Below are positions 1 to 64,000 of a stretch of 64,000 nucleotides of DNA, piece after piece. Origin of the DNA: an uncultured Brevundimonas sp. (lineage in GTDB: Bacteria; Pseudomonadota; Alphaproteobacteria; Caulobacterales; Caulobacteraceae); NCBI RefSeq assembly GCF_947305955.1, contig NZ_CAMZFB010000004.1, positions 45,195 through 109,194 of the forward strand. Reading direction: 5' to 3'. How positions within the stretch are numbered: position 1 is the first letter of the stretch; every line of letters starts with the position of its first letter. The notes under the pieces are model-generated. The model was not told the origin of the DNA. It was given only the letters and a program-made list of their open reading frames with translations, and searched no databases. The position numbers were made by a program, and so were the translations under genes.

Positions 1-421
1 GTTTGCAGGTCTCAATCTGCTCGGCGACGGAGGGGATATAGATGCGTCCGCCGTCAACCGCCACAGGGATACGACTATTGAAGGTCAACATGATCCAATC
101 GCCACCGTTGCGGACCTCCATCTCGGCCATGACCTCGACCGGAACCGGCGTGGTCAGGATTTGACCGAACACACGCGAACGGAACATGCCTTCACCGGGG
201 TCGGGGCTGACTTCGCCATACAGGCTCTCGATCAGGGTCTTGGCATCGCGCGGGCTGCACAACACGTCCACATCCGGCACATGCCATTCCGTCAGGCCGC
301 TCAGCGCCATCGCAGCACCGCCGAACACCCACCACGGATCGCGCAGTTCACTGGCCGCCGAGGCCAGAATGTCGAGCGCGGCAGAGAGGTCTTCGGGCAG
401 GTCATCGTAGTGCGTAGGCAT
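1..421 (-). CDS. Nucleotidyltransferase-like protein, partial (C-terminus beyond left edge)
   Basis: This reading frame is absent from the ORF track because it runs off the left edge without a stop. Its ATG lies at 421 with AGGAAGG just upstream. The 140 visible residues begin MPTHYDDLPEDLSAALDIL and contain 'WWVFGGAAMALSG' followed by 'PDVDVLCS'. That pattern (small-residue GGxA helix, then a D-x-D pair) is what the nucleotidyltransferase superfamily (MNT/AbiEii-like) shows at its active site, so a nucleotidyltransferase fold is inferred. The substrate is unknown and a toxin-antitoxin role is not supported by any visible partner. The gene is 50 bp downstream of queA on the same strand and could be read through from it. 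Confidence 0.6.
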   Translation of the reverse strand, partial: MPTHYDDLPEDLSAALDILASAASELRDPWWVFGGAAMALSGLTEWHVPDVDVLCSPRDAKTLIESLYGEVSPDPGEGMFRSRVFGQILTTPVPVEVMAEMEVRNGGDWIMLTFNSRIPVAVDGGRIYIPSVAEQIETCK

Positions 422-471
422 AGCCTTCCTATAAGCTGCTCCGGCCCCGGAAGAAAACGCTGTAATCGAAA

Positions 472-1560
472 CTATTCAGCCCTGAACAGCAGGCTGCCGT
501 CACCATAGGAATAAAAGCGGTACTCGTTCTCGATGGCGTGCTTATAGGCCGCGTGCATCGTCTCGAACCCTGCGAAGGCGCTGACCAGCATGAACAGGGT
601 CGATTTCGGCAGGTGGAAATTGGTCATCAGCACATCGACGGCGCGGAACTTATAGCCCGGCGTGATGAAGATGGCGGTGTCGTCGTGGAACGGGCGGATG
701 ACGCCGTCCTCACCCGTTGCGCTTTCCAGCAGTCGTAGAGACGTGGTGCCGACGCAGACGATGCGGCCACCCTTGGCATGGACTTCGTTCAAGGCGTTGG
801 CGGTTTCCTCGGACACTGTGCCCCATTCGGAGTGCATCTTGTGGTCCTTGGTGTCGTCGGCCTTCACGGGCAGGAAGGTGCCCGCGCCGACGTGCAGCGT
901 CACGGCGTGGGTGGAGACACCACGCGCCTTGAGAGCGGCCAGTAGTTCGGGCGTGAAATGCAGGCCCGCCGTCGGGGCTGCGACCGAGCCGTCATGCTGG
1001 GCATAGACGGTCTGATAGTCCTTTTGGTCCTGATCGTCCTCGGGGCGCTTGGCCGCGATATAGGGCGGCAGGGGCATGACGCCGACATTGCGGATGGCGT
1101 CGTCCAGAGCCGGTCCGGCCAGATCGAACTTCAGGGTCACAAGGCCATCGTCGCCCTTGGCCTCGATGGTGGCGTCGACGCTTCCCATCTCGCAGGCGCG
1201 GTCGGTGTCCGTGCCGAAACGTACGCGGTCGCCGACCTTCAGCCGCTTGCCCGGCTTCATGAAGGCGGACCAGACGTCGGGGGCATCGCGGTGGTGCAGG
1301 GTGGCCTCGACCTCGACCTTCAGGATTTCGCCTTCGGGACCGACGCGCTCGCGGACGCCGCTCATGCGGGCAGGGATGACGCGGGTGTCGTTGAACACCA
1401 GAGCGTCGCCCGGCTGCAGCAGGTCCGGCAGGTCGCGGACGATGCGGTCCTCCAGCGTGCCGTCCTTGACGACGAGGAAGCGCGCGCTGTCACGCGGGGA
1501 TACGGGCCGCAGGGCAATGCGGTCCTCGGGCAGGTCGAAATCGAAGTCGGAAGTTTTCAC
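472..1560 (-). CDS. queA: tRNA preQ1(34) S-adenosylmethionine ribosyltransferase-isomerase QueA
   Basis: QueA moves the ribosyl part of SAM onto preQ1 already inserted at the tRNA wobble position, giving epoxyqueuosine. The protein matches the family end to end: it opens with [16 protein letters not shown], has '[12 protein letters not shown]' near residue 65 and '[11 protein letters not shown]' and '[10 protein letters not shown]' in the middle. The ORF track starts at a TTG at 1596, but QueA proteins normally begin with M-K-x-S-D-F, so the GTG at 1560 is preferred (362 residues, normal length). It starts 45 bp after the end of dadA on the same strand. Two other queuosine genes, queC and queE, lie about 9 kb away in this window. 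Confidence 0.95.
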
Positions 1561-1605
1561 AGGGCGGGGTGAACACCTGACCGCGCGGGCGGTCAAGTGC
1601 TGCCT

Positions 1606-2862
1606 TTATCGACCGTAGCGCGACAGGCCCAGATCGTGGGTGTCGATGGCGGGGGCCTTGCCCGAAATCATGTCGGCAATCACTGCGGCCGAACCGCACG
1701 ACATGGTCCAGCCCAGGGTGCCGTGGCCGGTGTTCAACCAGAGATTGCTGTACTTGGTCGGGCCGACAATCGGCGTGCCGTCGGGCGTGTTGGGGCGCAG
1801 GCCACACCAGAACTCTGCCGTTTCCAGATCGCCTGCCCCGGGGAAGAGGCTGCCGACCGAATAGTTCAGCGTGGCGCGGCGCTTGGGCGACAGGTCTTTG
1901 TTGAAGCCGTTCAACTCGGCCATGCCGCCCACGCGGATACGGGTGCCCAGACGGGTGATGGCGACCTTGTAGCTTTCGTCCATCACGGTCGAGACGGGGG
2001 CGCGGGTCTCATCGACGATGTTGGCGGTGATGGAATAGCCCTTCACCGGATAGACCGGCAGTTTCAGGTCCAGCGCCCTGACCATCGGTGGCGACCACGA
2101 GCCGAGCGCCAGCACATAGGCATCGGCTTCCAGCGCATCCTTGTCCGTCAGGACGGTGGCGATCCGGTCGCCTTCATGGTGGATGGCCTTGATGGTCTCG
2201 TTCCAGCGGAAGGTGACGCCCGCCGCCTCGGCCATTTTAGCAAGGGTCTGGGTGAACATGCGGCAATCGCCCGTCTCGTCCCCCGGCAGGCGCAATGCAC
2301 CGACATAGGGCACGTCCGAGAAGGCCAGACCCGGCTCTGCACGGCGGCAGCCCTCGGGGTCCAGCAGTTCATACGGCACGCCCTCGGATTGCAGGACCGA
2401 GACGTCTTTGTGCGCGTCCTTCAACTGTTTTTCGGTGCGGAACAGTTGCAGCGTGCCTTGCTGGCGGCCGTCGTACTGGATGCCTGTTTTCTGGCGCAGT
2501 TGGTCCAGCTCGTCGCGGGCGTATTCAGCCAGACGCACCATCCGGCCCTTGTTCACCGCATAGCGGGCAGGGGTGCAGTTACGCAGCATCTGCAGCGTCC
2601 AGCGGATCATGGCCGGATCAAAACGGGTGTGCAGGATCAAGGGCGCATGGCGCATCAACAGCCATTTCACCGCCTTGGTCGGGATGTTCGGCGCGGCCCA
2701 CGGTGCGGAATAGCCCGGCGAAATCTGGCCCGCATTGGCATAGCTGGTTTCCAGCGCAGGGCCGGACAGGCGATCCACGACCGTCACCTCGTGTCCGGCC
2801 TGATTGAGGTACCACGCCGTCGTGGTGCCAATGACGCCTGCCCCTAGAACCAGAACACGCAT
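1606..2862 (-). CDS. dadA: D-amino acid dehydrogenase (FAD), DadA
   Basis: A flavoprotein that oxidises D-amino acids, classically D-alanine in alanine catabolism, to 2-oxo acids and passes electrons to the respiratory chain. The N-terminus has the dinucleotide-binding stretch [17 protein letters not shown], followed by '[18 protein letters not shown]', which is highly typical of DadA. The C-terminal '[14 protein letters not shown]' is the second FAD-contact region. At 418 residues it has the standard length. It is divergent from an Lrp/AsnC-family regulator across a 0.14 kb gap holding a palindrome. Lrp-type control of dadA is known in other proteobacteria, so local regulation is likely. No alanine racemase gene (dadX) is next to it. 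Confidence 0.93.
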
Positions 2863-2939
2863 GGTATCGCTCGCGCTGTACGGCCAAGTCGGCCTGACGC
2901 AGGGAAAGCTACGCGCAGATAAGTGACGTTTCCTGCCTT

Positions 2940-2949
2940 ATTGCGCAAT
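2940..2949. promoter_or_regulatory. Palindrome ATTGCGCAAT in dadA/lrp-like divergent region
   Basis: A perfect 10-bp palindrome lies between the two divergent starts, about 80 bp upstream of dadA and about 60 bp upstream of the regulator. A related half-site (GCAATAAT) follows some 25 bp on. Lrp/AsnC proteins bind such short dyads in arrays, so this is a candidate operator for the neighbouring regulator. That link is inference from position and symmetry. Confidence 0.4.
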
Positions 2950-3006
2950 GTTCAGTGAATATGAGATGCTCAACGCAATAATCTTCAAACTTGACGGTTG
3001 ATAATT

Positions 3007-3453
3007 GTGCTGGCTCTGGACGAAGTTGACCGCCGTATAATCCAAAAGCTGCGTGTCGATGGCCGTATCAGCAATGCCGATCTTGCTGATTCTGTTGGGC
3101 TTTCCGCCTCGGCCTGCCTGCGTCGTGTGCGCCAGTTGGAGCAGCGCGGTGTCATCCGTGGCTATACCGCTCTGCTGGGTGCGGACGAGGAGGAGGGACT
3201 TGTAGCCTTTGTCCAGATTTCGCTGGAAAAACAGACGGATGAATATATGCGCCGCTTCGAGGAGGCGGTGCGCCACTATCCTGAAATCCGCGACTGTTAC
3301 CTGATGGCGGGAGCGTCCGACTATGTGGTGCGGGCGGTGGCACCGACGATGGCGGCCTATGAGGTGCTGCACAAGGATGTGCTGTCGCGCCTGCCCGGCG
3401 TGTCGCGCATCCACTCCAGTCTGGCCATCCGCAATGTGCTCAAAGCGCGATAG
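3007..3453 (+). CDS. Lrp/AsnC family transcriptional regulator
   Basis: The N-terminal 'LDEVDRRIIQKLRVDGR' and 'SASACLRRVRQLEQRGVI' form the winged helix-turn-helix of the Lrp/AsnC family. The second half (about residues 65-148), including 'CYLMAGASDYVVR', is the RAM/AsnC ligand-binding domain. Such proteins sense amino acids and act as octamers. The ORF track starts at a TTG (2998); a GTG at 3007 would give VLALDEVDRR, which fits the family N-terminus better, but no strong ribosome binding site decides between them. Its divergence from dadA suggests it is the local DadR-type regulator. The effector is unknown from sequence. Confidence 0.88.
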   Translation: MLALDEVDRRIIQKLRVDGRISNADLADSVGLSASACLRRVRQLEQRGVIRGYTALLGADEEEGLVAFVQISLEKQTDEYMRRFEEAVRHYPEIRDCYLMAGASDYVVRAVAPTMAAYEVLHKDVLSRLPGVSRIHSSLAIRNVLKAR

Positions 3454-3524
3454 ACCTGCAAAAACCGCCGCTATGGCGATAAGTCGTCGTTGACCCCGCG
3501 CGTGCGAGGCGGCAAACCCGCCCG

Positions 3525-5195
3525 ATGCTACAGAACCTTGAAACCCTGTCCCGTGAGGCCCGTTCGTGGCCGTTTGAGCAAGCCCGCAACCTGTTGGCGC
3601 ACGTGCTCAAAAAACGGCTGTCGGATGCCGACCGTGCTGTCGCGCAGTCCCTGATCGATGCTGGCAAGGCGGACGAGGCTCTGAAACAGTTCGAGGGTCT
3701 GGCCCGTCCGGTCATCCTCGAGACCGGATATGGCCCGTCGGGCTTGCCGCACATGGGCACCTTCGGCGAAGTCGCCCGCACCACCATGGTCCGCAACGCC
3801 TTCCGCGCCCTGACCGGAGATCACTGGGAAACCAAGCTGATCGCCTTCTCGGATGACATGGACGGCCTGCGCAAGGTGCCGGAAGGCATCCCGAATCCGG
3901 AAATGCTGCGCGAAGACCTGCACAAGCCGCTGACGGCGGTGCGTGACCCGTTCGGCACCCACGACAGCTTTGCCGCGCATAACAACGCCCGTCTGCGCGC
4001 CTTCCTCGACAGCTTCGGCTTCGATTACGAGTTCATGTCCTCGACCGCGACCTACAAGTCGGGTCGTTTCGACGAAACCCTGCTGCTGATGCTCGAGCGT
4101 TTCGATGCGGTGATGAACATCATCCTGCCGACGCTGGGCGAAGAGCGCCGCGCGACCTATTCGCCGTTCCTGCCGGTCAGCCCGATCACCGGCCACGTGC
4201 TGCAAGTCCCGACCCTCGAGCGCAACCTCGAGAAGGGCACCATCGTGTTCGACGACCCCGCGGGCCGTCGCACCGAGGTTCCGGTCACTGGTGGCCACGT
4301 CAAGCTGCAGTGGAAGCCGGACTGGGCCATGCGCTGGACCGCGCTGGACGTGGACTATGAGATGGCCGGCAAGGACCTGATCGAGTCCGTGCGTGAAAGC
4401 TCCAAGATCTGCCGCGTTCTGGATGGCGCGCCGCCGGTCGGCTTCAACTACGAACTGTTCCTCGATATCGAGGGCAAGAAGATTTCCAAGTCGAAGGGCA
4501 ATGGCCTGACGATGGAAGAGTGGCTGCGTTACGGCCCGCCGGAATCGCTGAGCTGGTACATGTTCCAGTCGCCCAAGTCGGCCAAGAGCCTGCACTTCGG
4601 CGTGATCCCGCGCGCGACCGACGACTGGATGTCCTTCGTCGAGCAGTACAAGACGCAGGAGCCGAAGAAGCAGATCGACAATGCGGTCTGGTCGATCCAC
4701 GGCGGCAACCCGCCGGAGACGACCTCGCCGGTCAGCTTCTCGCTGATGATGAACCTTGTCGCGGTGGCCAATGCCTCGAGCAAGGCGCAGCTGTGGGCCT
4801 ATTTTGCCAAATACTTGCCGGATGCCACGCCGGAAAACGAGCCGCTGCTCGACCGTCTGATGGACTATGCGCTGAACTACTATGAGGACTTCGTGAAGCC
4901 CACGAAGGTCTATCGCGCACCGACCGAGATGGAGCAGAAGGCGCTTCTGGACCTCGCAGGTCGTCTGAAGGCCCTGCCGCAGGACACCACGGATGGCGAA
5001 GTCATCCAGAACGAAGTCTATGCCGTCGGCAAGGAACACGGCTTTGACCCGCTGCGCGCGTGGTTCGCCGCCCTCTACGAAGTGCTGCTGGGTGCATCGC
5101 AAGGCCCGCGCTTTGGTTCGTTTGCGGCCATTTATGGCCTGCCGCAAACCATCGAACTGATCGAAAAGGGTGCCAAGGGCGAACTGGCTGCCTGA
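3525..5195 (+). CDS. lysK: Lysine--tRNA ligase, class I
   Basis: Charges tRNA-Lys using the class I synthetase fold, as is usual in alphaproteobacteria, rather than the class II LysS/LysU of enteric bacteria. The HIGH-type signature appears as 'GPSGLPHMGTFGE' near residue 73 and the KMSKS loop as 'KISKSKGN' near residue 318. The length of 556 residues is normal for the family. It carries the strongly biased codon use (CTG, CGT/CGC, GGC) expected of a well expressed gene. A strong intrinsic terminator follows the stop. There is no convincing ribosome binding site close to the ATG; GAGGCGG lies about 12 bases upstream. No class II enzyme is visible in the window. Confidence 0.96.
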   Translation: MLQNLETLSREARSWPFEQARNLLAHVLKKRLSDADRAVAQSLIDAGKADEALKQFEGLARPVILETGYGPSGLPHMGTFGEVARTTMVRNAFRALTGDHWETKLIAFSDDMDGLRKVPEGIPNPEMLREDLHKPLTAVRDPFGTHDSFAAHNNARLRAFLDSFGFDYEFMSSTATYKSGRFDETLLLMLERFDAVMNIILPTLGEERRATYSPFLPVSPITGHVLQVPTLERNLEKGTIVFDDPAGRRTEVPVTGGHVKLQWKPDWAMRWTALDVDYEMAGKDLIESVRESSKICRVLDGAPPVGFNYELFLDIEGKKISKSKGNGLTMEEWLRYGPPESLSWYMFQSPKSAKSLHFGVIPRATDDWMSFVEQYKTQEPKKQIDNAVWSIHGGNPPETTSPVSFSLMMNLVAVANASSKAQLWAYFAKYLPDATPENEPLLDRLMDYALNYYEDFVKPTKVYRAPTEMEQKALLDLAGRLKALPQDTTDGEVIQNEVYAVGKEHGFDPLRAWFAALYEVLLGASQGPRFGSFAAIYGLPQTIELIEKGAKGELAA

Positions 5196-5213
5196 TTAAC
5201 AACCCATTGAAAT

Positions 5214-5248
5214 AAAAGGGCCGCTTCCAGCCGGAGGCGGCCTTTTTT
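5214..5248 (+). terminator. Intrinsic terminator of lysK
   Basis: GGCCGCTTCC / GGAGGCGGCC stem (one wobble or mismatch) with a short loop, followed by TTTTTT, 20 bp after the lysK stop. Confidence 0.9.
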
Positions 5249-5344
5249 GTAAGATGAACGTAAAATGACCGCTCCTGTCGGGGAGCCTTCAGGCGCGATG
5301 GCGCATTATTCCTGTCTCGACCAACTCGAACACAGGAGAGAGCC

Positions 5345-5818
5345 ATGTCGAAGATTTTTAAGGCCGGACTGGCCACCGCTTCGCTGATCGCCGCGCTCGG
5401 TACGGTTTCGCTGCCGATGACCGCCAATGCACAGGCCAATGGCATCACCAACTGTGACGCGCCGGGTGGCCGCCAGCAGGCGGGTGCCGCAATCGGTGCC
5501 GTACTGGGTGGTCTGGCCGGCAGTCAGGTATCGCGTAATGAACGGGCACTGGGTGCCGTGATCGGCGCAGGTGCCGGTGCCGCCGCGGGTTCTTACATCG
5601 GTTGTAACCAGCAGCGCGCCCGTGCGGGCCAGCAGGCTGGTGGCGATATGTATCGCTCGACGTCGAACCTGCGCATCCGCTCGGGTCCGGGTACGGGCTA
5701 TAGCCAGGTCGGCAGCCTGTCGGCGGGTCAGCCCTTCACTGCGGTGGCGTCTGAAGGCGAGTGGATCCAGATCGCTGGCGGGGGCTGGGTGAATGCCCGC
5801 TATGTCAGCAACTACTGA
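5345..5818 (+). CDS. Exported glycine-zipper / SH3-domain protein
   Basis: A 157-residue exported protein. Residues 1-30 form a signal peptide (charged start, hydrophobic run, cleavage likely after ANA-Q). Residues 45-88 are a glycine zipper: repeated small residues in 'AAIGAVLGGLAGS' and 'GAVIGAGAGAAAGSYIG', a pattern seen in outer-membrane-associated lipoproteins of the Rick_17kDa_Anti/2TM type. Residues 100-157 form a bacterial SH3 domain ('LRIRSGPGTGYSQVG', 'WVNARYV'), usually a peptidoglycan or peptide binder. There is no lipobox, so it is probably periplasmic or membrane-inserted by the zipper. ACAGGAGAG precedes the ATG and a terminator follows, so it is monocistronic. The exact role is unknown; envelope structure is the best guess. 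Confidence 0.8.
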   Translation: MSKIFKAGLATASLIAALGTVSLPMTANAQANGITNCDAPGGRQQAGAAIGAVLGGLAGSQVSRNERALGAVIGAGAGAAAGSYIGCNQQRARAGQQAGGDMYRSTSNLRIRSGPGTGYSQVGSLSAGQPFTAVASEGEWIQIAGGGWVNARYVSNY

Positions 5819-5842
5819 TAACAGCCGCTAGGTTGAGTGAAG

Positions 5843-5873
5843 CGGGCCGTCCTGAAAGGGGGCGGCCCGTTTT
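5843..5873 (+). terminator. Intrinsic terminator of SH3-domain gene
   Basis: CGGGCCGTCC / GGGCGGCCCG stem with one mismatch and T4, immediately before the end of the convergent S24 regulator gene. Confidence 0.8.
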
Positions 5874-6503
5874 CTATTGGCTGACCCAGACGATACGGGC
5901 CATCCATTGAATATCCGCGCGTGCGATCACACGGGGCGGATAGGCCGGATTGACGGACACAAGCTCAACCGACGCCGATGTCACGCGGCCCAAGCCTTTG
6001 GCGAGGGTTTCGCCCTGAACGGTGCGAAGCGCGACGCGGTCACCCACGCGCACGCGGGTGTCGGTCAGATCGACAATGACCTTGTCGCCCGCACGATACA
6101 GCGGCTCCATGGAATCCCCGTCGATCTCCAGCGCGATCAGGCCGTCGCCCCCCATGGGCAGGCTGATACGGTCCCAGCCCTCGGCGACAGGAAGCCCGCT
6201 GTCGTCGAAGAAGCCTTCCTTGCCCGCCTTCGCCAGTCCCAGAAGGGGCAGGGTGGTTTCGGCCGTGTCATCGGCCAGAATGGCGAATTCGCCCAGAGTG
6301 ACGTGGGAGCTTTCCAGAACGCGCATGACGCTTTCGGTCGAGGGCCAGCGCGGGCGCGGCGGCGTTCCCGGTCCATAGCGTTTGGAGGGGTTGAAACTGG
6401 TCGGGTCCAATCCCGCCCGTCGTGCCAAGCCCGATGGCGAGAGGCCTTCGCGTTTGGCGAGGGCGTCCAAACCTCTCCATATCTTGGCGTGGGTTAGCGG
6501 CAT
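5874..6503 (-). CDS. S24 (LexA/CI-type) repressor-like regulator with N-terminal HTH
   Basis: A 209-residue protein with an N-terminal helix-turn-helix ('AKREGLSPSGLARRAGLDP', residues 17-35) joined to a peptidase S24 domain. The Ser of 'IDGDSMEPLYRAGD' (near residue 129) and the Lys of 'GETLAKGLGR' (near 167) match the Ser-Lys catalytic dyad and its normal spacing. These proteins resemble phage CI repressors and chromosomal COG2932 regulators, which can self-cleave on RecA or stress signals. I do not see the Ala-Gly cleavage dipeptide as clearly as in LexA, so autocleavage is uncertain. The gene is not lexA itself. An inverted repeat overlaps its ribosome binding site, suggesting autoregulation. 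No prophage genes are nearby. Confidence 0.85.
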   Translation of the reverse strand: MPLTHAKIWRGLDALAKREGLSPSGLARRAGLDPTSFNPSKRYGPGTPPRPRWPSTESVMRVLESSHVTLGEFAILADDTAETTLPLLGLAKAGKEGFFDDSGLPVAEGWDRISLPMGGDGLIALEIDGDSMEPLYRAGDKVIVDLTDTRVRVGDRVALRTVQGETLAKGLGRVTSASVELVSVNPAYPPRVIARADIQWMARIVWVSQ

Positions 6504-6504
6504 G

Positions 6505-6526
6505 TGAGCTTCCTGGGGGAAGCTCA
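6505..6526. promoter_or_regulatory. Inverted repeat over the start of the S24 regulator gene
   Basis: TGAGCTTCC-TGGG-GGAAGCTCA is a perfect 9-bp inverted repeat ending one base before the ATG at 6503. The likely Shine-Dalgarno (AGGAAG on the minus strand) lies inside one arm. It may be an operator for autorepression, or an RNA hairpin hiding the ribosome binding site, or both. Confidence 0.5.
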
Positions 6527-6541
6527 GGCTAGGTTAATGCG

Positions 6542-6997
6542 TTAGGAATATCTACCTAGATCATCGCGCGCCGAGGCGAATACCGACCGTTCCTGCCAGG
6601 CCGCGACCGTTCCCACACACATGGATACGATGATGCCGAGGGAAGAGACGTTCACTATGGTGAAATAAGCCGAGATCGGCGGCGCGAACTCGATGAGGTA
6701 AAGAAACTGGAGCGTTGCAACCAATAGCTGAAAGGCGGTTGCCCAAACGAGCCAGTTGTGTGGGGCTTTCCAGACCAGCGCTGCAAAAATCGTCAGAAGG
6801 GTGACATCGAGCGCCAGAACCAATCCTGACTCGAGCACGGTACCAGCCAGCGTAAATCGGACGAACGTCGAGAAAAGCCACGCGAGCAAATAGGCGGTGG
6901 CTGCGACCCGTTCCTGTCGTCCGCCTAAGGTTAGGGCGAGCGTACAACCAAGTAGCATGGATACGGCACCGATCCAGCCAATCACAGTGTTGAACAA
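6542..6997 (-). CDS. Hypothetical integral membrane protein
   Basis: I do not recognise this protein. It is very hydrophobic, with about five possible membrane helices (e.g. around 'GWIGAVSMLLGCTLAL', 'AYLLAWLFSTFVRF', 'LALDVTLLTIFAALV', 'WATAFQLLVATLQFLYLI', 'LGIIVSMCVGTVAAW') and a short polar C-terminus. The ORF track begins at a TTG at 7042, but that start would place a strong terminator hairpin of the upstream gene (7004-7028) inside the coding sequence. The TTG at 6997, which has GGGGG seven bases ahead, is preferred (about 151 residues); a later ATG is also possible. Codon use is less GC-biased than in neighbours, suggesting a poorly conserved or acquired gene. Confidence 0.55.
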   Translation of the reverse strand: MFNTVIGWIGAVSMLLGCTLALTLGGRQERVAATAYLLAWLFSTFVRFTLAGTVLESGLVLALDVTLLTIFAALVWKAPHNWLVWATAFQLLVATLQFLYLIEFAPPISAYFTIVNVSSLGIIVSMCVGTVAAWQERSVFASARDDLGRYS

Positions 6998-7003
6998 AAC
7001 TAA

Positions 7004-7028
7004 CCCCCATCGAGCAAGTCGATGGGGG
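7004..7028 (-). terminator. Terminator hairpin after the CtrA-box gene
   Basis: CCCCCATCGA-GCAAG-TCGATGGGGG, a perfect 10-bp stem with 5-base loop. On the minus strand it is followed by TTAGTTTTG, so it most likely ends the 7070-7420 gene. It lies at the edge of the next gene on that strand. Confidence 0.7.
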
Positions 7029-7069
7029 TAGATAGAACGCAATTACCTAACAAACGGTGCCTTACCGCA

Positions 7070-7420
7070 TTAGACGGCGCGGAGCATCGCTTCCTTGCGC
7101 GGGCGCATCGGGGTGTCGTCCCATTCCAGCGGCTTGTCAGCCGGACCGGCGGCGTAGACGCCCCAGCCCATACGGCGGTGGTCGCGCTGCATTTCAGCGT
7201 GGCATTCCACGATGGCTTCGCGGGCGGCCGAGAGAGCGGCGAGGGTGGCGAGGGCCTTGGTCTGCGAGGCCGAGCCTGCAACCGGCGAGATTCCCAGGTT
7301 CGAACGGCCGGCGATCATCGCCTGAACCATCGATGCAGCGTGGGCGATAGCGGCATCAACCGATTGTTCCGTGGCGTACAGCTCGGACGAGATGCTGGTG
7401 ACGACTTCGGTGCGGTCCAT
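7070..7420 (-). CDS. Small conserved-looking protein of unknown function, likely CtrA-regulated
   Basis: I do not recognise a family. The 116 residues are soluble and mostly helical, rich in Ala, Met and Glu, with 'ELYATEQSVDAAIAHAASM' and 'AREAIVECHAEMQRDH' as the longest helix-like stretches. There is no signal peptide or membrane segment. The ATG at 7420 is preceded by GGGGAA. About 80 bp upstream is a perfect CtrA box, with a second near-box between, so its expression is probably tied to the cell cycle. The hairpin terminator downstream makes it a single-gene unit. A motility, chemotaxis or polarity accessory role would fit CtrA control but is only a guess. Confidence 0.75.
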   Translation of the reverse strand: MDRTEVVTSISSELYATEQSVDAAIAHAASMVQAMIAGRSNLGISPVAGSASQTKALATLAALSAAREAIVECHAEMQRDHRRMGWGVYAAGPADKPLEWDDTPMRPRKEAMLRAV

Positions 7421-7493
7421 AATGAGTTCCCCATAAAACGCCGGTTTGGCGAATTATGTTTAACTACGGTTAAGCTTATTCGTAAAGGGTTTG

Positions 7494-7509
7494 TTAATAG
7501 TTTATTAAC
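7494..7509. promoter_or_regulatory. CtrA box TTAA-N7-TTAAC
   Basis: TTAATAGTTTATTAAC matches the CtrA consensus exactly and reads as a consensus box on either strand. A weaker TTAA-N6-TTAA element sits at 7460-7473. Both are upstream of only one gene start, the unknown 7070-7420 gene at 7420; the other flanking gene ends here. Confidence 0.7.
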
Positions 7510-7528
7510 CTATTTTTAAATCCAAGCC

Positions 7529-7933
7529 TTAATCCCCTGTAGAATCATCAAGTTGGAAATGGGCGGTCAGGGTTGCGATCGGCTTGTCCAGGCTTTCCTG
7601 CCACGCCTCGGCGGTCACATAGGCCACCTTCTTGCCGGCTTTTCGGATGTGGGCGCGGGCATAGACATCGGCCGCCTTGCCGACCCGCAGATAGGCCACG
7701 GACACATTGATCGGGCGCGGAAGTCGCAAGCGTGGAAAGGCGTGCGATACCTTTGCCACTGCCGTCAGCTCCAACAGAGCCGCTGTCGAGCCACCGTGCA
7801 GGGCAGGGATCAGCGGGTTGCCGATCAGATGGTCCGAGAACGGCATCACAACGGTGACCTCGTCACCGTACACCTCGGTGCGAAGGTTCAGGAAGCGGGC
7901 GTAGGGCAGGTGGTCTAGCAGGGGTGCGGTCAT
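7529..7933 (-). CDS. PaaI-family hotdog thioesterase (second of a pair)
   Basis: A 134-residue single hotdog-fold protein of the PaaI/4HBT group, which hydrolyse acyl- or aryl-CoA thioesters. Visible signature: 'NPLIPALHGGSTAALLELTA', where HGG and the following acidic residue are the active-site region. The ORF track starts at 7963, but the ATG at 7933 has AGGAGG eight bases upstream and lies two bases after the stop of the preceding thioesterase gene, so it is chosen. The two genes form an operon and may make a heteromeric enzyme. The substrate is unknown. Confidence 0.85.
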   Translation of the reverse strand: MTAPLLDHLPYARFLNLRTEVYGDEVTVVMPFSDHLIGNPLIPALHGGSTAALLELTAVAKVSHAFPRLRLPRPINVSVAYLRVGKAADVYARAHIRKAGKKVAYVTAEAWQESLDKPIATLTAHFQLDDSTGD

Positions 7934-7934
7934 C

Positions 7935-8396
7935 TTAGCGGCCTCCTGCCGACGGATCGGCATCGCGCAGGGCGGGCTTGTGAATGATATAGGCCGCTTG
8001 GGACGCCGCGACGGGATTGTCCGGCGTTTCCTCGAACGCCCACGCCCGCACGAAGGCCATGGTTCGGTTCAGGCGATAGCATTCCGCCTCGGCCAACAGG
8101 TCTTTGCCGGGGGCGGCAGCGCGCATGTAGTCCACGCGCATGTCCAAGGTCGCAATCGACTGGAATTGATTGAGCGCCAGCCATACGGACATACCGCCCA
8201 CATGATCCAACAGGGTCGAAACCAATCCACCGGAAAGGACGCCTGAATCCGGATCACCGATGAACTCGCTGCGATAGGGAACGCGCATGCGGATGCGCGG
8301 CGCGTCCACGCTTTCCAGCTTGAAGCCTAGCGAGTGGGTGTGGGCTGAACCGGACGCCAACTGGGGCAGTATGGCGAGGAGTTCCGGATTGGGCAT
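7935..8396 (-). CDS. PaaI-family hotdog thioesterase (first of a pair)
   Basis: A 153-residue hotdog-fold protein of the PaaI family. The core stretch is 'GVLSGGLVSTLLDHVGG', equivalent to the HGG...D region but with Ser replacing His, while the acidic Asp is kept. 'LDMRVDYMRAAAPGKDL' is the conserved central strand. The ATG at 8396 is preferred over the upstream TTG-type start of the ORF track because of AAGG upstream and family length. It is followed after one base by a second thioesterase gene. The pair is only distantly similar, so they are old paralogues rather than a recent duplication. Confidence 0.85.
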   Translation of the reverse strand: MPNPELLAILPQLASGSAHTHSLGFKLESVDAPRIRMRVPYRSEFIGDPDSGVLSGGLVSTLLDHVGGMSVWLALNQFQSIATLDMRVDYMRAAAPGKDLLAEAECYRLNRTMAFVRAWAFEETPDNPVAASQAAYIIHKPALRDADPSAGGR

Positions 8397-8474
8397 GACA
8401 AGACCTTGTGTGCCAATATGTCTGAGGCACAACAGTGGTCACCCTTGGGGGTGATGTCCAGTAGAAACAGCCGT

Positions 8475-10085
8475 TTAGCTGTGGGTGCCGTCCAGCCTGT
8501 GATCTTCGGCCTGCACCGTTTCCTCGCGGCTCGAAAGAGCGCGCAGGATGGCCATGCGCAAGCGTTCGGGCTTGATCGGCTTTTCGACCACGCAGACCAT
8601 GCCGGCATCCAGATAGCCCGCCACATCGTCCGGATCGGCATTGGCCGTCAGGGCGATGATCGGCGTAGTGGAACGGTCGTCGGGCAGGGCGCGGATGGCG
8701 CGCGTTGCCTGAACGCCGTCCAGACGCGGCATCTTGATGTCCATCAGGATCAGGTCGAAATTCCCGCCACGGACGGTGTCTACGGCTTCCTGACCGTCCT
8801 CGACGGTCTCAGAAGTGCAGCCGAACATTTCGCACAGGGCGCGCGCGACAACGCGGTTGGTCGCATTGTCGTCGGCGATCAGGACGTGCGGACGGCTGGA
8901 CAGTTCCAGCCCTTCCAGACGGGCGACGGTCGTCTCTTCGGCCACCGGAGCGACAGTCCGCTCGACGCGCGTATCGAAGCCGTAGGTCGTGCCGCGACCA
9001 TGGTTGCGCTCGGCAAAGATACGGCCGCCCATGCTGGTGACCAGATGCCACGACATGGAGGTGCCGATGTCGCCGGTTTGCCAGAAGGGACCAAAGCAGT
9101 TGGCCAGTTGGTCGTCATCTAGCGAAGCACCATCATCGCGGACGCGCACTTCCAGATCGACATCCTGATCGACGATCTTGGCCTTCAGGCTGAACTCGAC
9201 CATGCCGTCGCGCGACCATTTGAGCGCATTGCCCAGAAGGGTGCCACAGGTGGTGAGGAAGCGGGCCTCGTCGATCTCGACGGTCAGCTCGGTGTCGCCC
9301 TCATAGCCGACCACCAACGAGACACCGGCGCTCTCGGCGCGGTCTTTCCATTCGGCGGCAAGCCGTTCGGTGATGCTGCGCAGCACCGTGGGCTGGCGGT
9401 TCAGCGAAAACTCGCCCGCTTCGGCATTGGCGAGGTCGCGCGCCATGCCCAGCAAGTTCTGACCTTCACGCGACGCCTGTTGGATGGCTTCGACGTGATC
9501 GTGATGTTCGGGGGCCAGATGCTGGCGTTCCAGCAGATTGGCAAAGGCATCGACCGTTTCGAGCGGCTGGCGCAGGGTCGTGACCAGCGTGTCGACAAAG
9601 CGTGTCTGGGCCTTGGCGACGGCCTTTTCATCGACGTGGCGGGCCTTCAGCTCGTCAATCTCGGCCTGCTGCTCGGCGATGCGCTCGGCCTGCTGGTTGT
9701 TGACGAAATGGAACAGGCGGATCGCGGTGCCGAGCCCCAGATATTGGCCGTTGTCGGTGACGATGAAGCTGCGCATCAGGGTGGATGCGCTGGATTTCAG
9801 GATCAGGTCGGAAAAGGCGGAGATACGGGTGTTGGCTTCAACCACGGGCGGATCACTGTCCATGATCCACGAAACAGGGCGGTTCGCGTAACGGCTGTTT
9901 CCGAGTGGTGATGCAAGTTTTAGGAGAAAGTCTTGGCGGTCGATAAGGCCGACAGGGCGTCCGTCGTGAACAACAGGCAGGGCCTGTATATCCGGGTGGG
10001 CCTGAAACCAATTGAACACATCCGGCACCGAGGCCGTCGAGCTAATTGGAGGCACACGTTCTGTGAGCGTCTCTACCGTCGGCAT
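8475..10085 (-). CDS. CBS-domain hybrid histidine kinase/receiver protein, kinase core degenerate
   Basis: A 536-residue soluble protein. Residues 5-130 contain two CBS motifs ('IQALPVVHDGRPVGLIDRQD', 'SFIVTDNGQYLGLG'). A short coiled coil (135-165) leads to a DHp-like segment at about 160-225 and an HATPase_c-like domain at 230-385. A receiver domain (399-520) keeps the acidic pocket 'IADDN', the phospho-acceptor in 'LILMDIKMPRLDG' (near 446) and the Lys in 'EKPIKPERL'. The expected His of the H-box is missing ('TTLRQPLETV'), and the G1/G2 boxes are eroded ('RDDGASLDD', 'GTSMSWHLVTSMGG'). It may therefore be a pseudokinase scaffold whose receiver is phosphorylated by others. The start is ATG 10085 with GGAG nine bases upstream. 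Confidence 0.85.
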   Translation of the reverse strand: MPTVETLTERVPPISSTASVPDVFNWFQAHPDIQALPVVHDGRPVGLIDRQDFLLKLASPLGNSRYANRPVSWIMDSDPPVVEANTRISAFSDLILKSSASTLMRSFIVTDNGQYLGLGTAIRLFHFVNNQQAERIAEQQAEIDELKARHVDEKAVAKAQTRFVDTLVTTLRQPLETVDAFANLLERQHLAPEHHDHVEAIQQASREGQNLLGMARDLANAEAGEFSLNRQPTVLRSITERLAAEWKDRAESAGVSLVVGYEGDTELTVEIDEARFLTTCGTLLGNALKWSRDGMVEFSLKAKIVDQDVDLEVRVRDDGASLDDDQLANCFGPFWQTGDIGTSMSWHLVTSMGGRIFAERNHGRGTTYGFDTRVERTVAPVAEETTVARLEGLELSSRPHVLIADDNATNRVVARALCEMFGCTSETVEDGQEAVDTVRGGNFDLILMDIKMPRLDGVQATRAIRALPDDRSTTPIIALTANADPDDVAGYLDAGMVCVVEKPIKPERLRMAILRALSSREETVQAEDHRLDGTHS

Positions 10086-10296
10086 TTGGCCGCACTCCAC
10101 CAATGGAAACCCAACATCACCCGCAATTCTTTGCGGAACGGTTAAGCTGGATTCTGTGCCTCATTAGCACTGTTCGCGTTTTTGAAAATCCGGCTCTTTT
10201 GCAGCTGCGGGGCAATAGGGGTATAAGCGCCAATCTTCGCTTCAACCCCAGTGACTTTTCGGATGCGCGCGGCCCTTGGCCGACCGCAGGTTTTTC

Positions 10297-11013
10297 ATGA
10301 ACGCTTCTCAACCGTCTAAGTTCCAATCCGCCCTTGTTCTGTTTTCCGGTGGGCAGGACAGCGCCACATGCCTCGCTTGGGCACTGGCCCGATATCAGCG
10401 CGTTGAGACGATTGGCTTTGATTACGGTCAAAGACATGTGGTTGAAATGCAAGCGCGTTTGGCTGTCCGCGAGGATATGAAGCGCGTTCTGCCTCAGTTC
10501 GCGGACCGACTGGGCGACGATCATGTCGTTGACCTAACGGGGTATGGCAAGATCGCCGAAAGTAGCCTGACCAGCGAAAAAGCCATCGAAATGGACGCGC
10601 GCGGCCTGCCGACCACCTTTGTGCCGGGGCGCAACCTGATCTTCCTGACGGCGGCGGCCGCCCTGTCGGACCGTCGCGGTCTGGAGGTGCTGGTGACGGG
10701 CGTGTGCGAGACGGATTATTCGGGCTATCCCGACTGCCGTCAGGCCACCATCGACGCCATGTCACAGGCCCTGACGCTGGGTCTGGACCGTCCTGTGCCG
10801 ATTGAAACCCCGCTGATGTACCTGACCAAGGCCCAGACGTGGGAGCTGGCCAACGGCATCGGCGGCCAGCCGTTGGTGGATTCCATCATCGAGACTTCGC
10901 ACACCTGCTATGCGGGCGACCGCGAGCATCGCCATGAATGGGGATATGGCTGCGGCACCTGCGCCGCGTGCGAACTGCGCGAGGCGGGTTACCGCCAGTG
11001 GAAGGAAGGTTGA
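10297..11013 (+). CDS. queC: 7-cyano-7-deazaguanine synthase QueC
   Basis: QueC turns 7-carboxy-7-deazaguanine into preQ0 using ATP and ammonia, in the queuosine pathway. The PP-loop '[14 protein letters not shown]' is near residue 14, followed by 'FDYGQRH'. '[10 protein letters not shown]' is family-typical, and the C-terminal cysteines in 'SHTCYAG' and '[13 protein letters not shown]' form the zinc site. The ATG at 10297 is preferred to the longer ORF-track start because the family begins shortly before the PP-loop. The stop overlaps the start of queE (TGATG), so the two are translationally coupled. Confidence 0.96.
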
Positions 11014-11648
11014 TGACCTATTCGGTCAAGGAGACCTTCCTGACGGTGCAGGGCGAGGCGGGGCAGGCGGGACGCGTCTCGGTATTTCTGCGCTTTGCGG
11101 GCTGCAACCTGTGGAGCGGGCTGGAGCGGGACCGCGAGGGCGCCGTCTGCACCTTCTGCGACACCGATTTCGTCGGCACCAACGGCGACGGCGGCGGCAA
11201 GTTCAAGACTGCCGAAATGCTGGCCGACCATGTGAACAGCTTCTGGACGGGCCGCGAGGGCGATCCCAAACTGGTCGTCTGCACGGGCGGCGAGCCTCTG
11301 CTGCAACTGGATACGCCGCTGATCGACGCCCTGCATGCGCGCGGTTTCGAGATCGCCATCGAGAGCAATGGCACCCTCAAAGCCCCCGAAGGCATCGACT
11401 GGATCTGCATCAGCCCCAAGGCCGATGCCGAAGTCGTCCAGACCTCGGGGCAGGAGCTGAAACTGGTCTATCCGCAGGAAAAGGCCATGCCCGAGCGTTT
11501 CGAGCACATGGATTTCGAGCGTTTCTGGCTGCAACCGATGGACGGTCCTGACCAAGCCGCTAACACCCAGGCGGCCATGGAATACTGCCTGAAACACCCG
11601 CAATGGCGGCTTGGCATCCAGACGCACAAATACATCGGCGTCCGCTAA
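11013..11648 (+). CDS. queE: 7-carboxy-7-deazaguanine synthase QueE (radical SAM)
   Basis: A radical SAM enzyme that contracts the ring of 6-carboxytetrahydropterin to 7-carboxy-7-deazaguanine, one step before QueC. The [4Fe-4S] cysteines appear as a C-x14-C-x2-C arrangement ('AGCNLWSG' ... 'CTFCDTDF'), the proteobacterial QueE variant, and 'VCTGGEPLLQLD' is the SAM-binding GGE motif. It has 211 residues from the ATG that overlaps the queC stop by one base; the ORF track extends it into queC. queD is not visible nearby. Confidence 0.95.
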   Translation: MTYSVKETFLTVQGEAGQAGRVSVFLRFAGCNLWSGLERDREGAVCTFCDTDFVGTNGDGGGKFKTAEMLADHVNSFWTGREGDPKLVVCTGGEPLLQLDTPLIDALHARGFEIAIESNGTLKAPEGIDWICISPKADAEVVQTSGQELKLVYPQEKAMPERFEHMDFERFWLQPMDGPDQAANTQAAMEYCLKHPQWRLGIQTHKYIGVR

Positions 11649-11742
11649 GGCGGATATTTTTTAGCGCCGCTGCATCCAACAGCACCCACGGTGACGACTA
11701 ACGGATAGAACAACGTTATCGTCGCCACCGGAGGGCGCTGTC

Positions 11743-12156
11743 ATGAACTTTCTCTATCTTGCGATGCTGATCCCGATCTTCGGGATTTTCTTTGCCGCCT
11801 TTACCTCGTTCCTGAAGTATCGCCAGCATCGCGCCATGCTGGATGTGCTCAAGGTCTACGCCGAAAAAGGTGAGGCTCCGCCGCCGGAAGTGCTGGCGGC
11901 TCTGACCAAGACCTATTCGCTGGCGGAAGCCGGTGTCACGGCCCCCAATCCCCTGCCGTCCGGCCCTGCCAAGGTCCAGGGACCGTTGCATTACTGGTCG
12001 CTGGTAGGGCTGTTCACGGTCTTCTCCGCGGGCTTTGCCTATGCCTCATGGTCGTCCGGCTCGGCTGGATATCCTTTCGCCATTGTCGCCTTCACCATGG
12101 GGGCGGTCGCGGTCTGGTCGCTGATCATGGCCGTCGCCCTGACGTTCAAGAAATAG
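11743..12156 (+). CDS. Small membrane protein, DUF6249-like
   Basis: A 137-residue protein with one N-terminal membrane helix (residues 2-22), a cytoplasmic stretch 'RAMLDVLKVYAEKGEAPPPE', and two further helices at about 83-103 and 110-133. The stretch 'VLKVYAEKGEAPPPEVLAAL' resembles the DUF6249 family often found beside ECF sigma factors; assignment is from memory of the pattern. The gene has CCGGAGGG upstream of its ATG and lies 27 bp before the sigma factor gene on the same strand, so it probably belongs to the same envelope-stress or signalling operon. Confidence 0.7.
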   Translation: MNFLYLAMLIPIFGIFFAAFTSFLKYRQHRAMLDVLKVYAEKGEAPPPEVLAALTKTYSLAEAGVTAPNPLPSGPAKVQGPLHYWSLVGLFTVFSAGFAYASWSSGSAGYPFAIVAFTMGAVAVWSLIMAVALTFKK

Positions 12157-12183
12157 GCGCGGCGGTTACGGGGCGCGATCCTT

Positions 12184-12711
12184 ATGACACCGCAAGACAT
12201 CCGTTGGCTGTCCGAGGCGCAGAACGGCTCGGACCTTGCCTATGGGCGGTTGATGGCCAGCCATCAGGCGATGGTGCGGGGTTTCCTGCGCCGGATGCTG
12301 GGCGGTGGCTGGGCCGATGCCGACGACGTGGCGCAGGAGGTCTTTGTCCACGCGTGGCAGAGCCTTTACGCCGTGCGCGAGCCGGAACGCTTCAAATCAT
12401 GGCTGATCGGCATAGCGTGGCGCAGGGCGCAGGATCACATCCGCAGCAGCCAGCGCCGCGCCCGCCGCGATCAGGACTGGCTGCAATCCCTGTCCGTACC
12501 CGATGGCATCACTCAGGAGGACAGGCTGGCCATGGAACAGGCCATGCGGTCGCTGGCACCCGAAGCCCGCGCCTGTGTCGCCCTGTCGCTGGCCGAGGGC
12601 TGGACCCATGCCGAGATTTCGGCTTCGCTGGGCCTGCCGTTGGGGACGGTAAAGTCCCATTGTACCCGTGGACGCGAAAAGCTTGTCGCAGCACTTGGAG
12701 GTGCCGCATGA
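12184..12711 (+). CDS. RNA polymerase ECF-type sigma factor
   Basis: A 175-residue group IV sigma factor. Region 2 spans about residues 20-90 ('ADADDVAQEVFVHAWQSL', the -10 binding helix 'FKSWLIGIAWRRAQDHIR'). Region 4 spans about 118-168, with the helix-turn-helix 'HAEISASLGLPLGTVKSH'. Its last codons overlap the start of a small two-TM protein gene (ATGA), the usual layout for a sigma/anti-sigma pair. The gene is preceded by a DUF6249-like gene and followed by a GNAT gene on the same strand. The inducing signal is unknown and I could not find a clear autoregulatory ECF promoter. Confidence 0.92.
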   Translation: MTPQDIRWLSEAQNGSDLAYGRLMASHQAMVRGFLRRMLGGGWADADDVAQEVFVHAWQSLYAVREPERFKSWLIGIAWRRAQDHIRSSQRRARRDQDWLQSLSVPDGITQEDRLAMEQAMRSLAPEARACVALSLAEGWTHAEISASLGLPLGTVKSHCTRGREKLVAALGGAA

Positions 12712-12986
12712 CCCCCGAACAGAAATTGATGGCGCTGATGGCGGCGGACACGCCGAAACAGCCGGACCCCGCGTTCGAATATGCGGTGATGGAGCGACTT
12801 GCCCGCCTGCGCGCGGTCGAGCGTTTCTCGCGTCTGGCCATGGCGGTGGTGGCGGGCGGCGGTGTTCTGATGGGCCTGACGTGGGCGGCGGCGCAGGGGC
12901 AGATGGCTCAGGCCCTGCCCATCGTCGCAGCGGTCGGCGCGTCGTCCATCGCGGCCTTGGTCATCTGGACCTTGCGTCGCGCGTGA
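12708..12986 (+). CDS. Putative membrane-bound anti-sigma partner (92 aa)
   Basis: Not listed with its own start in the ORF track. The ATG at 12708 overlaps the sigma factor stop as ATGA and has TTGGAGG upstream. The protein has a cytoplasmic N-terminus of about 38 residues ('EQKLMALMAADTPKQPDP', 'EYAVMERLARLRAVERF') and two membrane helices (about 41-60 and 67-88). It lacks the His-x3-Cys-x2-Cys zinc motif of ZAS anti-sigma factors. Position and topology point to an anti-sigma factor, but the fold is not recognised. Confidence 0.7.
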   Translation: MTPEQKLMALMAADTPKQPDPAFEYAVMERLARLRAVERFSRLAMAVVAGGGVLMGLTWAAAQGQMAQALPIVAAVGASSIAALVIWTLRRA

Positions 12987-12997
12987 ACGGGGAAACC

Positions 12998-13456
12998 ATG
13001 CAGGAAGCCGTCACCATCCGCCGTTTCGAAGCGGACAAGGATACGTCCGTGCTGTCGGATATCTGGCTGCGGGCGTCGATCATCGCTCACCCCTTTATCG
13101 GAGAGGCGACACTGCGCGAGCAGCAGCCGCTGATGGAGGATGTCTATCTGCCGATGGCCAGCACATGGGTGGCCGAGCGGGGCGGTAAAGCCATCGGCTT
13201 CCTGTGCCTGCTGAAAAGCCATATCGCGGCGCTGTTTGTTGATCCGGAACAGCAGGGGCAGGGCGTAGGGCGGCAACTGCTGGATTTCGCGGCCACGCGC
13301 CACGACCGCCTGACGCTGGAAGTCTATACCGACAACGCCAAGGCCATGGCCTTCTATGAACGCTATGGCTTCATCATCGAGAGCCAGCGCGAGGCGGACG
13401 ATCAGGGCCAGCCCTTTGCCAACGCCCGCATGGTGTGGCGGGCGACCCAATCCTAG
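12998..13456 (+). CDS. GNAT family N-acetyltransferase
   Basis: A 152-residue single-domain GNAT protein that would transfer an acetyl group from acetyl-CoA to an amine. The acetyl-CoA pyrophosphate loop is 'PEQQGQGVGRQLLDFA' (Q/RxxGxG/A), followed by 'LTLEVYTDNAKAMAFYERYGF', the conserved motif B. It begins 'MQEAVTIRRFEADKD'; the ATG at 12998 has GGGGAA upstream. It lies 11 bp after the anti-sigma-like gene and shares its strand, so it may be cotranscribed. It resembles YjgM/YjaB-like acetyltransferases; substrate unknown. Confidence 0.88.
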   Translation: MQEAVTIRRFEADKDTSVLSDIWLRASIIAHPFIGEATLREQQPLMEDVYLPMASTWVAERGGKAIGFLCLLKSHIAALFVDPEQQGQGVGRQLLDFAATRHDRLTLEVYTDNAKAMAFYERYGFIIESQREADDQGQPFANARMVWRATQS

Positions 13457-13466
13457 AAATACGAAA

Positions 13467-13494
13467 AAGGGCGCTGGAGTGATCCAGCGCCCTT
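13467..13494. terminator. Bidirectional terminator between GNAT gene and pirin gene
   Basis: AAGGGCGCTGGA-GTGA-TCCAGCGCCCTT, a perfect 12-bp stem. The A-run on the left makes a T-run on the minus strand, so it works best for the pirin gene, and it lies at the convergent junction. Confidence 0.85.
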
Positions 13495-13517
13495 GATCGT
13501 TGGGGGATACGACCGCC

Positions 13518-14213
13518 TTACAGGCTGTCGACCATCACCAGTTCGGCATCTTCCTTGGCGGTGATGGTGATCACGGCCTCGTCGATGATGCCTGCGCCGT
13601 CGCGGGCGTTGAGGTGGGTACCGTTCACGTCCACCTGACCCACGGCGGGGACCAGATAGGCGCGGCGGCCCGACTTCAGGTCATAGCTCAGGCTCTCGCC
13701 CGCCTTCAGGGTGGCGGCCAGAACCTTGGCGTCGGCGTTGATCTTCAGGGCTTCGTCCGCCGGATCGCCGGAAGCGACGACGGTGAACTTGCCCGAGCGG
13801 TCGGCCTTCGGAAACTCGCGCTGACCCCACGACGGCTCGGCACCCGGACGGTCCGTCTCGATCCAGATCTGGAACAGGGTCGTGAGCTCGTTCTCCATAT
13901 TGTACTCGGCGTGACGCACACCGATACCGGCGCTCATGACCTGCACATCGCCAGCGGCGGTGCGGCCTTGGTTGCCCATGGAGTCCTGATGGGTGATGGC
14001 CCCCGTGCGGACATAGGTGATGATTTCCATGTCGGCGTGCGGGTGGGGCGGAAAGCCCGACTTCGCACCGATCTCGTCATCGTTCCAGACGCGCAGACGG
14101 CCCCAGCCCATACGGTTCGGGTCGTAATAGTTGGCGAACGAGAAGTGGTGCTTGGCATTCAGCCAGCCGTGGTTGGCACCACCGAGGGTATTGAAAGGAC
14201 GGACATCGATCAT
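13518..14213 (-). CDS. Pirin family protein (quercetinase-like bicupin)
   Basis: A 231-residue bicupin of the pirin/YhhW family. The N-terminal cupin holds the metal ligands in 'GFPPHPHADMEIITYV' (two His) with a further His in 'IGVRHAEYN' and Glu nearby, as in YhhW, which can cleave quercetin. 'SWGQREFPKADR' and the C-terminal cupin follow in usual order. Start ATG 14213 with GGGGAGATCACC upstream (GGGGAG). A terminator lies downstream and a short inverted repeat about 65 bp upstream. The physiological substrate is unknown; redox sensing is another proposed role for this family. Confidence 0.9.
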   Translation of the reverse strand: MIDVRPFNTLGGANHGWLNAKHHFSFANYYDPNRMGWGRLRVWNDDEIGAKSGFPPHPHADMEIITYVRTGAITHQDSMGNQGRTAAGDVQVMSAGIGVRHAEYNMENELTTLFQIWIETDRPGAEPSWGQREFPKADRSGKFTVVASGDPADEALKINADAKVLAATLKAGESLSYDLKSGRRAYLVPAVGQVDVNGTHLNARDGAGIIDEAVITITAKEDAELVMVDSL

Positions 14214-14275
14214 GGTGATCTCCCCAACGCTTAAAGTGTGCAGCCCGTTGCTGCGTCGTTGAGAGCTATATAAGG

Positions 14276-14288
14276 AACAGTTACTGTT
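14276..14288. promoter_or_regulatory. Inverted repeat AACAGT-T-ACTGTT upstream of pirin gene
   Basis: A perfect 6+6 inverted repeat around one base, beside TATATA that could serve as a -10 element for pirin (minus strand). It is a candidate operator. The cognate regulator is not identifiable here. Confidence 0.35.
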
Positions 14289-14393
14289 ACGAATAGGGGT
14301 AAGGGGATCACGGATTGTTACAGGGTGAGATTTGCTTGCGAGTTAGTGAAGTCTCTTCATTGTGAGTATCGCACCACAAAGGGGGAGGAGCGG

Positions 14394-15038
14394 ATGGACG
14401 TTTGCTGGGCGACGAAGATTGATTTCGGAGCGGTAGGCTCTGTTCTAAGCAGCGTTGCGGCGATAATCGCGATAGTGCTGGGGCAGAGGAATACTAATCG
14501 CAGCTTGGATATGGCCGAGCAACAGCTCGAACACGCAAAGCAGTCTCAAGATGAAGCGAGAGAGTTAATCTCTATCGCTGACGATAAGCGAAATTTGGCT
14601 GCGGTTGGTGCGGGCTTAAGGGTATTGAGGGCCTCTAACGCCATGAGGTCTTCTTATGCGGAGGCTAAAGATCCAGAGGCAGTGGTTCCTATAAAGCAGG
14701 CAGATCGAACTGGGCAGATGTTGATCCGTCATGCAGAAAAAATTGAAGCCATTTCACCGCTTGATATTAGCCCTGAATACGGTGTTCAGTTAGCTGAGCT
14801 TGCAGAGTATTTTTGGATGAATGGAGATATGCTTCGCAACACTGATAAGAGGGCGGTTAGCTATAAGTATGTAGAAAATTTACTAAGTGATTGCGAGCGT
14901 GTTGCGCTAGGAAATCTGATTAGCGTATTGCCGTCTATACCTGCAGACGTATTTGTAGATTTCTGTTTTGTAGATCGGGATTTTTTAGAGGTGTTCATTA
15001 AAGAAAAATCATCTTCCGATGTAACAGATAAGCATTAG
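14394..15038 (+). CDS. Orphan AT-rich membrane-anchored hypothetical protein
   Basis: I do not recognise this 214-residue protein. One membrane helix lies near the N-terminus ('GSVLSSVAAIIAIVLG', about residues 13-30), followed by a charged helical segment likely to form a coiled coil ('MAEQQLEHAKQSQDEAREL') and a helical, cysteine-poor remainder. ATG 14394 is chosen because GGGGGAGGAG precedes it; the ORF track starts 69 bases earlier. Base and codon use are clearly more AT-rich than in all neighbours (many AAT, TTA, ATA, GTA codons), a sign of recent transfer. Topology resembles small anti-phage or stress membrane proteins, but no function is claimed. Confidence 0.7.
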   Translation: MDVCWATKIDFGAVGSVLSSVAAIIAIVLGQRNTNRSLDMAEQQLEHAKQSQDEARELISIADDKRNLAAVGAGLRVLRASNAMRSSYAEAKDPEAVVPIKQADRTGQMLIRHAEKIEAISPLDISPEYGVQLAELAEYFWMNGDMLRNTDKRAVSYKYVENLLSDCERVALGNLISVLPSIPADVFVDFCFVDRDFLEVFIKEKSSSDVTDKH

Positions 15039-15148
15039 GCCATGAAATCACTTCCTATGGCATAGATTATCGCGAATTTGATAGTCTGGCGATGGCGCTA
15101 TTTTCAGAAATGGTAAGTCTCTCCCCTGCGAGCAGAGGATGGGAAGCG

Positions 15149-16234
15149 TTACCCCACCTGCGCCCGATGCCGTAGCTTCGCATCCGCCAGCACAATCGCT
15201 GCCATCGCTTCGACGACCGGAACGCCGCGCAGGGCGACGCAGGGGTCGTGGCGGCCTTTGGTGCGCAGGTCCACTTCCTGACCATCGCGGTTGATGGTCT
15301 GGCGGTGGGTGAGGATGGAGGAGGTGGGCTTGAAGGCCACGCGGGCGGTGACGGGCTGGCCCGTCGAGATGCCGCCGAGGATGCCGCCCGCCTTGTTCGA
15401 CAGGAAGACAGGTTCGCCATCTTCGCCCATACGCATCTCGTCGGCGTTTTCCTCGCCTGACAGCATGGCGGCCTCAAAGCCCGCGCCGATTTCCACGCCC
15501 TTGACGGCGTTGATGGTCATCAGCCCTGATGCAAGTTCGCTATCGAGCTTAGCATAAAGCGGTGCGCCCCATCCGGCGGGAACGCCGGTGACTTCCAGCG
15601 CGACGACCGCACCGATGCTGGAGCCCGCTTTACGCACGGTATCCAGATAGGCTTCCCATTCCGGCACGACTTCATTGGACGCCGCGAACAGGGCGTTGTC
15701 GTAAACGGCACTGAAGTCGATCTGGCCGTCAGGGATGCGGTGCGGACCCAGCTGCACCACGCCTGCGCGGATTTGGATGCTGTCACCCAGAACCTTACGC
15801 GCCACGGCACCAGCGGCGACGCGGCTGGCCGTTTCGCGGGCGGATGAGCGGCCACCGCCGCGATAGTCGCGGATGCCGTACTTGGCCTGATAGGTGAAGT
15901 CGGCGTGACCGGGGCGGAAGGCGTGGGCGATCTCGCCATAGTCCTTGGACCGCTGGTCGGTGTTTTCGATCATCAGGCTGATCGGCGTGCCGGTGGTGAC
16001 GGGGCCGTTACCGTCGTCGAACACGCCCGACAGGATTTTCACCGCGTCGGCCTCTTGGCGCTGGGTGACAAAGCGGCTGCCGCCCGGTTTGCGCTGATCC
16101 AGAAAAGGCTGGATGTCCGCTTCGGTCAGCGGGATCAACGGCGGGCAGCCGTCAACGACGACGCCAATGGCCGGCCCGTGGCTTTCGCCCCAGGTGGTGA
16201 TGCGGAACAGGTGACCGAAGCTGTTATGTGACAT
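15149..16234 (-). CDS. aroC: Chorismate synthase
   Basis: Last step of the shikimate pathway: EPSP to chorismate with reduced FMN. Family signatures are present: '[15 protein letters not shown]' at the N-terminus (signature 1, GESHG), '[20 protein letters not shown]' near residue 125, and '[13 protein letters not shown]' near residue 285. At 361 residues it is the usual length. It starts 10 bp after the stop of the dnaJ-like gene on the same strand, so the two are probably cotranscribed. The 3' neighbour is the AT-rich orphan, convergent. Confidence 0.97.
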
Positions 16235-16244
16235 GGGTACGGCT

Positions 16245-16955
16245 TTACGCAGCAGTCGCCCGTGCCGTCCAGACCTCAGTGAAGCGTTCGCGTCGATACT
16301 CGGCTTCGGACAGGGGCGACTGGCGGGCGGTAAGGGAAATAATCAGGTCGCCCGTCTTGTACGAACCACGCGCAGGCAGCCCCAATCCGTCGAGGCAAAG
16401 CCGCACAGGCGATTCCATATCCGGCACCAGCCAGACGGTTTGCGGCCCCAGCGGCGTGAGGACCTCTATCCGGCCTCCATCGCGCAGATACTGGGCATCG
16501 ACAGCGGTCTGGAAGAACAGGTCGTCGCCAAAGACCGACAGGCCCTGTGCCGGTTTGATCCTGACCGGAACCGTGCCGACATTCTTGAGCCGCAGGCGGT
16601 CGCCGTGGCGCAGGCCGGGGGCCAGTCGCAGACGGTATTGGCGGTCGCGGATATAGGTGCTGGCAATGCCGCCCTTGAGTGCCTGAAGCGGGGTGATGAC
16701 CACCTCTGCCGGAGGGCGCACCACGCGCAGCCCGCTGGCCGGAGCCTGAAGCAGCGGGCGCGAGGGCGGTTGCTGCTGAAGCAGGTGATAGGCGTCCAGC
16801 ACATAGCGGAACAGAATGACATCGCCGCGCGGCGAGTCAGGGTGAACAGCCTTGGCCACCTTGCGGAAGGCGGCGGATAGCTCTGACGGTGTGACGGGGC
16901 CGTTCAGCCCCAGCACCCGGTACGCTTGGGCTACCGTTAGCTGTCTCTCGTTCAT
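16245..16955 (-). CDS. J-domain protein (CbpA/DnaJ-like, no zinc finger)
   Basis: A 236-residue co-chaperone-like protein. Residues 7-60 form a compact J domain with the Hsp70-activating HPD tripeptide in '[11 protein letters not shown]'. After a linker, residues 85-215 resemble the DnaJ C-terminal beta domain ('[13 protein letters not shown]', '[19 protein letters not shown]'). There is no CxxCxGxG zinc finger and no Gly/Phe-rich region, so it is a class B/C-like J protein. It is the first gene of a unit with aroC. Its Hsp70 partner and clients are unknown. Confidence 0.85.
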
Positions 16956-17063
16956 GGGGGCAGTATTGGCCCAATATGGTCAAGAGCCCGTTAACCGTAA
17001 TCCATCCGATTTGATCGCTTGAGCCGTTGGGCGGGCGCGGGCAGGGCGCTATAAGGCGGGACT

Positions 17064-17726
17064 ATGAGCAACCCTGTGATCCCGCCCAGCCCCTCTCGCG
17101 AAGACTATGACGCCCAGCTGGTCCGCAATGCGGACGACAGCATCTTTGACGGCGGCGATCCCTATGCGGTGTTTGCCAACTGGCTGGCCGAGGCAGGGCA
17201 GAGCGAGCCGAACGATCCCAATGCCATGACGCTGGCCACCGTGGATGCGGACGGCATGCCGGATGCGCGGATCGTGCTGCTGAAGGATTTGGATCGACGC
17301 GGGTTCACCTTCTACTCCAACCTCGAGAGCGCCAAGGGGCGGGAACTGTCGGCGCGTCCGCAGGCGGCGCTGGTGTTCCACTGGAAGTCGCTGCGCCGTC
17401 AGGTGCGGGTGCGCGGCCATGTGGAGCCTGTCACCGCAGAGGAAGCCGACAGCTATTTCGCCAGCCGTGCGCGTGAAAGCCGGATCGGCGCATGGGCCTC
17501 GGCCCAGTCGCGCCTCTTGGCCAGCCGTGACGAGCTGGAGGCCCGCGTGGCCGAGGAAACCGCCCGTTTTGAAGGGCAGGACGTTTCGCGTCCGCCGCAC
17601 TGGTCGGGCTGGCGACTGGTTCCGGTGGCTATCGAGTTCTGGCGTGACCGCAAATTCCGCCTGCACGACCGCATCCGCTTTGTGAAGCGCGACGGCAACT
17701 GGGTGATCGAGCGCCTTTACCCGTAA
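17064..17726 (+). CDS. pdxH: Pyridoxamine 5'-phosphate oxidase
   Basis: An FMN enzyme that oxidises pyridoxamine or pyridoxine 5'-phosphate to PLP. Recognised by '[18 protein letters not shown]' (FMN contact), '[13 protein letters not shown]', '[17 protein letters not shown]', and the C-terminal signature 'WGW'-type region '[12 protein letters not shown]' with 'IERLYP' at the end. 220 residues, full length. It is convergent with a TetR gene only 6 bp away, with no obvious terminator between. Confidence 0.96.
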
Positions 17727-17732
17727 AGCGGC

Positions 17733-18335
17733 CTAGGCGGCGTAGCGCGCCCAGAAGGTCTCGATGGCATCCTCGACGATGGCGCGGCCATTGCGCGACT
17801 GAACCGGATCTTTGCCCGATGCCAGCGGCAACAGCAGCAGCGGGTATTCGATCATGCCCAGCAATTGGGTGATGGCCCAGCTGGGCTTGTGCACCTTGAG
17901 CACGCTGTCTTCCGCCAGGGTTTCGACCATGGTGATCAGTTCGTGGGCGATGTCGCCGCGGCCTTTGTCAAAGAACTCGACCGCCTTGTCGTTAAAGCGG
18001 GGACGCTCGGCCATGACCAGCCGGAACATCTTGCGGACGAATGCGTCCGACAGGAACTCGGCATAGCCTACCAGATACTCGGTCATGCGTTCGCGTGACG
18101 GCTGGCTGTTGGACGCGACGACGCTGACCCGATCGTAAAACTCTTGAGAGGCAGCCTCGATGACGGCTTCGAACAGATGCGCCTTGCTGGGGAAGAAGGT
18201 GTAGAGTGTGGCCGTGGACACGCCTGCGGCACGGGAAATAGGCTCGATACGCGCAGCGGCATAGCCGTCGGTCACGAAGCGCAGACGCGCTTCGCGAATG
18301 ATAGAGTCAATACGTGGGTCACGACCCGGGGCCAT
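17733..18335 (-). CDS. TetR/AcrR family transcriptional regulator
   Basis: A 200-residue regulator. The N-terminal 45-residue HTH reads 'RLRFVTDGYAAARIEPISRAAGVSTATLYTFFPSKAHLFEAV', the standard TetR signature. The helical ligand-binding half has 'LSDAFVRKMFRLVMAERPRF', like AefR/TetR_C regulators of efflux or lipid genes. Upstream is an imperfect dyad that may be its own operator. The ligand and targets are unknown; udk lies upstream on the same strand, separated by a terminator. Confidence 0.9.
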   Translation of the reverse strand: MAPGRDPRIDSIIREARLRFVTDGYAAARIEPISRAAGVSTATLYTFFPSKAHLFEAVIEAASQEFYDRVSVVASNSQPSRERMTEYLVGYAEFLSDAFVRKMFRLVMAERPRFNDKAVEFFDKGRGDIAHELITMVETLAEDSVLKVHKPSWAITQLLGMIEYPLLLLPLASGKDPVQSRNGRAIVEDAIETFWARYAA

Positions 18336-18343
18336 GCGATACC

Positions 18344-18372
18344 GTCAAAGCTTAGCAGTAGTTAACCTTGAC
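18344..18372. promoter_or_regulatory. Imperfect dyad upstream of TetR gene
   Basis: GTCAA(A)GCTTA ... GTTAACCTTGAC arms around the region 10-35 bp upstream of the TetR start. Symmetry is partial (one arm has an extra base). Candidate autoregulatory operator by position only. Confidence 0.3.
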
Positions 18373-18436
18373 TGTGTCGTAGCAGAAGCTGCGACGCAAG
18401 GATACCGACGGTATTTATTTTGTAACTACATGAAAA

Positions 18437-18463
18437 AACCCGACAGTTAGGACTGATCGGGTT
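18437..18463 (-). terminator. Terminator of udk
   Basis: AACCCGACAGT-TAGG-ACTGATCGGGTT stem with one bulge; on the minus strand the following bases are TTTTTT. It separates udk from the TetR gene downstream. Confidence 0.8.
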
Positions 18464-18480
18464 GTTTTCATTCTAATACA

Positions 18481-19125
18481 TCAGGCTCGAAACTTCTCGA
18501 GTAGAGGATGGGTAAGTACCGGAGCGACCAAACGTTTGACGGCAAGGTTGTCGACCAGACGAACCGCCGCCGTAGCGTCAGCGACAATAAAGTCAGCGTG
18601 GACGCGAGACGGCTCGGTAAAGGACTCGTGCCCCGGACGAACGGTCAGCAGGTACTGGTTCACCACGGAATCGGCGGTGCGGCCACGCTCGACCTGATCG
18701 CGAAGTAGGCGACGGATGAAACGGATATCAGCCGGGGTATCGACATAGACCTTGATGTCGAACAGCGCCGTCAGCTGCGGATTGCACAGTAGGTGGGTGC
18801 TTTCGATGACCACCACCTCTGCGGCCTTGATCGGTTCGCCACCCGGCTCGCGGCCGTGGGTCAGAAAGGAATAGACGGGGGCGACGATGTCCTGACCATT
18901 CTTCAGGGTCATCAGGTCACGGATAAGCAAATCGTGATCGCGCGCATCGACGTGGTCAAAGTCGTGCGTTGCCGGATCAAAGCCGGGGACCGAAGCGGCG
19001 TCCCTGTAATAGGAATCTTCGCGCAGGAGGCAGGCGGTGCCCGACGGCAGTCCGTCAATAAGCGCCTCGGCAAGGGTGGATTTGCCCGAGCCCGAGCCGC
19101 CAGTGATAGCAATAAGAATGGTCAT
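18481..19125 (-). CDS. udk: Uridine kinase
   Basis: Phosphorylates uridine and cytidine to UMP/CMP in pyrimidine salvage. The P-loop is 'IAITGGSGSGKSTLAEAL' at the very N-terminus, followed by 'REDSYYRDA' and 'DFDHVDARDHDLLIRDL' (nucleoside-binding DHP-like region), and 'RFIRRLLRDQVERGRTADSV', the lid. 214 residues, full length for the family. Single-gene unit ended by a terminator; divergent from the acyl-CoA ligase gene. Confidence 0.88.
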   Translation of the reverse strand: MTILIAITGGSGSGKSTLAEALIDGLPSGTACLLREDSYYRDAASVPGFDPATHDFDHVDARDHDLLIRDLMTLKNGQDIVAPVYSFLTHGREPGGEPIKAAEVVVIESTHLLCNPQLTALFDIKVYVDTPADIRFIRRLLRDQVERGRTADSVVNQYLLTVRPGHESFTEPSRVHADFIVADATAAVRLVDNLAVKRLVAPVLTHPLLEKFRA

Positions 19126-19308
19126 GGACGCGTCTCTTTCACCCTCGCGGGCGTCGGCGCAAGAAGACCAATGGGCAATAAGATCAATTTGTCGCGCAAA
19201 TGCTGACCCTAGGTCACGTTGCGTACCGAGGCTTTAATGTCATAGCGTTCGGTGAGTGCTGATCACAAAACAATAAAGGCACCAAGGGAAAGACAGGAGG
19301 AACGCTTA

Positions 19309-20937
<1,629 letters not shown>

Positions 20938-20962
20938 ATCTAAACGCCTAAGGAGCGAGCGT

Positions 20963-21649
20963 ATGGCAGGGGTGAACCGTACGGCATTGAAGCTGGCGAA
21001 GTTGGCCGTATTTCTTGCGGTGATCGCACCATTGGTTGCTCTGGTGGCTGTTCTGGCTGTCCGAATGGGGTTGGCGGACCTGAAGCCCGCGCTTCAGGTC
21101 GTCACCCTTCGCGGCGGGCTGGCCATGGCGTGGATAGGTGGGCTGGCAGGCGTCTTGTCGATCCTGTTGGTCTTCTGGTCGCGTCCGGTATGGCCCTATG
21201 CTGCCACTGCGCTGGTGGTCGGGCTTGCCAGCCTGCTGATCTATCAGGTGCAGGCCATCCGCTTTTATCCTGCGCCCCGCGACGTCGCGAGCGATCTGGA
21301 AGAGCCGCCAGCCTTCGGTCGCCAGATGCTGTCCGAGCGCCGTGCCGAACGTGTTCCGGCCAGCCAGCCGCAAAAATGCGACGGCCTTGAAGGCATCGAC
21401 AGCCAGTTGGCCCCCGAGGTTGTGGCTTGGGGCATGAAACAGGCGGGGCTGACCGTCATGGGAACATCGCCCTTCCGTGTCGAAGGCTGGCAGCAGGGCA
21501 TGTGGTTCGGCATCCAGCACGACGTGACCGTCCGCATCCGTCCGGGCCGCACCGATATCCGCGTGGCAGGACGTGATCAGCTCGCGGTCGGCCCGCGCGC
21601 CTGCGACCTCGCCAAGAAGGTGGTGGCCGAGATTAACGCCCTGCGTTGA
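20963..21649 (+). CDS. DUF1499 domain membrane protein
   Basis: A 228-residue protein with three membrane helices (about 12-33, 47-67 and 73-93) and a periplasmic C-terminal domain (about 110-228). The latter has 'WGMKQAGLTVM', 'HDVTVRIRPGRTDIRVAGRDQLAVG' and 'ACDLAKKVVAEINAL', the pattern of DUF1499. AAGGAG precedes the ATG. The gene follows the acyl-CoA ligase by 25 bp and its 3' end overlaps the convergent MBL-fold gene by 17 bp. Function unknown. Confidence 0.8.
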   Translation: MAGVNRTALKLAKLAVFLAVIAPLVALVAVLAVRMGLADLKPALQVVTLRGGLAMAWIGGLAGVLSILLVFWSRPVWPYAATALVVGLASLLIYQVQAIRFYPAPRDVASDLEEPPAFGRQMLSERRAERVPASQPQKCDGLEGIDSQLAPEVVAWGMKQAGLTVMGTSPFRVEGWQQGMWFGIQHDVTVRIRPGRTDIRVAGRDQLAVGPRACDLAKKVVAEINALR

Positions 21650-22547
21650 CGGGCTGAACGAGGGTCCAGACGCCCTCCAGCCCGCTTTGCCCCGCGACCG
21701 AAACGGTGCCGTCATTCACCAGCTTTTGCAGATGCGACAGCACCGACAGACTGGCCGCGGGCCACAGGCTCGGACTGACGGCGGCATAGAGAACGGGCAC
21801 CATCTCGGCGATGGTGCGATCACCCGCTGAAAGTCGTTCCAGTATCTGGCGCTCGCGTTCCAGCCGGTGCGCCTTATAGCCAGCAAGAAATGGCGCGACG
21901 TCGGTGATCGGGGCACCGTGCGTGGGCCAAATGACGTGGAAGTCGCGCGCGATCACCTTGTCCAGACTGGCCATATACTGGCTCATATTGCCGTCCGGCG
22001 GGGCGACGATGGTGGTCGACCACCCCATGATGTGATCGCCACTGAACAGGCCGTTTTCTTCCAGCAGCGCAAAGCAGATGTGGTTGGACGCATGGCCCGG
22101 GGTGGCAACCACTTCGAGGGTCCAGCCATGGCCCTCGATCCGGTCGCCATCGCTGACCAGCACGTCGGGGCTAAATCGGTCGTCGTCCTCGGCATCGAGT
22201 TGCCCGCCACCTGCGTTGTGGGGCAGGGGGGCGGCATAGATGGCAGCACCCGTCGCCTTGGAAAGACGTTCGCTGAGAGGAGAGTGGTCGGCGTGGGTGT
22301 GGGTGACAAGGATGTGGCTGACCGCGCGGCTGCCGATGGCGCGCAGCAGGGCATCCAGATGCACCTCATCCAACGGCCCGGGATCGATCACCGCCACAGC
22401 GGCACCTTCATGGCTTCCGCCGACGATATAGGTGCCGGTCCCTGTAAAGGTGAAGGGACCGGGGTTGTTGGCAATCACGCGCTCGACCCGTTCGGACAGC
22501 CGGTCACAGCGGCCGTATTCAAAGTCGAACGATTTGATGAACTGCAT
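21633..22547 (-). CDS. MBL-fold metallo-hydrolase (LACTB2/GloB-like)
   Basis: A 304-residue metallo-beta-lactamase-fold hydrolase. Metal ligands are visible in 'LVTHTHADHSPLSE' (HxHxDH), 'VVATPGHASNHICF' (third His) and 'LFSGDHIMGWST' (Asp), with a final His in 'WPTHGAP'. The C-terminal winged-helix-like region matches LACTB2-type proteins, which act on RNA or thioesters. ATG 22547 is chosen over a TTG two codons earlier. Overlaps the DUF1499 gene end-to-end. Substrate unknown. Confidence 0.88.
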   Translation of the reverse strand: MQFIKSFDFEYGRCDRLSERVERVIANNPGPFTFTGTGTYIVGGSHEGAAVAVIDPGPLDEVHLDALLRAIGSRAVSHILVTHTHADHSPLSERLSKATGAAIYAAPLPHNAGGGQLDAEDDDRFSPDVLVSDGDRIEGHGWTLEVVATPGHASNHICFALLEENGLFSGDHIMGWSTTIVAPPDGNMSQYMASLDKVIARDFHVIWPTHGAPITDVAPFLAGYKAHRLERERQILERLSAGDRTIAEMVPVLYAAVSPSLWPAASLSVLSHLQKLVNDGTVSVAGQSGLEGVWTLVQPVNAGR

Positions 22548-22567
22548 GGACAACCCCGCGAACCCTA

Positions 22568-23119
22568 TTAGCGGCGTCTGTTTACCCTAATCGCGCTCGC
22601 ACGTCCCACGGTCAGCAGATAGCTGTTCATCGCGCCCCTGCGGATGCGCACTTCGGTGCCCGGTCGCGACGAGAAATAGGGGTTGGATGTGTCCAGCTGC
22701 TCCCATTCCGAACCGTCGGCGAGCACGAACCGCCACACACCTGCCGGTGAACGATTTGCGGACACAATTGTCGTTTCGATCTCGCTGATCTCTTCGGAGT
22801 CCGAGGATAGAAATTGCGGAACGCTGATACGGTCAATTCCAAACAGCCCGCGACGGGCAGCGCGGATTTCCGCTTTGTAAACAGGGACAAGATCGCCGCT
22901 GGCAATCTCGGCCTTCACCTGCGAGGTCCGAGAATCAAAGCACGCTAGGCGGGCGGTGCCGTCGGCAATTTCGCCACAGGCGAGCAGGGTGTTGAGGCTC
23001 GTGCCGGTATCCGGAACAGCGTTCGCGCTTTGAGCGTGGCTATTAGAAGTTGGCACTAAAAATGTCGCAATTCCAAATGAAAGAACTGCGATACTGCAAA
23101 GGTTGTTGGAAATTTTCAC
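22568..23119 (-). CDS. Small exported protein, paralogue of 26443-26937, divergent from a TonB receptor
   Basis: A 183-residue exported protein with a signal peptide (residues 1-30, cleavage likely after SHA-Q). The mature N-terminus has 'LLACGEIADGTARLACFDSR', the C-x(n)-ARLACFD motif seen in many small periplasmic proteins, and probably one disulfide. The middle is polar. The C-terminal half has 'WRFVLADGSEWEQLD', then 'VRIRRGAMNSYLLTVGRASAIRVNRR'. The same order of motifs occurs in 26443-26937. Each of these genes is divergent from a TonB-dependent receptor gene, so a role at the receptor or its substrate is inferred. No family function is known to me. Confidence 0.75.
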   Translation of the reverse strand: MKISNNLCSIAVLSFGIATFLVPTSNSHAQSANAVPDTGTSLNTLLACGEIADGTARLACFDSRTSQVKAEIASGDLVPVYKAEIRAARRGLFGIDRISVPQFLSSDSEEISEIETTIVSANRSPAGVWRFVLADGSEWEQLDTSNPYFSSRPGTEVRIRRGAMNSYLLTVGRASAIRVNRRR

Positions 23120-23130
23120 CTGCTAATTCC

Positions 23131-23140
23131 TCTATATAGA
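23131..23140. promoter_or_regulatory. Palindrome TCTATATAGA in the first receptor/exported-protein divergent region
   Basis: The 248-bp gap between the divergent starts at 23119 and 23368 is AT-rich at this end and holds this perfect 10-bp palindrome, 12 bp upstream of the small gene. Elsewhere in the gap I see no strong promoter or hairpin. GGAGG lies ahead of the receptor ATG. Operator assignment is tentative. Confidence 0.3.
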
Positions 23141-23367
23141 AATAGCTTAGCTTTGAGCGGCTGATCCAAAGCGTTGCTAAATTATGACATTATCTAGGCC
23201 GATTTGTTGCCCGAAGTTAATTGTGTTGGCCTAGCTGTGCCATAAAGTTCTACGGGTGGATGTCGGTCACAAACCAGAGTTCCGCTGGATTTGCTGACGG
23301 GGAAACAGGGCCGGTTGAGACGGGGGTAACCGAATTTCGCCGGTCCATTTGGAGGTAAGAGAGAGAC

Positions 23368-26300
23368 ATGAAGTCGATTTCAAAGCGCGAGCGCTTGCTC
23401 GCAACTTCGATTATCGCCGGCTTTACGGCTCTGGGCGCTGCGGGCATGGCCCACGCTCAGGAATCGGAGACCACCCAGGTCCAGGACATCGTCGTCACTG
23501 GTTCGCGTATCGTCCGTCAGGACTATAATGCTCCGAGCCCGGTCACGACCGTGACCGCCGAAACCATCGAACTGACCAGCACGCTGTCGGTCGAAAACCT
23601 GCTGAACCAACTGCCGTCGGTGGTTGCCGGTAACATGGCTACCTCGAACAACTCGGGTGGTGAATCGTTCGCAACCGTCGACCTGCGTGGTCTGGGTACC
23701 TCGCGTACTCTGGTCATCGTCAACGGCGAGCGTGTTCCGGCTTCGTCGACCACCGGCGTTGTCGACATCAACTCGATCCCGTCGGCCCTGATCAACCGCG
23801 TTGAAGTCGTGACCGGTGGTGCATCTGCCGTTTACGGTTCGGACGCTGTTGCCGGCGTTGTGAACTTCGTCCTGAAGGACGACTACGAAGGTGCCGAAAT
23901 CTCGGCCTCCTACGCCCAGTCGTTCGACGGCTACAAGCCGGAATTCACCATCAACGGCCTGATCGGTGGTAACTTCGCCAACGGTCGCGGTAACATGACC
24001 GCCTACGCCAGCTACTACAGCCGTGAGGGCGTAAGCCAAGGCGACGTTCCGTTCGCTTCGGTCTCGCGCGGCGTTGCCTACACCGCTGATGGCCGTCCGG
24101 TTGTCGTCGGTAGCGCCCAAGAGTACTGGGATGCTGTCGCCGGTGGTGGCGGTAACTACTTCTCGGGTGGTTCGGGCACCTCGGCTTGGGGTACTATCTA
24201 TAACAACGGCAACAACCCGTTCGCGGGTCTGGGTGCCGCGGTTGCTGGCGCTGGTAACACCAACTTCCTGGCCGGCAATTATGACGTCAATTGCGATGGT
24301 GTGGCCAACACTGCTGACTATAACGCAGGCAACCTGTCGTTCGACACCTCGGGCAAGCTGACGCCGTTTGCGGGTTCGGGCGGTTGTACAGTTCCGGATC
24401 GCGCTGCTGGTTCGTCGCGCTATAACTACGGCCCGGACAACTACCTGATCCTGCCGTCGGAGCGCTTCAATATCTCGACCGTCGGTCACTATGACTTCGA
24501 GAACGGCGTCCGCCTGGATCTGCGTCTGAACTATGCCAACACCTGGCAAGAAGTTTCGCTGGCTCCGACCCCGGCCACCGGTCTGGTTGTCAACCTGACC
24601 CCGGCCATGCAGGACCTGATCCAGACCAAGCACGCCGACCTGTGGGCTGCGCTGCAAACTCGTGCTGATCCGCTGGCTCCGTTCAACATGGACCGTCGTA
24701 CCAACGAACTGGGTCCGCGTCTGGGTGAGACCAAGTCTAGCGCCCTGTCGATGATCGGTACCCTGTCGGGTGACTTCGGTGACTCGGGCTGGGATTGGTC
24801 GCTGACCGCCAGCTATGGCAAGAACCAGCTGCAGGACAACGGCAAGAACTCGGCCAACAAGACCGCCTTCTTCCAAGGTCTGTCGGGCTGTCAGGATCCG
24901 ACCTCGGGTGCTTCGCTGGGCTCGAATGCACTGCCGGGCTGCGTGCCGCTGGATATCTTTGGCGAAGGCACTCTGACGCAGGAAATGGTCAACTTCCTGA
25001 CCGTTCCGACCTTCTCGACCACCGACATCGAAGAGTCGCGCTTGGCTGCCTTCGTTCGTGGTTCGCTGATGACCCTGCCGGCTGGTGATCTGGCTGCTGT
25101 GTTTGGTGTGGAATGGCGTGAAAGCCGCGCATCGTTCCAAGTCGACAATGAACAGCGCGCCGGTAACATCTATGGCTTCAACGCCATTCAGGACCAAAAC
25201 GGCTCGGTCAGCGTGACCGAACTGTACGGCGAACTGTCGGTTCCGCTGCTGCGTGACCTGCCGGCCGCCAAGTACCTGGGCCTGGACTTCGGTTACCGCT
25301 ATTCGGACTACAGCACCGTTGGCGGTCTGGACACCTACAAGGTTGGTCTGGAATACGAGCCGCTCGACTGGCTGAAGTTCCGTACCGTGTTCAACTCGGC
25401 TGTTCGTGCTCCGAGCATCTTCGAGCTGTTCCAAAACGGTGACCAAGGCTTCCCGTCGGTTATCGACCCCTGCATGATCCAGGGCGGTCAAGCTCCTTCG
25501 GGCGCTCTGGCTAACCTGTGTAACCTGCAAGCTCCGGCGATCGACTTCACCACGGGTCTTACCCAGGCTAACAGCCAGACCGAAGCTTTCGCTTTCGGTA
25601 ACCCGGACCTGAAGCCGGAATCGGCCGAAACCTTCACCATCGGTGCAGTGTTCCAGCCGAAGTCGTTCCCGATCGGCAACTTCCGCGCCACCATCGACTA
25701 CTATGATATCGAAATCACCGACATCATTGCGTCGCTGGGTGCTTCGTACTGGGTGAACTCCTGCTACAGCGGCCTGGACATCAACTCCACCGCCTGCTCG
25801 AAGGTGTTCCGTGACCAAGTCACCGGTCAGCTGGACTACGTCAACACCAGCCGCGTGAACGGTGGTTTCTACCGTACGAAGGGCTACGACACCCAGATCG
25901 ACTGGAGCGTCGACCTGGCTGACTACGGCTGGAAGGGCCGTCTGGCCTTCAACGAACTGCTCACCATCGTTAAAGAGCTGAACTTCGACGGCGACGACGA
26001 TGTCGGTAACGCATGGGCCTCCATCGGCGGCGCATCGTTCGACTGGAAGTCGGTTCTGTCGGTGACCTACGACATCGGTGACTGGACCCTGTTCGGCCGC
26101 TGGTCGTACACCCCGGAACTGAACGACGTCACCTTCACCAACGCCTTCGATGACACGGTCTACAAGACCCCGGCCGCTAGCTACGTCGATTTCTCGGCCC
26201 GCTGGAATGTCACCGACAGCCTGCAACTGACGGCCTTCATCGGTAACGTCTTCGACAAGACCGCTCCGCTGCTGCCGATCGGCGTTTACAACGGTCAGGC

Positions 26301-26376
26301 CAACACCGACGTGCAGATCTACTATCCGGGTCTGTTCGGCCGTAACTTCTCGATCTCGGCCCGCGCCAAGTTCTAA
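23368..26376 (+). CDS. TonB-dependent outer membrane receptor (first of three)
   Basis: A 1002-residue receptor that would import a substrate across the outer membrane using TonB/ExbBD energy. Signal peptide residues 1-30 ('GMAHAQ'). 'QDIVVTGSRI' near residue 40 contains the likely TonB box. The plug spans about 55-165, with 'GLGTSRTLVIVNGERVP' and 'GGASAVYGSDAVAGVVNFVL'. The rest is the 22-strand barrel, ending in Phe ('ARAKF'), as needed for BAM insertion. Extracellular-loop regions hold close Cys pairs (e.g. 'GCQDP...GC', 'NSCYSG...AC'). Strong codon bias suggests high expression. It is divergent from a small exported protein gene and ended by a UUCG hairpin terminator. Substrate unknown. 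Confidence 0.92.
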   Translation: MKSISKRERLLATSIIAGFTALGAAGMAHAQESETTQVQDIVVTGSRIVRQDYNAPSPVTTVTAETIELTSTLSVENLLNQLPSVVAGNMATSNNSGGESFATVDLRGLGTSRTLVIVNGERVPASSTTGVVDINSIPSALINRVEVVTGGASAVYGSDAVAGVVNFVLKDDYEGAEISASYAQSFDGYKPEFTINGLIGGNFANGRGNMTAYASYYSREGVSQGDVPFASVSRGVAYTADGRPVVVGSAQEYWDAVAGGGGNYFSGGSGTSAWGTIYNNGNNPFAGLGAAVAGAGNTNFLAGNYDVNCDGVANTADYNAGNLSFDTSGKLTPFAGSGGCTVPDRAAGSSRYNYGPDNYLILPSERFNISTVGHYDFENGVRLDLRLNYANTWQEVSLAPTPATGLVVNLTPAMQDLIQTKHADLWAALQTRADPLAPFNMDRRTNELGPRLGETKSSALSMIGTLSGDFGDSGWDWSLTASYGKNQLQDNGKNSANKTAFFQGLSGCQDPTSGASLGSNALPGCVPLDIFGEGTLTQEMVNFLTVPTFSTTDIEESRLAAFVRGSLMTLPAGDLAAVFGVEWRESRASFQVDNEQRAGNIYGFNAIQDQNGSVSVTELYGELSVPLLRDLPAAKYLGLDFGYRYSDYSTVGGLDTYKVGLEYEPLDWLKFRTVFNSAVRAPSIFELFQNGDQGFPSVIDPCMIQGGQAPSGALANLCNLQAPAIDFTTGLTQANSQTEAFAFGNPDLKPESAETFTIGAVFQPKSFPIGNFRATIDYYDIEITDIIASLGASYWVNSCYSGLDINSTACSKVFRDQVTGQLDYVNTSRVNGGFYRTKGYDTQIDWSVDLADYGWKGRLAFNELLTIVKELNFDGDDDVGNAWASIGGASFDWKSVLSVTYDIGDWTLFGRWSYTPELNDVTFTNAFDDTVYKTPAASYVDFSARWNVTDSLQLTAFIGNVFDKTAPLLPIGVYNGQANTDVQIYYPGLFGRNFSISARAKF

Positions 26377-26405
26377 GAAGTACGACCACTCGGTCTACAA
26401 AAGGG

Positions 26406-26433
26406 AAGGCGGTAGCTTCGGCTACCGCCTTTT
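26406..26433 (+). terminator. Terminator of first TonB receptor
   Basis: AAGGCGGTAGC-TTCG-GCTACCGCCTT with UUCG tetraloop, then TTTC. The stem ends 10 bases before the convergent small gene's stop. Confidence 0.9.
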
Positions 26434-26442
26434 CTTTTGCGC

Positions 26443-26937
26443 CTAGTCCACGCGGCGGACGCGGATGTCGCGTCTGTTTTCGATTTGCAGGAAATAGCTG
26501 CCAAGCGTGGCGCGTTTGACCACGACAGATTGGCCGGCGCGCATACCGGGGCGCACGCGGTCGCTGTCGGTTTGCAACCATTGGGAGCCGTCGGCCAGGG
26601 TGAAGCGATGCTTCCCGTCACCCAGCGCAGCGGCACTCGCCAAAGTTGATTCGATCCGGTCCGGAGCCTCTACGCCAAGCGTTGCGGCGATGGTTTCGTC
26701 ACGCCTCTGTCCAAAGGTGGACCGGCTGCGTTCTTCCGCTGCGGCCTTATCGATCACCATCACATCGCCCTGGGCGATACGGGTGCGGAGCTGCTGCGCC
26801 TCGTTCCGGAAGCAGGTCGCCACGGCTTCGCTTGATGACAAATTCTCACAGTTAAACAATGCGGTCAGTGGTTCAGCTTGACCATAAGAGAATATGGCCA
26901 AGCTTGTTAATAGTGAAGCTTGAGTAATTATTATCAT
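26443..26937 (-). CDS. Small exported protein, paralogue of 22568-23119, divergent from a TonB receptor
   Basis: A 164-residue exported protein. The signal peptide is residues 1-20 (ends 'SYGQA'). 'LFNCENLSSSEAVATCFRNE' corresponds to the C...C motif of its paralogue, although the ARLACFD core has drifted. A polar helical region follows ('AQQLRTRIAQGDVMVID'), then 'HRFTLADGSQWLQTD' and 'VVVKRATLGSYFLQIENRRDIRVRR', which line up with the paralogue's C-terminal half. The repeated pairing of this family with a divergently transcribed receptor gene argues for a functional link. Function unknown. Confidence 0.75.
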   Translation of the reverse strand: MIIITQASLLTSLAIFSYGQAEPLTALFNCENLSSSEAVATCFRNEAQQLRTRIAQGDVMVIDKAAAEERSRSTFGQRRDETIAATLGVEAPDRIESTLASAAALGDGKHRFTLADGSQWLQTDSDRVRPGMRAGQSVVVKRATLGSYFLQIENRRDIRVRRVD

Positions 26938-27095
26938 TGGAAGCTTTGCCTTAATTGGTTGACGTCATAACGTGTGTTCAAAAGGTGACTCAATTATCTT
27001 GATAATGTCACATATGTCGCAATTGTGTGGCAAATTCCTCTTTCGGATAACAGCATGCGGTCGGGCATTTATTTTATGCTGTTGGAGGATTCGAC

Positions 27096-30000
27096 ATGTC
27101 GAAGTTCAGAGGGCGGCCAGGTCTATTGGCTACAAGCATTCTGGCGGGCTTTACCGTCGCCGGAATGGCATCTACCGCGTTTGCACAGGAAGCCGTGCCG
27201 CAAGAGGGCGATCAGGCCACTCAGGTGAGCGACATCGTCGTTACCGGCTCGCGCATTCGTCAGCGCAACCTTGAGACGACCAGCCCGGTCGTTCAGGTCA
27301 CCGGTGAGGATATCGACGTTGCCGGTGTGACCCGCGTCGAGGACCTGGTGGCCCAGCTGCCGCAGGCTTTCGCCGCGCAAAACTCGACCGTGTCGAACGG
27401 TGCATCGGGTACCGCAACCGTCTCGCTGCGCAACCTCGGCTCGTCGCGCACCCTGGTGCTGATCGACGGTCGCCGCATGGGCTATGGCTCGCCGAACGAC
27501 GACGCGGCCGACCTGAACCAGATCCCGGAACAACTGGTTGAGCGCGTTGAAGTGCTGACCGGTGGTGCCTCGGCTATCTACGGTTCGGATGCTGTGGCCG
27601 GCGTCGTCAACTTCATCATGAAGAAGGACTTCGAAGGTCTGCAGATCGACGCTCAATACGGCTTCTATCAGCACAACAACGACTATGATGGTCCGGGCAA
27701 TCTGCGCAACGTCATCCAAGGTCGTGCTGCACTGAACCCGTCGCAGTTCGTCCTGCCGGACGACAACGTGGTCGACGGTGAAAGCCGCTCGATCAACGCG
27801 GTTATGGGCGTGAAGTCCGACGATGGTCGCGGCAGCCTGATGGCCTATGCCGGCTATCGTAAGAACAATCAGGTCATCGGTGCCGAGCGCGACTATTCCT
27901 CGTGTTCGCTGGGCGGTACCGCCGCCAACGGCACTGACTTTACCTGCGGTGGCTCCGGCACGGCCTTCCCGGGCCAGTTCATCTCGCTGGCCAATGATGG
28001 TGCGTTCACGGTTGGCGGTTCGTCGGGCGTGGGCAACGGCACCTTCACGCCGTACAGCACGGCGACCGGCGCTTATAACTTCGGTCCGGTGAACTACTTC
28101 CAGCGTCCGGATGAGCGTTACACCCTGGGTGCCTTCGGGACCTATAAGCTGAACGACAAGGCTGAGGCCTTCGCCCAGTTGATGTTCTCGGACTATTCGT
28201 CGATTGCACAAATCGCCCCGTCGGGGGCCTTCCTCGGCCCGATCATCAACGTCAGCTGCGCCAACCCGCTGCTGTCGGCTCAACAGGCCACGGCTATCGG
28301 CTGTGACGCTGGCACCACCTCCGTCGACATGCTGATTGGTCGTCGTAACGTTGAAGGCGGCGGTCGTCAGGACTCGATCAACTACCAGTCCTACCGTGGC
28401 GTCATCGGCGTTCGTGGCGCGATCAACGAGAACTGGAACTACGATGTTTCCGGCCAGTTCTCGCGTGTTCGTCTGGCCCGTACCTATCTGAACGACTTCT
28501 CCAACACCCGCCTGGGCCGCGCGTTCGACGTGGTTGACGTCAACGGCGTGCCGACCTGTCGGTCGGTTGTGGATGGCACGGACACCGCTTGCGTTCCGTA
28601 CAACATCTTCTCGCCGGGCGGCGTGACGCAGGAAGCGCTCGACTACCTGCAAATCCCGCTGATCCAAACCGGTGAAACCACCCAGCAGGTGCTGTCGGCT
28701 GTTATCAGCGGCGATACCGGCTTCGGCTTCTCGACGGCCAACAACAACATCCAGATCGCTGTGGGTGCGGAATATCGCCGTGACTCGCTGAACTCGGTCA
28801 CCGACACCTCCTTCGCCACCGGCGACGGTGCAGGGCAGGGCGGTCCGACCATCGGCTTCAGCGGTAATGCCTCGGTCATCGAAGGCTTCGTCGAAGTTCA
28901 GGTGCCGATCGCTGACAACCAGCCATGGGCCTACACGGCCTCGCTGGATGCGGCCTACCGTCACTCGCAGTACTCGAACTTCGAGACCGACACCTACAAG
29001 GTGGGTCTGGACTACGCGCCGATCGAAGACGTCCGCTTCCGCGGCAGCTATTCGCGTGCTGTTCGTGCGCCGAACGTGATCGAGATGTTCGCTGCCCAGG
29101 GCTTCAACCTGTTCGATCTGGACTATGATCCGTGCTCGGCACCGGGTCGTGCGGCCAATAATGCAGGTCCGGTTCCGGCCGCCTGTATCGGTACCAACCC
29201 GTGGCAGGTCACCGCGGCTCAATCGGCCAACAACCTGCTAAACAACCCGTCGGGCCAGTACAACTTCCTGCAAGGCGGTAACCCGAACCTTGAGCCGGAA
29301 GAAGCCGACACCCTGACCTTCGGTGTCGTTCTGACCCCGCGCTTCCTGCCGGGCTTCAACCTGTCGGTCGACTACTACGACATTCAGGTCGACAACCTGA
29401 TCGGTCAGATCGGTGCGCAGAACGTGCTGGACGCCTGCTACACGGCGAACAACGCGCAATCGTGCTCGCAGATCAACCGTGATCCGGGTACGGGTGCCTT
29501 CTGGCTGGCCGACGGCCACATCGTCGATACCAATGTGAACATCGGCGGCGTGAAGACCTCGGGTGTCGACATCAACGCCAACTACTCGGTTGATCTGGAA
29601 AACTGGGGTGCCCCTTCGTACGGCTCGCTGGCCTTCAGCTTCGCCGGTACCTGGCTGGAAAGCCTCGAGACCGACACCGGTCTGGGCTTCGCCAACAGTG
29701 TCTACGACTGCACCGGCTTCTATGCGAACCAGTGCGGCGTGCCGAACCCGGAATGGCGTCACCGCGCCCGTGTCACCTGGATCACGCCTTGGGACATGGA
29801 CCTGTCGGCTACGTGGCGTCACTACGGTGGCACCGAGATCGCCGTGCTGGGTGACGATGGCAGCCTGAACAACAGCGGCCCGCGTGTGGACCGCGAGCTG
29901 GACGATCGTAACTACCTCGATCTGGCGATGACGTGGCAAGCCCGCAGCAACCTGAAGATCCGCGCCGGCGTGAACAACGTGCTGGACAACGATCCGCCGC

Positions 30001-30101
30001 TGTCGGCCAGCGTGGGTACCACGGGCAACAACAACACCTATCCGCAGCTCTATGATGCGATGGGTCGCTACATCTTCCTGGGTCTGACGGCCGACTTCTA
30101 A
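27096..30101 (+). CDS. TonB-dependent outer membrane receptor (second of three)
   Basis: A 1001-residue receptor: signal peptide 1-31 ('STAFAQ'), TonB-box region 'SDIVVTGSRIRQRNLETTSP', plug to about residue 175 ('NLGSSRTLVLIDGRRMGYG', 'GGASAIYGSDAVAGVVNF'), then a long barrel ending 'GLTADF'. It is very similar along its whole length to the following receptor, e.g. 'AQYGFYQHNNDYDGPGN' is identical, and only moderately similar to the preceding one. Cys pairs recur in the loops ('CRSVVDGTDTAC', 'DPCSAPG...AACIG', 'VYDCTGFYANQCG'). The start is ATG 27096 with TTGGAGGA upstream. Divergent from a small exported protein gene; terminator downstream. Substrate unknown. Confidence 0.93.
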   Translation: MSKFRGRPGLLATSILAGFTVAGMASTAFAQEAVPQEGDQATQVSDIVVTGSRIRQRNLETTSPVVQVTGEDIDVAGVTRVEDLVAQLPQAFAAQNSTVSNGASGTATVSLRNLGSSRTLVLIDGRRMGYGSPNDDAADLNQIPEQLVERVEVLTGGASAIYGSDAVAGVVNFIMKKDFEGLQIDAQYGFYQHNNDYDGPGNLRNVIQGRAALNPSQFVLPDDNVVDGESRSINAVMGVKSDDGRGSLMAYAGYRKNNQVIGAERDYSSCSLGGTAANGTDFTCGGSGTAFPGQFISLANDGAFTVGGSSGVGNGTFTPYSTATGAYNFGPVNYFQRPDERYTLGAFGTYKLNDKAEAFAQLMFSDYSSIAQIAPSGAFLGPIINVSCANPLLSAQQATAIGCDAGTTSVDMLIGRRNVEGGGRQDSINYQSYRGVIGVRGAINENWNYDVSGQFSRVRLARTYLNDFSNTRLGRAFDVVDVNGVPTCRSVVDGTDTACVPYNIFSPGGVTQEALDYLQIPLIQTGETTQQVLSAVISGDTGFGFSTANNNIQIAVGAEYRRDSLNSVTDTSFATGDGAGQGGPTIGFSGNASVIEGFVEVQVPIADNQPWAYTASLDAAYRHSQYSNFETDTYKVGLDYAPIEDVRFRGSYSRAVRAPNVIEMFAAQGFNLFDLDYDPCSAPGRAANNAGPVPAACIGTNPWQVTAAQSANNLLNNPSGQYNFLQGGNPNLEPEEADTLTFGVVLTPRFLPGFNLSVDYYDIQVDNLIGQIGAQNVLDACYTANNAQSCSQINRDPGTGAFWLADGHIVDTNVNIGGVKTSGVDINANYSVDLENWGAPSYGSLAFSFAGTWLESLETDTGLGFANSVYDCTGFYANQCGVPNPEWRHRARVTWITPWDMDLSATWRHYGGTEIAVLGDDGSLNNSGPRVDRELDDRNYLDLAMTWQARSNLKIRAGVNNVLDNDPPLSASVGTTGNNNTYPQLYDAMGRYIFLGLTADF

Positions 30102-30130
30102 GCCGGAATCACCTGGAAGATTGAATTGGG

Positions 30131-30154
30131 GGCGGCAGATGTTAATCTGCCGCC
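30131..30154 (+). terminator. Terminator of second TonB receptor
   Basis: GGCGGCAGAT-GTTA-ATCTGCCGCC, perfect 10-bp stem followed by TTCTTTTTG. Confidence 0.9.
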
Positions 30155-30162
30155 TTCTTTTT

Positions 30163-30374
30163 GTCTCAAATAGACGATCATTACGCCAAGGTAATATTTT
30201 CGGCCCAGCTTCGACTTATTTGAGTATATCGTCGTAATATTTATGTGTTTAAAAAGAAACAGAGCAATGTGTTTGGCTGAACATTGCAATCTGTACATTT
30301 GATATTCCACGCAGGACTAACTCTTCTTCCGCTCCGTTAAATCGCTCGGGTATTCGTCCCGAAAAGGAGAGGGA
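30163..30374. other. AT-rich intergenic region upstream of third TonB receptor
   Basis: About 210 bp, AT-rich, no ORF of note and no strong hairpin. TTGCAA at about 30285 followed by GATATT could be a weak promoter for the third receptor. AAAAGGAGAGGG precedes its ATG. Unlike the other two receptors, no small exported protein gene lies here. Confidence 0.4.
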
Positions 30375-33359
30375 ATGTTGAAAGTCCACGGCAGGCGCGG
30401 CCTGCTCGCCGGTTCCATGTTGGCCGGCCTTTGCACCTTCGCCATGGCGGCCCCCGCCACGGCCCAGGAAGTCGATGACGGTGTCGCCGAAGTCGAACAG
30501 ATCGTCGTCACCGGCTCGCGCATCCGTCAGCGCAATCTGGAAACCACAAGCCCGATCACCCAGGTGACCGGCGAGGATATCGACGTCGCCGGTGTGACCC
30601 GCGTCGAAGATCTGGTGACCCAGCTGCCGCAGGCTTTCGCTGCCCAGAACTCGACCTCGGCCAACGGTGCCTACGGCAACGCCACGGTGTCGCTGCGCAA
30701 TATGGGGGCCAACCGCACGCTGGTGCTGATCGACGGTCGCCGCATGGGCTACGGCTCGCCGAACGACGTGGCAGCCGACCTGAACCAAATTCCGGAACAG
30801 CTGATCGAGCGCGTCGAAGTGCTGACCGGCGGTGCCTCGGCTATCTACGGCTCGGACGCCATCTCGGGCGTGGTGAACTTCATCACCAAGAAGGATTTCC
30901 GTGGCCTGCAGATCGATGCCCAGTACGGCTTCTATCAGCACAACAACGACTATGACGGTCCGGGCAATGTGCGCCGTGCCGTGTTGGACAGCGCCAAGCG
31001 CAATCCGGCTGAATACGTGATGCCTGATGATAATGTGTCGGACGGCGAGAGCCGCTCGATCAACATCATCATGGGTACCGGTTCGGATGACGGCCGTGCC
31101 AACCTGATGGCCTATGCGGGTTACCGCCGCAACAACGAGATCGTCGCCGGCCAGCGTGACTTTGGTGCCTGCGCGCTGGGTCTGGACGCAGAAACGGACC
31201 CGTACAACTTCTACTGCTCGGGTTCGGGAACCTCATACCCGGGCCAGTTCCGCAACCTGCTGAACGGGGACACCCTGACGATCGGGGGCAGTGCCGATAA
31301 CGGGACCTTTGTGCCGTACGACAAGACGACGGGTGTCTACAACTATGGTGCCAATGTGCACTTCCAGCGCCCGGATGAGCGCTACATCCTCGGTGCCATG
31401 GGTTCGTATAAGATCAATGATCGTGCCGAGGCCTACGCCCAGCTGATGTTCTCGGACTACAAGTCCGTGGCACAGATCGCTCCGGCAGGGGCCTTCATGG
31501 GGCCGATCATCAATATGAAGTGCGGCAACCCGCTGTTGTCGGCACAACAGCGTACGACGCTGGGCTGCGGCGGTGCCGTAACCGAAGTCGAGATGATGAT
31601 TGGTCGCCGTAACGTCGAGGGCGGTCCGCGTCAGGATTCGATCCACTACAACTCATTCCGGATGGTGACGGGCGTTCGCGGCGCACTGACCGACAGCTGG
31701 AACTATGACGTCACGGGCCAATTCTCGCGCGTGGGTCTGGATCGCGTCTACAACAACGACTTCTCGAAAGAGCGTCTGGCGCGTGCCTTCGACGTGGTTG
31801 ATGTCAACGGCGTGGCGACCTGCCGCTCGGTTGTGGATGGCACGGACAAGAACTGCGTGCCGTACAACATCTTCTCGCCGGGTGGCGTGACCCCAGAAGC
31901 GCTGAAGTATCTTCAGATCCCGCTGCTGCAAAGCGGCTACACCACCCAGCAGATGGTGACGGCTGTCGCCAGCGGCGATCTGGGCGTGAAGATGCCGTGG
32001 TCGGACCTGACGGCTCAGGCAGCTCTCGGCGTTGAATATCGCCGTGACGCGCTGGAATCCCACGCCGATGCCGCGTTCGAAGCCAACGACGGTGCAGGTC
32101 AAGGTGGCCCGACCATCGGCTATTCGGGTTCGGCTGACGTGATGGAAATCTTTGGCGAGCTGCAACTGCCGCTGGCCGAGAATAAGTCGTGGGTCTACTC
32201 GTCGTCGCTCGACATGGCCTATCGCTATTCGAAGTACGACAACTATTCGGCCGATACCTACAAGATCGGTCTGGATTACGCCCCGACCGAGGATGTGCGT
32301 TTCCGCGCCAGCTTCTCCAAGGCTGTCCGTGCTCCGAACGTGATCGAACTGTACCAGGGCCACGGCTACAACCTGTCGTATGCCAAGTTTGATCCGTGCT
32401 CGACGGTGGGCCGCGGCGGTGCCGTTCCGGCCTCGTGTATCGGTACCAATCCGTGGCAGGTTACCGCGGCGCAGGCTGCGGACCCACTGCTGTACAACCC
32501 GTCCGACCAGTACAGCTTCAAACAGGGCGGTAATACCAACCTGACGCCGGAAGAGGCCGAGACCTTCACCTTTGGTGCTGTGTTTACGCCGCGCTTCCTG
32601 CCGGGCTTCAACCTGTCGCTCGACTATTATGACATCAAGGTCGAAAACCTGATCGGCAACCTCGGCATTCAGAACATCTTCGATGCCTGCTATGTCGCGA
32701 ACATGACCCAGATGTGCGAGCGCATCAAACGTGACGCACGAACCGGTTCGCTGTGGCTGAACGAGGGCCACGTTGAGGACACGAGTGTCAACATCGGTGG
32801 CCAGCGCACGTCTGGCATCGACTTGAACGCCAACTACTCGGTTGACCTGAGCGACTGGGGCGCGACGGACATGGGCCGTCTGGCCTTTGGTATGTCGGGC
32901 ACCTGGCTGCAAAGCCTCGAAACCGACACCGGTCTGGGCTTCTCGAACAGCGTCTATGACTGCGCAGGTTACTATGGCAGCGTCTGCGTGCTGCCGAACC
33001 CGGAATGGCGTCACCGCGCCCGTGTGACGTGGATGACCCCGTGGAACGTCGATCTGACGGCCACCTGGCGCCATATCGGCAGTGTGACCCAAGCTCACCT
33101 CGCTCCCGACGGTAGCCTGGGTGGTGCTCCGGCATCGGCGGAGTACGAACTCAGCGACCGTAACTACATCGACCTGGCAGTCACCTGGCAGGCCCGTCAC
33201 AACCTCAAGGTTCGTGCCGGTATCAACAATGTGTTCGATATCGATCCGCCGCTGACCCAAGATGCCGGTTCGCAATCGCTGGGCAGCAACAACACCTATC
33301 CGCAAGTCTACGACTCGATGGGTCGGTTCATGTTCGTGGGTCTGACCGCCGACTTCTAA
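30375..33359 (+). CDS. TonB-dependent outer membrane receptor (third, tandem duplicate of second)
   Basis: A 994-residue receptor with signal peptide 1-31 ('APATAQ'), TonB-box region 'QIVVTGSRIRQRNLETTSP', plug 'NMGANRTLVLIDGRRMGYG' and barrel ending 'GLTADF'. It aligns with the second receptor throughout with few small gaps, so the two arose by tandem duplication and have since diverged mainly in loop segments (for example the region after 'AGYRRNNEI' and the last third of the barrel). The same Cys pairs are kept. GGAGAGGG precedes the ATG. Its own terminator follows. Substrate unknown; diverged loops suggest a related but different ligand. Confidence 0.93.
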   Translation: MLKVHGRRGLLAGSMLAGLCTFAMAAPATAQEVDDGVAEVEQIVVTGSRIRQRNLETTSPITQVTGEDIDVAGVTRVEDLVTQLPQAFAAQNSTSANGAYGNATVSLRNMGANRTLVLIDGRRMGYGSPNDVAADLNQIPEQLIERVEVLTGGASAIYGSDAISGVVNFITKKDFRGLQIDAQYGFYQHNNDYDGPGNVRRAVLDSAKRNPAEYVMPDDNVSDGESRSINIIMGTGSDDGRANLMAYAGYRRNNEIVAGQRDFGACALGLDAETDPYNFYCSGSGTSYPGQFRNLLNGDTLTIGGSADNGTFVPYDKTTGVYNYGANVHFQRPDERYILGAMGSYKINDRAEAYAQLMFSDYKSVAQIAPAGAFMGPIINMKCGNPLLSAQQRTTLGCGGAVTEVEMMIGRRNVEGGPRQDSIHYNSFRMVTGVRGALTDSWNYDVTGQFSRVGLDRVYNNDFSKERLARAFDVVDVNGVATCRSVVDGTDKNCVPYNIFSPGGVTPEALKYLQIPLLQSGYTTQQMVTAVASGDLGVKMPWSDLTAQAALGVEYRRDALESHADAAFEANDGAGQGGPTIGYSGSADVMEIFGELQLPLAENKSWVYSSSLDMAYRYSKYDNYSADTYKIGLDYAPTEDVRFRASFSKAVRAPNVIELYQGHGYNLSYAKFDPCSTVGRGGAVPASCIGTNPWQVTAAQAADPLLYNPSDQYSFKQGGNTNLTPEEAETFTFGAVFTPRFLPGFNLSLDYYDIKVENLIGNLGIQNIFDACYVANMTQMCERIKRDARTGSLWLNEGHVEDTSVNIGGQRTSGIDLNANYSVDLSDWGATDMGRLAFGMSGTWLQSLETDTGLGFSNSVYDCAGYYGSVCVLPNPEWRHRARVTWMTPWNVDLTATWRHIGSVTQAHLAPDGSLGGAPASAEYELSDRNYIDLAVTWQARHNLKVRAGINNVFDIDPPLTQDAGSQSLGSNNTYPQVYDSMGRFMFVGLTADF

Positions 33360-33384
33360 GGCGATCTGGCTCTAGGGCAAAAAG

Positions 33385-33413
33385 GAGGGGCGGTGGTTGA
33401 TCCACCGCCCCTC
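33385..33413 (+). terminator. Terminator of third TonB receptor
   Basis: GAGGGGCGGTGG-TTGAT-CCACCGCCCCTC, perfect 12-bp stem followed by ATTTTTG; lies just before the convergent end of the methionine operon. Confidence 0.92.
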
Positions 33414-33432
33414 ATTTTTGTTTTCAGCAGCT

Positions 33433-36065
<2,633 letters not shown>

Positions 36066-36066
<1 letters not shown>

Positions 36067-36434
36067 CAGGCGTTTTCCAGTTGGGCAAGGCGGCGGACGA
36101 TAGCGGCGAGGTAGCCCTTGCGGTGGCAAGCGGCGATGTGGCCCTCGCTGAACTTCTCGGAACGCACGATATAGGTGGCATAGCCGAGCAGGGTGGCCTG
36201 ATCGGCGGCGGCAATGGTTTCCAGCGACGGGTTCGGTATCCGCTCACCCTTCAGCATGCGGTCATAGACATCCGACGGCCCGCCAAGACCGATGGCCCCC
36301 AGCGCCCGCTCCCACGCGTGGAAGACAGGCGCGTATTTGGCATAGGTGAAGCCGGTGCCTGTCCGCTCCCACGTGACGAACTGCTCGTCGGTGGTCGCGT
36401 CCAGTTGGTCGGCCAACGTCAGCAGGTCAGACAT
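36066..36434 (-). CDS. DUF6508 domain protein inside the split metH locus
   Basis: A 122-residue soluble protein, part of a longer ORF in the track; ATG 36434 overlaps the metH N-part stop as ATGA, and its own TGA overlaps the start of the metH C-part. The closing '[21 protein letters not shown]' and '[13 protein letters not shown]' fit the DUF6508 family as I remember it. No catalytic residues are evident. Four-base overlaps on both sides mean tight translational coupling with both MetH halves, so it may help assemble or stabilise them; this is inference. Confidence 0.75.
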
Positions 36435-37504
36435 CAGGCGACCAGTTCGAACGGTTCCAGACCCGACAGTCGTAGCGCGACGGGGCGTTCCGGAATGGTG
36501 CGCGGGTCCACGCCCGCCACTTCGTCGGCGATGTGTTTGATGTGGTCGGGCGTGGTGCCGCAGCAGCCGCCGACGATATTGACCAGACCCGACTTGGCCC
36601 ATTCCTCGATGAAGTGGCCTGTCTCGTGCGGTTCTTCGTCGTACTGGCCCATGGCGTTTGGCAGGCCCGCGTTCGGATAAGCGCTGACGAGGGTGTCGGC
36701 GACGCGGCTTAGTTCGGCGATGTGCGGACGCATCAGCTCGGCGCCGAGGGCGCAGTTGAAGCCCACGGCGAACGGCTTGGCGTGGCGTACCGAGTTCCAG
36801 AAGGCCTCTGCCGTCTGGCCCGACAGGGTGCGGCCCGAACGGTCGGTGATGGTGCCCGAAATCCAAATGGGCAGGGGCTCATAGCCCTCGTCCTCGAGGT
36901 CCTTCACGGCCTTGATCGCAGCCTTGGCGTTCAGGGTGTCAAAGACGGTCTCGATCAGGAACAGGTCCACGCCGCCGTCATGCAGGGCCTTCGCCTGCTG
37001 CTTGTAGGCGTTATAGACCTCGTCATAGGAAACAGCGCGGTAGCCCGGATCGTTCACATCGGGGCTGAGCGACAGGGTGCGGTTGGTCGGGCCAATGGCA
37101 CCGGCGACAAAGCGCGGCTTGTGCGGCTCCTTCTCGGTCCAGCGGTCAGCGACCTCGCGACCGATACGGGCACCCTCATAGTTCAGATCATAGACCGCAT
37201 CTTCCAGCCCGTAGTCGGCCTGCGCGATGGTCGTGGACGAGAAGGTGTTGGTCTCGGAGATGTCCGCGCCGACGCTGTAATAAACGTCGTGCAGGCCCGC
37301 CACGATGTCGGGACGGGTCAGGATCAGAAGGTCGTTGTTGCCCTTCTGCGGGTGGCTGTGGTTGGCGAACCGCTCGCCGCGGAAGTCTTCCTCGGACAGG
37401 TTCTCGCGCTGGATCATCACGCCCCAGCTGCCGTCCAGAACCAGAATACGATCCTTGGCTGCCTTATAGAGCGCCGCGATACGTTCGGAGCGGGTCAAAG
37501 CCAT
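36434..37504 (-). CDS. metH: Methionine synthase, N-terminal polypeptide (homocysteine methyltransferase domain)
   Basis: The zinc-dependent homocysteine-binding domain of MetH as a stand-alone 356-residue protein. It opens '[19 protein letters not shown]' and has '[13 protein letters not shown]', '[12 protein letters not shown]', and the three zinc Cys in '[12 protein letters not shown]' and '[11 protein letters not shown]'. It must act with the C-terminal polypeptide encoded downstream. Split metH is known in Caulobacter and relatives. It begins 3 bp after the metF stop, so all five genes of the locus form one operon. Confidence 0.94.
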
Positions 37505-37507
37505 AAC

Positions 37508-38452
37508 TCAAGCAGCCTTTTGTTCACGCACGCCCAGAACGCGGCAGATGGCATAGACCAGATCGGCACGGTTCAGGGTGTAGAAGTGGAAGTCCTCGAA
37601 GCCTTCTTCCTGAAGGCGGGCACAGGTTTCGGCGGCGACCGAGGCGGCGATCAGCTTGCGCGTCTCGGGGTCGTTATCCAGACCGTCGAAGTGGGCGGCC
37701 AGCCAGTCGGGCAGGGCGGTACCGCAGGCCGAGGTCATGCGTTGCAGACCGGCAAAGTTCGACACCGGCATGATGCCCGGAATGAGCTTCAGCGTGATGC
37801 CCGCGGCGCGTACCTGATCGCGGAAGCGCAGGAAGGCGTCCAGATCAAAGAAGAACTGGGTCACGGCGCGGGTGGCTCCGGCATCCTGTTTGGCCTTCAG
37901 AACATCCAGATCGTGCTGGATGGACGGGCTTTCGGGGTGTTTCTCGGGGTATGCACCAACAGTGATGTCGAAGCCGCCGACCGCATTGATGGCGCGGGCC
38001 AGTTCGGTGGCGTTGGCATAGCCGTCGGCGCGGGGCTGATAGACGCCGCCGATGCCGTTGCCACCGGGCGGGTCGCCGCGCAGGGCCACGATGTGGTCCA
38101 CGCCGATGGACTTATAGCCCTCGATCACCTCGTCCACCTCCTCGCGGCTGGCCTCGACGCAGGTCAGGTGGGCCGCCGGACGCAGCGATGTTTCGGTGAT
38201 GATGCGTTGAACCGTGCGGTGGGTACGTTCACGCGTCGAGCCACCAGCGCCATAGGTTACCGATACGAAGGCAGGGTTCAGCGGCTCCAGACGGCGGATG
38301 GCCTTCCACAGATTGGCCTCGGCCTCGTCCGTCTTGGGCGGGAAGAACTCGAACGAAACATTGACCGGATTCTTGCTGTTACCGGCGCGGGCCACGGGAC
38401 CCAGCGGCGACAGCAGCAGGGCGCGGGCTTCGGCGAGAGAGGAGGGGGCCAT
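37508..38452 (-). CDS. metF: 5,10-methylenetetrahydrofolate reductase
   Basis: Reduces methylene-THF to methyl-THF, the methyl donor for MetH. 314 residues with 'VSFEFFPPKTDEAEANLW' (catalytic Glu in the FEFFPP motif), 'FVSVTYGAGGSTRERT', 'HIVALRGDPPGG' and 'RAVTQFFFDLDAF'. It starts one base after the stop of the ArsR-methyltransferase gene and ends 3 bp before metH. Its place between the regulator and metH makes this a complete methyl-transfer operon. Confidence 0.96.
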   Translation of the reverse strand: MAPSSLAEARALLLSPLGPVARAGNSKNPVNVSFEFFPPKTDEAEANLWKAIRRLEPLNPAFVSVTYGAGGSTRERTHRTVQRIITETSLRPAAHLTCVEASREEVDEVIEGYKSIGVDHIVALRGDPPGGNGIGGVYQPRADGYANATELARAINAVGGFDITVGAYPEKHPESPSIQHDLDVLKAKQDAGATRAVTQFFFDLDAFLRFRDQVRAAGITLKLIPGIMPVSNFAGLQRMTSACGTALPDWLAAHFDGLDNDPETRKLIAASVAAETCARLQEEGFEDFHFYTLNRADLVYAICRVLGVREQKAA

Positions 38453-38453
38453 G

Positions 38454-39416
38454 TCAGGCGCTCTTTCGGGCAGAGTCGACCGGACGGGTGCCGGTCCAGA
38501 TGTGTACGGTCAGACCTTCGCGGTCGGGTGGCAGAATGATGGGGGCAGAGGCTTCAAGCCCACTCGTTTCCAGCCATTGCGCGATTTCCTCATCGGCAAA
38601 GCCGAGGCGGCGGTGCTGATGGGCCTCGCGCAGATGCTCGAAATTGTGAGGAGCGAAATCAACGATCAGCAGCTTCCCGCCGGGGCAGACGACGCGTGCG
38701 GCCTCGGCAATCGCGGCGGCCGGATCGTTCAGATAGTGCAGAACCTGATGCACGATCACCAGATCGGCGCTGCGTTCGGGCAGGCGGGTCGAGAAGATGT
38801 CGCCGTGGCGCAGTTCCACGCCTTCCAGACCGGCCTTGGTCACATTGGCGCGGGCGATGTTCAGCATGTTCTGGCTCAGGTCCAGGCCCACCGACATGCG
38901 GGCATTCTTGCCCAGCAGGGTCAGCATGCGTCCCGACCCCGTGCCAAGATCGACAACGCGCTCGAACGGTCCGGTGCCGACAGCGCGGATGACGGCTGCT
39001 TCGACGTCGCTTTCGCAGACATAGAGCGATCGCATCTTGTCCCACTGGGGCGCGACCTGTTCGAAATAACGGGCCGCTTCCTCGGCGCGTTCACGGCGCA
39101 CCTCTTCAAGACGGCGGTGGTCCGCTTCGCCTTCGTCATCCGACAGGAGATCGAGAACCGTATCGGTCAGGCGGCGTGCCAGCGCATCGTGCGACAAGCG
39201 GTAGAAGACGCGCGCGCCATCAGGAAAACGTTCGATCAGACCCGCATCGGCCATCAGCTTCAGGTGGCGCGAGACACGCGGCTGGCTTTGGTCCAGGACG
39301 CGGGACAGCTCCATCACCGAGAGTTCCTCGGCGGCCAGTAGGGACAGGATACGCAGTCGGGTCGGCTCGCCAGCGGCGCGCAGAATCTCGACAGTCTGGT
39401 CTGCAGTCAGGTTCAT
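38454..39416 (-). CDS. ArsR-type regulator fused to a SAM-dependent methyltransferase domain
   Basis: A 320-residue fusion. Residues 1-90 are an ArsR winged helix ('GEPTRLRILSLLAAEELSV', 'LDQSQPRVSRHLKLMADAGLI') without the metal-binding Cys motif of metal sensors. Residues 125-300 are a class I methyltransferase fold with SAM motif I 'VVDLGTGSGRMLTLLG', acidic 'VGLDLSQNML', and 'DLVIVHQVLHYLNDP'. It heads the metF-metH operon, so it probably senses SAM or SAH and represses the operon; ArsR-family SahR is a known precedent for methionine-cycle control. A 22-bp palindrome overlaps its promoter. Whether the methyltransferase domain is catalytic or only a sensor cannot be told. Confidence 0.9.
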   Translation of the reverse strand: MNLTADQTVEILRAAGEPTRLRILSLLAAEELSVMELSRVLDQSQPRVSRHLKLMADAGLIERFPDGARVFYRLSHDALARRLTDTVLDLLSDDEGEADHRRLEEVRRERAEEAARYFEQVAPQWDKMRSLYVCESDVEAAVIRAVGTGPFERVVDLGTGSGRMLTLLGKNARMSVGLDLSQNMLNIARANVTKAGLEGVELRHGDIFSTRLPERSADLVIVHQVLHYLNDPAAAIAEAARVVCPGGKLLIVDFAPHNFEHLREAHQHRRLGFADEEIAQWLETSGLEASAPIILPPDREGLTVHIWTGTRPVDSARKSA

Positions 39417-39420
39417 GCCC

Positions 39421-39442
39421 CATATAAAGATATCTTTATATG
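39421..39442. promoter_or_regulatory. 22-bp perfect palindrome overlapping the metF-operon promoter
   Basis: CATATAAAGATATCTTTATATG is self-complementary over all 22 bases, ending 4 bases before the ATG of the ArsR-methyltransferase gene. On the minus strand TTGCAT, a 17-base spacer and TTTATA form a good sigma-70 promoter whose spacer and -10 lie inside the palindrome, so a bound dimer would block initiation. The expected start point is at or next to the ATG, giving a leaderless message. Confidence 0.75.
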
Positions 39443-39551
39443 ATTATGCAAGAAAAATCTTAGCACAGGCGAACACTTATGTCCCGCAACTGACTGCTCA
39501 GTGGAATGGATTATCCAATTTGCGCACCAAATCGGTCGCGCAGAACACGAT

Positions 39552-40478
39552 TTATTCCGGTATCGGCGTAACCAAGGGTTGTCCGGCGAAGTGGGCCGAC
39601 AGGTTTTGCAGCGTCAAAAGCAGCATCCCCTGTACCCCGTTGGTCGTGGCACCGCCTGCATGTGGGGACAACAGGATATTCGGCACATCGATCCAGCGCG
39701 AGGAAGGCGTCGGTTCGGTCTCAAAGACATCCAGCGCGGCACCGCCCAACTGGCCGGTTTTCAGCGCGGCGATAAGGGCGTCCTCATTGACCAGAGAGCC
39801 GCGCGAGACGTTGACGATGATCCCCTGCGGTCCGACAGCCTGAATGACATCGGCGTCTATCAGTCCGCGATTGCTGTCATCCGCGCGACAGGCCACGACC
39901 AGAATATCCGTATCGCTGGCCAGTTGTTTCAGGCTGTCGGCGCGTTTCCATGCCGTCTGCTTGGGCCGCGGCCCCCACCACTGCACCTCTAGATTGAAGG
40001 CCGAGGCACGCCTGGCGACCGCCTCGCCAATGGCTCCCAGTCCGACAATGCCGACCTTCTGGCCCTGAAGCGATCCGGTGATATTGCGCTGTTCAAGGCT
40101 CCAGTCGCCGGTGAGGACCTTGGCATGTCCGGCGACAATCTCGCGGCGGGCGGCAAGGATCAGCCCCATGGCCAGATCGGCCACGTCCTCGTGGTTCACA
40201 TTGGGCGAGTGGCTGAGCTTCAAGCCGCGCTGTCGGCACCATTCGATATCCAGCCCGTCGTATCCGGCGGTGAAACAGGCCACCAGTTCCAGATTGGGCA
40301 GCTTTTCGATGACGGGCTTGTCCAGTGGCTCCTCGCCAGCGGTGACAATGGCCCGAATGTCGCTGGCGGCCTCGACCGGCGGGCCTTCCCACAGGCGATA
40401 GACATCGAACTGGGTTTCGAGGAACGGGCTGAGCGGTGCCAGCATCCGGTTCATGATCAGGACGGCAGGGCGTGTCAT
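39552..40478 (-). CDS. D-2-hydroxyacid dehydrogenase (NAD(P)-dependent)
   Basis: A 308-residue D-isomer-specific dehydrogenase that reduces glyoxylate, hydroxypyruvate or similar 2-oxo acids. The Rossmann motif is 'GQKVGIVGLGAIGEAVARRA' near residue 140. Catalytic residues: Arg in 'VNVSRGSLVNEDAL', Glu in 'LDVFETEPTP', His in 'LLSPHAGGAT'. The bulky 'WWGPRPKQTAWKRADS' after the nucleotide fold lacks an acidic residue at the NAD-selecting position and has Arg, suggesting NADPH preference (inference). Probably GhrB/HPPR-like. It is downstream of ettA on the same strand but separated by a terminator. Confidence 0.9.
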   Translation of the reverse strand: MTRPAVLIMNRMLAPLSPFLETQFDVYRLWEGPPVEAASDIRAIVTAGEEPLDKPVIEKLPNLELVACFTAGYDGLDIEWCRQRGLKLSHSPNVNHEDVADLAMGLILAARREIVAGHAKVLTGDWSLEQRNITGSLQGQKVGIVGLGAIGEAVARRASAFNLEVQWWGPRPKQTAWKRADSLKQLASDTDILVVACRADDSNRGLIDADVIQAVGPQGIIVNVSRGSLVNEDALIAALKTGQLGGAALDVFETEPTPSSRWIDVPNILLSPHAGGATTNGVQGMLLLTLQNLSAHFAGQPLVTPIPE

Positions 40479-40535
40479 GTCTCTACACTACCGCTGTTAT
40501 CCAATCTGGCCAGACCTAACACGCCGCAAAGAAAA

Positions 40536-40564
40536 ACGGCCCCGCCCGTGGTGGGCGAGGCCGT
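40536..40564 (-). terminator. Terminator of ettA
   Basis: ACGGCCCCGCCC / GGGCGAGGCCGT stem with one mismatch, loop GTGGT; on the minus strand followed by TTTTTC. It lies 25 bp after the ettA stop. Confidence 0.8.
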
Positions 40565-40588
40565 TGATCCGGTCAGCGAAAGATTGGT

Positions 40589-42256
40589 TTAGCGGCCGAA
40601 CTTCTGGTGCTGGATACGCTTCGGAATGATGCTGTCGGCACCAAGGCGGCGCATCTTGTCCTGTTCGTAGGCTTCGAAGTTACCTTCGAACCATTCCACG
40701 TGACCGTCACCTTCGAAGGCGAGGATGTGGGTGGCCAGACGGTCAAGGAACCAGCGGTCGTGGCTGATGACCACGGCGCAGCCGGCGAACTCTTCCAGAG
40801 CCTCTTCGAGGTTCTGCAGGGTTTCGATGTCCAGGTCGTTGGTCGGTTCGTCGAGCAGGATCAGGTTGCCGCCGGTGGCCAGCGTCTTGGCAAGGTGGAC
40901 GCGGTTGCGCTCACCGCCCGACAGCAGGCCGACCTTCTTCTGTTGGTCGCCGCCCTTGAAGTTGAACGAGCCGACGTAGGCGCGGGTGTTGATCTCGCGC
41001 TTGCCGACCATCATCACGTCGGTGCCGCCCGAAATGGCCTGCCAGATGGTGTCTTCAGGCTTCAGGTCATCGCGCGACTGGTCGACATAGGCCAGCTTCA
41101 CGGTCTCGCCGACACGGATGGTGCCTTCGTCCGGGGTTTCCTGACCGGTGATCAGCTTGAACAGGGTCGACTTACCGGCACCGTTCGGGCCGATGACGCC
41201 AACGATACCGTTCGGCGGCAGCTTGAAGGTCAGGTCCTTGAAGAGCTGCTTGTCGCCGAACTTCTTGGACAGGCCATTGACTTCCAGCACCACGTTACCG
41301 AGGCGCGGGCCCGGCGGGATCTGGATGTGGGCGTAGGTCTGGGCGCCGCGTTGCGACTCCTGTTCCTCCACCATGCGCTCATAGGCGGCCAGACGGGCCT
41401 TCGACTTGGCCTGACGGGCCTTGGCACCCGAACGGACCCATTCCAGTTCGCGGGTAAGGGCGCGCTGGCGGGCTTCCGATTCCGATTGCTCCTGAACGAC
41501 GCGCTTCTGCTTGGCTTCCAGCCACGAGGAGTAGTTACCCTCGTGCGGGTGGCCTTTGCCGCGGTCCAGTTCCAGCGTCCACTTGGTCACTTGGTCAAGG
41601 AAGTAACGGTCGTGGGTCACGAGGATGACGCAGCCCGGGAAGTTTTCCAGGTGGTGCTGCAGCCACGCGACGGATTCGGCGTCCAGGTGGTTGGTCGGTT
41701 CGTCCATCAGCAGCATGTCGGGCTTCGACAGCAGCAGACGGGCGAGTGCGACGCGGCGCTTTTCACCACCCGACAGGTTGGTCACGGCCCAATCGTCCGG
41801 CGGGCAGCGCAGGGCGCCCATGGCCATTTCGATACGGCTGTCGATGTCCCACACGTCGGCGGCGTCGATCTTCTCCTGGAGAGCGGTCATCTCTTCCATG
41901 AGTTCGTCGGTGTAGTTTTCACCCAGCTCGGCAGCGATCTGGTTGAAACGGTTCACCCACTGCTTTTCTTCGCACCAGGCTTCGACGTTTTCGCGGACGT
42001 TCAGGTTCGGATCGAGCTGCGGCTCTTGTTCCAGATAGCCGCGCTTGATGCCATCGGCAGCACGGGCTTCACCCTGATATTCGTTGTCCAGACCGGCCAT
42101 GATCTTCAGCAGGGTGGACTTACCCGAGCCGTTCACGCCGACCACGCCGATCTTGGCGTCGTTATAGAAGCTGAGCCAGATGTTCTCGAAGACTTTCTTG
42201 CCGCCGGGGTAGGCCTTGGTCAGGCCCTGCATCTGGAAAATATATTGTTGCGCCAT
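40589..42256 (-). CDS. ettA: Energy-dependent translational throttle protein EttA (ABC-F)
   Basis: A soluble ABC-F ATPase that binds the ribosomal E site and gates early elongation according to ATP/ADP. Two ABC cassettes: Walker A 'GVNGSGKSTLL' and 'GPNGAGKSTLF'; signatures 'LSGGEKRRVALARLLL' and 'LSGGERNRVHLAKTLA'; Walker B 'MLLMDEPTNHLD' and 'LILLDEPTNDLD'. The opening 'MAQQYIFQMQGLTKAYPGGK' and length 555 are those of EttA itself, including the short arm insert after the first Walker A. No membrane segments. The 200 bp upstream hold no obvious element. Confidence 0.95.
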   Translation of the reverse strand: MAQQYIFQMQGLTKAYPGGKKVFENIWLSFYNDAKIGVVGVNGSGKSTLLKIMAGLDNEYQGEARAADGIKRGYLEQEPQLDPNLNVRENVEAWCEEKQWVNRFNQIAAELGENYTDELMEEMTALQEKIDAADVWDIDSRIEMAMGALRCPPDDWAVTNLSGGEKRRVALARLLLSKPDMLLMDEPTNHLDAESVAWLQHHLENFPGCVILVTHDRYFLDQVTKWTLELDRGKGHPHEGNYSSWLEAKQKRVVQEQSESEARQRALTRELEWVRSGAKARQAKSKARLAAYERMVEEQESQRGAQTYAHIQIPPGPRLGNVVLEVNGLSKKFGDKQLFKDLTFKLPPNGIVGVIGPNGAGKSTLFKLITGQETPDEGTIRVGETVKLAYVDQSRDDLKPEDTIWQAISGGTDVMMVGKREINTRAYVGSFNFKGGDQQKKVGLLSGGERNRVHLAKTLATGGNLILLDEPTNDLDIETLQNLEEALEEFAGCAVVISHDRWFLDRLATHILAFEGDGHVEWFEGNFEAYEQDKMRRLGADSIIPKRIQHQKFGR

Positions 42257-42463
42257 TCGGTGCGTCGCGCCCTTGATTCAGAGGAATTGGGAGAGTTGCA
42301 GGGGGATGTAGCGATTGGGGGGCAAAAGGGCAAATCCGGCGCGACCATTGTCGCCCCTAATCTGCCGATAAAAGCGCCTCAAACCGTCCTGTGGCCGACT
42401 GCAACTCTCAAACGGGCGCTGCGATCAAACCTGTCTTTCAGCAGATTTGATCGCAGATAGACG

Positions 42464-42817
42464 TCAGGCTGCTGCCTTGCGTTGGGTGGCGGTGCGGATT
42501 AAGCCGACGACCAAAAGGGCCAGACCAAGTCCGATCAGGAACATGGAGATCATGTTGCCGCCGACTTCCTGACGATTGGCGGCGCTGATGGATTGGGCTG
42601 CCGATCGGGCGTCGGTGGCCGTGATGGCCGAAGCGAACGCTTGATCGTCGCATTGTTTGATCAGGTCTGCATTGCCACCACGGTTCTGCATTTCAGCGCG
42701 GCAGGCGGCAGTCAGCTCGGGGTTGGCCGCGGGCGTCGTGCCGCGAAACTGCATAAAGCCGCCAATGACGAGCAGGACGAGGCCGACAACCACGGCGATC
42801 ATGGGTTTGGATTTCAT
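42464..42817 (-). CDS. Small two-helix membrane protein, unknown function
   Basis: I do not recognise this 117-residue protein. It has a membrane helix at residues 5-23 ('MIAVVVGLVLLVIGGFM'), an extracytoplasmic middle of about 65 residues with two Cys ('AACRAEMQNR', 'KQCDDQAF') that could form a disulfide, and a second helix at about 89-108 ('MISMFLIGLGLALLVVGLI'). ATG 42817. The region downstream to ettA (42257-42463) shows nothing clear. Confidence 0.7.
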   Translation of the reverse strand: MKSKPMIAVVVGLVLLVIGGFMQFRGTTPAANPELTAACRAEMQNRGGNADLIKQCDDQAFASAITATDARSAAQSISAANRQEVGGNMISMFLIGLGLALLVVGLIRTATQRKAAA

Positions 42818-42885
42818 AGGTAACAGCCCTGAATAAAATGAACTCAGGACTAAACCCGCGACGCCTCAAAATGATGCGTGGTCCG

Positions 42886-42925
42886 AAAAAGGATTGCCGC
42901 CTGTCGGCATGGATCCGCAGGCGGC
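42886..42925 (-). terminator. Terminator-like hairpin after the SDR remnant
   Basis: GCCGCCTG ... CAGGCGGC arms around a 14-base loop; on the minus strand it is followed by AATCCTTTTTCGG. It would end transcripts coming from the oxygenase/SDR remnant side. Confidence 0.55.
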
Positions 42926-42931
42926 TGATCA

Positions 42932-43177
42932 TCAGGCGATAGAGCCTCCGTCGGCGGTAATTCCTGTACCTGTAATGAAGGCAGCATCGGGACCGGCAAG
43001 GATGGCCACGGCCTTGGCGATCTCTTCGGGGCGGCCATAGCGACCGACAGGAATGGTGTTGGTGACCATCGACGCCAGTTCGCCGTCCGCCGGGTTCGTA
43101 TCGGTATTGGTCTGGCCGGGGCGGACCAGATTGACGGTGATCTTGCGGCTGCCCAGTTCGCGGGACCGCCATCGCAA
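42932..43177 (-). pseudogene. C-terminal remnant of a short-chain dehydrogenase/reductase
   Basis: About 80 codons match only the last third of an SDR: 'ELGSRKITVNLVRPGQTNTD', 'PVGRYGRPEEIAKAVAILAG' and the closing 'ITGTGITADGGSIA'. The Rossmann GxxxGxG motif and the YxxxK active site are missing; upstream, the frame runs into unrelated sequence and then the end of the oxygenase gene within 40 bp. No ribosome binding site is present and the track start is TTG. A truncated, non-functional leftover is the simplest reading. Confidence 0.75.
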
Positions 43178-43215
43178 AGTCCATGCAGGCGTGGGACCGC
43201 CTGACGGCGGCTTGA

Positions 43216-43827
43216 TCAGCTATAGTTGAAGCTGATCGAGATGCGTTGCTCGGTGGCGCGGTTGGCGGGCACTTCGTGGCGCAGCCAGCTTTCCCACATC
43301 AGGATCGTTCCAGCCTGAGGCTTCAGATAGACAAACGGCTTTTCGGCCTCGGTCGCGGCCTCGGTCACGCCGGGGCGGTTCATCATCATCACAAGGCGCG
43401 GATCTTCCATCTTGAGTGAGGACGCGCCGTCGGGGATGTGGATGTAGATGGTGCCGGAAATGATCGAGTGCGGGTGGATATGGCCCGTGTGCCCGCCGTC
43501 CGGCATCAGGATGTTGACCCACAGGTTGTCCAGCTTGGGCTTGCGCGCCAGATCGAAGTTCAGCGCCTTGGCATAGGCATGGGCGTGCTTGTCGAGGATG
43601 CGCTTCAGTTCGGCAAACTCGGGGAAACGCTGGGGCAGGTCATTGATCGACCCATAGGAAGTATAGCCCGGATAGTGGTTGTCCTCGCACCATTTGATGC
43701 CCGCCTCGTCCTCTTCGCCCATGACGAGGCACAGATCGAGCAGTTCCTCATGCAGCTCGGCCCAGCCTTTGTCGGCGGCGACGGAGGTTTCGTAGATCTG
43801 GGTCGGGAAGAGGGTGCGGATAGACAT
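43216..43827 (-). CDS. TIGR02466-type 2OG-Fe(II) oxygenase family protein
   Basis: A 203-residue protein resembling the TIGR02466 family of putative 2-oxoglutarate/Fe(II) oxygenases. It opens 'MSIRTLFPTQIYETSVA'; 'NILMPDGGHTGHIHPHSIISG' gives the HxH-type iron ligands, 'WLRHEVPAN' the distal His, and 'RISISFNYS' the Arg that would bind 2-oxoglutarate plus the family-typical end. ATG 43827 is chosen. Members often occur in phage and marine genomes; substrate unknown. It follows the TrmN6-like gene by 24 bp on the same strand. Confidence 0.85.
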   Translation of the reverse strand: MSIRTLFPTQIYETSVAADKGWAELHEELLDLCLVMGEEDEAGIKWCEDNHYPGYTSYGSINDLPQRFPEFAELKRILDKHAHAYAKALNFDLARKPKLDNLWVNILMPDGGHTGHIHPHSIISGTIYIHIPDGASSLKMEDPRLVMMMNRPGVTEAATEAEKPFVYLKPQAGTILMWESWLRHEVPANRATEQRISISFNYS

Positions 43828-43851
43828 GCGCGCCTCATACGCCCCCAAGGG

Positions 43852-44622
43852 TCAGAACGCCAAGTCCGCTTCGCCGCGCAGGATGGCTTCGGCCTCGGGC
43901 GTGTGTTTGGGACCTGTGCGGGGATGCAAGACCAGCGGCGGCAGAAGGCGCAAGGGGGCCTTGCCTGTCTTGGTCGCCTGAACCAGCACGCGCTTGGCTG
44001 GTTCGTCGGCAAAGGAATGGACGGGGCGGATGGCGAATGAGCCTGCCTTGGGGGCCAGCAGAGACAGGATGTCGGCCAGACGGTCGGCGCGGTGGACGAT
44101 GACGATTTTTCCGCCCTCGCGCACGGATTTCACCAGAAACTCGGTCCACGCTTTCAGACCGTGATCGGCGATCCATGCGCCGCGCCGTTCCTCAGCAGGG
44201 GCGCGGATTGTGTTCGGGTCATCGAAATAGGGCGGGTTGCTGACGGCCCAGTCGAACGTCGGCAGGTTCAGCGCCTTGAAGCGGTTGGCCACATCGCCGT
44301 GGATGATGTGGGCGCGGTCGGCCACATTATTGGCCTGTGCGTTATGCACGGCCAGCTCATAGGCGAACGGATCGCGTTCCAGTCCGGTCACGCTGACCTG
44401 CGGATGGCGCAGGGCGATCTGCATGAGAACGGCACCCGCACCGCAACCCGCTTCGATGACGCGCTCGCCTGCCTTGGGCGCGACCGATGCGGCCAGAAGG
44501 GCGGCGTCCATACCTGCGCGATAGCCCTTTGCGGGCTGCCGTAAAGACACACGTCCCCCAAGGAGATGCGTTTCCGTGGTGGATGGAGCGGTTTGAGTGT
44601 CTTGTTCGGCTTGACCCGTCAT
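43852..44622 (-). CDS. TrmN6-like N6-adenine methyltransferase (tRNA1(Val) A37 type)
   Basis: A 256-residue class I methyltransferase. SAM motif I is 'VIEAGCGAGAVLMQIAL', the acidic motif 'VTGLERDPFAYELA', and the catalytic N6-adenine motif is 'WAVSNPPYFDDP' (NPPY). The N-terminal 'LLGGRVSLRQPAKGYRAGMDAALLAAS' is the hallmark of the YfiC/TrmN6 group, which makes m6A37 in tRNA1(Val). ATG 44622 is preferred to the long ORF-track start, which would overlap the divergent ispB region. The substrate RNA is inferred from family. Confidence 0.88.
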   Translation of the reverse strand: MTGQAEQDTQTAPSTTETHLLGGRVSLRQPAKGYRAGMDAALLAASVAPKAGERVIEAGCGAGAVLMQIALRHPQVSVTGLERDPFAYELAVHNAQANNVADRAHIIHGDVANRFKALNLPTFDWAVSNPPYFDDPNTIRAPAEERRGAWIADHGLKAWTEFLVKSVREGGKIVIVHRADRLADILSLLAPKAGSFAIRPVHSFADEPAKRVLVQATKTGKAPLRLLPPLVLHPRTGPKHTPEAEAILRGEADLAF

Positions 44623-44723
44623 GGTGCCAACACCATTGTGCGCGCCAATGCATCGGAGCAAGACGACGCAGACTGAATTTCGGGCAGAATTCGCATTTTG
44701 CCCAAGACTTGAAAGAGATATCC

Positions 44724-45737
44724 GTGGACGCAAGCATCGCCGCCGCCCGCCCCAAGGGTGATGTGAACGCACTCGTCGCCCTGGCCAAAGAGGATATGAA
44801 GGCGGTCGACGCCCTGATCGTCGAGCGCATGCAGTCCGATGTGCCGGTGATTCCGGCGCTGGCCGAGCACCTGATTGCCGCTGGCGGCAAGCGTCTGCGT
44901 CCGCTGCTGACCGTGGCGTCGGCCCGCGCCGTCGGTGGTGAGGGCGATATCCTCGCCGCCCGCAAGCTGGCCGCCTCGGTCGAGTTCATTCACACCGCTA
45001 CCCTGCTGCACGACGACATCGTCGATGGCTCGGAGATGCGTCGCGGCAAGGTTGCTGCCCATCTGATCTGGGGGGCGGCTTCGTCGGTGCTGGTGGGCGA
45101 CTTCCTGTTCGCGCGTGCGTTCGAACTGATGGTCGAGACGGACTCCATCAAGGCGCTGGGGGTGCTGGCGACGGCATCGTCGGTGATCGCCGAGGGCGAG
45201 GTGCTTCAGCTGACCCGCTCGCACGATGTGAACCTCGACGAAGACACCTATCTTCAGATCATCCGCGCCAAGACGGCTGAACTGTTTGCGGCAGCATCCG
45301 AAACGGGCGCGCTGGGCGCAGGCGTTTCGGCAGACAAGGTGGCCGCCATGCGTGAATACGGCATGGCTCTGGGCATTGCCTTCCAGCTGGCGGACGATGC
45401 ACTGGACTATGGCGCGACGTCCGAGGCGCTGGGCAAGAACGCCGGTGACGACTTCAACGAAGGCAAGGTCACCCTGCCGCTGTTGCTGGCGATCGAGCGC
45501 ACCAAGGCGACCCACGCCGACTTCTGGACCCGCACCGTCGACAAGGGCGATCGCAAGGACGGCGACTTTGATACGGCGCTGAAGCTGATGCGGGACTGTG
45601 GTGCCATCACCGGCACGCTGGACCGCGCTTACGAATACGCCGATCAGGCCAAGGCCGCGCTTTCGATCTTGCCTGACAGCCCGTGGCGCAAGGCGCTGGA
45701 AGACGTCGCCGACTACGCCGTCAGTCGCGGCGCCTGA
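44724..45737 (+). CDS. ispB: Polyprenyl (octaprenyl/decaprenyl) diphosphate synthase
   Basis: Builds the ubiquinone side chain from IPP and allylic diphosphates. The two Asp-rich motifs are 'LLHDDIVDGSEMRRG' (DDxxD) and 'FQLADDALDYGATSE' (DDxxD), with 'AAGGKRLRPLL' ahead of the first. From the GTG at 44724 the protein is 337 residues, normal for IspB; a TTG at 44709 is also possible. The residues before the first Asp motif lack bulky blockers, which fits a long-chain product, most likely decaprenyl in this clade. It is divergent from the TrmN6-like gene and followed at 15 bp by a small exported protein gene. Confidence 0.92.
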   Translation: MDASIAAARPKGDVNALVALAKEDMKAVDALIVERMQSDVPVIPALAEHLIAAGGKRLRPLLTVASARAVGGEGDILAARKLAASVEFIHTATLLHDDIVDGSEMRRGKVAAHLIWGAASSVLVGDFLFARAFELMVETDSIKALGVLATASSVIAEGEVLQLTRSHDVNLDEDTYLQIIRAKTAELFAAASETGALGAGVSADKVAAMREYGMALGIAFQLADDALDYGATSEALGKNAGDDFNEGKVTLPLLLAIERTKATHADFWTRTVDKGDRKDGDFDTALKLMRDCGAITGTLDRAYEYADQAKAALSILPDSPWRKALEDVADYAVSRGA

Positions 45738-45752
45738 TCGGAGATTGAGGTG

Positions 45753-46163
45753 ATGCTGGCTGCTTGGGTCCTGATAGGTTTTATCTCGATGCAGCAGTCG
45801 GCACCGCAACCGCGCTTTACCCTCAGCGGTGAGGCGGGCGACCGATATATCGCCGAACTGTTCGAACTGAACGATAACGGCACGGGCATCCAGTACCGCG
45901 CCCTGCTGGACCTGCCCGTTCAGGCGGAGCTGGATATCCAGCCGCAGGACAGCGTCGTCTATATCGCCCAGCGCGACAGCGGGCGCCGAACCAGAATTCT
46001 GGTCGCAGCTTCCTCCGACAACAGTATGGGGCAGGGCAGGGTCTGCAGGCTGACCCGTCGCGACAATGGCGGGCGTGATAATCTGCAGGATGCCATCCGG
46101 TGGTGCGGATCATTTCTGGGACAGCCGCTGACGATCGATATCCTGCCTCTGGATCAGAGATAA
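45753..46163 (+). CDS. Small exported protein of unknown function
   Basis: A 136-residue protein with an N-terminal hydrophobic stretch ('LAAWVLIGFISMQQSA') that is probably a short signal peptide. The mature part looks beta-rich ('FTLSGEAGDRYIAELFEL', 'VVYIAQRD', 'RTRILVAASS') with two Cys ('RVCRLTRR', 'IRWCGSFLG') likely to pair. I do not recognise a family. ATG 45753 (or GTG one codon earlier) follows GGAG. It lies 15 bp after ispB and shares its transcript; a terminator follows. Confidence 0.7.
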   Translation: MLAAWVLIGFISMQQSAPQPRFTLSGEAGDRYIAELFELNDNGTGIQYRALLDLPVQAELDIQPQDSVVYIAQRDSGRRTRILVAASSDNSMGQGRVCRLTRRDNGGRDNLQDAIRWCGSFLGQPLTIDILPLDQR

Positions 46164-46167
46164 AAGA

Positions 46168-46200
46168 AAAGGCGCTGGAGGGTGATCCTCCAGCGCCTTT
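46168..46200. terminator. Bidirectional terminator between ispB unit and aminotransferase
   Basis: AAAGGCGCTGGAGG-GTGAT-CCTCCAGCGCCTTT, a perfect 14-bp stem with A/T flanks on both sides; serves both convergent units. Its core resembles the 13467-13494 terminator. Confidence 0.92.
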
Positions 46201-46222
46201 ATATTTCAACGCTCTGCGTGGA

Positions 46223-47548
<1,326 letters not shown>

Positions 47549-47633
47549 TTATGCGACAGACGGTCAGTTTTGTGGTCTGAATCGACCCGTTGCGCGGGCA
47601 ATCGCGACGTTGGTTGAGAGCGGGGCAAAGGCC

Positions 47634-48359
47634 GTGTTCAAGCGTACAGTGTCGAGTGTCGCTGAGCTGATGACGCGCCGATGGAGCACGGTCGTGGCGG
47701 GACTGACGCTGGTGGTCTGTACGGCGGCGCTCTTTGCATTCGGCAAACAGTTTTTCATCGACGGACAGGACGAGGTCGCACACTGGTTGGGCGGTTATCG
47801 CGCGGGGCCATGGGGATTGGCGGCGTCAATCGGCTTGTTTACCGCCGCCGCCTTGATCGGCGCGCCGCAGTTCCTGCTGGTGGGAATATGCGTGCTGGTA
47901 TTCGGGCCGTGGCACGGCTTTGCCTATAGCTGGGTCGCGACCGTGGTCTCGGCGGCGGTAACCTATTGGCTGGGGCGTGGTCCGGCAGCGCGGTGGCTGC
48001 AGGGCGTCGGCGGTGTCGGCTATGAAAAGGTTCAGGCCCTGATTGGGCGTAATGCCTTTGTGGCCAGCTTTGTCATCCGTAATGTGCCATCGGCCCCGTT
48101 TGTCATCGTCAACGCAGCGTTCGGGGCGGTGCGGGCCAACTTCTGGGCCTATCTGGCGGGGTGCGGCCTAGGCAGCCTTCCCAAGACGGCGGTTATCGCC
48201 TTTTTCGGTGGTTCACTGGTCACGGCGGTCAGGGGCGATGGCGTATGGTCGTCCTTCATTCTGGCCGCATTGGCCGGCTTCTGGCTGTTGGTCATGCTGA
48301 TGACCAAGCGGTGGATCGTCGCCCGCCAGCGCAGCCGTAAATCGGACGGCCTGCGATAG
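47634..48359 (+). CDS. TVP38/TMEM64 (VTT/DedA-like) membrane protein
   Basis: An integral membrane protein with about five to six helices. The VTT-type signature appears as 'AALIGAPQFLLVGICVLVFGPWHGF' and 'FVIRNVPSAPFVIVNAAFGAVRANF', with the conserved 'GSLPKTAVIAFFG' near the end. Related proteins act as lipid scramblases or undecaprenyl-phosphate/cation transporters; the exact role is unknown. The start is unclear: the track uses TTG 47538; GTG 47634 gives about 241 residues, a usual length, and ATG 47670 is also possible. Stand-alone gene. Confidence 0.75.
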   Translation: MFKRTVSSVAELMTRRWSTVVAGLTLVVCTAALFAFGKQFFIDGQDEVAHWLGGYRAGPWGLAASIGLFTAAALIGAPQFLLVGICVLVFGPWHGFAYSWVATVVSAAVTYWLGRGPAARWLQGVGGVGYEKVQALIGRNAFVASFVIRNVPSAPFVIVNAAFGAVRANFWAYLAGCGLGSLPKTAVIAFFGGSLVTAVRGDGVWSSFILAALAGFWLLVMLMTKRWIVARQRSRKSDGLR

Positions 48360-48531
48360 GTGTAACAATCCCGGAAAGGGATTTGGAATCACCATCTTCC
48401 TGACAGAATTATACTTATGGCTGCACAAGCGGTTGATCGTATCGCTTAGGCGCTTGCAATCGTCGCATCATAAGGGCAAACCGAAACTTCAGTCGGCTTG
48501 GCAAGGACGTCAAAAGGGCCATCACACCACC

Positions 48532-48551
48532 TGTGGTGTGAGGGCGGGGGC
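48532..48551. promoter_or_regulatory. Palindrome upstream of mreB
   Basis: TCACACCAC-CT-GTGGTGTGA, 9-bp perfect arms around CT, about 70 bp upstream of the mreB ATG within a 260-bp noncoding gap. The two-base centre is too tight for a terminator loop and no T-run follows, so a protein-binding site is more likely. Confidence 0.5.
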
Positions 48552-48596
48552 AATTGCCGTTGCAGACCAAACCTTTCAGCGCCCTAACAGGCCTAA

Positions 48597-49661
<1,065 letters not shown>

Positions 49662-49684
49662 GGTTCGACATTCTTACTGGTGTG

Positions 49685-49711
49685 AAGGCCGATTTCGTGA
49701 GAATCGGCCTT
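49685..49711 (+). terminator. Hairpin between mreB and mreC (attenuator-like)
   Basis: AAGGCCGATT-TCGTGAG-AATCGGCCTT, perfect 10-bp stem, followed by TACTCTGTC rather than a T-run. Sits in the 111-bp gap after mreB; may terminate part of the transcripts or protect the mreB mRNA 3' end. Confidence 0.55.
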
Positions 49712-49772
49712 TACTCTGTCTCCCCCGTTCGACGTTTTCGTCGATTCTGAAACCCTAGCAGGAAGGTTGGCC

Positions 49773-50891
49773 GTGGCGTTTCGCGACGGACCATTCGAGA
49801 ATCTCAAGGTGCCGCTGGCCTGGACGGCCGCGGTGGTTGTTGTCGTGGGCGTTGCCGCATCGGTGGTGATGCTGGCTGGCAGCAACCGCGATACCCCGAC
49901 ACGATCCTATATGCGCGCGGGCGTAGAAACCGCTGCTGCACCTGTCGGCGAAGTCCTTTCCGCGCCTGTCCGCTGGACCGGCAATGCGTTTGAATACATC
50001 GGCGGCTATTTCTTCGCGGTGTCGGAGAACCGTCGCCTGCGTGCCGAGCTGGCCGAACTGCGTGACTGGCGCGACGAAGCCATCGCGCTCAAGAATATCA
50101 ATGCCCGCTATGAGCAGATGCTGGGCATCCACACCGATCCGCCGATCCCCATGGTCGCAGGCCGCACTGTCACGGATGCCCGTGGCCCGTTTGCCCGCGC
50201 CCGTCTGGTGAATCTTGGCTCTGCCGATCAGGTGAGGGCAGGCAACCCTGTCCTCAGCGAGCATGGACTGGTGGGCCGTATCAGCGGCGTGTCCGCCCGG
50301 GTCAGCCGTATGATCCTGCTGACAGACGTGTCGTCGCGTATCCCCGTGCTGATCGAGCGCACCAACGGCCGCGCCATTCTGGTGGGCGATGCCAGCCGCA
50401 ACCCGCGCCTCGACTATGTGCGCGGCACCAATATGGTGAAGGAAGGCGACCGCGTGATCACCTCGGGTGACGGCGGTGGTTTCCCGCGCGGCCTTCCGGT
50501 CGGTGTGGTCGCCAAGGGCGTTGACGGTTCGTGGCGCGTGAAGCTGTTCAGCGAGCGTGCCGCTATCGACTATGTGCGTGTGCTGCTGTTCCACGACTTC
50601 AACCTGCTGGTTGATCCGACGGCGCTGAACGCTCCGCCGCTGGCGTCGCTGGATGCCGCACCGTCACCGACGCCCCAGCAGTCTGCTGCCATTACCGATG
50701 CCGCTACGCGCCGTGCCGCGGCCAATGCAGCCGCCGCTGAGCGCGCTCAACAGGCCGAGGCACAGGCCATCGCCCGCGAACGTGCCGAGGCCGAAGCCCG
50801 TCGTCAGGCCGCCGCCACGGCAGCCGCCACTCCGGCAGCACCTGCTGCTGCCCCCGCTGCCACCGCTCCGGTCGGGAATACGGGCAGATGA
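49773..50891 (+). CDS. mreC: Rod shape-determining protein MreC
   Basis: Periplasmic scaffold linking MreB filaments to PBP2. One membrane helix at about residues 14-35 ('AAVVVVVGVAASVVML'), a coiled coil at about 80-115 ('ENRRLRAELAELRDWRDEAI'), then the two-beta-barrel MreC domain ('LVNLGSADQVRAGNPVL', 'GLVGRISGVSARVSRMILLTD', 'RVITSGDGGGFPRGLPVG'). A C-terminal Ala/Pro/Gln-rich tail of about 90 residues is low complexity and longer than in E. coli. GTG 49773 is used because GGAAGG lies six bases upstream; the TTG of the track would overlap it. The stop overlaps mreD. Confidence 0.94.
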   Translation: MAFRDGPFENLKVPLAWTAAVVVVVGVAASVVMLAGSNRDTPTRSYMRAGVETAAAPVGEVLSAPVRWTGNAFEYIGGYFFAVSENRRLRAELAELRDWRDEAIALKNINARYEQMLGIHTDPPIPMVAGRTVTDARGPFARARLVNLGSADQVRAGNPVLSEHGLVGRISGVSARVSRMILLTDVSSRIPVLIERTNGRAILVGDASRNPRLDYVRGTNMVKEGDRVITSGDGGGFPRGLPVGVVAKGVDGSWRVKLFSERAAIDYVRVLLFHDFNLLVDPTALNAPPLASLDAAPSPTPQQSAAITDAATRRAAANAAAAERAQQAEAQAIARERAEAEARRQAAATAAATPAAPAAAPAATAPVGNTGR

Positions 50892-51406
50892 GGCGCCCCA
50901 TATCGGTACGGATGGTCGGCCCGCTTGAGTGGGTTGTTTATCCGGCCCTGATGGCGGTTCTCGCGACCGTCGTCCTGTCCATCCCGTTCCGCCTGTTTGG
51001 CCTGACGCTGCCCGAGCCTGTGTTTCCGCTGGTTCTGGCCTATGCTTGGCCGATGATCCGTCCGGCGGCGATCGGCCCGATCGTTTTGTTCGTGTTGGGC
51101 CTGTTCCTCGACCTTTATTGGGGCGGCCAGTTTGGCCTGTGGGCTCTGGCCCTGATGATCGTGTACGGAGCCATGCTTCTGGCGCGGGCCTTTATGTCGG
51201 GCCATGCGACGGTTGTGAACTTTGCCCTGTATGTGGGATGTGTGGCGCTGGCCTTCTTCGTTGCCTATGTGGTGACGGCACTCAGGTTGAATAACGCCCC
51301 TTCGGTCATGGCATTGATTGGACAGATGCTGCCGACCCTGCTGCTGTTCCCCGTGGCGGACTGGTTGGTCCAGAAGTTTGACGACAACGATGTGAGGTTC
51401 GTGTGA
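50888..51406 (+). CDS. mreD: Rod shape-determining protein MreD
   Basis: A 172-residue integral membrane protein with about five helices ('WVVYPALMAVLATVVLSI', 'PIVLFVLGLFLDLYWGG', 'FALYVGCVALAFFVAYVV', 'MLPTLLLFPVADWLV'), standard for MreD, which bridges MreC and the RodA-PBP2 synthase. 'LFLDLYWGGQFGLWAL' is the conserved central motif. ATG overlaps the mreC stop (ATGA) and its stop overlaps the GTG of mrdA, so the three are translationally coupled. Confidence 0.93.
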   Translation: MRRPISVRMVGPLEWVVYPALMAVLATVVLSIPFRLFGLTLPEPVFPLVLAYAWPMIRPAAIGPIVLFVLGLFLDLYWGGQFGLWALALMIVYGAMLLARAFMSGHATVVNFALYVGCVALAFFVAYVVTALRLNNAPSVMALIGQMLPTLLLFPVADWLVQKFDDNDVRFV

Positions 51407-53388
51407 GCAGCGAACCGCAACTGTTCTTTTCCGATGTTAACGAGCGTCAGGGATCGTTCCTGCGTCGTACGCTGCTGCTGGGTGGCGCGACGGTGGGCGG
51501 TCTGGCCGTGCTTGTGGGCCGCCTGACCCAGCTCCAGATTTTCAACGCAGAGCAATATGCGACGCTGGCCAGTAACAACCAGTTCAACTTCCGACTGGTG
51601 CCGCCGCCGCGTGGCCTGATCAAGGACCGCAACGGGGTGGTGATTGCGGGTAACCGCCCCAGCTTCCGCGTGCTGGTCGTGCGTGACGAAACCAAGGATC
51701 TGGACGAGACGCTCGACATTCTGGGCCGTCTTTTGCCCGATACGCTGGAGCGTCGCCGGACCATCATCCGCGAGGTGAACGCCGCGCCGCGTTTCTCGCC
51801 CGTTCCGATCAAGAGTGACCTGAACTGGGAAGAGTTCTCCAAGGTCAATCTGCACGCCGCCGACCTGCCGGGCATCATGGCCGACATGAACGAGGCGCGC
51901 TACTATCCGCACGCGGGGGCCTATGCCCACGTGGTGGGCTATGTCGCCAAGGTTTCGGACAACGATATCAAGGCCCTGCGCGAACGCGGCGAGGAAGTGC
52001 CTTCCATCCTCTACAACCCTGGCTATCGCATCGGGCGTCAGGGGATCGAGAAGTCGCTGGACGAACAGCTGCGCGGCGAGGCCGGTGGCAATCGCGTCGA
52101 GGTGGATGTGCGTGGCCGCGTCGTGGCCGAGGACATGGCAGGCTCCAAGCCGCCGGTCCAAGGGGCCGAGGTCGTCCTGACCCTCGACAACGACATCCAA
52201 CAGCGCGCTCTCGAAGTCTTTGGCGAAGAGGCGGGCAGCATCGTCGTGATGGACGTGCGTAATGGCGACATCCTCGCCATGGTGTCGTCGCCGTCCTTTG
52301 ACCCGAACCTGTTCGTGTCGGGCGTGCCGTCGCGCATCTATCGCGCCTTGGCCGACTATGAGCGCCGTCCCCTGACGGACAAGGCGCTGTCGGGCACATT
52401 CGCACCGGGTTCGACGTTTAAGCCGGTTGTCGGTCTGGCTGCCATGAAGCGTGGCGTCGATCCCAACCGCCGCATCGTCTGTAACGGCAGCTTCTATCTG
52501 GGGCGCCGCTTTGCCTGCCTTGGCCGCCACGGTGCCGTCGATATGCGCGGCGCGCTGAAGGCGTCGTGCAACGTCTATTTCATGACGCTGGCGACCGAAA
52601 TGGGCCCCGACGCTATCGCCGAGGCCGCCCGCGACATGGGCTTTGGCCAGACCTTTGACATCGGCATCAGCGGCCAAAAGGCCGGTCTGGTGCCCGACCG
52701 CGAATGGCGTCGCAAAAATCCGGTGCGCGGCGATACCAAATGGTATCCGGGCGAGACGCCCAGCTATGGCATCGGGCAGGGCGCTTTGACCGTCAATGCG
52801 CTGCAACTGGCCGTCTATACGGCGCGTATCGCCAATGGCCGCAAGGCGGTTGTGCCGCGCCTGATCAAGTCCATTGGCGGTGTTGAACAGAACACCAACG
52901 CCTTTGCCGACCTGCCGTACGATCCGGACATGTTCCAGGTTCTACGCGATGGCATGGAGGCCGTGACCGCTGCGGGTGGTACGGGCTTTCGTAACAGCCA
53001 GCTGGGACTTGGCACTGTCAAAATGGCGGGCAAAACCGGTACGGCACAGGCCCGTAACTATGGCTCCGGTTCGCGTAAGGGCGCAGGGCGTCCGTGGAAC
53101 CAGAAGGACCACAACCTTTTCGTGGCCTACGCCCCGACGGATAACCCGCGCTATGCCGTGTCGGTCATTGTCCAGCACGGTGGCATGGGTGGCGGTACCG
53201 CCGGTGCGCCACGCGCTCGTGAGGTGATGAAGGTCGCCCTGCTGAAGGACCCCGAAATCCGCGCTCGTATCGAGCAGTCCGGTTTCGAGGTACAAGAGGA
53301 CCAAGGCGCTCTCGAAGCCGCCGCGCGTGGCGAGCCGACTGACACCGTGGCAACCGAGGCCGCCACCCCGCCGCCGCTTGTGGAGTAG
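51403..53388 (+). CDS. mrdA: Penicillin-binding protein 2 (elongasome transpeptidase)
   Basis: Class B PBP that cross-links lateral peptidoglycan with RodA. One N-terminal membrane helix (about 24-42, 'TLLLGGATVGGLAVLVG'), the dimerisation/pedestal region ('RGLIKDRNGVVIAGNRPSF'), and a transpeptidase domain with 'GSTFKPVVGL' (active Ser near residue 336), 'KASCNVYF' (SxN near 387) and 'AGKTGTAQARN' (KTG near 543). A Glu/Ala/Thr-rich tail follows. The GTG start overlaps mreD. 661 residues, full length. Confidence 0.96.
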   Translation: MSSEPQLFFSDVNERQGSFLRRTLLLGGATVGGLAVLVGRLTQLQIFNAEQYATLASNNQFNFRLVPPPRGLIKDRNGVVIAGNRPSFRVLVVRDETKDLDETLDILGRLLPDTLERRRTIIREVNAAPRFSPVPIKSDLNWEEFSKVNLHAADLPGIMADMNEARYYPHAGAYAHVVGYVAKVSDNDIKALRERGEEVPSILYNPGYRIGRQGIEKSLDEQLRGEAGGNRVEVDVRGRVVAEDMAGSKPPVQGAEVVLTLDNDIQQRALEVFGEEAGSIVVMDVRNGDILAMVSSPSFDPNLFVSGVPSRIYRALADYERRPLTDKALSGTFAPGSTFKPVVGLAAMKRGVDPNRRIVCNGSFYLGRRFACLGRHGAVDMRGALKASCNVYFMTLATEMGPDAIAEAARDMGFGQTFDIGISGQKAGLVPDREWRRKNPVRGDTKWYPGETPSYGIGQGALTVNALQLAVYTARIANGRKAVVPRLIKSIGGVEQNTNAFADLPYDPDMFQVLRDGMEAVTAAGGTGFRNSQLGLGTVKMAGKTGTAQARNYGSGSRKGAGRPWNQKDHNLFVAYAPTDNPRYAVSVIVQHGGMGGGTAGAPRAREVMKVALLKDPEIRARIEQSGFEVQEDQGALEAAARGEPTDTVATEAATPPPLVE

Positions 53389-53393
53389 GGACG

Positions 53394-54551
53394 ATGACTT
53401 CATCCGCACTGACCCGCCCCGGCGAACGTGAAAGACTGTCGGTCAAGCTCACCCAGATCGACTGGCGCATTGTGGGCCTGCTGACCTGTCTGGCGGGCAT
53501 GGGCACGCTGATGCTGTACTCGCTCGGCAAGCTGTCGTGGGAGCCGTGGGCGCTGAAGCACCTGCTGCGCTACAGCGTGCTGTTGGTGGCGATGATCTGT
53601 ATGGCGCTGGTCCACCCGAAATGGTGGTTCCGTGCGGCTTATCCGCTTTATGCGATGCTGCTGGTCATGGTGTTGCTGGTTGAGTTCTCGCCGCTCGGCT
53701 ATGTGGCGGGCGGCGCGAAGAACTGGCTGAACCTCGGCTTTATCCGCATCCAGCCGGCCGAATTCATGAAGATCGGCCTCGTGCTCGCTCTGGCGCGTTG
53801 GTACCACAACCATACGGCGCAAGAGGCGCGATGGTCGTGGAAGCTGCTGTTTCCGGCAGGCATGATTGGCGTGCCGTTCATTCTGGTTGCGGCCCAACCG
53901 GATCTTGGCTCGGCCATGATCATCGCCCTGACAGGCGGTGCGGTGATGGTTCTTGCAGGGCTGAGCTGGTGGGTGATTGGCGCAGGCGTTTTGGCTGCTG
54001 TCGTGATCATTCCGCCGTTCGTGATGTTCGTGATGCACGACTATCAGCGCAACCGCGTGCTGAACTTCCTCAATCCGGAAATGGACCCGACGGGCACCGG
54101 CTATAACATCATCCAGTCCAAGATCGCGCTCGGCTCGGGCGGATTGATGGGCAAGGGTTTTGGTCTGGGCAGCCAGAGCCAGCTGGAGTTCCTGCCGGAA
54201 CGCCACACCGATTTCATCTTCTCGACCGTGGCCGAGGAGTTCGGCTTTATCGGCTCGACCGCTGTGCTGATCTGTTATGCGGCGCTGTTCCTGATTGCGT
54301 TCCGGATCGCGTCGCTGTCGCACAGCCACTTTGGCCGTATCGGATCGGCAGGTATGACGGCCTTCGTTGTGATGTTCGTTCTGATCAACGGGGCGATGGT
54401 GATGGGCCTGGCTCCGGTTGTGGGTGTGCCTATGCCACTCCTGTCGTATGGCGGCTCGGGCATGACGACCATCATGATCGGCTTTGCTCTGGTCATGAGC
54501 GTGCGTATCCACCGCTATGCCGAACTGCCCAAGGGGCAGGGCTTCTTCTGA
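53394..54551 (+). CDS. rodA: Peptidoglycan glycosyltransferase RodA (SEDS)
   Basis: SEDS-family glycan polymerase with about ten helices that pairs with PBP2. Family motifs: 'GGAKNWLNLGFIRIQPAEFMKIG', 'QPDLGSAMIIAL', the catalytic Asp in 'LPERHTDFIFSTVAEEFGF' near residue 270, and 'PLLSYGGSGMTTIMIGFALV' close to the end. 385 residues. It starts five bases after the mrdA stop. Last gene of the elongasome operon; a DUF6173 gene follows after 56 bp. Confidence 0.96.
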   Translation: MTSSALTRPGERERLSVKLTQIDWRIVGLLTCLAGMGTLMLYSLGKLSWEPWALKHLLRYSVLLVAMICMALVHPKWWFRAAYPLYAMLLVMVLLVEFSPLGYVAGGAKNWLNLGFIRIQPAEFMKIGLVLALARWYHNHTAQEARWSWKLLFPAGMIGVPFILVAAQPDLGSAMIIALTGGAVMVLAGLSWWVIGAGVLAAVVIIPPFVMFVMHDYQRNRVLNFLNPEMDPTGTGYNIIQSKIALGSGGLMGKGFGLGSQSQLEFLPERHTDFIFSTVAEEFGFIGSTAVLICYAALFLIAFRIASLSHSHFGRIGSAGMTAFVVMFVLINGAMVMGLAPVVGVPMPLLSYGGSGMTTIMIGFALVMSVRIHRYAELPKGQGFF

Positions 54552-54607
54552 TCACATGACCGCGTTCGGGGTTGTGCTCTGCGCCCCGCACGCGGTTATC
54601 TGTGAGC

Positions 54608-55060
54608 ATGAGTGAGACACCTATTCCCAAGGCCGATCCGGCCATGTTCGGCGATTGCGGCGACGTTCCCTGTCCTCAGCCGGTCACCGCCGATCCCTCC
54701 AACAGTGCCAGTTTGCAGGATCTCGGCGACCGCATGCGGGACAACCCCGCAGAGTGGGCCTTCGTGCGCCTGTCGCGGATGATTCAGGACTTCGAGGCGG
54801 GTCTGGACAAGGACGAGGAGATCGGGGCCAGCGTGGTGGGCCTGCCCGGCGACGGCACGATGCAGATCGTCGATGTCGGCTTTTGGGGCCCGGACCTGAT
54901 CATGTTCTTCGGGCGCAATACGGATGGAAAGCCCGTCCGGCTTATCCAGCACTATAGCCAGATCAATGTGGTGCTGAATGCGGTCAAGAAGCCGGAGGAT
55001 CAGGCCGAGGCCAATCGCATCGGCTTCCGGTTGGATGAGCTGGTGTCCAAGACCAACTAA
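54608..55060 (+). CDS. DUF6173 family protein
   Basis: A 150-residue soluble protein beginning 'MSETPIPKADPAMFGDCGD'. The stretch 'NPAEWAFVRLSRMIQDFEAGLDKDEE' and 'VDVGFWGPDLIMFFGRNTDGKPVRLIQHYSQINVVLNAV' fits the DUF6173 family as I remember it. No signal peptide or catalytic motif. ATG 54608 replaces the earlier track start. It lies downstream of rodA on the same strand and is closed by a strong terminator. Function unknown. Confidence 0.8.
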   Translation: MSETPIPKADPAMFGDCGDVPCPQPVTADPSNSASLQDLGDRMRDNPAEWAFVRLSRMIQDFEAGLDKDEEIGASVVGLPGDGTMQIVDVGFWGPDLIMFFGRNTDGKPVRLIQHYSQINVVLNAVKKPEDQAEANRIGFRLDELVSKTN

Positions 55061-55062
55061 GG

Positions 55063-55092
55063 AAAAAGCCCCGCCGATTGGCGGGGCTTTTT
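55063..55092. terminator. Bidirectional terminator between DUF6173 gene and pip
   Basis: AAAAAGCCCCGCC-GATT-GGCGGGGCTTTTT, perfect stem with A and T tracts on both sides; ends the mre operon and the convergent pip gene. Confidence 0.95.
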
Positions 55093-55101
55093 GTTGTCAG
55101 C

Positions 55102-56076
55102 CTAAACCGTTGCTGCCCAGTCGGTCGCGCGGATCAGGCTGCCGATGATGCCCGGTTCGCCTGCGGCGTGGCCGGCATCACCGATGATGTCCAGCTTGGC
55201 CTCAGGGAAGGCGCGGTGCAGCGCCCACGCGCCCGATGCGGGCGTCACCACGTCAAAGCGGCCTTGGGTGATGGAGGTCGGGATGTGGCGGATCTTGTCG
55301 ATGTTCTCGATGATCCAGTTTTCACTGTCGAAGAAGCCGCCGTTGGTGAAGTACCAGTTTTCGATACGGGCAAAGGCGACGGCGAAGTCGGGATCGCCGA
55401 ACTTGTCCGGCGAAGCGGTCGGTCCGGCGACGGTAACTGTATTGCCTTCCCACGTGGCCCAGGCGATGGCACAGCGGCGGCGTTCCTCGACATCGTCGCC
55501 CGTCAGGCGCTTGTAATAGGCGGCCATCAGGTTATCGCGCTCGTCCTCGGGGATGGGGGCGAGGAAGTTCTCCCACAGGTCGGGCCAGATCATCGAGGCA
55601 CCGTCCTGATAGAACCAGTGCAGCTCCTTCTTGGTCATCAGGAAGATACCGCGCAGCACCAACGCGCGGGTGCGTTCCGGATGTTTGATGGCATAGGTCA
55701 GAGACAGGGTCGAACCCCACGAACCGCCGAACACCACCCATTTGTCGATGCCCAGCATCTCGCGGATGGCTTCGATATCGGCCACCAGATCCCATGTCGT
55801 ATTATTCTCTAGGCTCGCGTTCGGACGCGACAGGCCACAGCCGCGCTGGTCAAACATGACGATGCGATAGACGGCAGGGTCAAAGTAACGTCGAAGGCCG
55901 GGGTTCACCGCACCGCCCGGACCGCCGTGCAGCACGACCACAGGGATACCGGCCGGATTGCCGCTTTCTTCCCAATAGATTTCGTGGACGCTGTCGGTCT
56001 TCATCCAGCCTTTGTTGAAGGCTTCGATTTCCGGATAAAGGGTACGACGCGGAGCGAGGGTCGAGGGAAAGGCCAT
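55102..56076 (-). CDS. pip: Proline iminopeptidase
   Basis: Alpha/beta hydrolase (peptidase S33) that removes N-terminal proline from peptides. 324 residues from ATG 56076 ('MAFPSTLAPRRTLYPEIEAF'). 'VVLHGGPGGAVNPGLRRYFD' is the oxyanion HGGPG motif, 'VVFGGSWGSTLSLTYA' carries the nucleophile Ser, Asp is in 'QGRFDVVTP' and His in 'GDAGHAAGEPG'. The cap is rich in Trp and Phe ('HWFYQDGASMIWPDLWENF'). GAAGGAA lies ahead of the ATG. Follows the DUF423 gene on the same strand by 14 bp. Confidence 0.95.
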   Translation of the reverse strand: MAFPSTLAPRRTLYPEIEAFNKGWMKTDSVHEIYWEESGNPAGIPVVVLHGGPGGAVNPGLRRYFDPAVYRIVMFDQRGCGLSRPNASLENNTTWDLVADIEAIREMLGIDKWVVFGGSWGSTLSLTYAIKHPERTRALVLRGIFLMTKKELHWFYQDGASMIWPDLWENFLAPIPEDERDNLMAAYYKRLTGDDVEERRRCAIAWATWEGNTVTVAGPTASPDKFGDPDFAVAFARIENWYFTNGGFFDSENWIIENIDKIRHIPTSITQGRFDVVTPASGAWALHRAFPEAKLDIIGDAGHAAGEPGIIGSLIRATDWAATV

Positions 56077-56090
56077 CAAGGTTCCTTCGT

Positions 56091-56462
56091 TTAAATCTGG
56101 GCCGGATGGCCACGAAACGCCCGAACGGCGAGCGTGATCCAACCGGCTATCATCAATGCGCCACCAATCGGTGCGACTGCGCCCATGACGCGAATATCTG
56201 TCAGGGCCAGCACAGTCAGGGCGGCGCAAAAGACGATGCCCCCCGAAAGTGCCAACCATGCGGCGAAACGGCCCATGCGGCCTGATTGGCTCCACATGGC
56301 GACGGCGGCTGCCAAGGCGGCGTGAACCATCAGATACTGGCCGCCGGTCTTCAGCCATTCAGCAGCCTGTCCACCGACGACATGCGCGCCAAAGGCACCG
56401 ACGGCGACAGACAGCGCGCCCGCAAAGGCGGCAGAGGCAAGGAGCTTGCGATCTGATTTCAT
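56091..56462 (-). CDS. DUF423 family membrane protein
   Basis: A 123-residue protein with four membrane helices, opening 'MKSDRKLLASAAFAGALSVAVGAFGAHVV'. 'AVGAFGAHV' and 'GAVAPIGGALMIAGWITLA' are typical DUF423 (YwdK-like) motifs. Function is not established for the family. Probably cotranscribed with pip. Confidence 0.85.
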   Translation of the reverse strand: MKSDRKLLASAAFAGALSVAVGAFGAHVVGGQAAEWLKTGGQYLMVHAALAAAVAMWSQSGRMGRFAAWLALSGGIVFCAALTVLALTDIRVMGAVAPIGGALMIAGWITLAVRAFRGHPAQI

Positions 56463-56510
56463 GACCAAAGATGTAGACCACTCGAACCGCAAAGTCTGCT
56501 ATCGCGCCGT

Positions 56511-57710
56511 ATGAATTCCGCCGTCCGAGTCTCGCTCCACTACATCAGCATCTTCTCGGTGACGGGCGTGGCCTTGCCCTTTGCAGGTCTGTGGCTGTCG
56601 TCCAAGGGGATGAGCAGGGCAGAGATCGGCCTGCTGCTGGCTCTGCCTATGCTCGGGCGCTTGCTGACGGGACCGCTGCTGGCTGTGTGGGCCGATGGTT
56701 TCCGGCGTCGGCGCAGTGCCATTGCGATCATGGGTTTAGTGATGGCGCTGGCCTATGGGTTGGCGGGCCTTGTCGACAATATCTGGTTGCGGGGGCTGTG
56801 CTGGTTTGTTGCGGCGACCGCGACGGCTGCCATGTTCCCGCTGGGCGATGTGCTGGCGTTGAAGCTGGCGCGCAGGGATGGCTATCCGTTCAGCCTGCCG
56901 CGCGGGTTCGGGTCACTGGCCTTTGTGCTGGCCAATCTGACAATGGGTGCGCTTCTGACCCGTGCATCGGTCGAGGCTGTGATCATCTGGATTGTTACCG
57001 CCAGCAGCCTGTGCTGCCTGATCTCTCTGGTTTTGCTTCCGGCCATCGATGTCAGCGAGGGGCAGGGCAAGGCCCCGGTCCGCGACCGGTTCAGGGGCGT
57101 CGGTGGCCTGTTTGCCAACCGCACCTTCATGCTCGCCGTTATGGGCATCGCCGCCATTCAGGCCTCGCACGGCTTCTACTACGGCTTCTCTGCCATTCTG
57201 TGGAAGGCGCAGGGCATGCCCGAAAGCTATACCGGCATGCTGTGGGCCTTTGCTGTGGCGGTCGAGGTGGCCTTCATGTGGGTGGTCGAGCCGTGGCGTA
57301 GGCGGTTTGGCATTTCGGCCTTTACGCTTGTGGCCGTGGGGGCCGGTGCCGCCATTTTGCGTTGGACCCTGATGGCGGTCGAGCCGTCGATACCGATGCT
57401 GTGGGTTCTACAGGTTCTGCACGCCCTGACGTTTGCCGCCACCTATCTGGGTAGTGTCGAGATTGTCGATGCGCTCAGCCCGCCAAAAGACCACACGGCG
57501 TCACAAACCCTGTCGTCCATGCTGTCGTCGGGTTTGATGACGGGTTTGGCGACGGCTCTGTCGGGTCCGCTCAGCGCCCGTTTCGGTGCTGCGGGCTATC
57601 TGGGGATGACGCTGATTGCGGTGGGTGGCCTCATCGCCATCCTGTCGGTTCGCCTGCCGATCAGGCGCGCGCTGCAAAACGGGGCAGGGGCGTCAGGTGC
57701 TGCGTCATGA
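56511..57710 (+). CDS. MFS transporter (3-phenylpropionate permease-like)
   Basis: A 399-residue major facilitator with 12 predicted helices. The opening 'MNSAVRVSLHYISIFSVTGVALPF' and the loop 'GRLLTGPLLAVWADGFRRRR' (motif A-like, between helices 2 and 3) place it in the MFS_1-like/HcaT group. No substrate-specific feature is visible. Its 3' end overlaps a convergent hypothetical gene by 50 bp, so the last ~16 codons are read on both strands. Confidence 0.85.
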   Translation: MNSAVRVSLHYISIFSVTGVALPFAGLWLSSKGMSRAEIGLLLALPMLGRLLTGPLLAVWADGFRRRRSAIAIMGLVMALAYGLAGLVDNIWLRGLCWFVAATATAAMFPLGDVLALKLARRDGYPFSLPRGFGSLAFVLANLTMGALLTRASVEAVIIWIVTASSLCCLISLVLLPAIDVSEGQGKAPVRDRFRGVGGLFANRTFMLAVMGIAAIQASHGFYYGFSAILWKAQGMPESYTGMLWAFAVAVEVAFMWVVEPWRRRFGISAFTLVAVGAGAAILRWTLMAVEPSIPMLWVLQVLHALTFAATYLGSVEIVDALSPPKDHTASQTLSSMLSSGLMTGLATALSGPLSARFGAAGYLGMTLIAVGGLIAILSVRLPIRRALQNGAGASGAAS

Positions 57711-58278
57711 CAGTCGCTGCTGACTTTACAGCCTGAGCAATCATGCCCTCGGTCATCAGATACGGAAAACGCATCATGGCCACGGCGGGCGTTTCCAGCG
57801 ACCCATCCAAGCGCGATAAGACGTCATAGAGCAGCTCGCTGCCCGCATCGGCCTCGTTCTCGGATGTTGCGACGGCTGGGACATGTGCTTTCGCCAGCGC
57901 TTCCAGAATATCGGCTGTCGGTGCGGTAGAGCGCACAATGCCCGGCCCGTCGTGGGACAGGCGCTGGCCGTCATGGAGTGGGATTTCGGCGCGAAGCTGA
58001 AGACGGACAGGGCCGTCATGCTTGGTGCGACCGACCAGCAGCAGGCGGCGGACATCGGGACGCCCCAGCCGCTCGGCAAGGCTGATGGCCAGTTCGGCAG
58101 GCGATTGTCCGGGGTCCACCAGTTCGGTCCGCACGCCTTGCGGTTCCCACGGAACGCCGGACAGGTCTTCGACCAGGTCCCAGACGGGCTGGGTGGCCGA
58201 CCAATTGCAGATCAGAATGCACGGGCGACGATCGTCACCGCCCGTCAGCTCCTGGTGGTGAGGCGTCGTCAAAGCCAT
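57661..58278 (-). CDS. Hypothetical protein with faint pyroglutamyl-peptidase (C15) resemblance
   Basis: A 205-residue soluble protein. 'PWEPQGVRTELVDPGQSPAEL', 'RRLLLVGRTKHDGPVRLQLRAEIP', and the late 'TSENEADAGSELLYDVLSRLDGS ' region followed by 'AVAMMRFPYL' follow the order of strand-helix elements in pyrrolidone-carboxylate peptidases, where the equivalent of 'DAGSELLYDVL' is AGxYxCNxxxY. The catalytic Cys is replaced by Leu/Tyr-like residues and the catalytic Glu and His are not evident, so if homologous it is inactive. This is a weak resemblance. ATG 58278. Confidence 0.5.
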   Translation of the reverse strand: MALTTPHHQELTGGDDRRPCILICNWSATQPVWDLVEDLSGVPWEPQGVRTELVDPGQSPAELAISLAERLGRPDVRRLLLVGRTKHDGPVRLQLRAEIPLHDGQRLSHDGPGIVRSTAPTADILEALAKAHVPAVATSENEADAGSELLYDVLSRLDGSLETPAVAMMRFPYLMTEGMIAQAVKSAATVMTQHLTPLPRFAARA

Positions 58279-58361
58279 AGCCCTATGCCACTCCTGCTCG
58301 CGCGGGGCGCACGCTGCGGATTTTGGCGCGTGCGGTCAAGTCCCGATCCGACAACGCGGGC

Positions 58362-60860
58362 TTAGCGCAGATCGTTCATCGCGGCGTCAAAGATCATGAA
58401 CGCCCGACCTTCATCGGTGGCCAGACGGTTATTGATGCCGTGGTTGTCATCGCCGTATTCGGCCACGATGTCGTGGAAACGGGCGATGAAGGCGTTGATC
58501 TCGCTGTGCAGCTGGGCATCCGCCGTCACGCGGCGGTTGATGCTACGCACAGCCGCAGGGGCCACACGTCGCACGATCTGGCGGGCGCGGACAGCATCCT
58601 GACGGGCAAGGGCGGCGGCCACATCCTCGATACGCGCGCGCGGCAGCAGGGCATTGGGGTCAACACCCAATCGGCGCAGCGACGACACGGCCTGTTCCGC
58701 CAGTACGGGGAAGGCCACATTGGCGGCGGGGGCCTGCGCTTCCGGTGCGTGGCCTGACGGCGCGGCGGGCTGCGCGTGCGGGGCGTTGATCTGCCACTGC
58801 ATGCCCTGATTGATCGGCGTCTGGGTGGCCATCGGCGGCGTCAGCGGTTGAGCCGGAGCCTCGTCCAGCGGGGCGGGGCGCAGCGGGATACGCATGGCGT
58901 CGCTGGCTTCCGACGGCGCGGGCGCGGCATCCTGCGGATGGCCGATCAGGCGGACGGCCTCATTGACCATCTCATAGTTTTTGCGGACGCGGTCCTGGAA
59001 ACCAAGGTCCTGCGCCTCGGCCTCGGCGGCGGCGCGGCGCGAGGCTTCGTTGAGGGTCGCAAGGCTCTGCTCGGCGGTATAGCGGACCGAGGCGATGTGC
59101 TGGGCGGTATCTTCGGGCCGGCTGGCGGCGCGGGTGTCCAGTTCCTTCACCGAGGCCTCGATGCGCGACAGGGCGTCGGTCACGCGGCGGGTCAGGTTTT
59201 CGAGGCGCATCATCGCCTCGTTGCCGGTGATATCGACCAGCTTGACCGTCTCGTCGACGATCTTCTTGGCACCGGCGATGCGTGCTTCGGCGGCATCATC
59301 GGCCTGACGCGCGGCGTCGAACAGGCTTTCGCCCAGACGATCGGCGCGGATTTGCGCCTGTTGCAGGGCTTGTTCAGCCAGCAGGCGCTGCTCGGACGCG
59401 GCGCGGTTGAGGGCGTCGACAGCTTGCTGCGTTTCCTGCAGCAGGCGGTTGCGGCTTTCGGTGGCCAGAGCTTCGAAGGTGTCCAGCGACAGCTTGGTCG
59501 CGGAGTCAAAGCCCTCGGCTTCACGCTGCGACAGACCCACCAGCGAGCGGAACTGTTCGATAACGGCTTCGACCTGTTTCTTGATCGACTCCGCGATCTG
59601 GTCGCCGGTGTTGTTCAGGTCGGCAGCCGCCGTGCGGGTCTGCACCAGATGCTCGACGAACTGGGCGCGCTGGCTTTCGATCTGGGCGGCGAAGTCTTCC
59701 TGATCGGTCCGCAGTGAATAGGCGGCGTTGACCAGCGCGGCACGCTGCTGGCTCAGACCATCCTCGACGGCCTTGATCTGTTCCGACACACCCGTGCCCG
59801 CCGTTTCCAGACGCAGGGTCTGGCGCGACAGGTCCTCAGCCGCGACGCGTGCGGCGTCCTGTGCCTCGGTCGCGGCGGCGGCCAGATCGGCGGCGCGGGC
59901 GGCGAGGGCGGCTTCGGCCTCACGCAGCTGGGCCTGTGCCAGATCAGAGGCATCGGCCACCATCTGGGCCTGACGCTGGACAGCGTCGGCGACCGATAGG
60001 GCCTTGGTGTCGAGGGACTCGCCCAGCGTGGCCAGCAACTGGCGTTCATCGCCAATGGTGCGGGTGATGTTCTGGGTCGCGGTCTGCGCGGTGCGGGCGG
60101 CCTCGGTCAGGCGTGTCGCCTCGTTCAACAGGCTTTCGCGCAGGGCGGTCAGTTCCTGACGTGCGCGCTCGGCCATGTTGGCGGCTTCGTCGATATCGCC
60201 GCGCAGGCTTTGAACGATGCTGGAGGTTTGTTCTGCACCATAGACGGTGGGCGCAACCATGGCGTCGGCAAGTTCGCGGGCGCGGCGGTTTTCCTGTGCC
60301 AGCATTCCGCCCAGACGCAGCGAATGGGCGAGCATGAAGAACAGACCCGCGGGCGCGATGGCGATCAGCGCATAGACGGCAATACGGATCGGCTCCAGGT
60401 CAACCAGGCCCGCGCCGAACTCATAGGCAAACCATGACGCAATGCCGCCGATCCAAAGGGCGGACGCGATAATGGCGAGGATATAGATCGAACCGCCCGG
60501 CGACTTGGCCTTGGACTTCTTGCTGCCCTTTACCTTGGTGGCGGCCACGGTCGGGCTGGTTTCATTCGCCGTTGTCAGTTCACCGTTGGCGGCTTCATCG
60601 AGCGGGGAAAGCTGTTGGCTCTGACGTTCGGCCTCCAGCACGCGCAGCTCGGCCTGGCGTTGCTGCTCGGCCAGACGGCGGCGCTGACGCTCGGACATGG
60701 GGCGTGCGTAGGGGTCTTCGGCGGCGGCCGGTTCGGTCGTTTCCGAAGGCTTTGGAACGATGGTCAGGCCCTCGTCACCCCAGAATGCATTGTGCTGGGT
60801 ACCGTCATTCTCGGTGGCGGGATTTTCGGTCGAGGTTTCAGGCCGATGGTTATGGGTCAT
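58362..60860 (-). CDS. TipN-like polarity protein (two TM helices plus long coiled coil)
   Basis: An 832-residue protein. Residues 1-120 are acidic/polar and likely cytoplasmic; two membrane helices lie at about 125-145 and 155-178 ('IYILAIIASALWIGGIASWF', 'IAVYALIAIAPAGLFFML'). Residues 185-620 are almost continuous Ala/Glu/Gln-rich coiled coil, then a Pro/Ala linker, and a folded helical C-terminus (690-832, 'RRLGVDPNALLPRARIEDVAAALARQD'). In Caulobacter crescentus, TipN has the same plan and size and marks the new pole, guiding flagellar placement and ParA. Identity is inferred from architecture and clade. Separate gene, minus strand. Confidence 0.6.
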   Translation of the reverse strand: MTHNHRPETSTENPATENDGTQHNAFWGDEGLTIVPKPSETTEPAAAEDPYARPMSERQRRRLAEQQRQAELRVLEAERQSQQLSPLDEAANGELTTANETSPTVAATKVKGSKKSKAKSPGGSIYILAIIASALWIGGIASWFAYEFGAGLVDLEPIRIAVYALIAIAPAGLFFMLAHSLRLGGMLAQENRRARELADAMVAPTVYGAEQTSSIVQSLRGDIDEAANMAERARQELTALRESLLNEATRLTEAARTAQTATQNITRTIGDERQLLATLGESLDTKALSVADAVQRQAQMVADASDLAQAQLREAEAALAARAADLAAAATEAQDAARVAAEDLSRQTLRLETAGTGVSEQIKAVEDGLSQQRAALVNAAYSLRTDQEDFAAQIESQRAQFVEHLVQTRTAAADLNNTGDQIAESIKKQVEAVIEQFRSLVGLSQREAEGFDSATKLSLDTFEALATESRNRLLQETQQAVDALNRAASEQRLLAEQALQQAQIRADRLGESLFDAARQADDAAEARIAGAKKIVDETVKLVDITGNEAMMRLENLTRRVTDALSRIEASVKELDTRAASRPEDTAQHIASVRYTAEQSLATLNEASRRAAAEAEAQDLGFQDRVRKNYEMVNEAVRLIGHPQDAAPAPSEASDAMRIPLRPAPLDEAPAQPLTPPMATQTPINQGMQWQINAPHAQPAAPSGHAPEAQAPAANVAFPVLAEQAVSSLRRLGVDPNALLPRARIEDVAAALARQDAVRARQIVRRVAPAAVRSINRRVTADAQLHSEINAFIARFHDIVAEYGDDNHGINNRLATDEGRAFMIFDAAMNDLR

Positions 60861-61008
60861 GGGCGGTCATCTCGGTCGTATCAGCGCCTGACGGCAGGGA
60901 CGAAGCTCGGACCCTAAACGCTATAGCTGTCGACGCAAAGGTGCCGAAGGGCCAATCCGGCCAAGATATTCACCGGAAACATCAACTTGTTGGCGCCGGA
61001 CATCAAAA

Positions 61009-61029
61009 AGGGCCACCGTTGGTGACCCT
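61009..61029 (-). terminator. Terminator of small membrane protein gene
   Basis: On the minus strand AGGGTCACC-AAC-GGTGGCCCT (one wobble) then TTTTTGATG, six bases after the 61035 stop. Confidence 0.75.
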
Positions 61030-61034
61030 CGCTT

Positions 61035-61211
61035 TCAGCATTCAGGCGATGGAGCCTTGCCCGAACTGTCGTCGCTGACCACGTCACACAGCGGGACGCG
61101 GGTGATTTCAACGGGCTTCGCATTGCGCGTCAGATCGATGCCGATCTGGGATATCGCCAGAGCAGCCAGAGCGGCAACGAGCGCCGCAATGAAATCGATC
61201 AGGGTCTTCAT
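61035..61211 (-). CDS. Small single-pass membrane protein (58 aa)
   Basis: From ATG 61211: 'MKTLIDFIAALVAALAALAISQIGI' is one membrane helix, followed by a short polar tail with two Cys ('RVPLCDVVSDDSSGKAPSPEC'). No known family. A terminator directly after supports a real gene. It might be a small regulator of a membrane complex, but nothing ties it to one. Confidence 0.55.
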   Translation of the reverse strand: MKTLIDFIAALVAALAALAISQIGIDLTRNAKPVEITRVPLCDVVSDDSSGKAPSPEC

Positions 61212-61353
61212 GGCGACAAAATGCCCGAACTGAGGCGTCATGACAACTGAGGGCCATCGGAATTTATTGATGAATCCCGTCGTGATGGAACCTTGTCATC
61301 GCTAGCCCGCTCGTCAACACTCACGCTGGCACATGGGCTGATGGACGAGGGGC

Positions 61354-62829
61354 ATGCAGACGCGCGTCGCATACGAGGACACCCTCATTGAAGAGGGGCC
61401 CGCCATCTGGCGGCGCGCCATCGCGTCGCGTCTGGCCCCGATTATGGAAAATGATCAATATTTCCGCGCCTTGGACGCGTCTCTTGCCAAGGCAGAGAAA
61501 TCGGTTGTCGTGCTGGGGTGGCAGTTCGATCCGCGCACGCGGCTCGATCCCCAGTCTCCAACCGATGCACGAAAGTTCGAGATCGGCGAGCGGCTGAAGT
61601 CCATGGTGCGTGCCAGGCCCGACCTGAAGGTCCGGTTGCTGATCTGGCGCTCGCCCCTCGTCATTGCCGCGTCGCAGGACTTCTACCCTCATAAGGCGCT
61701 CAAATGGTTCAACCAGCCGGTCGTTGATCTGGAGCTGGACAGCGTGGGTATTCTGGGGGCCTGCCATCACCAGAAGGTTGTGGTGATCGACGACAAGGTC
61801 GCCTTTGTCGGGGGCGGCGATATCTCTGTCGATCGCTGGGACAGCGAGGGGCATTATAGCGGTGATCCCCGCCGCTGCATGCCGTCGGGCTTGATCCCGT
61901 CGCCGCGACACGAATGGATGTGTGTGGTGGACGGCGAGGCTGCAAAGGCCTTGGGCGATCTGGCGAGAAGGCGCTGGAAACTGGCCTGCGGTGAGGACTT
62001 GCCCGAGGTCGAGACCGAAGGTGATCCGTGGCCCGATACGGTGCGGGCGCGGTTCTATGATATCCCCGTGGGGCTTTCCCGTACCGAGCTGGAAGCGCGT
62101 GGACAGCCCGAGGTGCGCGAGAATGAAACCTTATTCATTGAATCAATAAAACGCGCAAAGCATCTGATTTATATTGAGAATCAGTATTTCACATCGCCCT
62201 TCATCGCCTCGGCCATTGCCGCTCGTCTTGAAGAGGAGGACGGGCCTGAGGTGGTGCTGGTGTCTACGGGGCGCAGTCCGTCTTGGTTCGACGGGCTCAC
62301 GATGGATACCGCCCGCGCCGAGGTGCTGTGGCGATTGGAGAAGGCAGACAAGCACGACCGGTTCTTTGCCTTCTATCCGCTGACCTCGCGCGGTGACCGG
62401 ATCATCGTTCATGCCAAGATGTGCATCATCGACGACAAGCTGATGCGGATCGGGTCCACCAATATCAACAACCGGTCCATGGGTCTGGATACTGAGGTGG
62501 ACCTGTGTTTCGAGGCCCGCAGCGAGGCCGAACGAGAGGCGGTGCGCGAATACCGCCAGCATACGCTGGGCCACTTCATCGGCGTCTCTTCCGCAGAGTT
62601 TGATCAGGCCGAGAGCATTATGGGTTCGGTGGGCCGCGCCATTGAAACCTTCGGGCAGGGGCGGATGAACATCATGGGCCTACGCCAGCCGACGCGGCTG
62701 GAGCGGATGTTCGCGGAGTGGCAGTTCGGTGATCCGCTGTCGGCCAAAGACGCGTGGAAGCCGTGGCGGCGCCGCTATCTGACCCGCATGACGCGCCCAC
62801 GTTCCGAAGGCGGCCAATCCGCAGGCTAG
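61354..62829 (+). CDS. Phospholipase D family protein (two HKD motifs)
   Basis: A 491-residue PLD-superfamily enzyme. HKD 1 is 'HHQKVVVIDDKVAFVGGGD' near residue 146; HKD 2 is 'HAKMCIIDDKLMRIGSTN' near residue 352. The N-terminal 'EGPAIWRRAIASRLAPIMENDQYFRAL' and the size fit the bacterial eukaryotic-type PLD / cardiolipin synthase-like group found beside EEP-family hydrolases. No membrane segments in the N-terminus. It hydrolyses or transfers phosphatidyl groups. ATG 61354 with GAGGGG upstream. Convergent with the EEP gene with a 4-bp overlap. Confidence 0.88.
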   Translation: MQTRVAYEDTLIEEGPAIWRRAIASRLAPIMENDQYFRALDASLAKAEKSVVVLGWQFDPRTRLDPQSPTDARKFEIGERLKSMVRARPDLKVRLLIWRSPLVIAASQDFYPHKALKWFNQPVVDLELDSVGILGACHHQKVVVIDDKVAFVGGGDISVDRWDSEGHYSGDPRRCMPSGLIPSPRHEWMCVVDGEAAKALGDLARRRWKLACGEDLPEVETEGDPWPDTVRARFYDIPVGLSRTELEARGQPEVRENETLFIESIKRAKHLIYIENQYFTSPFIASAIAARLEEEDGPEVVLVSTGRSPSWFDGLTMDTARAEVLWRLEKADKHDRFFAFYPLTSRGDRIIVHAKMCIIDDKLMRIGSTNINNRSMGLDTEVDLCFEARSEAEREAVREYRQHTLGHFIGVSSAEFDQAESIMGSVGRAIETFGQGRMNIMGLRQPTRLERMFAEWQFGDPLSAKDAWKPWRRRYLTRMTRPRSEGGQSAG

Positions 62830-63554
62830 GGCCGGATGGCGAAGTCCATTACCAGGGGTACATGGTCGGACGCTGTCCGCACCTCGGGGCTGTTGCCGGT
62901 AAAGACCCGTTCGACGGCGATGTGGCTGCTGACAAACAGGTGGTCGATGCGGATGGCCGGATAGGCGGACGGGAAGGTCTTTACGCTGGGCTTCAGGCCC
63001 AGCACGCGCTGGGCATCGCGCAAATGGCGCGTCAGGCTGCCATAGGGGCGGGTGATCGAGGTGGCGTTGAAATCACCCGCGAGGATGGTGGGGCCCTTGC
63101 AGGCACCCAGCCAGTCCTTGCCCACGAGGGCGGCGGCCTGACGGCGTTGCTCGGCAGGAACGAGGCCGAAATGGGTGTTCAGGACATTAAGGCCGACGCC
63201 GTCGATATCGATCTCGGTCCATACAGCGCCACGACTTTCCAGTCCGCGAATGCCCGACACGGTCGGCAGGCTTCCTGTGCGGCGCAGGGTGTCGGGATAT
63301 CGGGTCAGGATGGCATCGCCATACTGTTCATCCTCGCGCTGCATGGCGGGGTGAAAGCGGGACGACATGCCCAACAGCTCGGCCAGCCGCGCGGCCTGAT
63401 CGACGCCATCGGTGCGGGCGCGTCCGACGTCTATTTCCTGCAAGCACACGATGTCGGGACGTTCGGCAGCAATGACGCGGGCGATCCGTTCCACATCCAG
63501 CTTGCGATCCGTGCCAACGCAGCGATGCACATTATAGGTAAGCAATCTGGGCAT
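62826..63554 (-). CDS. Endonuclease/exonuclease/phosphatase (EEP) family protein
   Basis: A 242-residue EEP-fold hydrolase. Catalytic motifs: 'LLTYNVHRCVGTD' (Asn), 'DIVCLQEIDVGR' (Glu), 'LNTHFGLVP' (His/Thr), 'ILAGDFNATS' (DFN), 'RIDHLFVS' (Asp) and 'ASDHVPLVMDF' (SDH). Such proteins cleave phosphodiester bonds of nucleic acids or lipids. This form commonly sits beside a PLD-family gene, as here, suggesting a phospholipid-linked role, though nuclease activity is equally possible. Confidence 0.88.
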   Translation of the reverse strand: MPRLLTYNVHRCVGTDRKLDVERIARVIAAERPDIVCLQEIDVGRARTDGVDQAARLAELLGMSSRFHPAMQREDEQYGDAILTRYPDTLRRTGSLPTVSGIRGLESRGAVWTEIDIDGVGLNVLNTHFGLVPAEQRRQAAALVGKDWLGACKGPTILAGDFNATSITRPYGSLTRHLRDAQRVLGLKPSVKTFPSAYPAIRIDHLFVSSHIAVERVFTGNSPEVRTASDHVPLVMDFAIRP

Positions 63555-63593
63555 ATGTAACGAAACGACCGGACGTCGATTTGGATCAGACGA

Positions 63594-64000
63594 TCACAGC
63601 ACGATCAGGCGATCAGCCACCTCATTGATATCGTCCTCGCGGGGCGGGAAGTGTTCAGCCAGCGCCTGACCGGACAGGGCGATGGCGTCCTCCATGCCCT
63701 TGATCGGGTCACCCTTCTTGATGCCGGAAATCATTGCCGCGACCGTCTCGCCCCAAAACTCGGGCGTGGTGCGGGAATAGATGCCGGTATCGGCGATAAC
63801 CTCGACCTCATGGTCGGCCATGGCGGCAAAGAGCAGCACGCCGGTGCGGTCGATGGTGTCATGCAGGCCGTGGGCCATGAACTGTTGCAGGGCGACCCGC
63901 CGGACGCGGGCGCGGCGGATGCGCTGTGGCACCATTATCCGCGCGATCACGGGGATCATGCTCAGCAGGTAGACAACCGAAAAGGTTAGAACCTGCGCGA
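63594..64000 (-). CDS. TPM-domain membrane protein, partial (N-terminus beyond right edge)
   Basis: C-terminal part of a protein that continues past the window: translating the minus strand from the edge gives an open frame through 'LTFSVVYLLSM', a membrane helix, so the ATG at 63959 in the ORF track is internal. The soluble part has 'TGVLLFAAMADHEVEVIADTGI' and 'GIKKGDPIKGMEDAIALSGQALAEHFP', typical of the TPM (TLP18.3/Psb32/MOLO-1) domain, often in COG3762-type membrane proteins next to LemA/YgcG relatives. Function uncertain; membrane-associated phosphatase-like. Confidence 0.8.
   Translation of the reverse strand, partial: AQVLTFSVVYLLSMIPVIARIMVPQRIRRARVRRVALQQFMAHGLHDTIDRTGVLLFAAMADHEVEVIADTGIYSRTTPEFWGETVAAMISGIKKGDPIKGMEDAIALSGQALAEHFPPREDDINEVADRLIVL

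Follow-up and report, generated by a model that had tools for sequence, protein, structure and literature searches.

Several TonB-dependent receptors have dedicated accessory proteins, as exemplified by the SusC/SusD, RagA/RagB, BtuB/BtuG, and FusA/FusC systems, in which the receptor gene is persistently linked to the gene for a second exported protein. Caulobacteraceae and their relatives have many TonB receptors, few of which have known substrates, and how a substrate travels onward from the receptor through the periplasm is poorly understood. The locus described here resembles the known systems in its persistent linkage of a receptor gene to a gene for a second exported protein. However, partners of the SusD, RagB, BtuG, and FusC type are surface lipoproteins or proteases, whereas the partner here is small and soluble, has another fold, and is predicted to reside in the periplasm; its gene is transcribed divergently from the receptor gene. 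Peptide import by Opp/Dpp ABC transporters with family 5 solute-binding proteins offers a second comparison because many loci have Opp and SBP_bac_5 genes on the flanks of the small gene, although canonical Opp systems are without the small protein and usually without a TonB-dependent receptor. A third is YjbI of Caulobacter crescentus, a secreted protein that silences two two-component systems and thereby the expression of TonB-dependent receptors (PMC12864828). YjbI is likewise a secreted Cys-pair protein affecting these receptors, but its fold is a beta helix of pentapeptide repeats, and its action runs through ChvGI and UzcSR (PMC12864828).

The window, a 64,000-nucleotide stretch of DNA from an uncultured Brevundimonas sp., contains two such small genes, three receptor genes, and a hydrolase gene, arranged as follows.

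21633 to 22553, minus strand: MBL-fold hydrolase, codirectional with small gene 1 and 14 bp downstream of it
22568 to 23119, minus strand: small exported protein 1 (183 aa, GTG start), with a signal peptide, a predicted helical hairpin with Cys48/Cys60, and a predicted C-terminal beta barrel (residues 113-182)
23120 to 23367, no strand: head-to-head intergenic region 1 (248 bp), which matches the receptor-directed element weakly at 23168-23193 (plus strand)
23368 to 26376, plus strand: TonB-dependent receptor TB1 (1002 aa; PF07715, 1e-22; PF00593, 8e-32)
26443 to 26937, minus strand: small exported protein 2 (164 aa), more diverged
26938 to 27095, no strand: head-to-head intergenic region 2 (158 bp), with a TGTCGC-N5-TGTGGC direct repeat at 27015-27031 and a matrix match at 27011-27036 (minus strand)
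27096 to 30101, plus strand: TonB-dependent receptor TB2 (1001 aa), with Plug and barrel domains
30375 to 33359, plus strand: TonB-dependent receptor TB3 (994 aa), a tandem copy of TB2 that lacks a small partner

An earlier sequence-only reading had placed genes for two small exported proteins here, each facing a TonB receptor gene head to head across gaps of about 250 and 160 bp. Both open reading frames were found at the coordinates that it gave, on the minus strand, and the gaps measure 248 and 158 bp; small gene 2 additionally lies tail to tail with TB1 at a distance of 66 bp. In a domain search, TB1 to TB3 all had Plug and TonB_dep_Rec barrel domains above the cut-off. The third receptor does lack a small partner, as had been noticed, and TB3 is a tandem duplicate of TB2 (67.8% identical to TB2, ca. 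35% identical to TB1). The two small proteins are related (BLASTP, 31% identity over 131 aa, E value of 6e-18 in a single comparison). They share much of the layout first described for them, namely, a Cys pair (C48/C60 of the first protein), an LADGS-x-W block, and a basic IRVxR end, to which the originally proposed 'VR-x-x-R' corresponds only approximately. The signal peptide expected of both is typical in small protein 1 and weaker in small protein 2. Two pairs do stand side by side, but because TB1 is only 35% identical to TB2 they are not one recently duplicated pair, and with the two receptors in separate clades we ruled out that the window holds two co-duplicated pairs. TB1 belongs to receptor clade T5, relatives of which adjoin the small gene in other genera, and TB2 is at most 78% identical to receptors adjoining the small gene in other Brevundimonas.

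The genome from which the window was taken has 37 TonB-dependent receptor barrel matches in 2.83 Mb. A search of this genome with the family profile returned the two copies in the window and one insignificant partial match (E value of 0.014). None of seven other large receptor loci examined in the same genome carries a small gene, and therefore the small gene is not a general neighbor of TonB-dependent receptors.

Searches of Pfam, NCBIfam, PADLOC, and PDB sequences with the two small proteins gave no match, and the literature searched contained no description of the pairing of such a protein with a TonB-dependent receptor, which is weak evidence of absence because subscription journals were thinly covered. 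The small proteins are an undescribed, unnamed secreted family. A profile built from both proteins found relatives in 131 of 199 sampled Caulobacteraceae genomes and in 17 of 22 genera, Phenylobacterium, Caulobacter, and Brevundimonas among them. The window proteins scored 1.6e-106 and 1.1e-82, as expected by construction, and matches in the 130 other genomes reached down to 7.5e-13 among those listed. Distant relatives occurred in 23 of 385 genomes from other families of the class. The wider collection search was seeded by a closer subset drawn from the 63 family members, and a scan of viral contigs with the family gave two weak matches. The consensus of the N-terminal part is L..CR...D..ARLACYD.AA..L..AE..GDVVVVDR.Q....RRQAFGF.LPSL..F, and that of the C-terminal block is G.W...L.DGAVW.Q.D......G..V.IR.A.LGS..M.VDGQ.AIRV.R. 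The two Cys residues, an FG pair, and the Trp of the DG..W block are invariant in an alignment of 61 rows. By a simple hydrophobicity rule, not SignalP, 98 of 107 relatives had signal-peptide-like N termini and just 1 had a lipobox-like string, unlike surface lipoproteins of the SusD/BtuG type.

Relatives were collected by sequence only, and their neighbors were read afterwards. The expectation that homologues would usually be divergent from receptor genes was borne out: a divergent TonB-dependent receptor gene lay within 6 kb upstream of 93 of 107 family genes, at less than 1 kb in 63 (measured to the start of the profile match) and farther away in 30 more. With ca. 37 receptors in 2.8 Mb, chance alone would place only about 1% of genes head to head with a receptor gene. 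Chance is therefore excluded as the source of the pairing. Among 114 Caulobacteraceae-type loci made nonredundant at 80%, the small gene was immediately head to head with the receptor gene in 61 and separated from it by one or two genes in 27, and 25, some of them cut by contig ends, had no receptor in reach. The small gene also adjoins a receptor gene, in another orientation, in five distant lineages (L255, L259, L260, L261, and L264). The flanks are conserved within Brevundimonas (the MBL hydrolase at one end, MetH at the opposite end, and also an acyl-CoA ligase), and thus simple counting overstates the independence of these loci.

Such conserved flanks are what would be seen if the small gene were beside the receptor only through the shared ancestry of a stable region. 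However, the linkage persists across different flanks, exchanged receptors, inserted genes, and other families and orientations, which makes this disfavored explanation improbable. For example, small proteins that are 81% identical (loci L121 and L085) lie beside receptors only 35% identical, and small proteins that are 74% identical (L113 and L081) lie beside receptors only 30% identical. When receptors were grouped by distance with average-linkage clustering, which is a simplification, the small-protein tree required at least 24 changes of receptor type with nodes below 0.95 support collapsed and 33 with only nodes below 0.5 support collapsed. Of 106 nonredundant pairs, 102 kept the divergent layout. 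The pairing is not accounted for by shared ancestry. Because the pairing survives receptor exchange, a functional link between the small protein and the receptor is likely. To this extent the original proposal that the small protein works with the receptor holds, although it is complicated by loci with Opp genes and no receptor and by gap DNA that is conserved toward the receptor only.

A pairing that tolerates very different receptors would also be expected of a helper indifferent to the substrate, such as a periplasmic chaperone for the folding of these receptors of ca. 1,000 aa or for their delivery to the BAM complex. We consider such a role in receptor biogenesis quite unlikely, because other large receptors in the same genome are without the small gene and because distant lineages have the small gene with Opp and solute-binding-protein genes and without a receptor.

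Most head-to-head gaps contain an 11-bp direct repeat, TGTGrC-N5-TGCGACA (with A for r, TGTGAC-N5-TGCGACAG), that is directed toward the receptor gene and is followed downstream by a conserved inverted repeat and a -35 box, TTGACC. With a matrix trained on the same gaps, 49 of the 58 head-to-head gaps called outside the window had a match to the element above the 99th percentile for shuffled sequence, and 48 of these matches faced the receptor. Of 10 gaps in which the divergent gene was not a receptor gene, 0 had such a match; the gaps between the small gene and solute-binding-protein genes are without the element. In a cross-test, a matrix trained on Brevundimonas found the element in 24 of 39 other gaps, and a matrix trained on the others found it in 16 of 19 Brevundimonas gaps. 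The matches in the window are weaker, at 13.3 bits in region 1 and 12.4 bits in region 2 with a matrix trained without the window, compared with a shuffled 99th percentile of 10.1. Each of 11 Phenylobacterium genomes has one or two exact copies of the pattern, and of the 14 sites, 12 are at small-gene loci. A shared two-way operator in the gap was unsupported, since the conserved elements face the receptor. As regards coregulation of the small gene, this one-sided orientation of the conserved gap DNA was counted against an accessory role in uptake.

The spacing of the repeat suggests that the putative binding factor is an OmpR-type response regulator. ChvI was rejected as a candidate because its published motif, TTGC-N3-GCAA, differs. 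The near uniqueness of the element in each Phenylobacterium genome, together with the precedent of secreted YjbI in C. crescentus (PMC12864828), would be consistent with a role for the small protein in sensing or regulation at the envelope, in which it would serve as a periplasmic signal-input factor that controls receptor expression via a regulator, perhaps of the OmpR type, bound to the 11-bp-spaced repeat. This role is unlikely because no regulator gene is consistently linked to the small gene, the small protein is without a regulator domain, the element is missing where the divergent gene is not a receptor gene, and the distant relatives pair with Opp and solute-binding-protein genes instead.

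AlphaFold2, run with 61 sequences, predicted a helical hairpin (residues 39-50 and 54-74) followed by a six-stranded barrel (residues 113-182), with a mean pLDDT of 80. Modeled alone, the barrel reached a pLDDT of 88 and a pTM of 0.74. In the model the Cys pair would form a disulfide that ties the helical hairpin. A fold search of the PDB gave no confident match (best E values of 0.07 for the full model and 0.12 for the C-terminal domain), and the weak matches were to small barrels of the OB/SH3-like kind.

The family weakly matches the models of VasI, an accessory protein of type VI secretion, with PF11319 matched by 58 of 61 members (best E value of 5e-5) and TIGR03360 by 57 of 61 (best E value of 3.5e-5). 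Where inspected, the match covered mostly the first 25 to 40 residues, a C-x(11)-C stretch with an RLACYD-type core, and scored under the curated cut-off; neither the remainder of the protein nor its gene context resembles that of VasI. The best PF11319 score among the matches inspected was 20.9 bits over ca. 30 residues, versus a gathering score of 26.5 bits, and the longest stretch spanned model positions 1 to 81 of 184 at 17.5 bits. No type VI secretion gene was found among the part of the neighbors that was identified, which comprised TonB-dependent receptor, Opp, solute-binding-protein, MBL, hydroxylase, and sulfotransferase genes. With a match confined to the N terminus, we ruled out membership in VasI and regard a role as an accessory protein of type VI secretion as extremely improbable; the likeness is that of a shared hairpin element.

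The other genes near the small gene point toward peptide uptake. Opp-type permease genes were near 23 of 85 loci, and SBP_bac_5 genes were near 11 of 85. Where a gene intervenes between the small gene and the receptor gene, it usually encodes a family 5 solute-binding protein (gaps of ca. 2 kb) or a 2OG-Fe(II) oxygenase (gaps of ca. 1.45 kb). The gaps of ca. 2 kb had been considered as possible FecI-FecR loci, a candidate ruled out by the family 5 solute-binding protein found there. In five distant loci (L247, L253, L254, L258, and L262) the small gene is beside Opp permease and ATPase genes and without a receptor gene. At four of them a family 5 solute-binding-protein gene faces it head to head, L254 being truncated on that side. 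With its links to TonB-dependent receptors on the one hand and to Opp and solute-binding-protein genes on the other, the family is therefore associated with two parts of one kind of uptake route. The membership of the neighbors in the solute-binding-protein and Opp families suggests, short of proof, that the substrates are peptides.

These results are best accommodated if the small proteins act in the periplasm as soluble accessories to a dedicated route of TonB-dependent uptake, whose substrates are most likely peptides or compounds resembling them, an explanation to which we assign a probability of about 0.42. The small protein would be exported and reside in the periplasm, where its C-terminal barrel may contact the periplasmic side of the receptor (the plug or the TonB box) or the incoming substrate. 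It could thus help substrate to pass from the TonB-dependent receptor to the family 5 solute-binding protein and the Opp transporter. That the small protein is, in addition, a receptor-independent periplasmic adaptor, which keeps its partnership with TonB receptors across many swaps, links to peptide ABC import, and has a dedicated promoter element, is possible but rather doubtful. The 25 of 114 loci without a receptor in reach, and the finding that no Opp gene is adjacent to either pair in the window, were also counted against an accessory role in uptake.

If the small protein is such an accessory, a soluble partner that outlasts receptor exchange would provide a handle on periplasmic transit and on the sorting of orphan receptors. 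The system of small protein and receptor would also be a candidate route for peptide antibiotics, as the Caulobacter TonB-dependent receptor BugA admits bacitracin and vancomycin (PMC12864828).

Further genes recur around the family. A TPR-sulfotransferase, a TPR-aspartyl/asparaginyl hydroxylase, another 2OG oxygenase, or a retropepsin-like protease was encoded within 6 kb in 45 of 85 loci, and no such cluster was found near the seven other large receptors of the window genome. Of 85 family loci, 57 had an MBL-fold hydrolase gene no more than 6 kb away, and in the window this gene possibly shares a transcript with small gene 1.

In two loci from another genus (L087 and L099), a TB1-type TonB-dependent receptor gene is flanked on both sides by genes for the small secreted protein, in the same layout as in the window. 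This occurrence in a second genus suggests that the block of small gene, TB1, and small gene is older than the genus of the window.

Small protein 2 (26443-26937, minus strand) is unusually diverged, with at most 43% identity to its relatives, although identity between TB2, the receptor beside it, and the receptors of those relatives reaches 78%. Perhaps constraint on the small protein was relaxed once a second copy had been gained.

On the receptor side of the head-to-head gaps in Phenylobacterium (L060, L079, and L095, among others), there is strong conservation of the 5' leader of the receptor gene (CGGGACCGATCTC..TTTTGTGGGGAGCGG ... CCGCTGGAGGA), which may be a site of RNA-level control. 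The element sequence TGTGNCNNNNNTGCGACA has a single exact copy in the genome of the window, at G000:C6:71015-71032 (L314:5016). This copy lies ~180 to 200 bp upstream of another TonB-dependent receptor gene (858 amino acids), on the opposite strand, a placement that may be due to chance.

TPR-sulfotransferases, TPR-aspartyl/asparaginyl hydroxylases, 2OG-Fe(II) oxygenases, and retropepsin-like proteases were repeatedly found around the small-gene receptor loci. In 45 of 85 loci, at least one of these four kinds is encoded no more than 6 kb from the small gene; examples are L107, L083, L097, L109, L117, and L065.

Follow-up and report, generated by a model that had tools for sequence, protein, structure and literature searches.

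A predicted SahR operator within the probably leaderless promoter of the sahR-metF-metH operon in Brevundimonas

What is a long perfect palindrome doing directly in front of the regulatory gene that heads a methionine operon? The question is raised by an uncultured Brevundimonas sp. (assembly GCF_947305955.1, contig NZ_CAMZFB010000004.1), from which 64,000 nt covering positions 45,195-109,194 of the forward strand were analysed; this whole stretch is called the window below. A prior reading made from the letters alone (the sequence-only reading) had reported a perfect 22-bp palindrome, which is real and lies exactly at 39421-39442 (no strand assigned) with the sequence CATATAAAGATATCTTTATATG. 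Within it, at 39422-39441, is a 20-bp core, ATATAAAGATATCTTTATAT, that is conserved among relatives. The 22-mer is the longest perfect palindrome of the window, where the runner-up spans 14 bp; it has a single match in the 64 kb even when three mismatches are allowed, and it is absent from 100 shuffles. The palindrome is predicted to be the operator of SahR, the product of the gene downstream. The explanation as a whole, in which a SahR operator sits in the gene's own promoter, repression is relieved by S-adenosylhomocysteine (SAH) and transcription starts at or near the sahR ATG, is in our judgement very probably correct.

The gene in question, sahR (38454-39416, minus strand), encodes a protein of 320 aa that joins an ArsR-family helix-turn-helix domain (PF01022, 3.7e-14) to a SAM/SAH-binding methyltransferase-like domain (PF08241, 2.1e-23). 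The latter is of the class I type, and its GxGxG motif is invariant among 101 orthologs. The closest named relatives of the protein are found in Brevundimonas pishanensis (89% identity) and B. terrae (87%), and a search of solved structures returned separate ArsR-type and methyltransferase relatives only, with no full-length SahR. The methionine operon that had been proposed behind this gene is present, all of it on the minus strand: sahR is followed by metF, encoding methylenetetrahydrofolate reductase (37508-38452; TIGR00676, 332 bits, above the cut-off), and by a split metH, whose first part carries the homocysteine S-methyltransferase domain (36434-37504; PF02574, 3e-96) and whose second part carries the pterin-binding, B12-binding and activation domains (33433-36066, with the start set at an internal ATG; PF00809, PF02607, PF02310 and PF02965; NF007024, 1512.7 bits). 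The gene directly after the regulator is metF in 80 of 80 related loci, and the metH parts also follow in 74 of these, most of the others being a short contig or stretch. A DUF6508 gene (36066-36434, minus strand; PF20118, 5.8e-11) lies between the metH parts and overlaps each of them by one base; it is there in only 3 of the 80 related loci.

The palindrome stands where a promoter for this operon would be expected from the sequence-only reading, which had placed TTGCAT-N17-TTTATA on the minus strand with the palindrome over the spacer and the -10. The elements are indeed found there: a putative -35 box, TTGCAT, at 39446-39451, a spacer of 17 bases at 39429-39445 and a putative -10 box, TTTATA, at 39423-39428, the last within the right half of the operator. 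Six bases (39417-39422, minus strand) separate the -10 box from the ATG, and the predicted transcription start, judged from this spacing and the missing Shine-Dalgarno sequence, is the first base of the sahR start codon (39416, minus strand). A simple sigma-70 consensus scan leaves the sahR promoter unflagged, and the case for it is therefore a comparative one, drawn from 79 distinct Brevundimonas regions upstream of sahR. A -35-like box is found in 76 of them, reading CTTG in 69, at the same place as in the window, and CTTC in seven, and in all 76 the ATG follows this box at 35-37 bases. A CTTG box begins 10 bases ahead of the 20-mer, which is followed by the ATG after 5-7 bases; for a CTTC box, the corresponding distances are 8 and 9 bases. 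The position of the palindrome shifts between box and ATG from one class to the other, whereas the distance from box to ATG stays constant. A Shine-Dalgarno 4-mer is absent from 78 of the 79 upstream regions, and in the sole region with such a 4-mer the gap is longer as well, at 23 bases. We read the constant distance and the missing Shine-Dalgarno sequence as signs of a promoter whose transcripts begin at the ATG. Most likely, sahR transcription begins at the ATG or within 1-2 bases of it and the mRNA is leaderless, a layout that had already been proposed and that this comparison supports. Such mRNAs are frequent in a relative, Caulobacter crescentus, in which 375 coding sequences (9.6%) are leaderless (PMC4117421). 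Upstream on the same strand lies a 2-hydroxyacid dehydrogenase gene (39552-40478, minus strand). No intrinsic terminator was found between it and sahR (39417-39551), so read-through from this gene into the operon may occur.

The same 79 regions bear on whether the palindrome has any function. A chance AT-rich palindrome is not absurd on length grounds, given that palindromes of at least 22 bp arose in 2 of 60 first-order Markov simulations of 64 kb. The core, however, is conserved across all 79 regions: 13 of its 20 columns are invariant and those of TATAA-GATATC-TTAT are invariant or nearly so, although the sequences have mostly diverged beyond ~17 bases upstream of the palindrome. This conservation, together with the recurrence of the motif before ahcY and metK, refutes a chance origin, the probability of which we regard as negligible. 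In 11 regions, all from one clade, the second base pair has changed from A-T to G-C in the two halves together, and matched changes at both ends are what is expected of a symmetric dimer site.

Outside Brevundimonas, the motif occurs in 19 of 20 sahR upstream regions drawn from four other families of the order. The operator lies near the ATG, as in the window, in one of these families (f2) but at a greater distance upstream in the remaining three, and the leaderless layout is therefore not shared by all. All nine genomes of f2 encode the recognition helix QPRLSHHLK in place of QPRVSRHLK, and in the same nine the operator is altered, with the right half GTTTATAT. A joint change of helix and operator is expected if the SahR protein reads the site, and its presence in nine genomes probably goes back to one ancestral event.

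Sites of the same kind were also looked for before other methionine genes, with a positive result. In the window genome, the other two convincing copies of the operator lie upstream of ahcY and metK only, and the identities of these genes were confirmed by TIGR00936 and TIGR01034. Two weak matches in this genome, with 3 mismatches each, have no tested SAM-cycle gene adjoining and were set aside as background. When a scoring matrix built from the sahR sites was applied to 30 Brevundimonas genomes, a site was found before sahR, ahcY and metK in 30 of 30, at 22-32 bits, compared with at most 6.2 for coding-region controls. Scans of 12 whole genomes gave 3-5 sites each; a reversed control pattern gave none in 11 of these genomes and one in the twelfth.

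The individual sites differ in placement and shape. The ahcY operator, ~82-122 bases upstream of the start codon, lies just upstream of a TTG...CTATA-like promoter and apparently outside it, a position that appears to suit simple steric repression less well. At metK, the operator is asymmetric in most of the genus, usually with ATATAAGC on the left and CTTTATAT on the right, and is perhaps a weaker site. It abuts a TTGAAC-like box separated from TTTATA by 13 bases, as against 17 at sahR, so the phase of the metK promoter relative to the operator differs from that of sahR; metK also has an apparent leader with a Shine-Dalgarno sequence. A SahR-type site is also found ~60-80 bases upstream of a PfkB-family kinase gene in 12 of the 30 genomes, apparently just upstream of promoter-like boxes and not within them. 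This kinase is possibly an adenosine kinase, in which case it would dispose of the adenosine that AhcY produces. The window genome has no site before the PfkB kinase gene, and the kinase is for this reason left out of the finding. Finally, SahR-type sites lie upstream of mesX (PF08908; likely with metE) in one Brevundimonas genome and upstream of metE in a second, which suggests that B12-independent methionine synthesis can join the SahR regulon.

The palindrome might instead exert its main effect at the RNA level, as a hairpin or attenuator in a leader ahead of the start codon, and a transcript from an upstream promoter could indeed fold it into a hairpin right before the ATG. Several observations speak against such a role and make it highly unlikely. 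Conservation extends beyond the palindrome to the -35-like box, which keeps its distance from the ATG, and the sites before ahcY and the kinase gene stand well away from the start codons, and the motif is found on either side of promoter-like elements. In addition, the 10 kb surrounding the operon (32000-42000 of the window) gave no Rfam match and hence no upstream riboswitch, in agreement with the sequence-only reading, which had favoured a protein over a riboswitch. Whole-genome searches with RF00521 and RF01057 gave no match, but their controls gave no signal either, and these searches carry no weight in the argument.

We therefore return to SahR as a DNA-binding repressor and propose the following mechanism. 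A SahR dimer would use its winged helix-turn-helix to bind the two ATATAAAG half-sites, and the bound protein would cover the spacer and the -10 of the sahR-metF-metH promoter and block RNA polymerase. Accumulated SAH would bind the methyltransferase-like domain and cause SahR to release the operator, which would allow expression of ahcY, metF, metH and metK, for SAH clearance and renewal of methionine and SAM, as well as of sahR itself. That a regulator with a SAM-binding domain controls its own operon, as first suggested by the sequence-only reading, is supported by the pairing of an ArsR helix-turn-helix with a methyltransferase-type domain and by the operator before the protein's own gene. 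Autoregulation is also supported in Ensifer aridi, where sahR expression is highest in a sahR deletion strain (PMC8877191). For the window organism, we infer both repression and its release by SAH.

As to the effector, the suggestion had been feedback by SAM or SAH; published work on SahR favours the second. End-product feedback through a repressor loaded with SAM, the mode proposed for SamR of Xanthomonadales, would fit the SAM-dependent methyltransferase fold with its intact GxGxG motif and the presence of metK and metH among the targets. Against it, ahcY, whose product removes SAH, is targeted in 30 of 30 genomes, and Leyn et al. infer SAM for SamR from a regulon without SAM-cycle genes except metK (PMC4239095). 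Binding of Desulfovibrio SahR to its operators is reported to depend on SAH (PMC8877191). SAM as the effector is thus improbable. We give a similarly small chance to a protein that both senses SAH and acts as a methyltransferase, for example on arsenite, and is released by its own product; if true, such a repressor would tie a single methylation reaction directly to the regeneration of the methyl cycle.

An arsenic function has in fact been published for a close counterpart. In Brevundimonas sp. M20, an operon described as arsR^M-metF-HMT-metH encodes a regulator called an arsenite methyltransferase, which shifts its own promoter fragment in a gel shift; it is also reported to act as a methyltransferase on As(III) and to make E. 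coli more resistant to arsenite (PMC10190100). The M20 protein resembles the window protein in operon order, gene length (960 bp), the residues C134, H223, Q224, H227 and Y228 and the motif DLGTGSG; it differs in being read as an arsenite methyltransferase with a 12-bp palindromic operator, CTTTATATAAAG, where we read a SahR with an operator of 20-22 bp (PMC10190100). The text of that paper mentions neither SahR nor the abbreviation SAH. From these reports one could take the window protein to be an arsenic-responsive ArsR^M and the palindrome to be an arsenic-regulated operator that links methionine and arsenic metabolism.

Several findings make this reading very unlikely. Across the genus, the regulon is that of the SAM cycle (ahcY, metK, metF, metH). 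The window protein scores 62.3 bits against the arsenite methyltransferase model PRK11873, below its cut-off of 263, and has no cysteine at residues 31-38, which we take to be the region where classical ArsR proteins carry their As(III)-binding cysteine pair. Residue 134 is variable among 81 proteins of the genus (S in 39, C in 36, R in 6), and nine orthologs from outside the genus contain no cysteine at all. The identification as a metalloregulator or arsenite methyltransferase was accordingly rejected, the model's cut-off not being reached and a conserved As(III)-binding cysteine not being found. The 12-bp palindrome itself is present in just 5 of 80 upstream regions, where it is made up of the conserved operator's right half and the following AAAG; on this comparative evidence, it is a lineage-specific overlap of the two. 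Because CTTTATATAAAG is rare and part of the conserved operator, and because C134 is variable, the M20 gel shift supports the 20-22-bp operator, and any arsenic role of the protein would be secondary at most. Read as SahR-controlled, the operon joins a known SAH-responsive regulon, as does a gene that has been published under a different name, and the operator assigned to the M20 protein is corrected. The locus also offers a clean comparative example of a probably leaderless promoter that incorporates a repressor site.

The SahR system has already been described, and what is reported here is not a new regulon. In that description, the SahR motif is a 20-bp palindrome, the core regulon comprises sahR, ahcY, metH, metH2, metF and metK, and SahR was found in 4 of 4 Caulobacterales and in other Proteobacteria (PMC4239095). 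The likeness extends to protein architecture, with an ArsR helix-turn-helix and a SAM/SAH-binding domain in one 320-aa protein, to the 20-bp palindrome upstream of the protein's own gene, to autoregulation, to the targets, with metF and metH in the operon and ahcY and metK preceded by sites in 30 of 30 genomes, and to presence in Caulobacterales (PMC4239095). By architecture, motif and regulon, the window protein thus appears to match SahR, and nothing was found that would exclude this assignment. SamR of Xanthomonadales is likewise a SahR-like regulator adjoining methionine synthase genes, but its palindrome spans 24 bp and metK is its only SAM-cycle gene (PMC4239095); the operator described here has 20-22 bp and ahcY is among the targets, so the protein does not fit SamR. 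Relative to the available part of the SahR description (PMC4239095), an operator within an apparently leaderless promoter and the sites before the PfkB-kinase gene, metE and mesX-metE are extra details of an otherwise familiar system.
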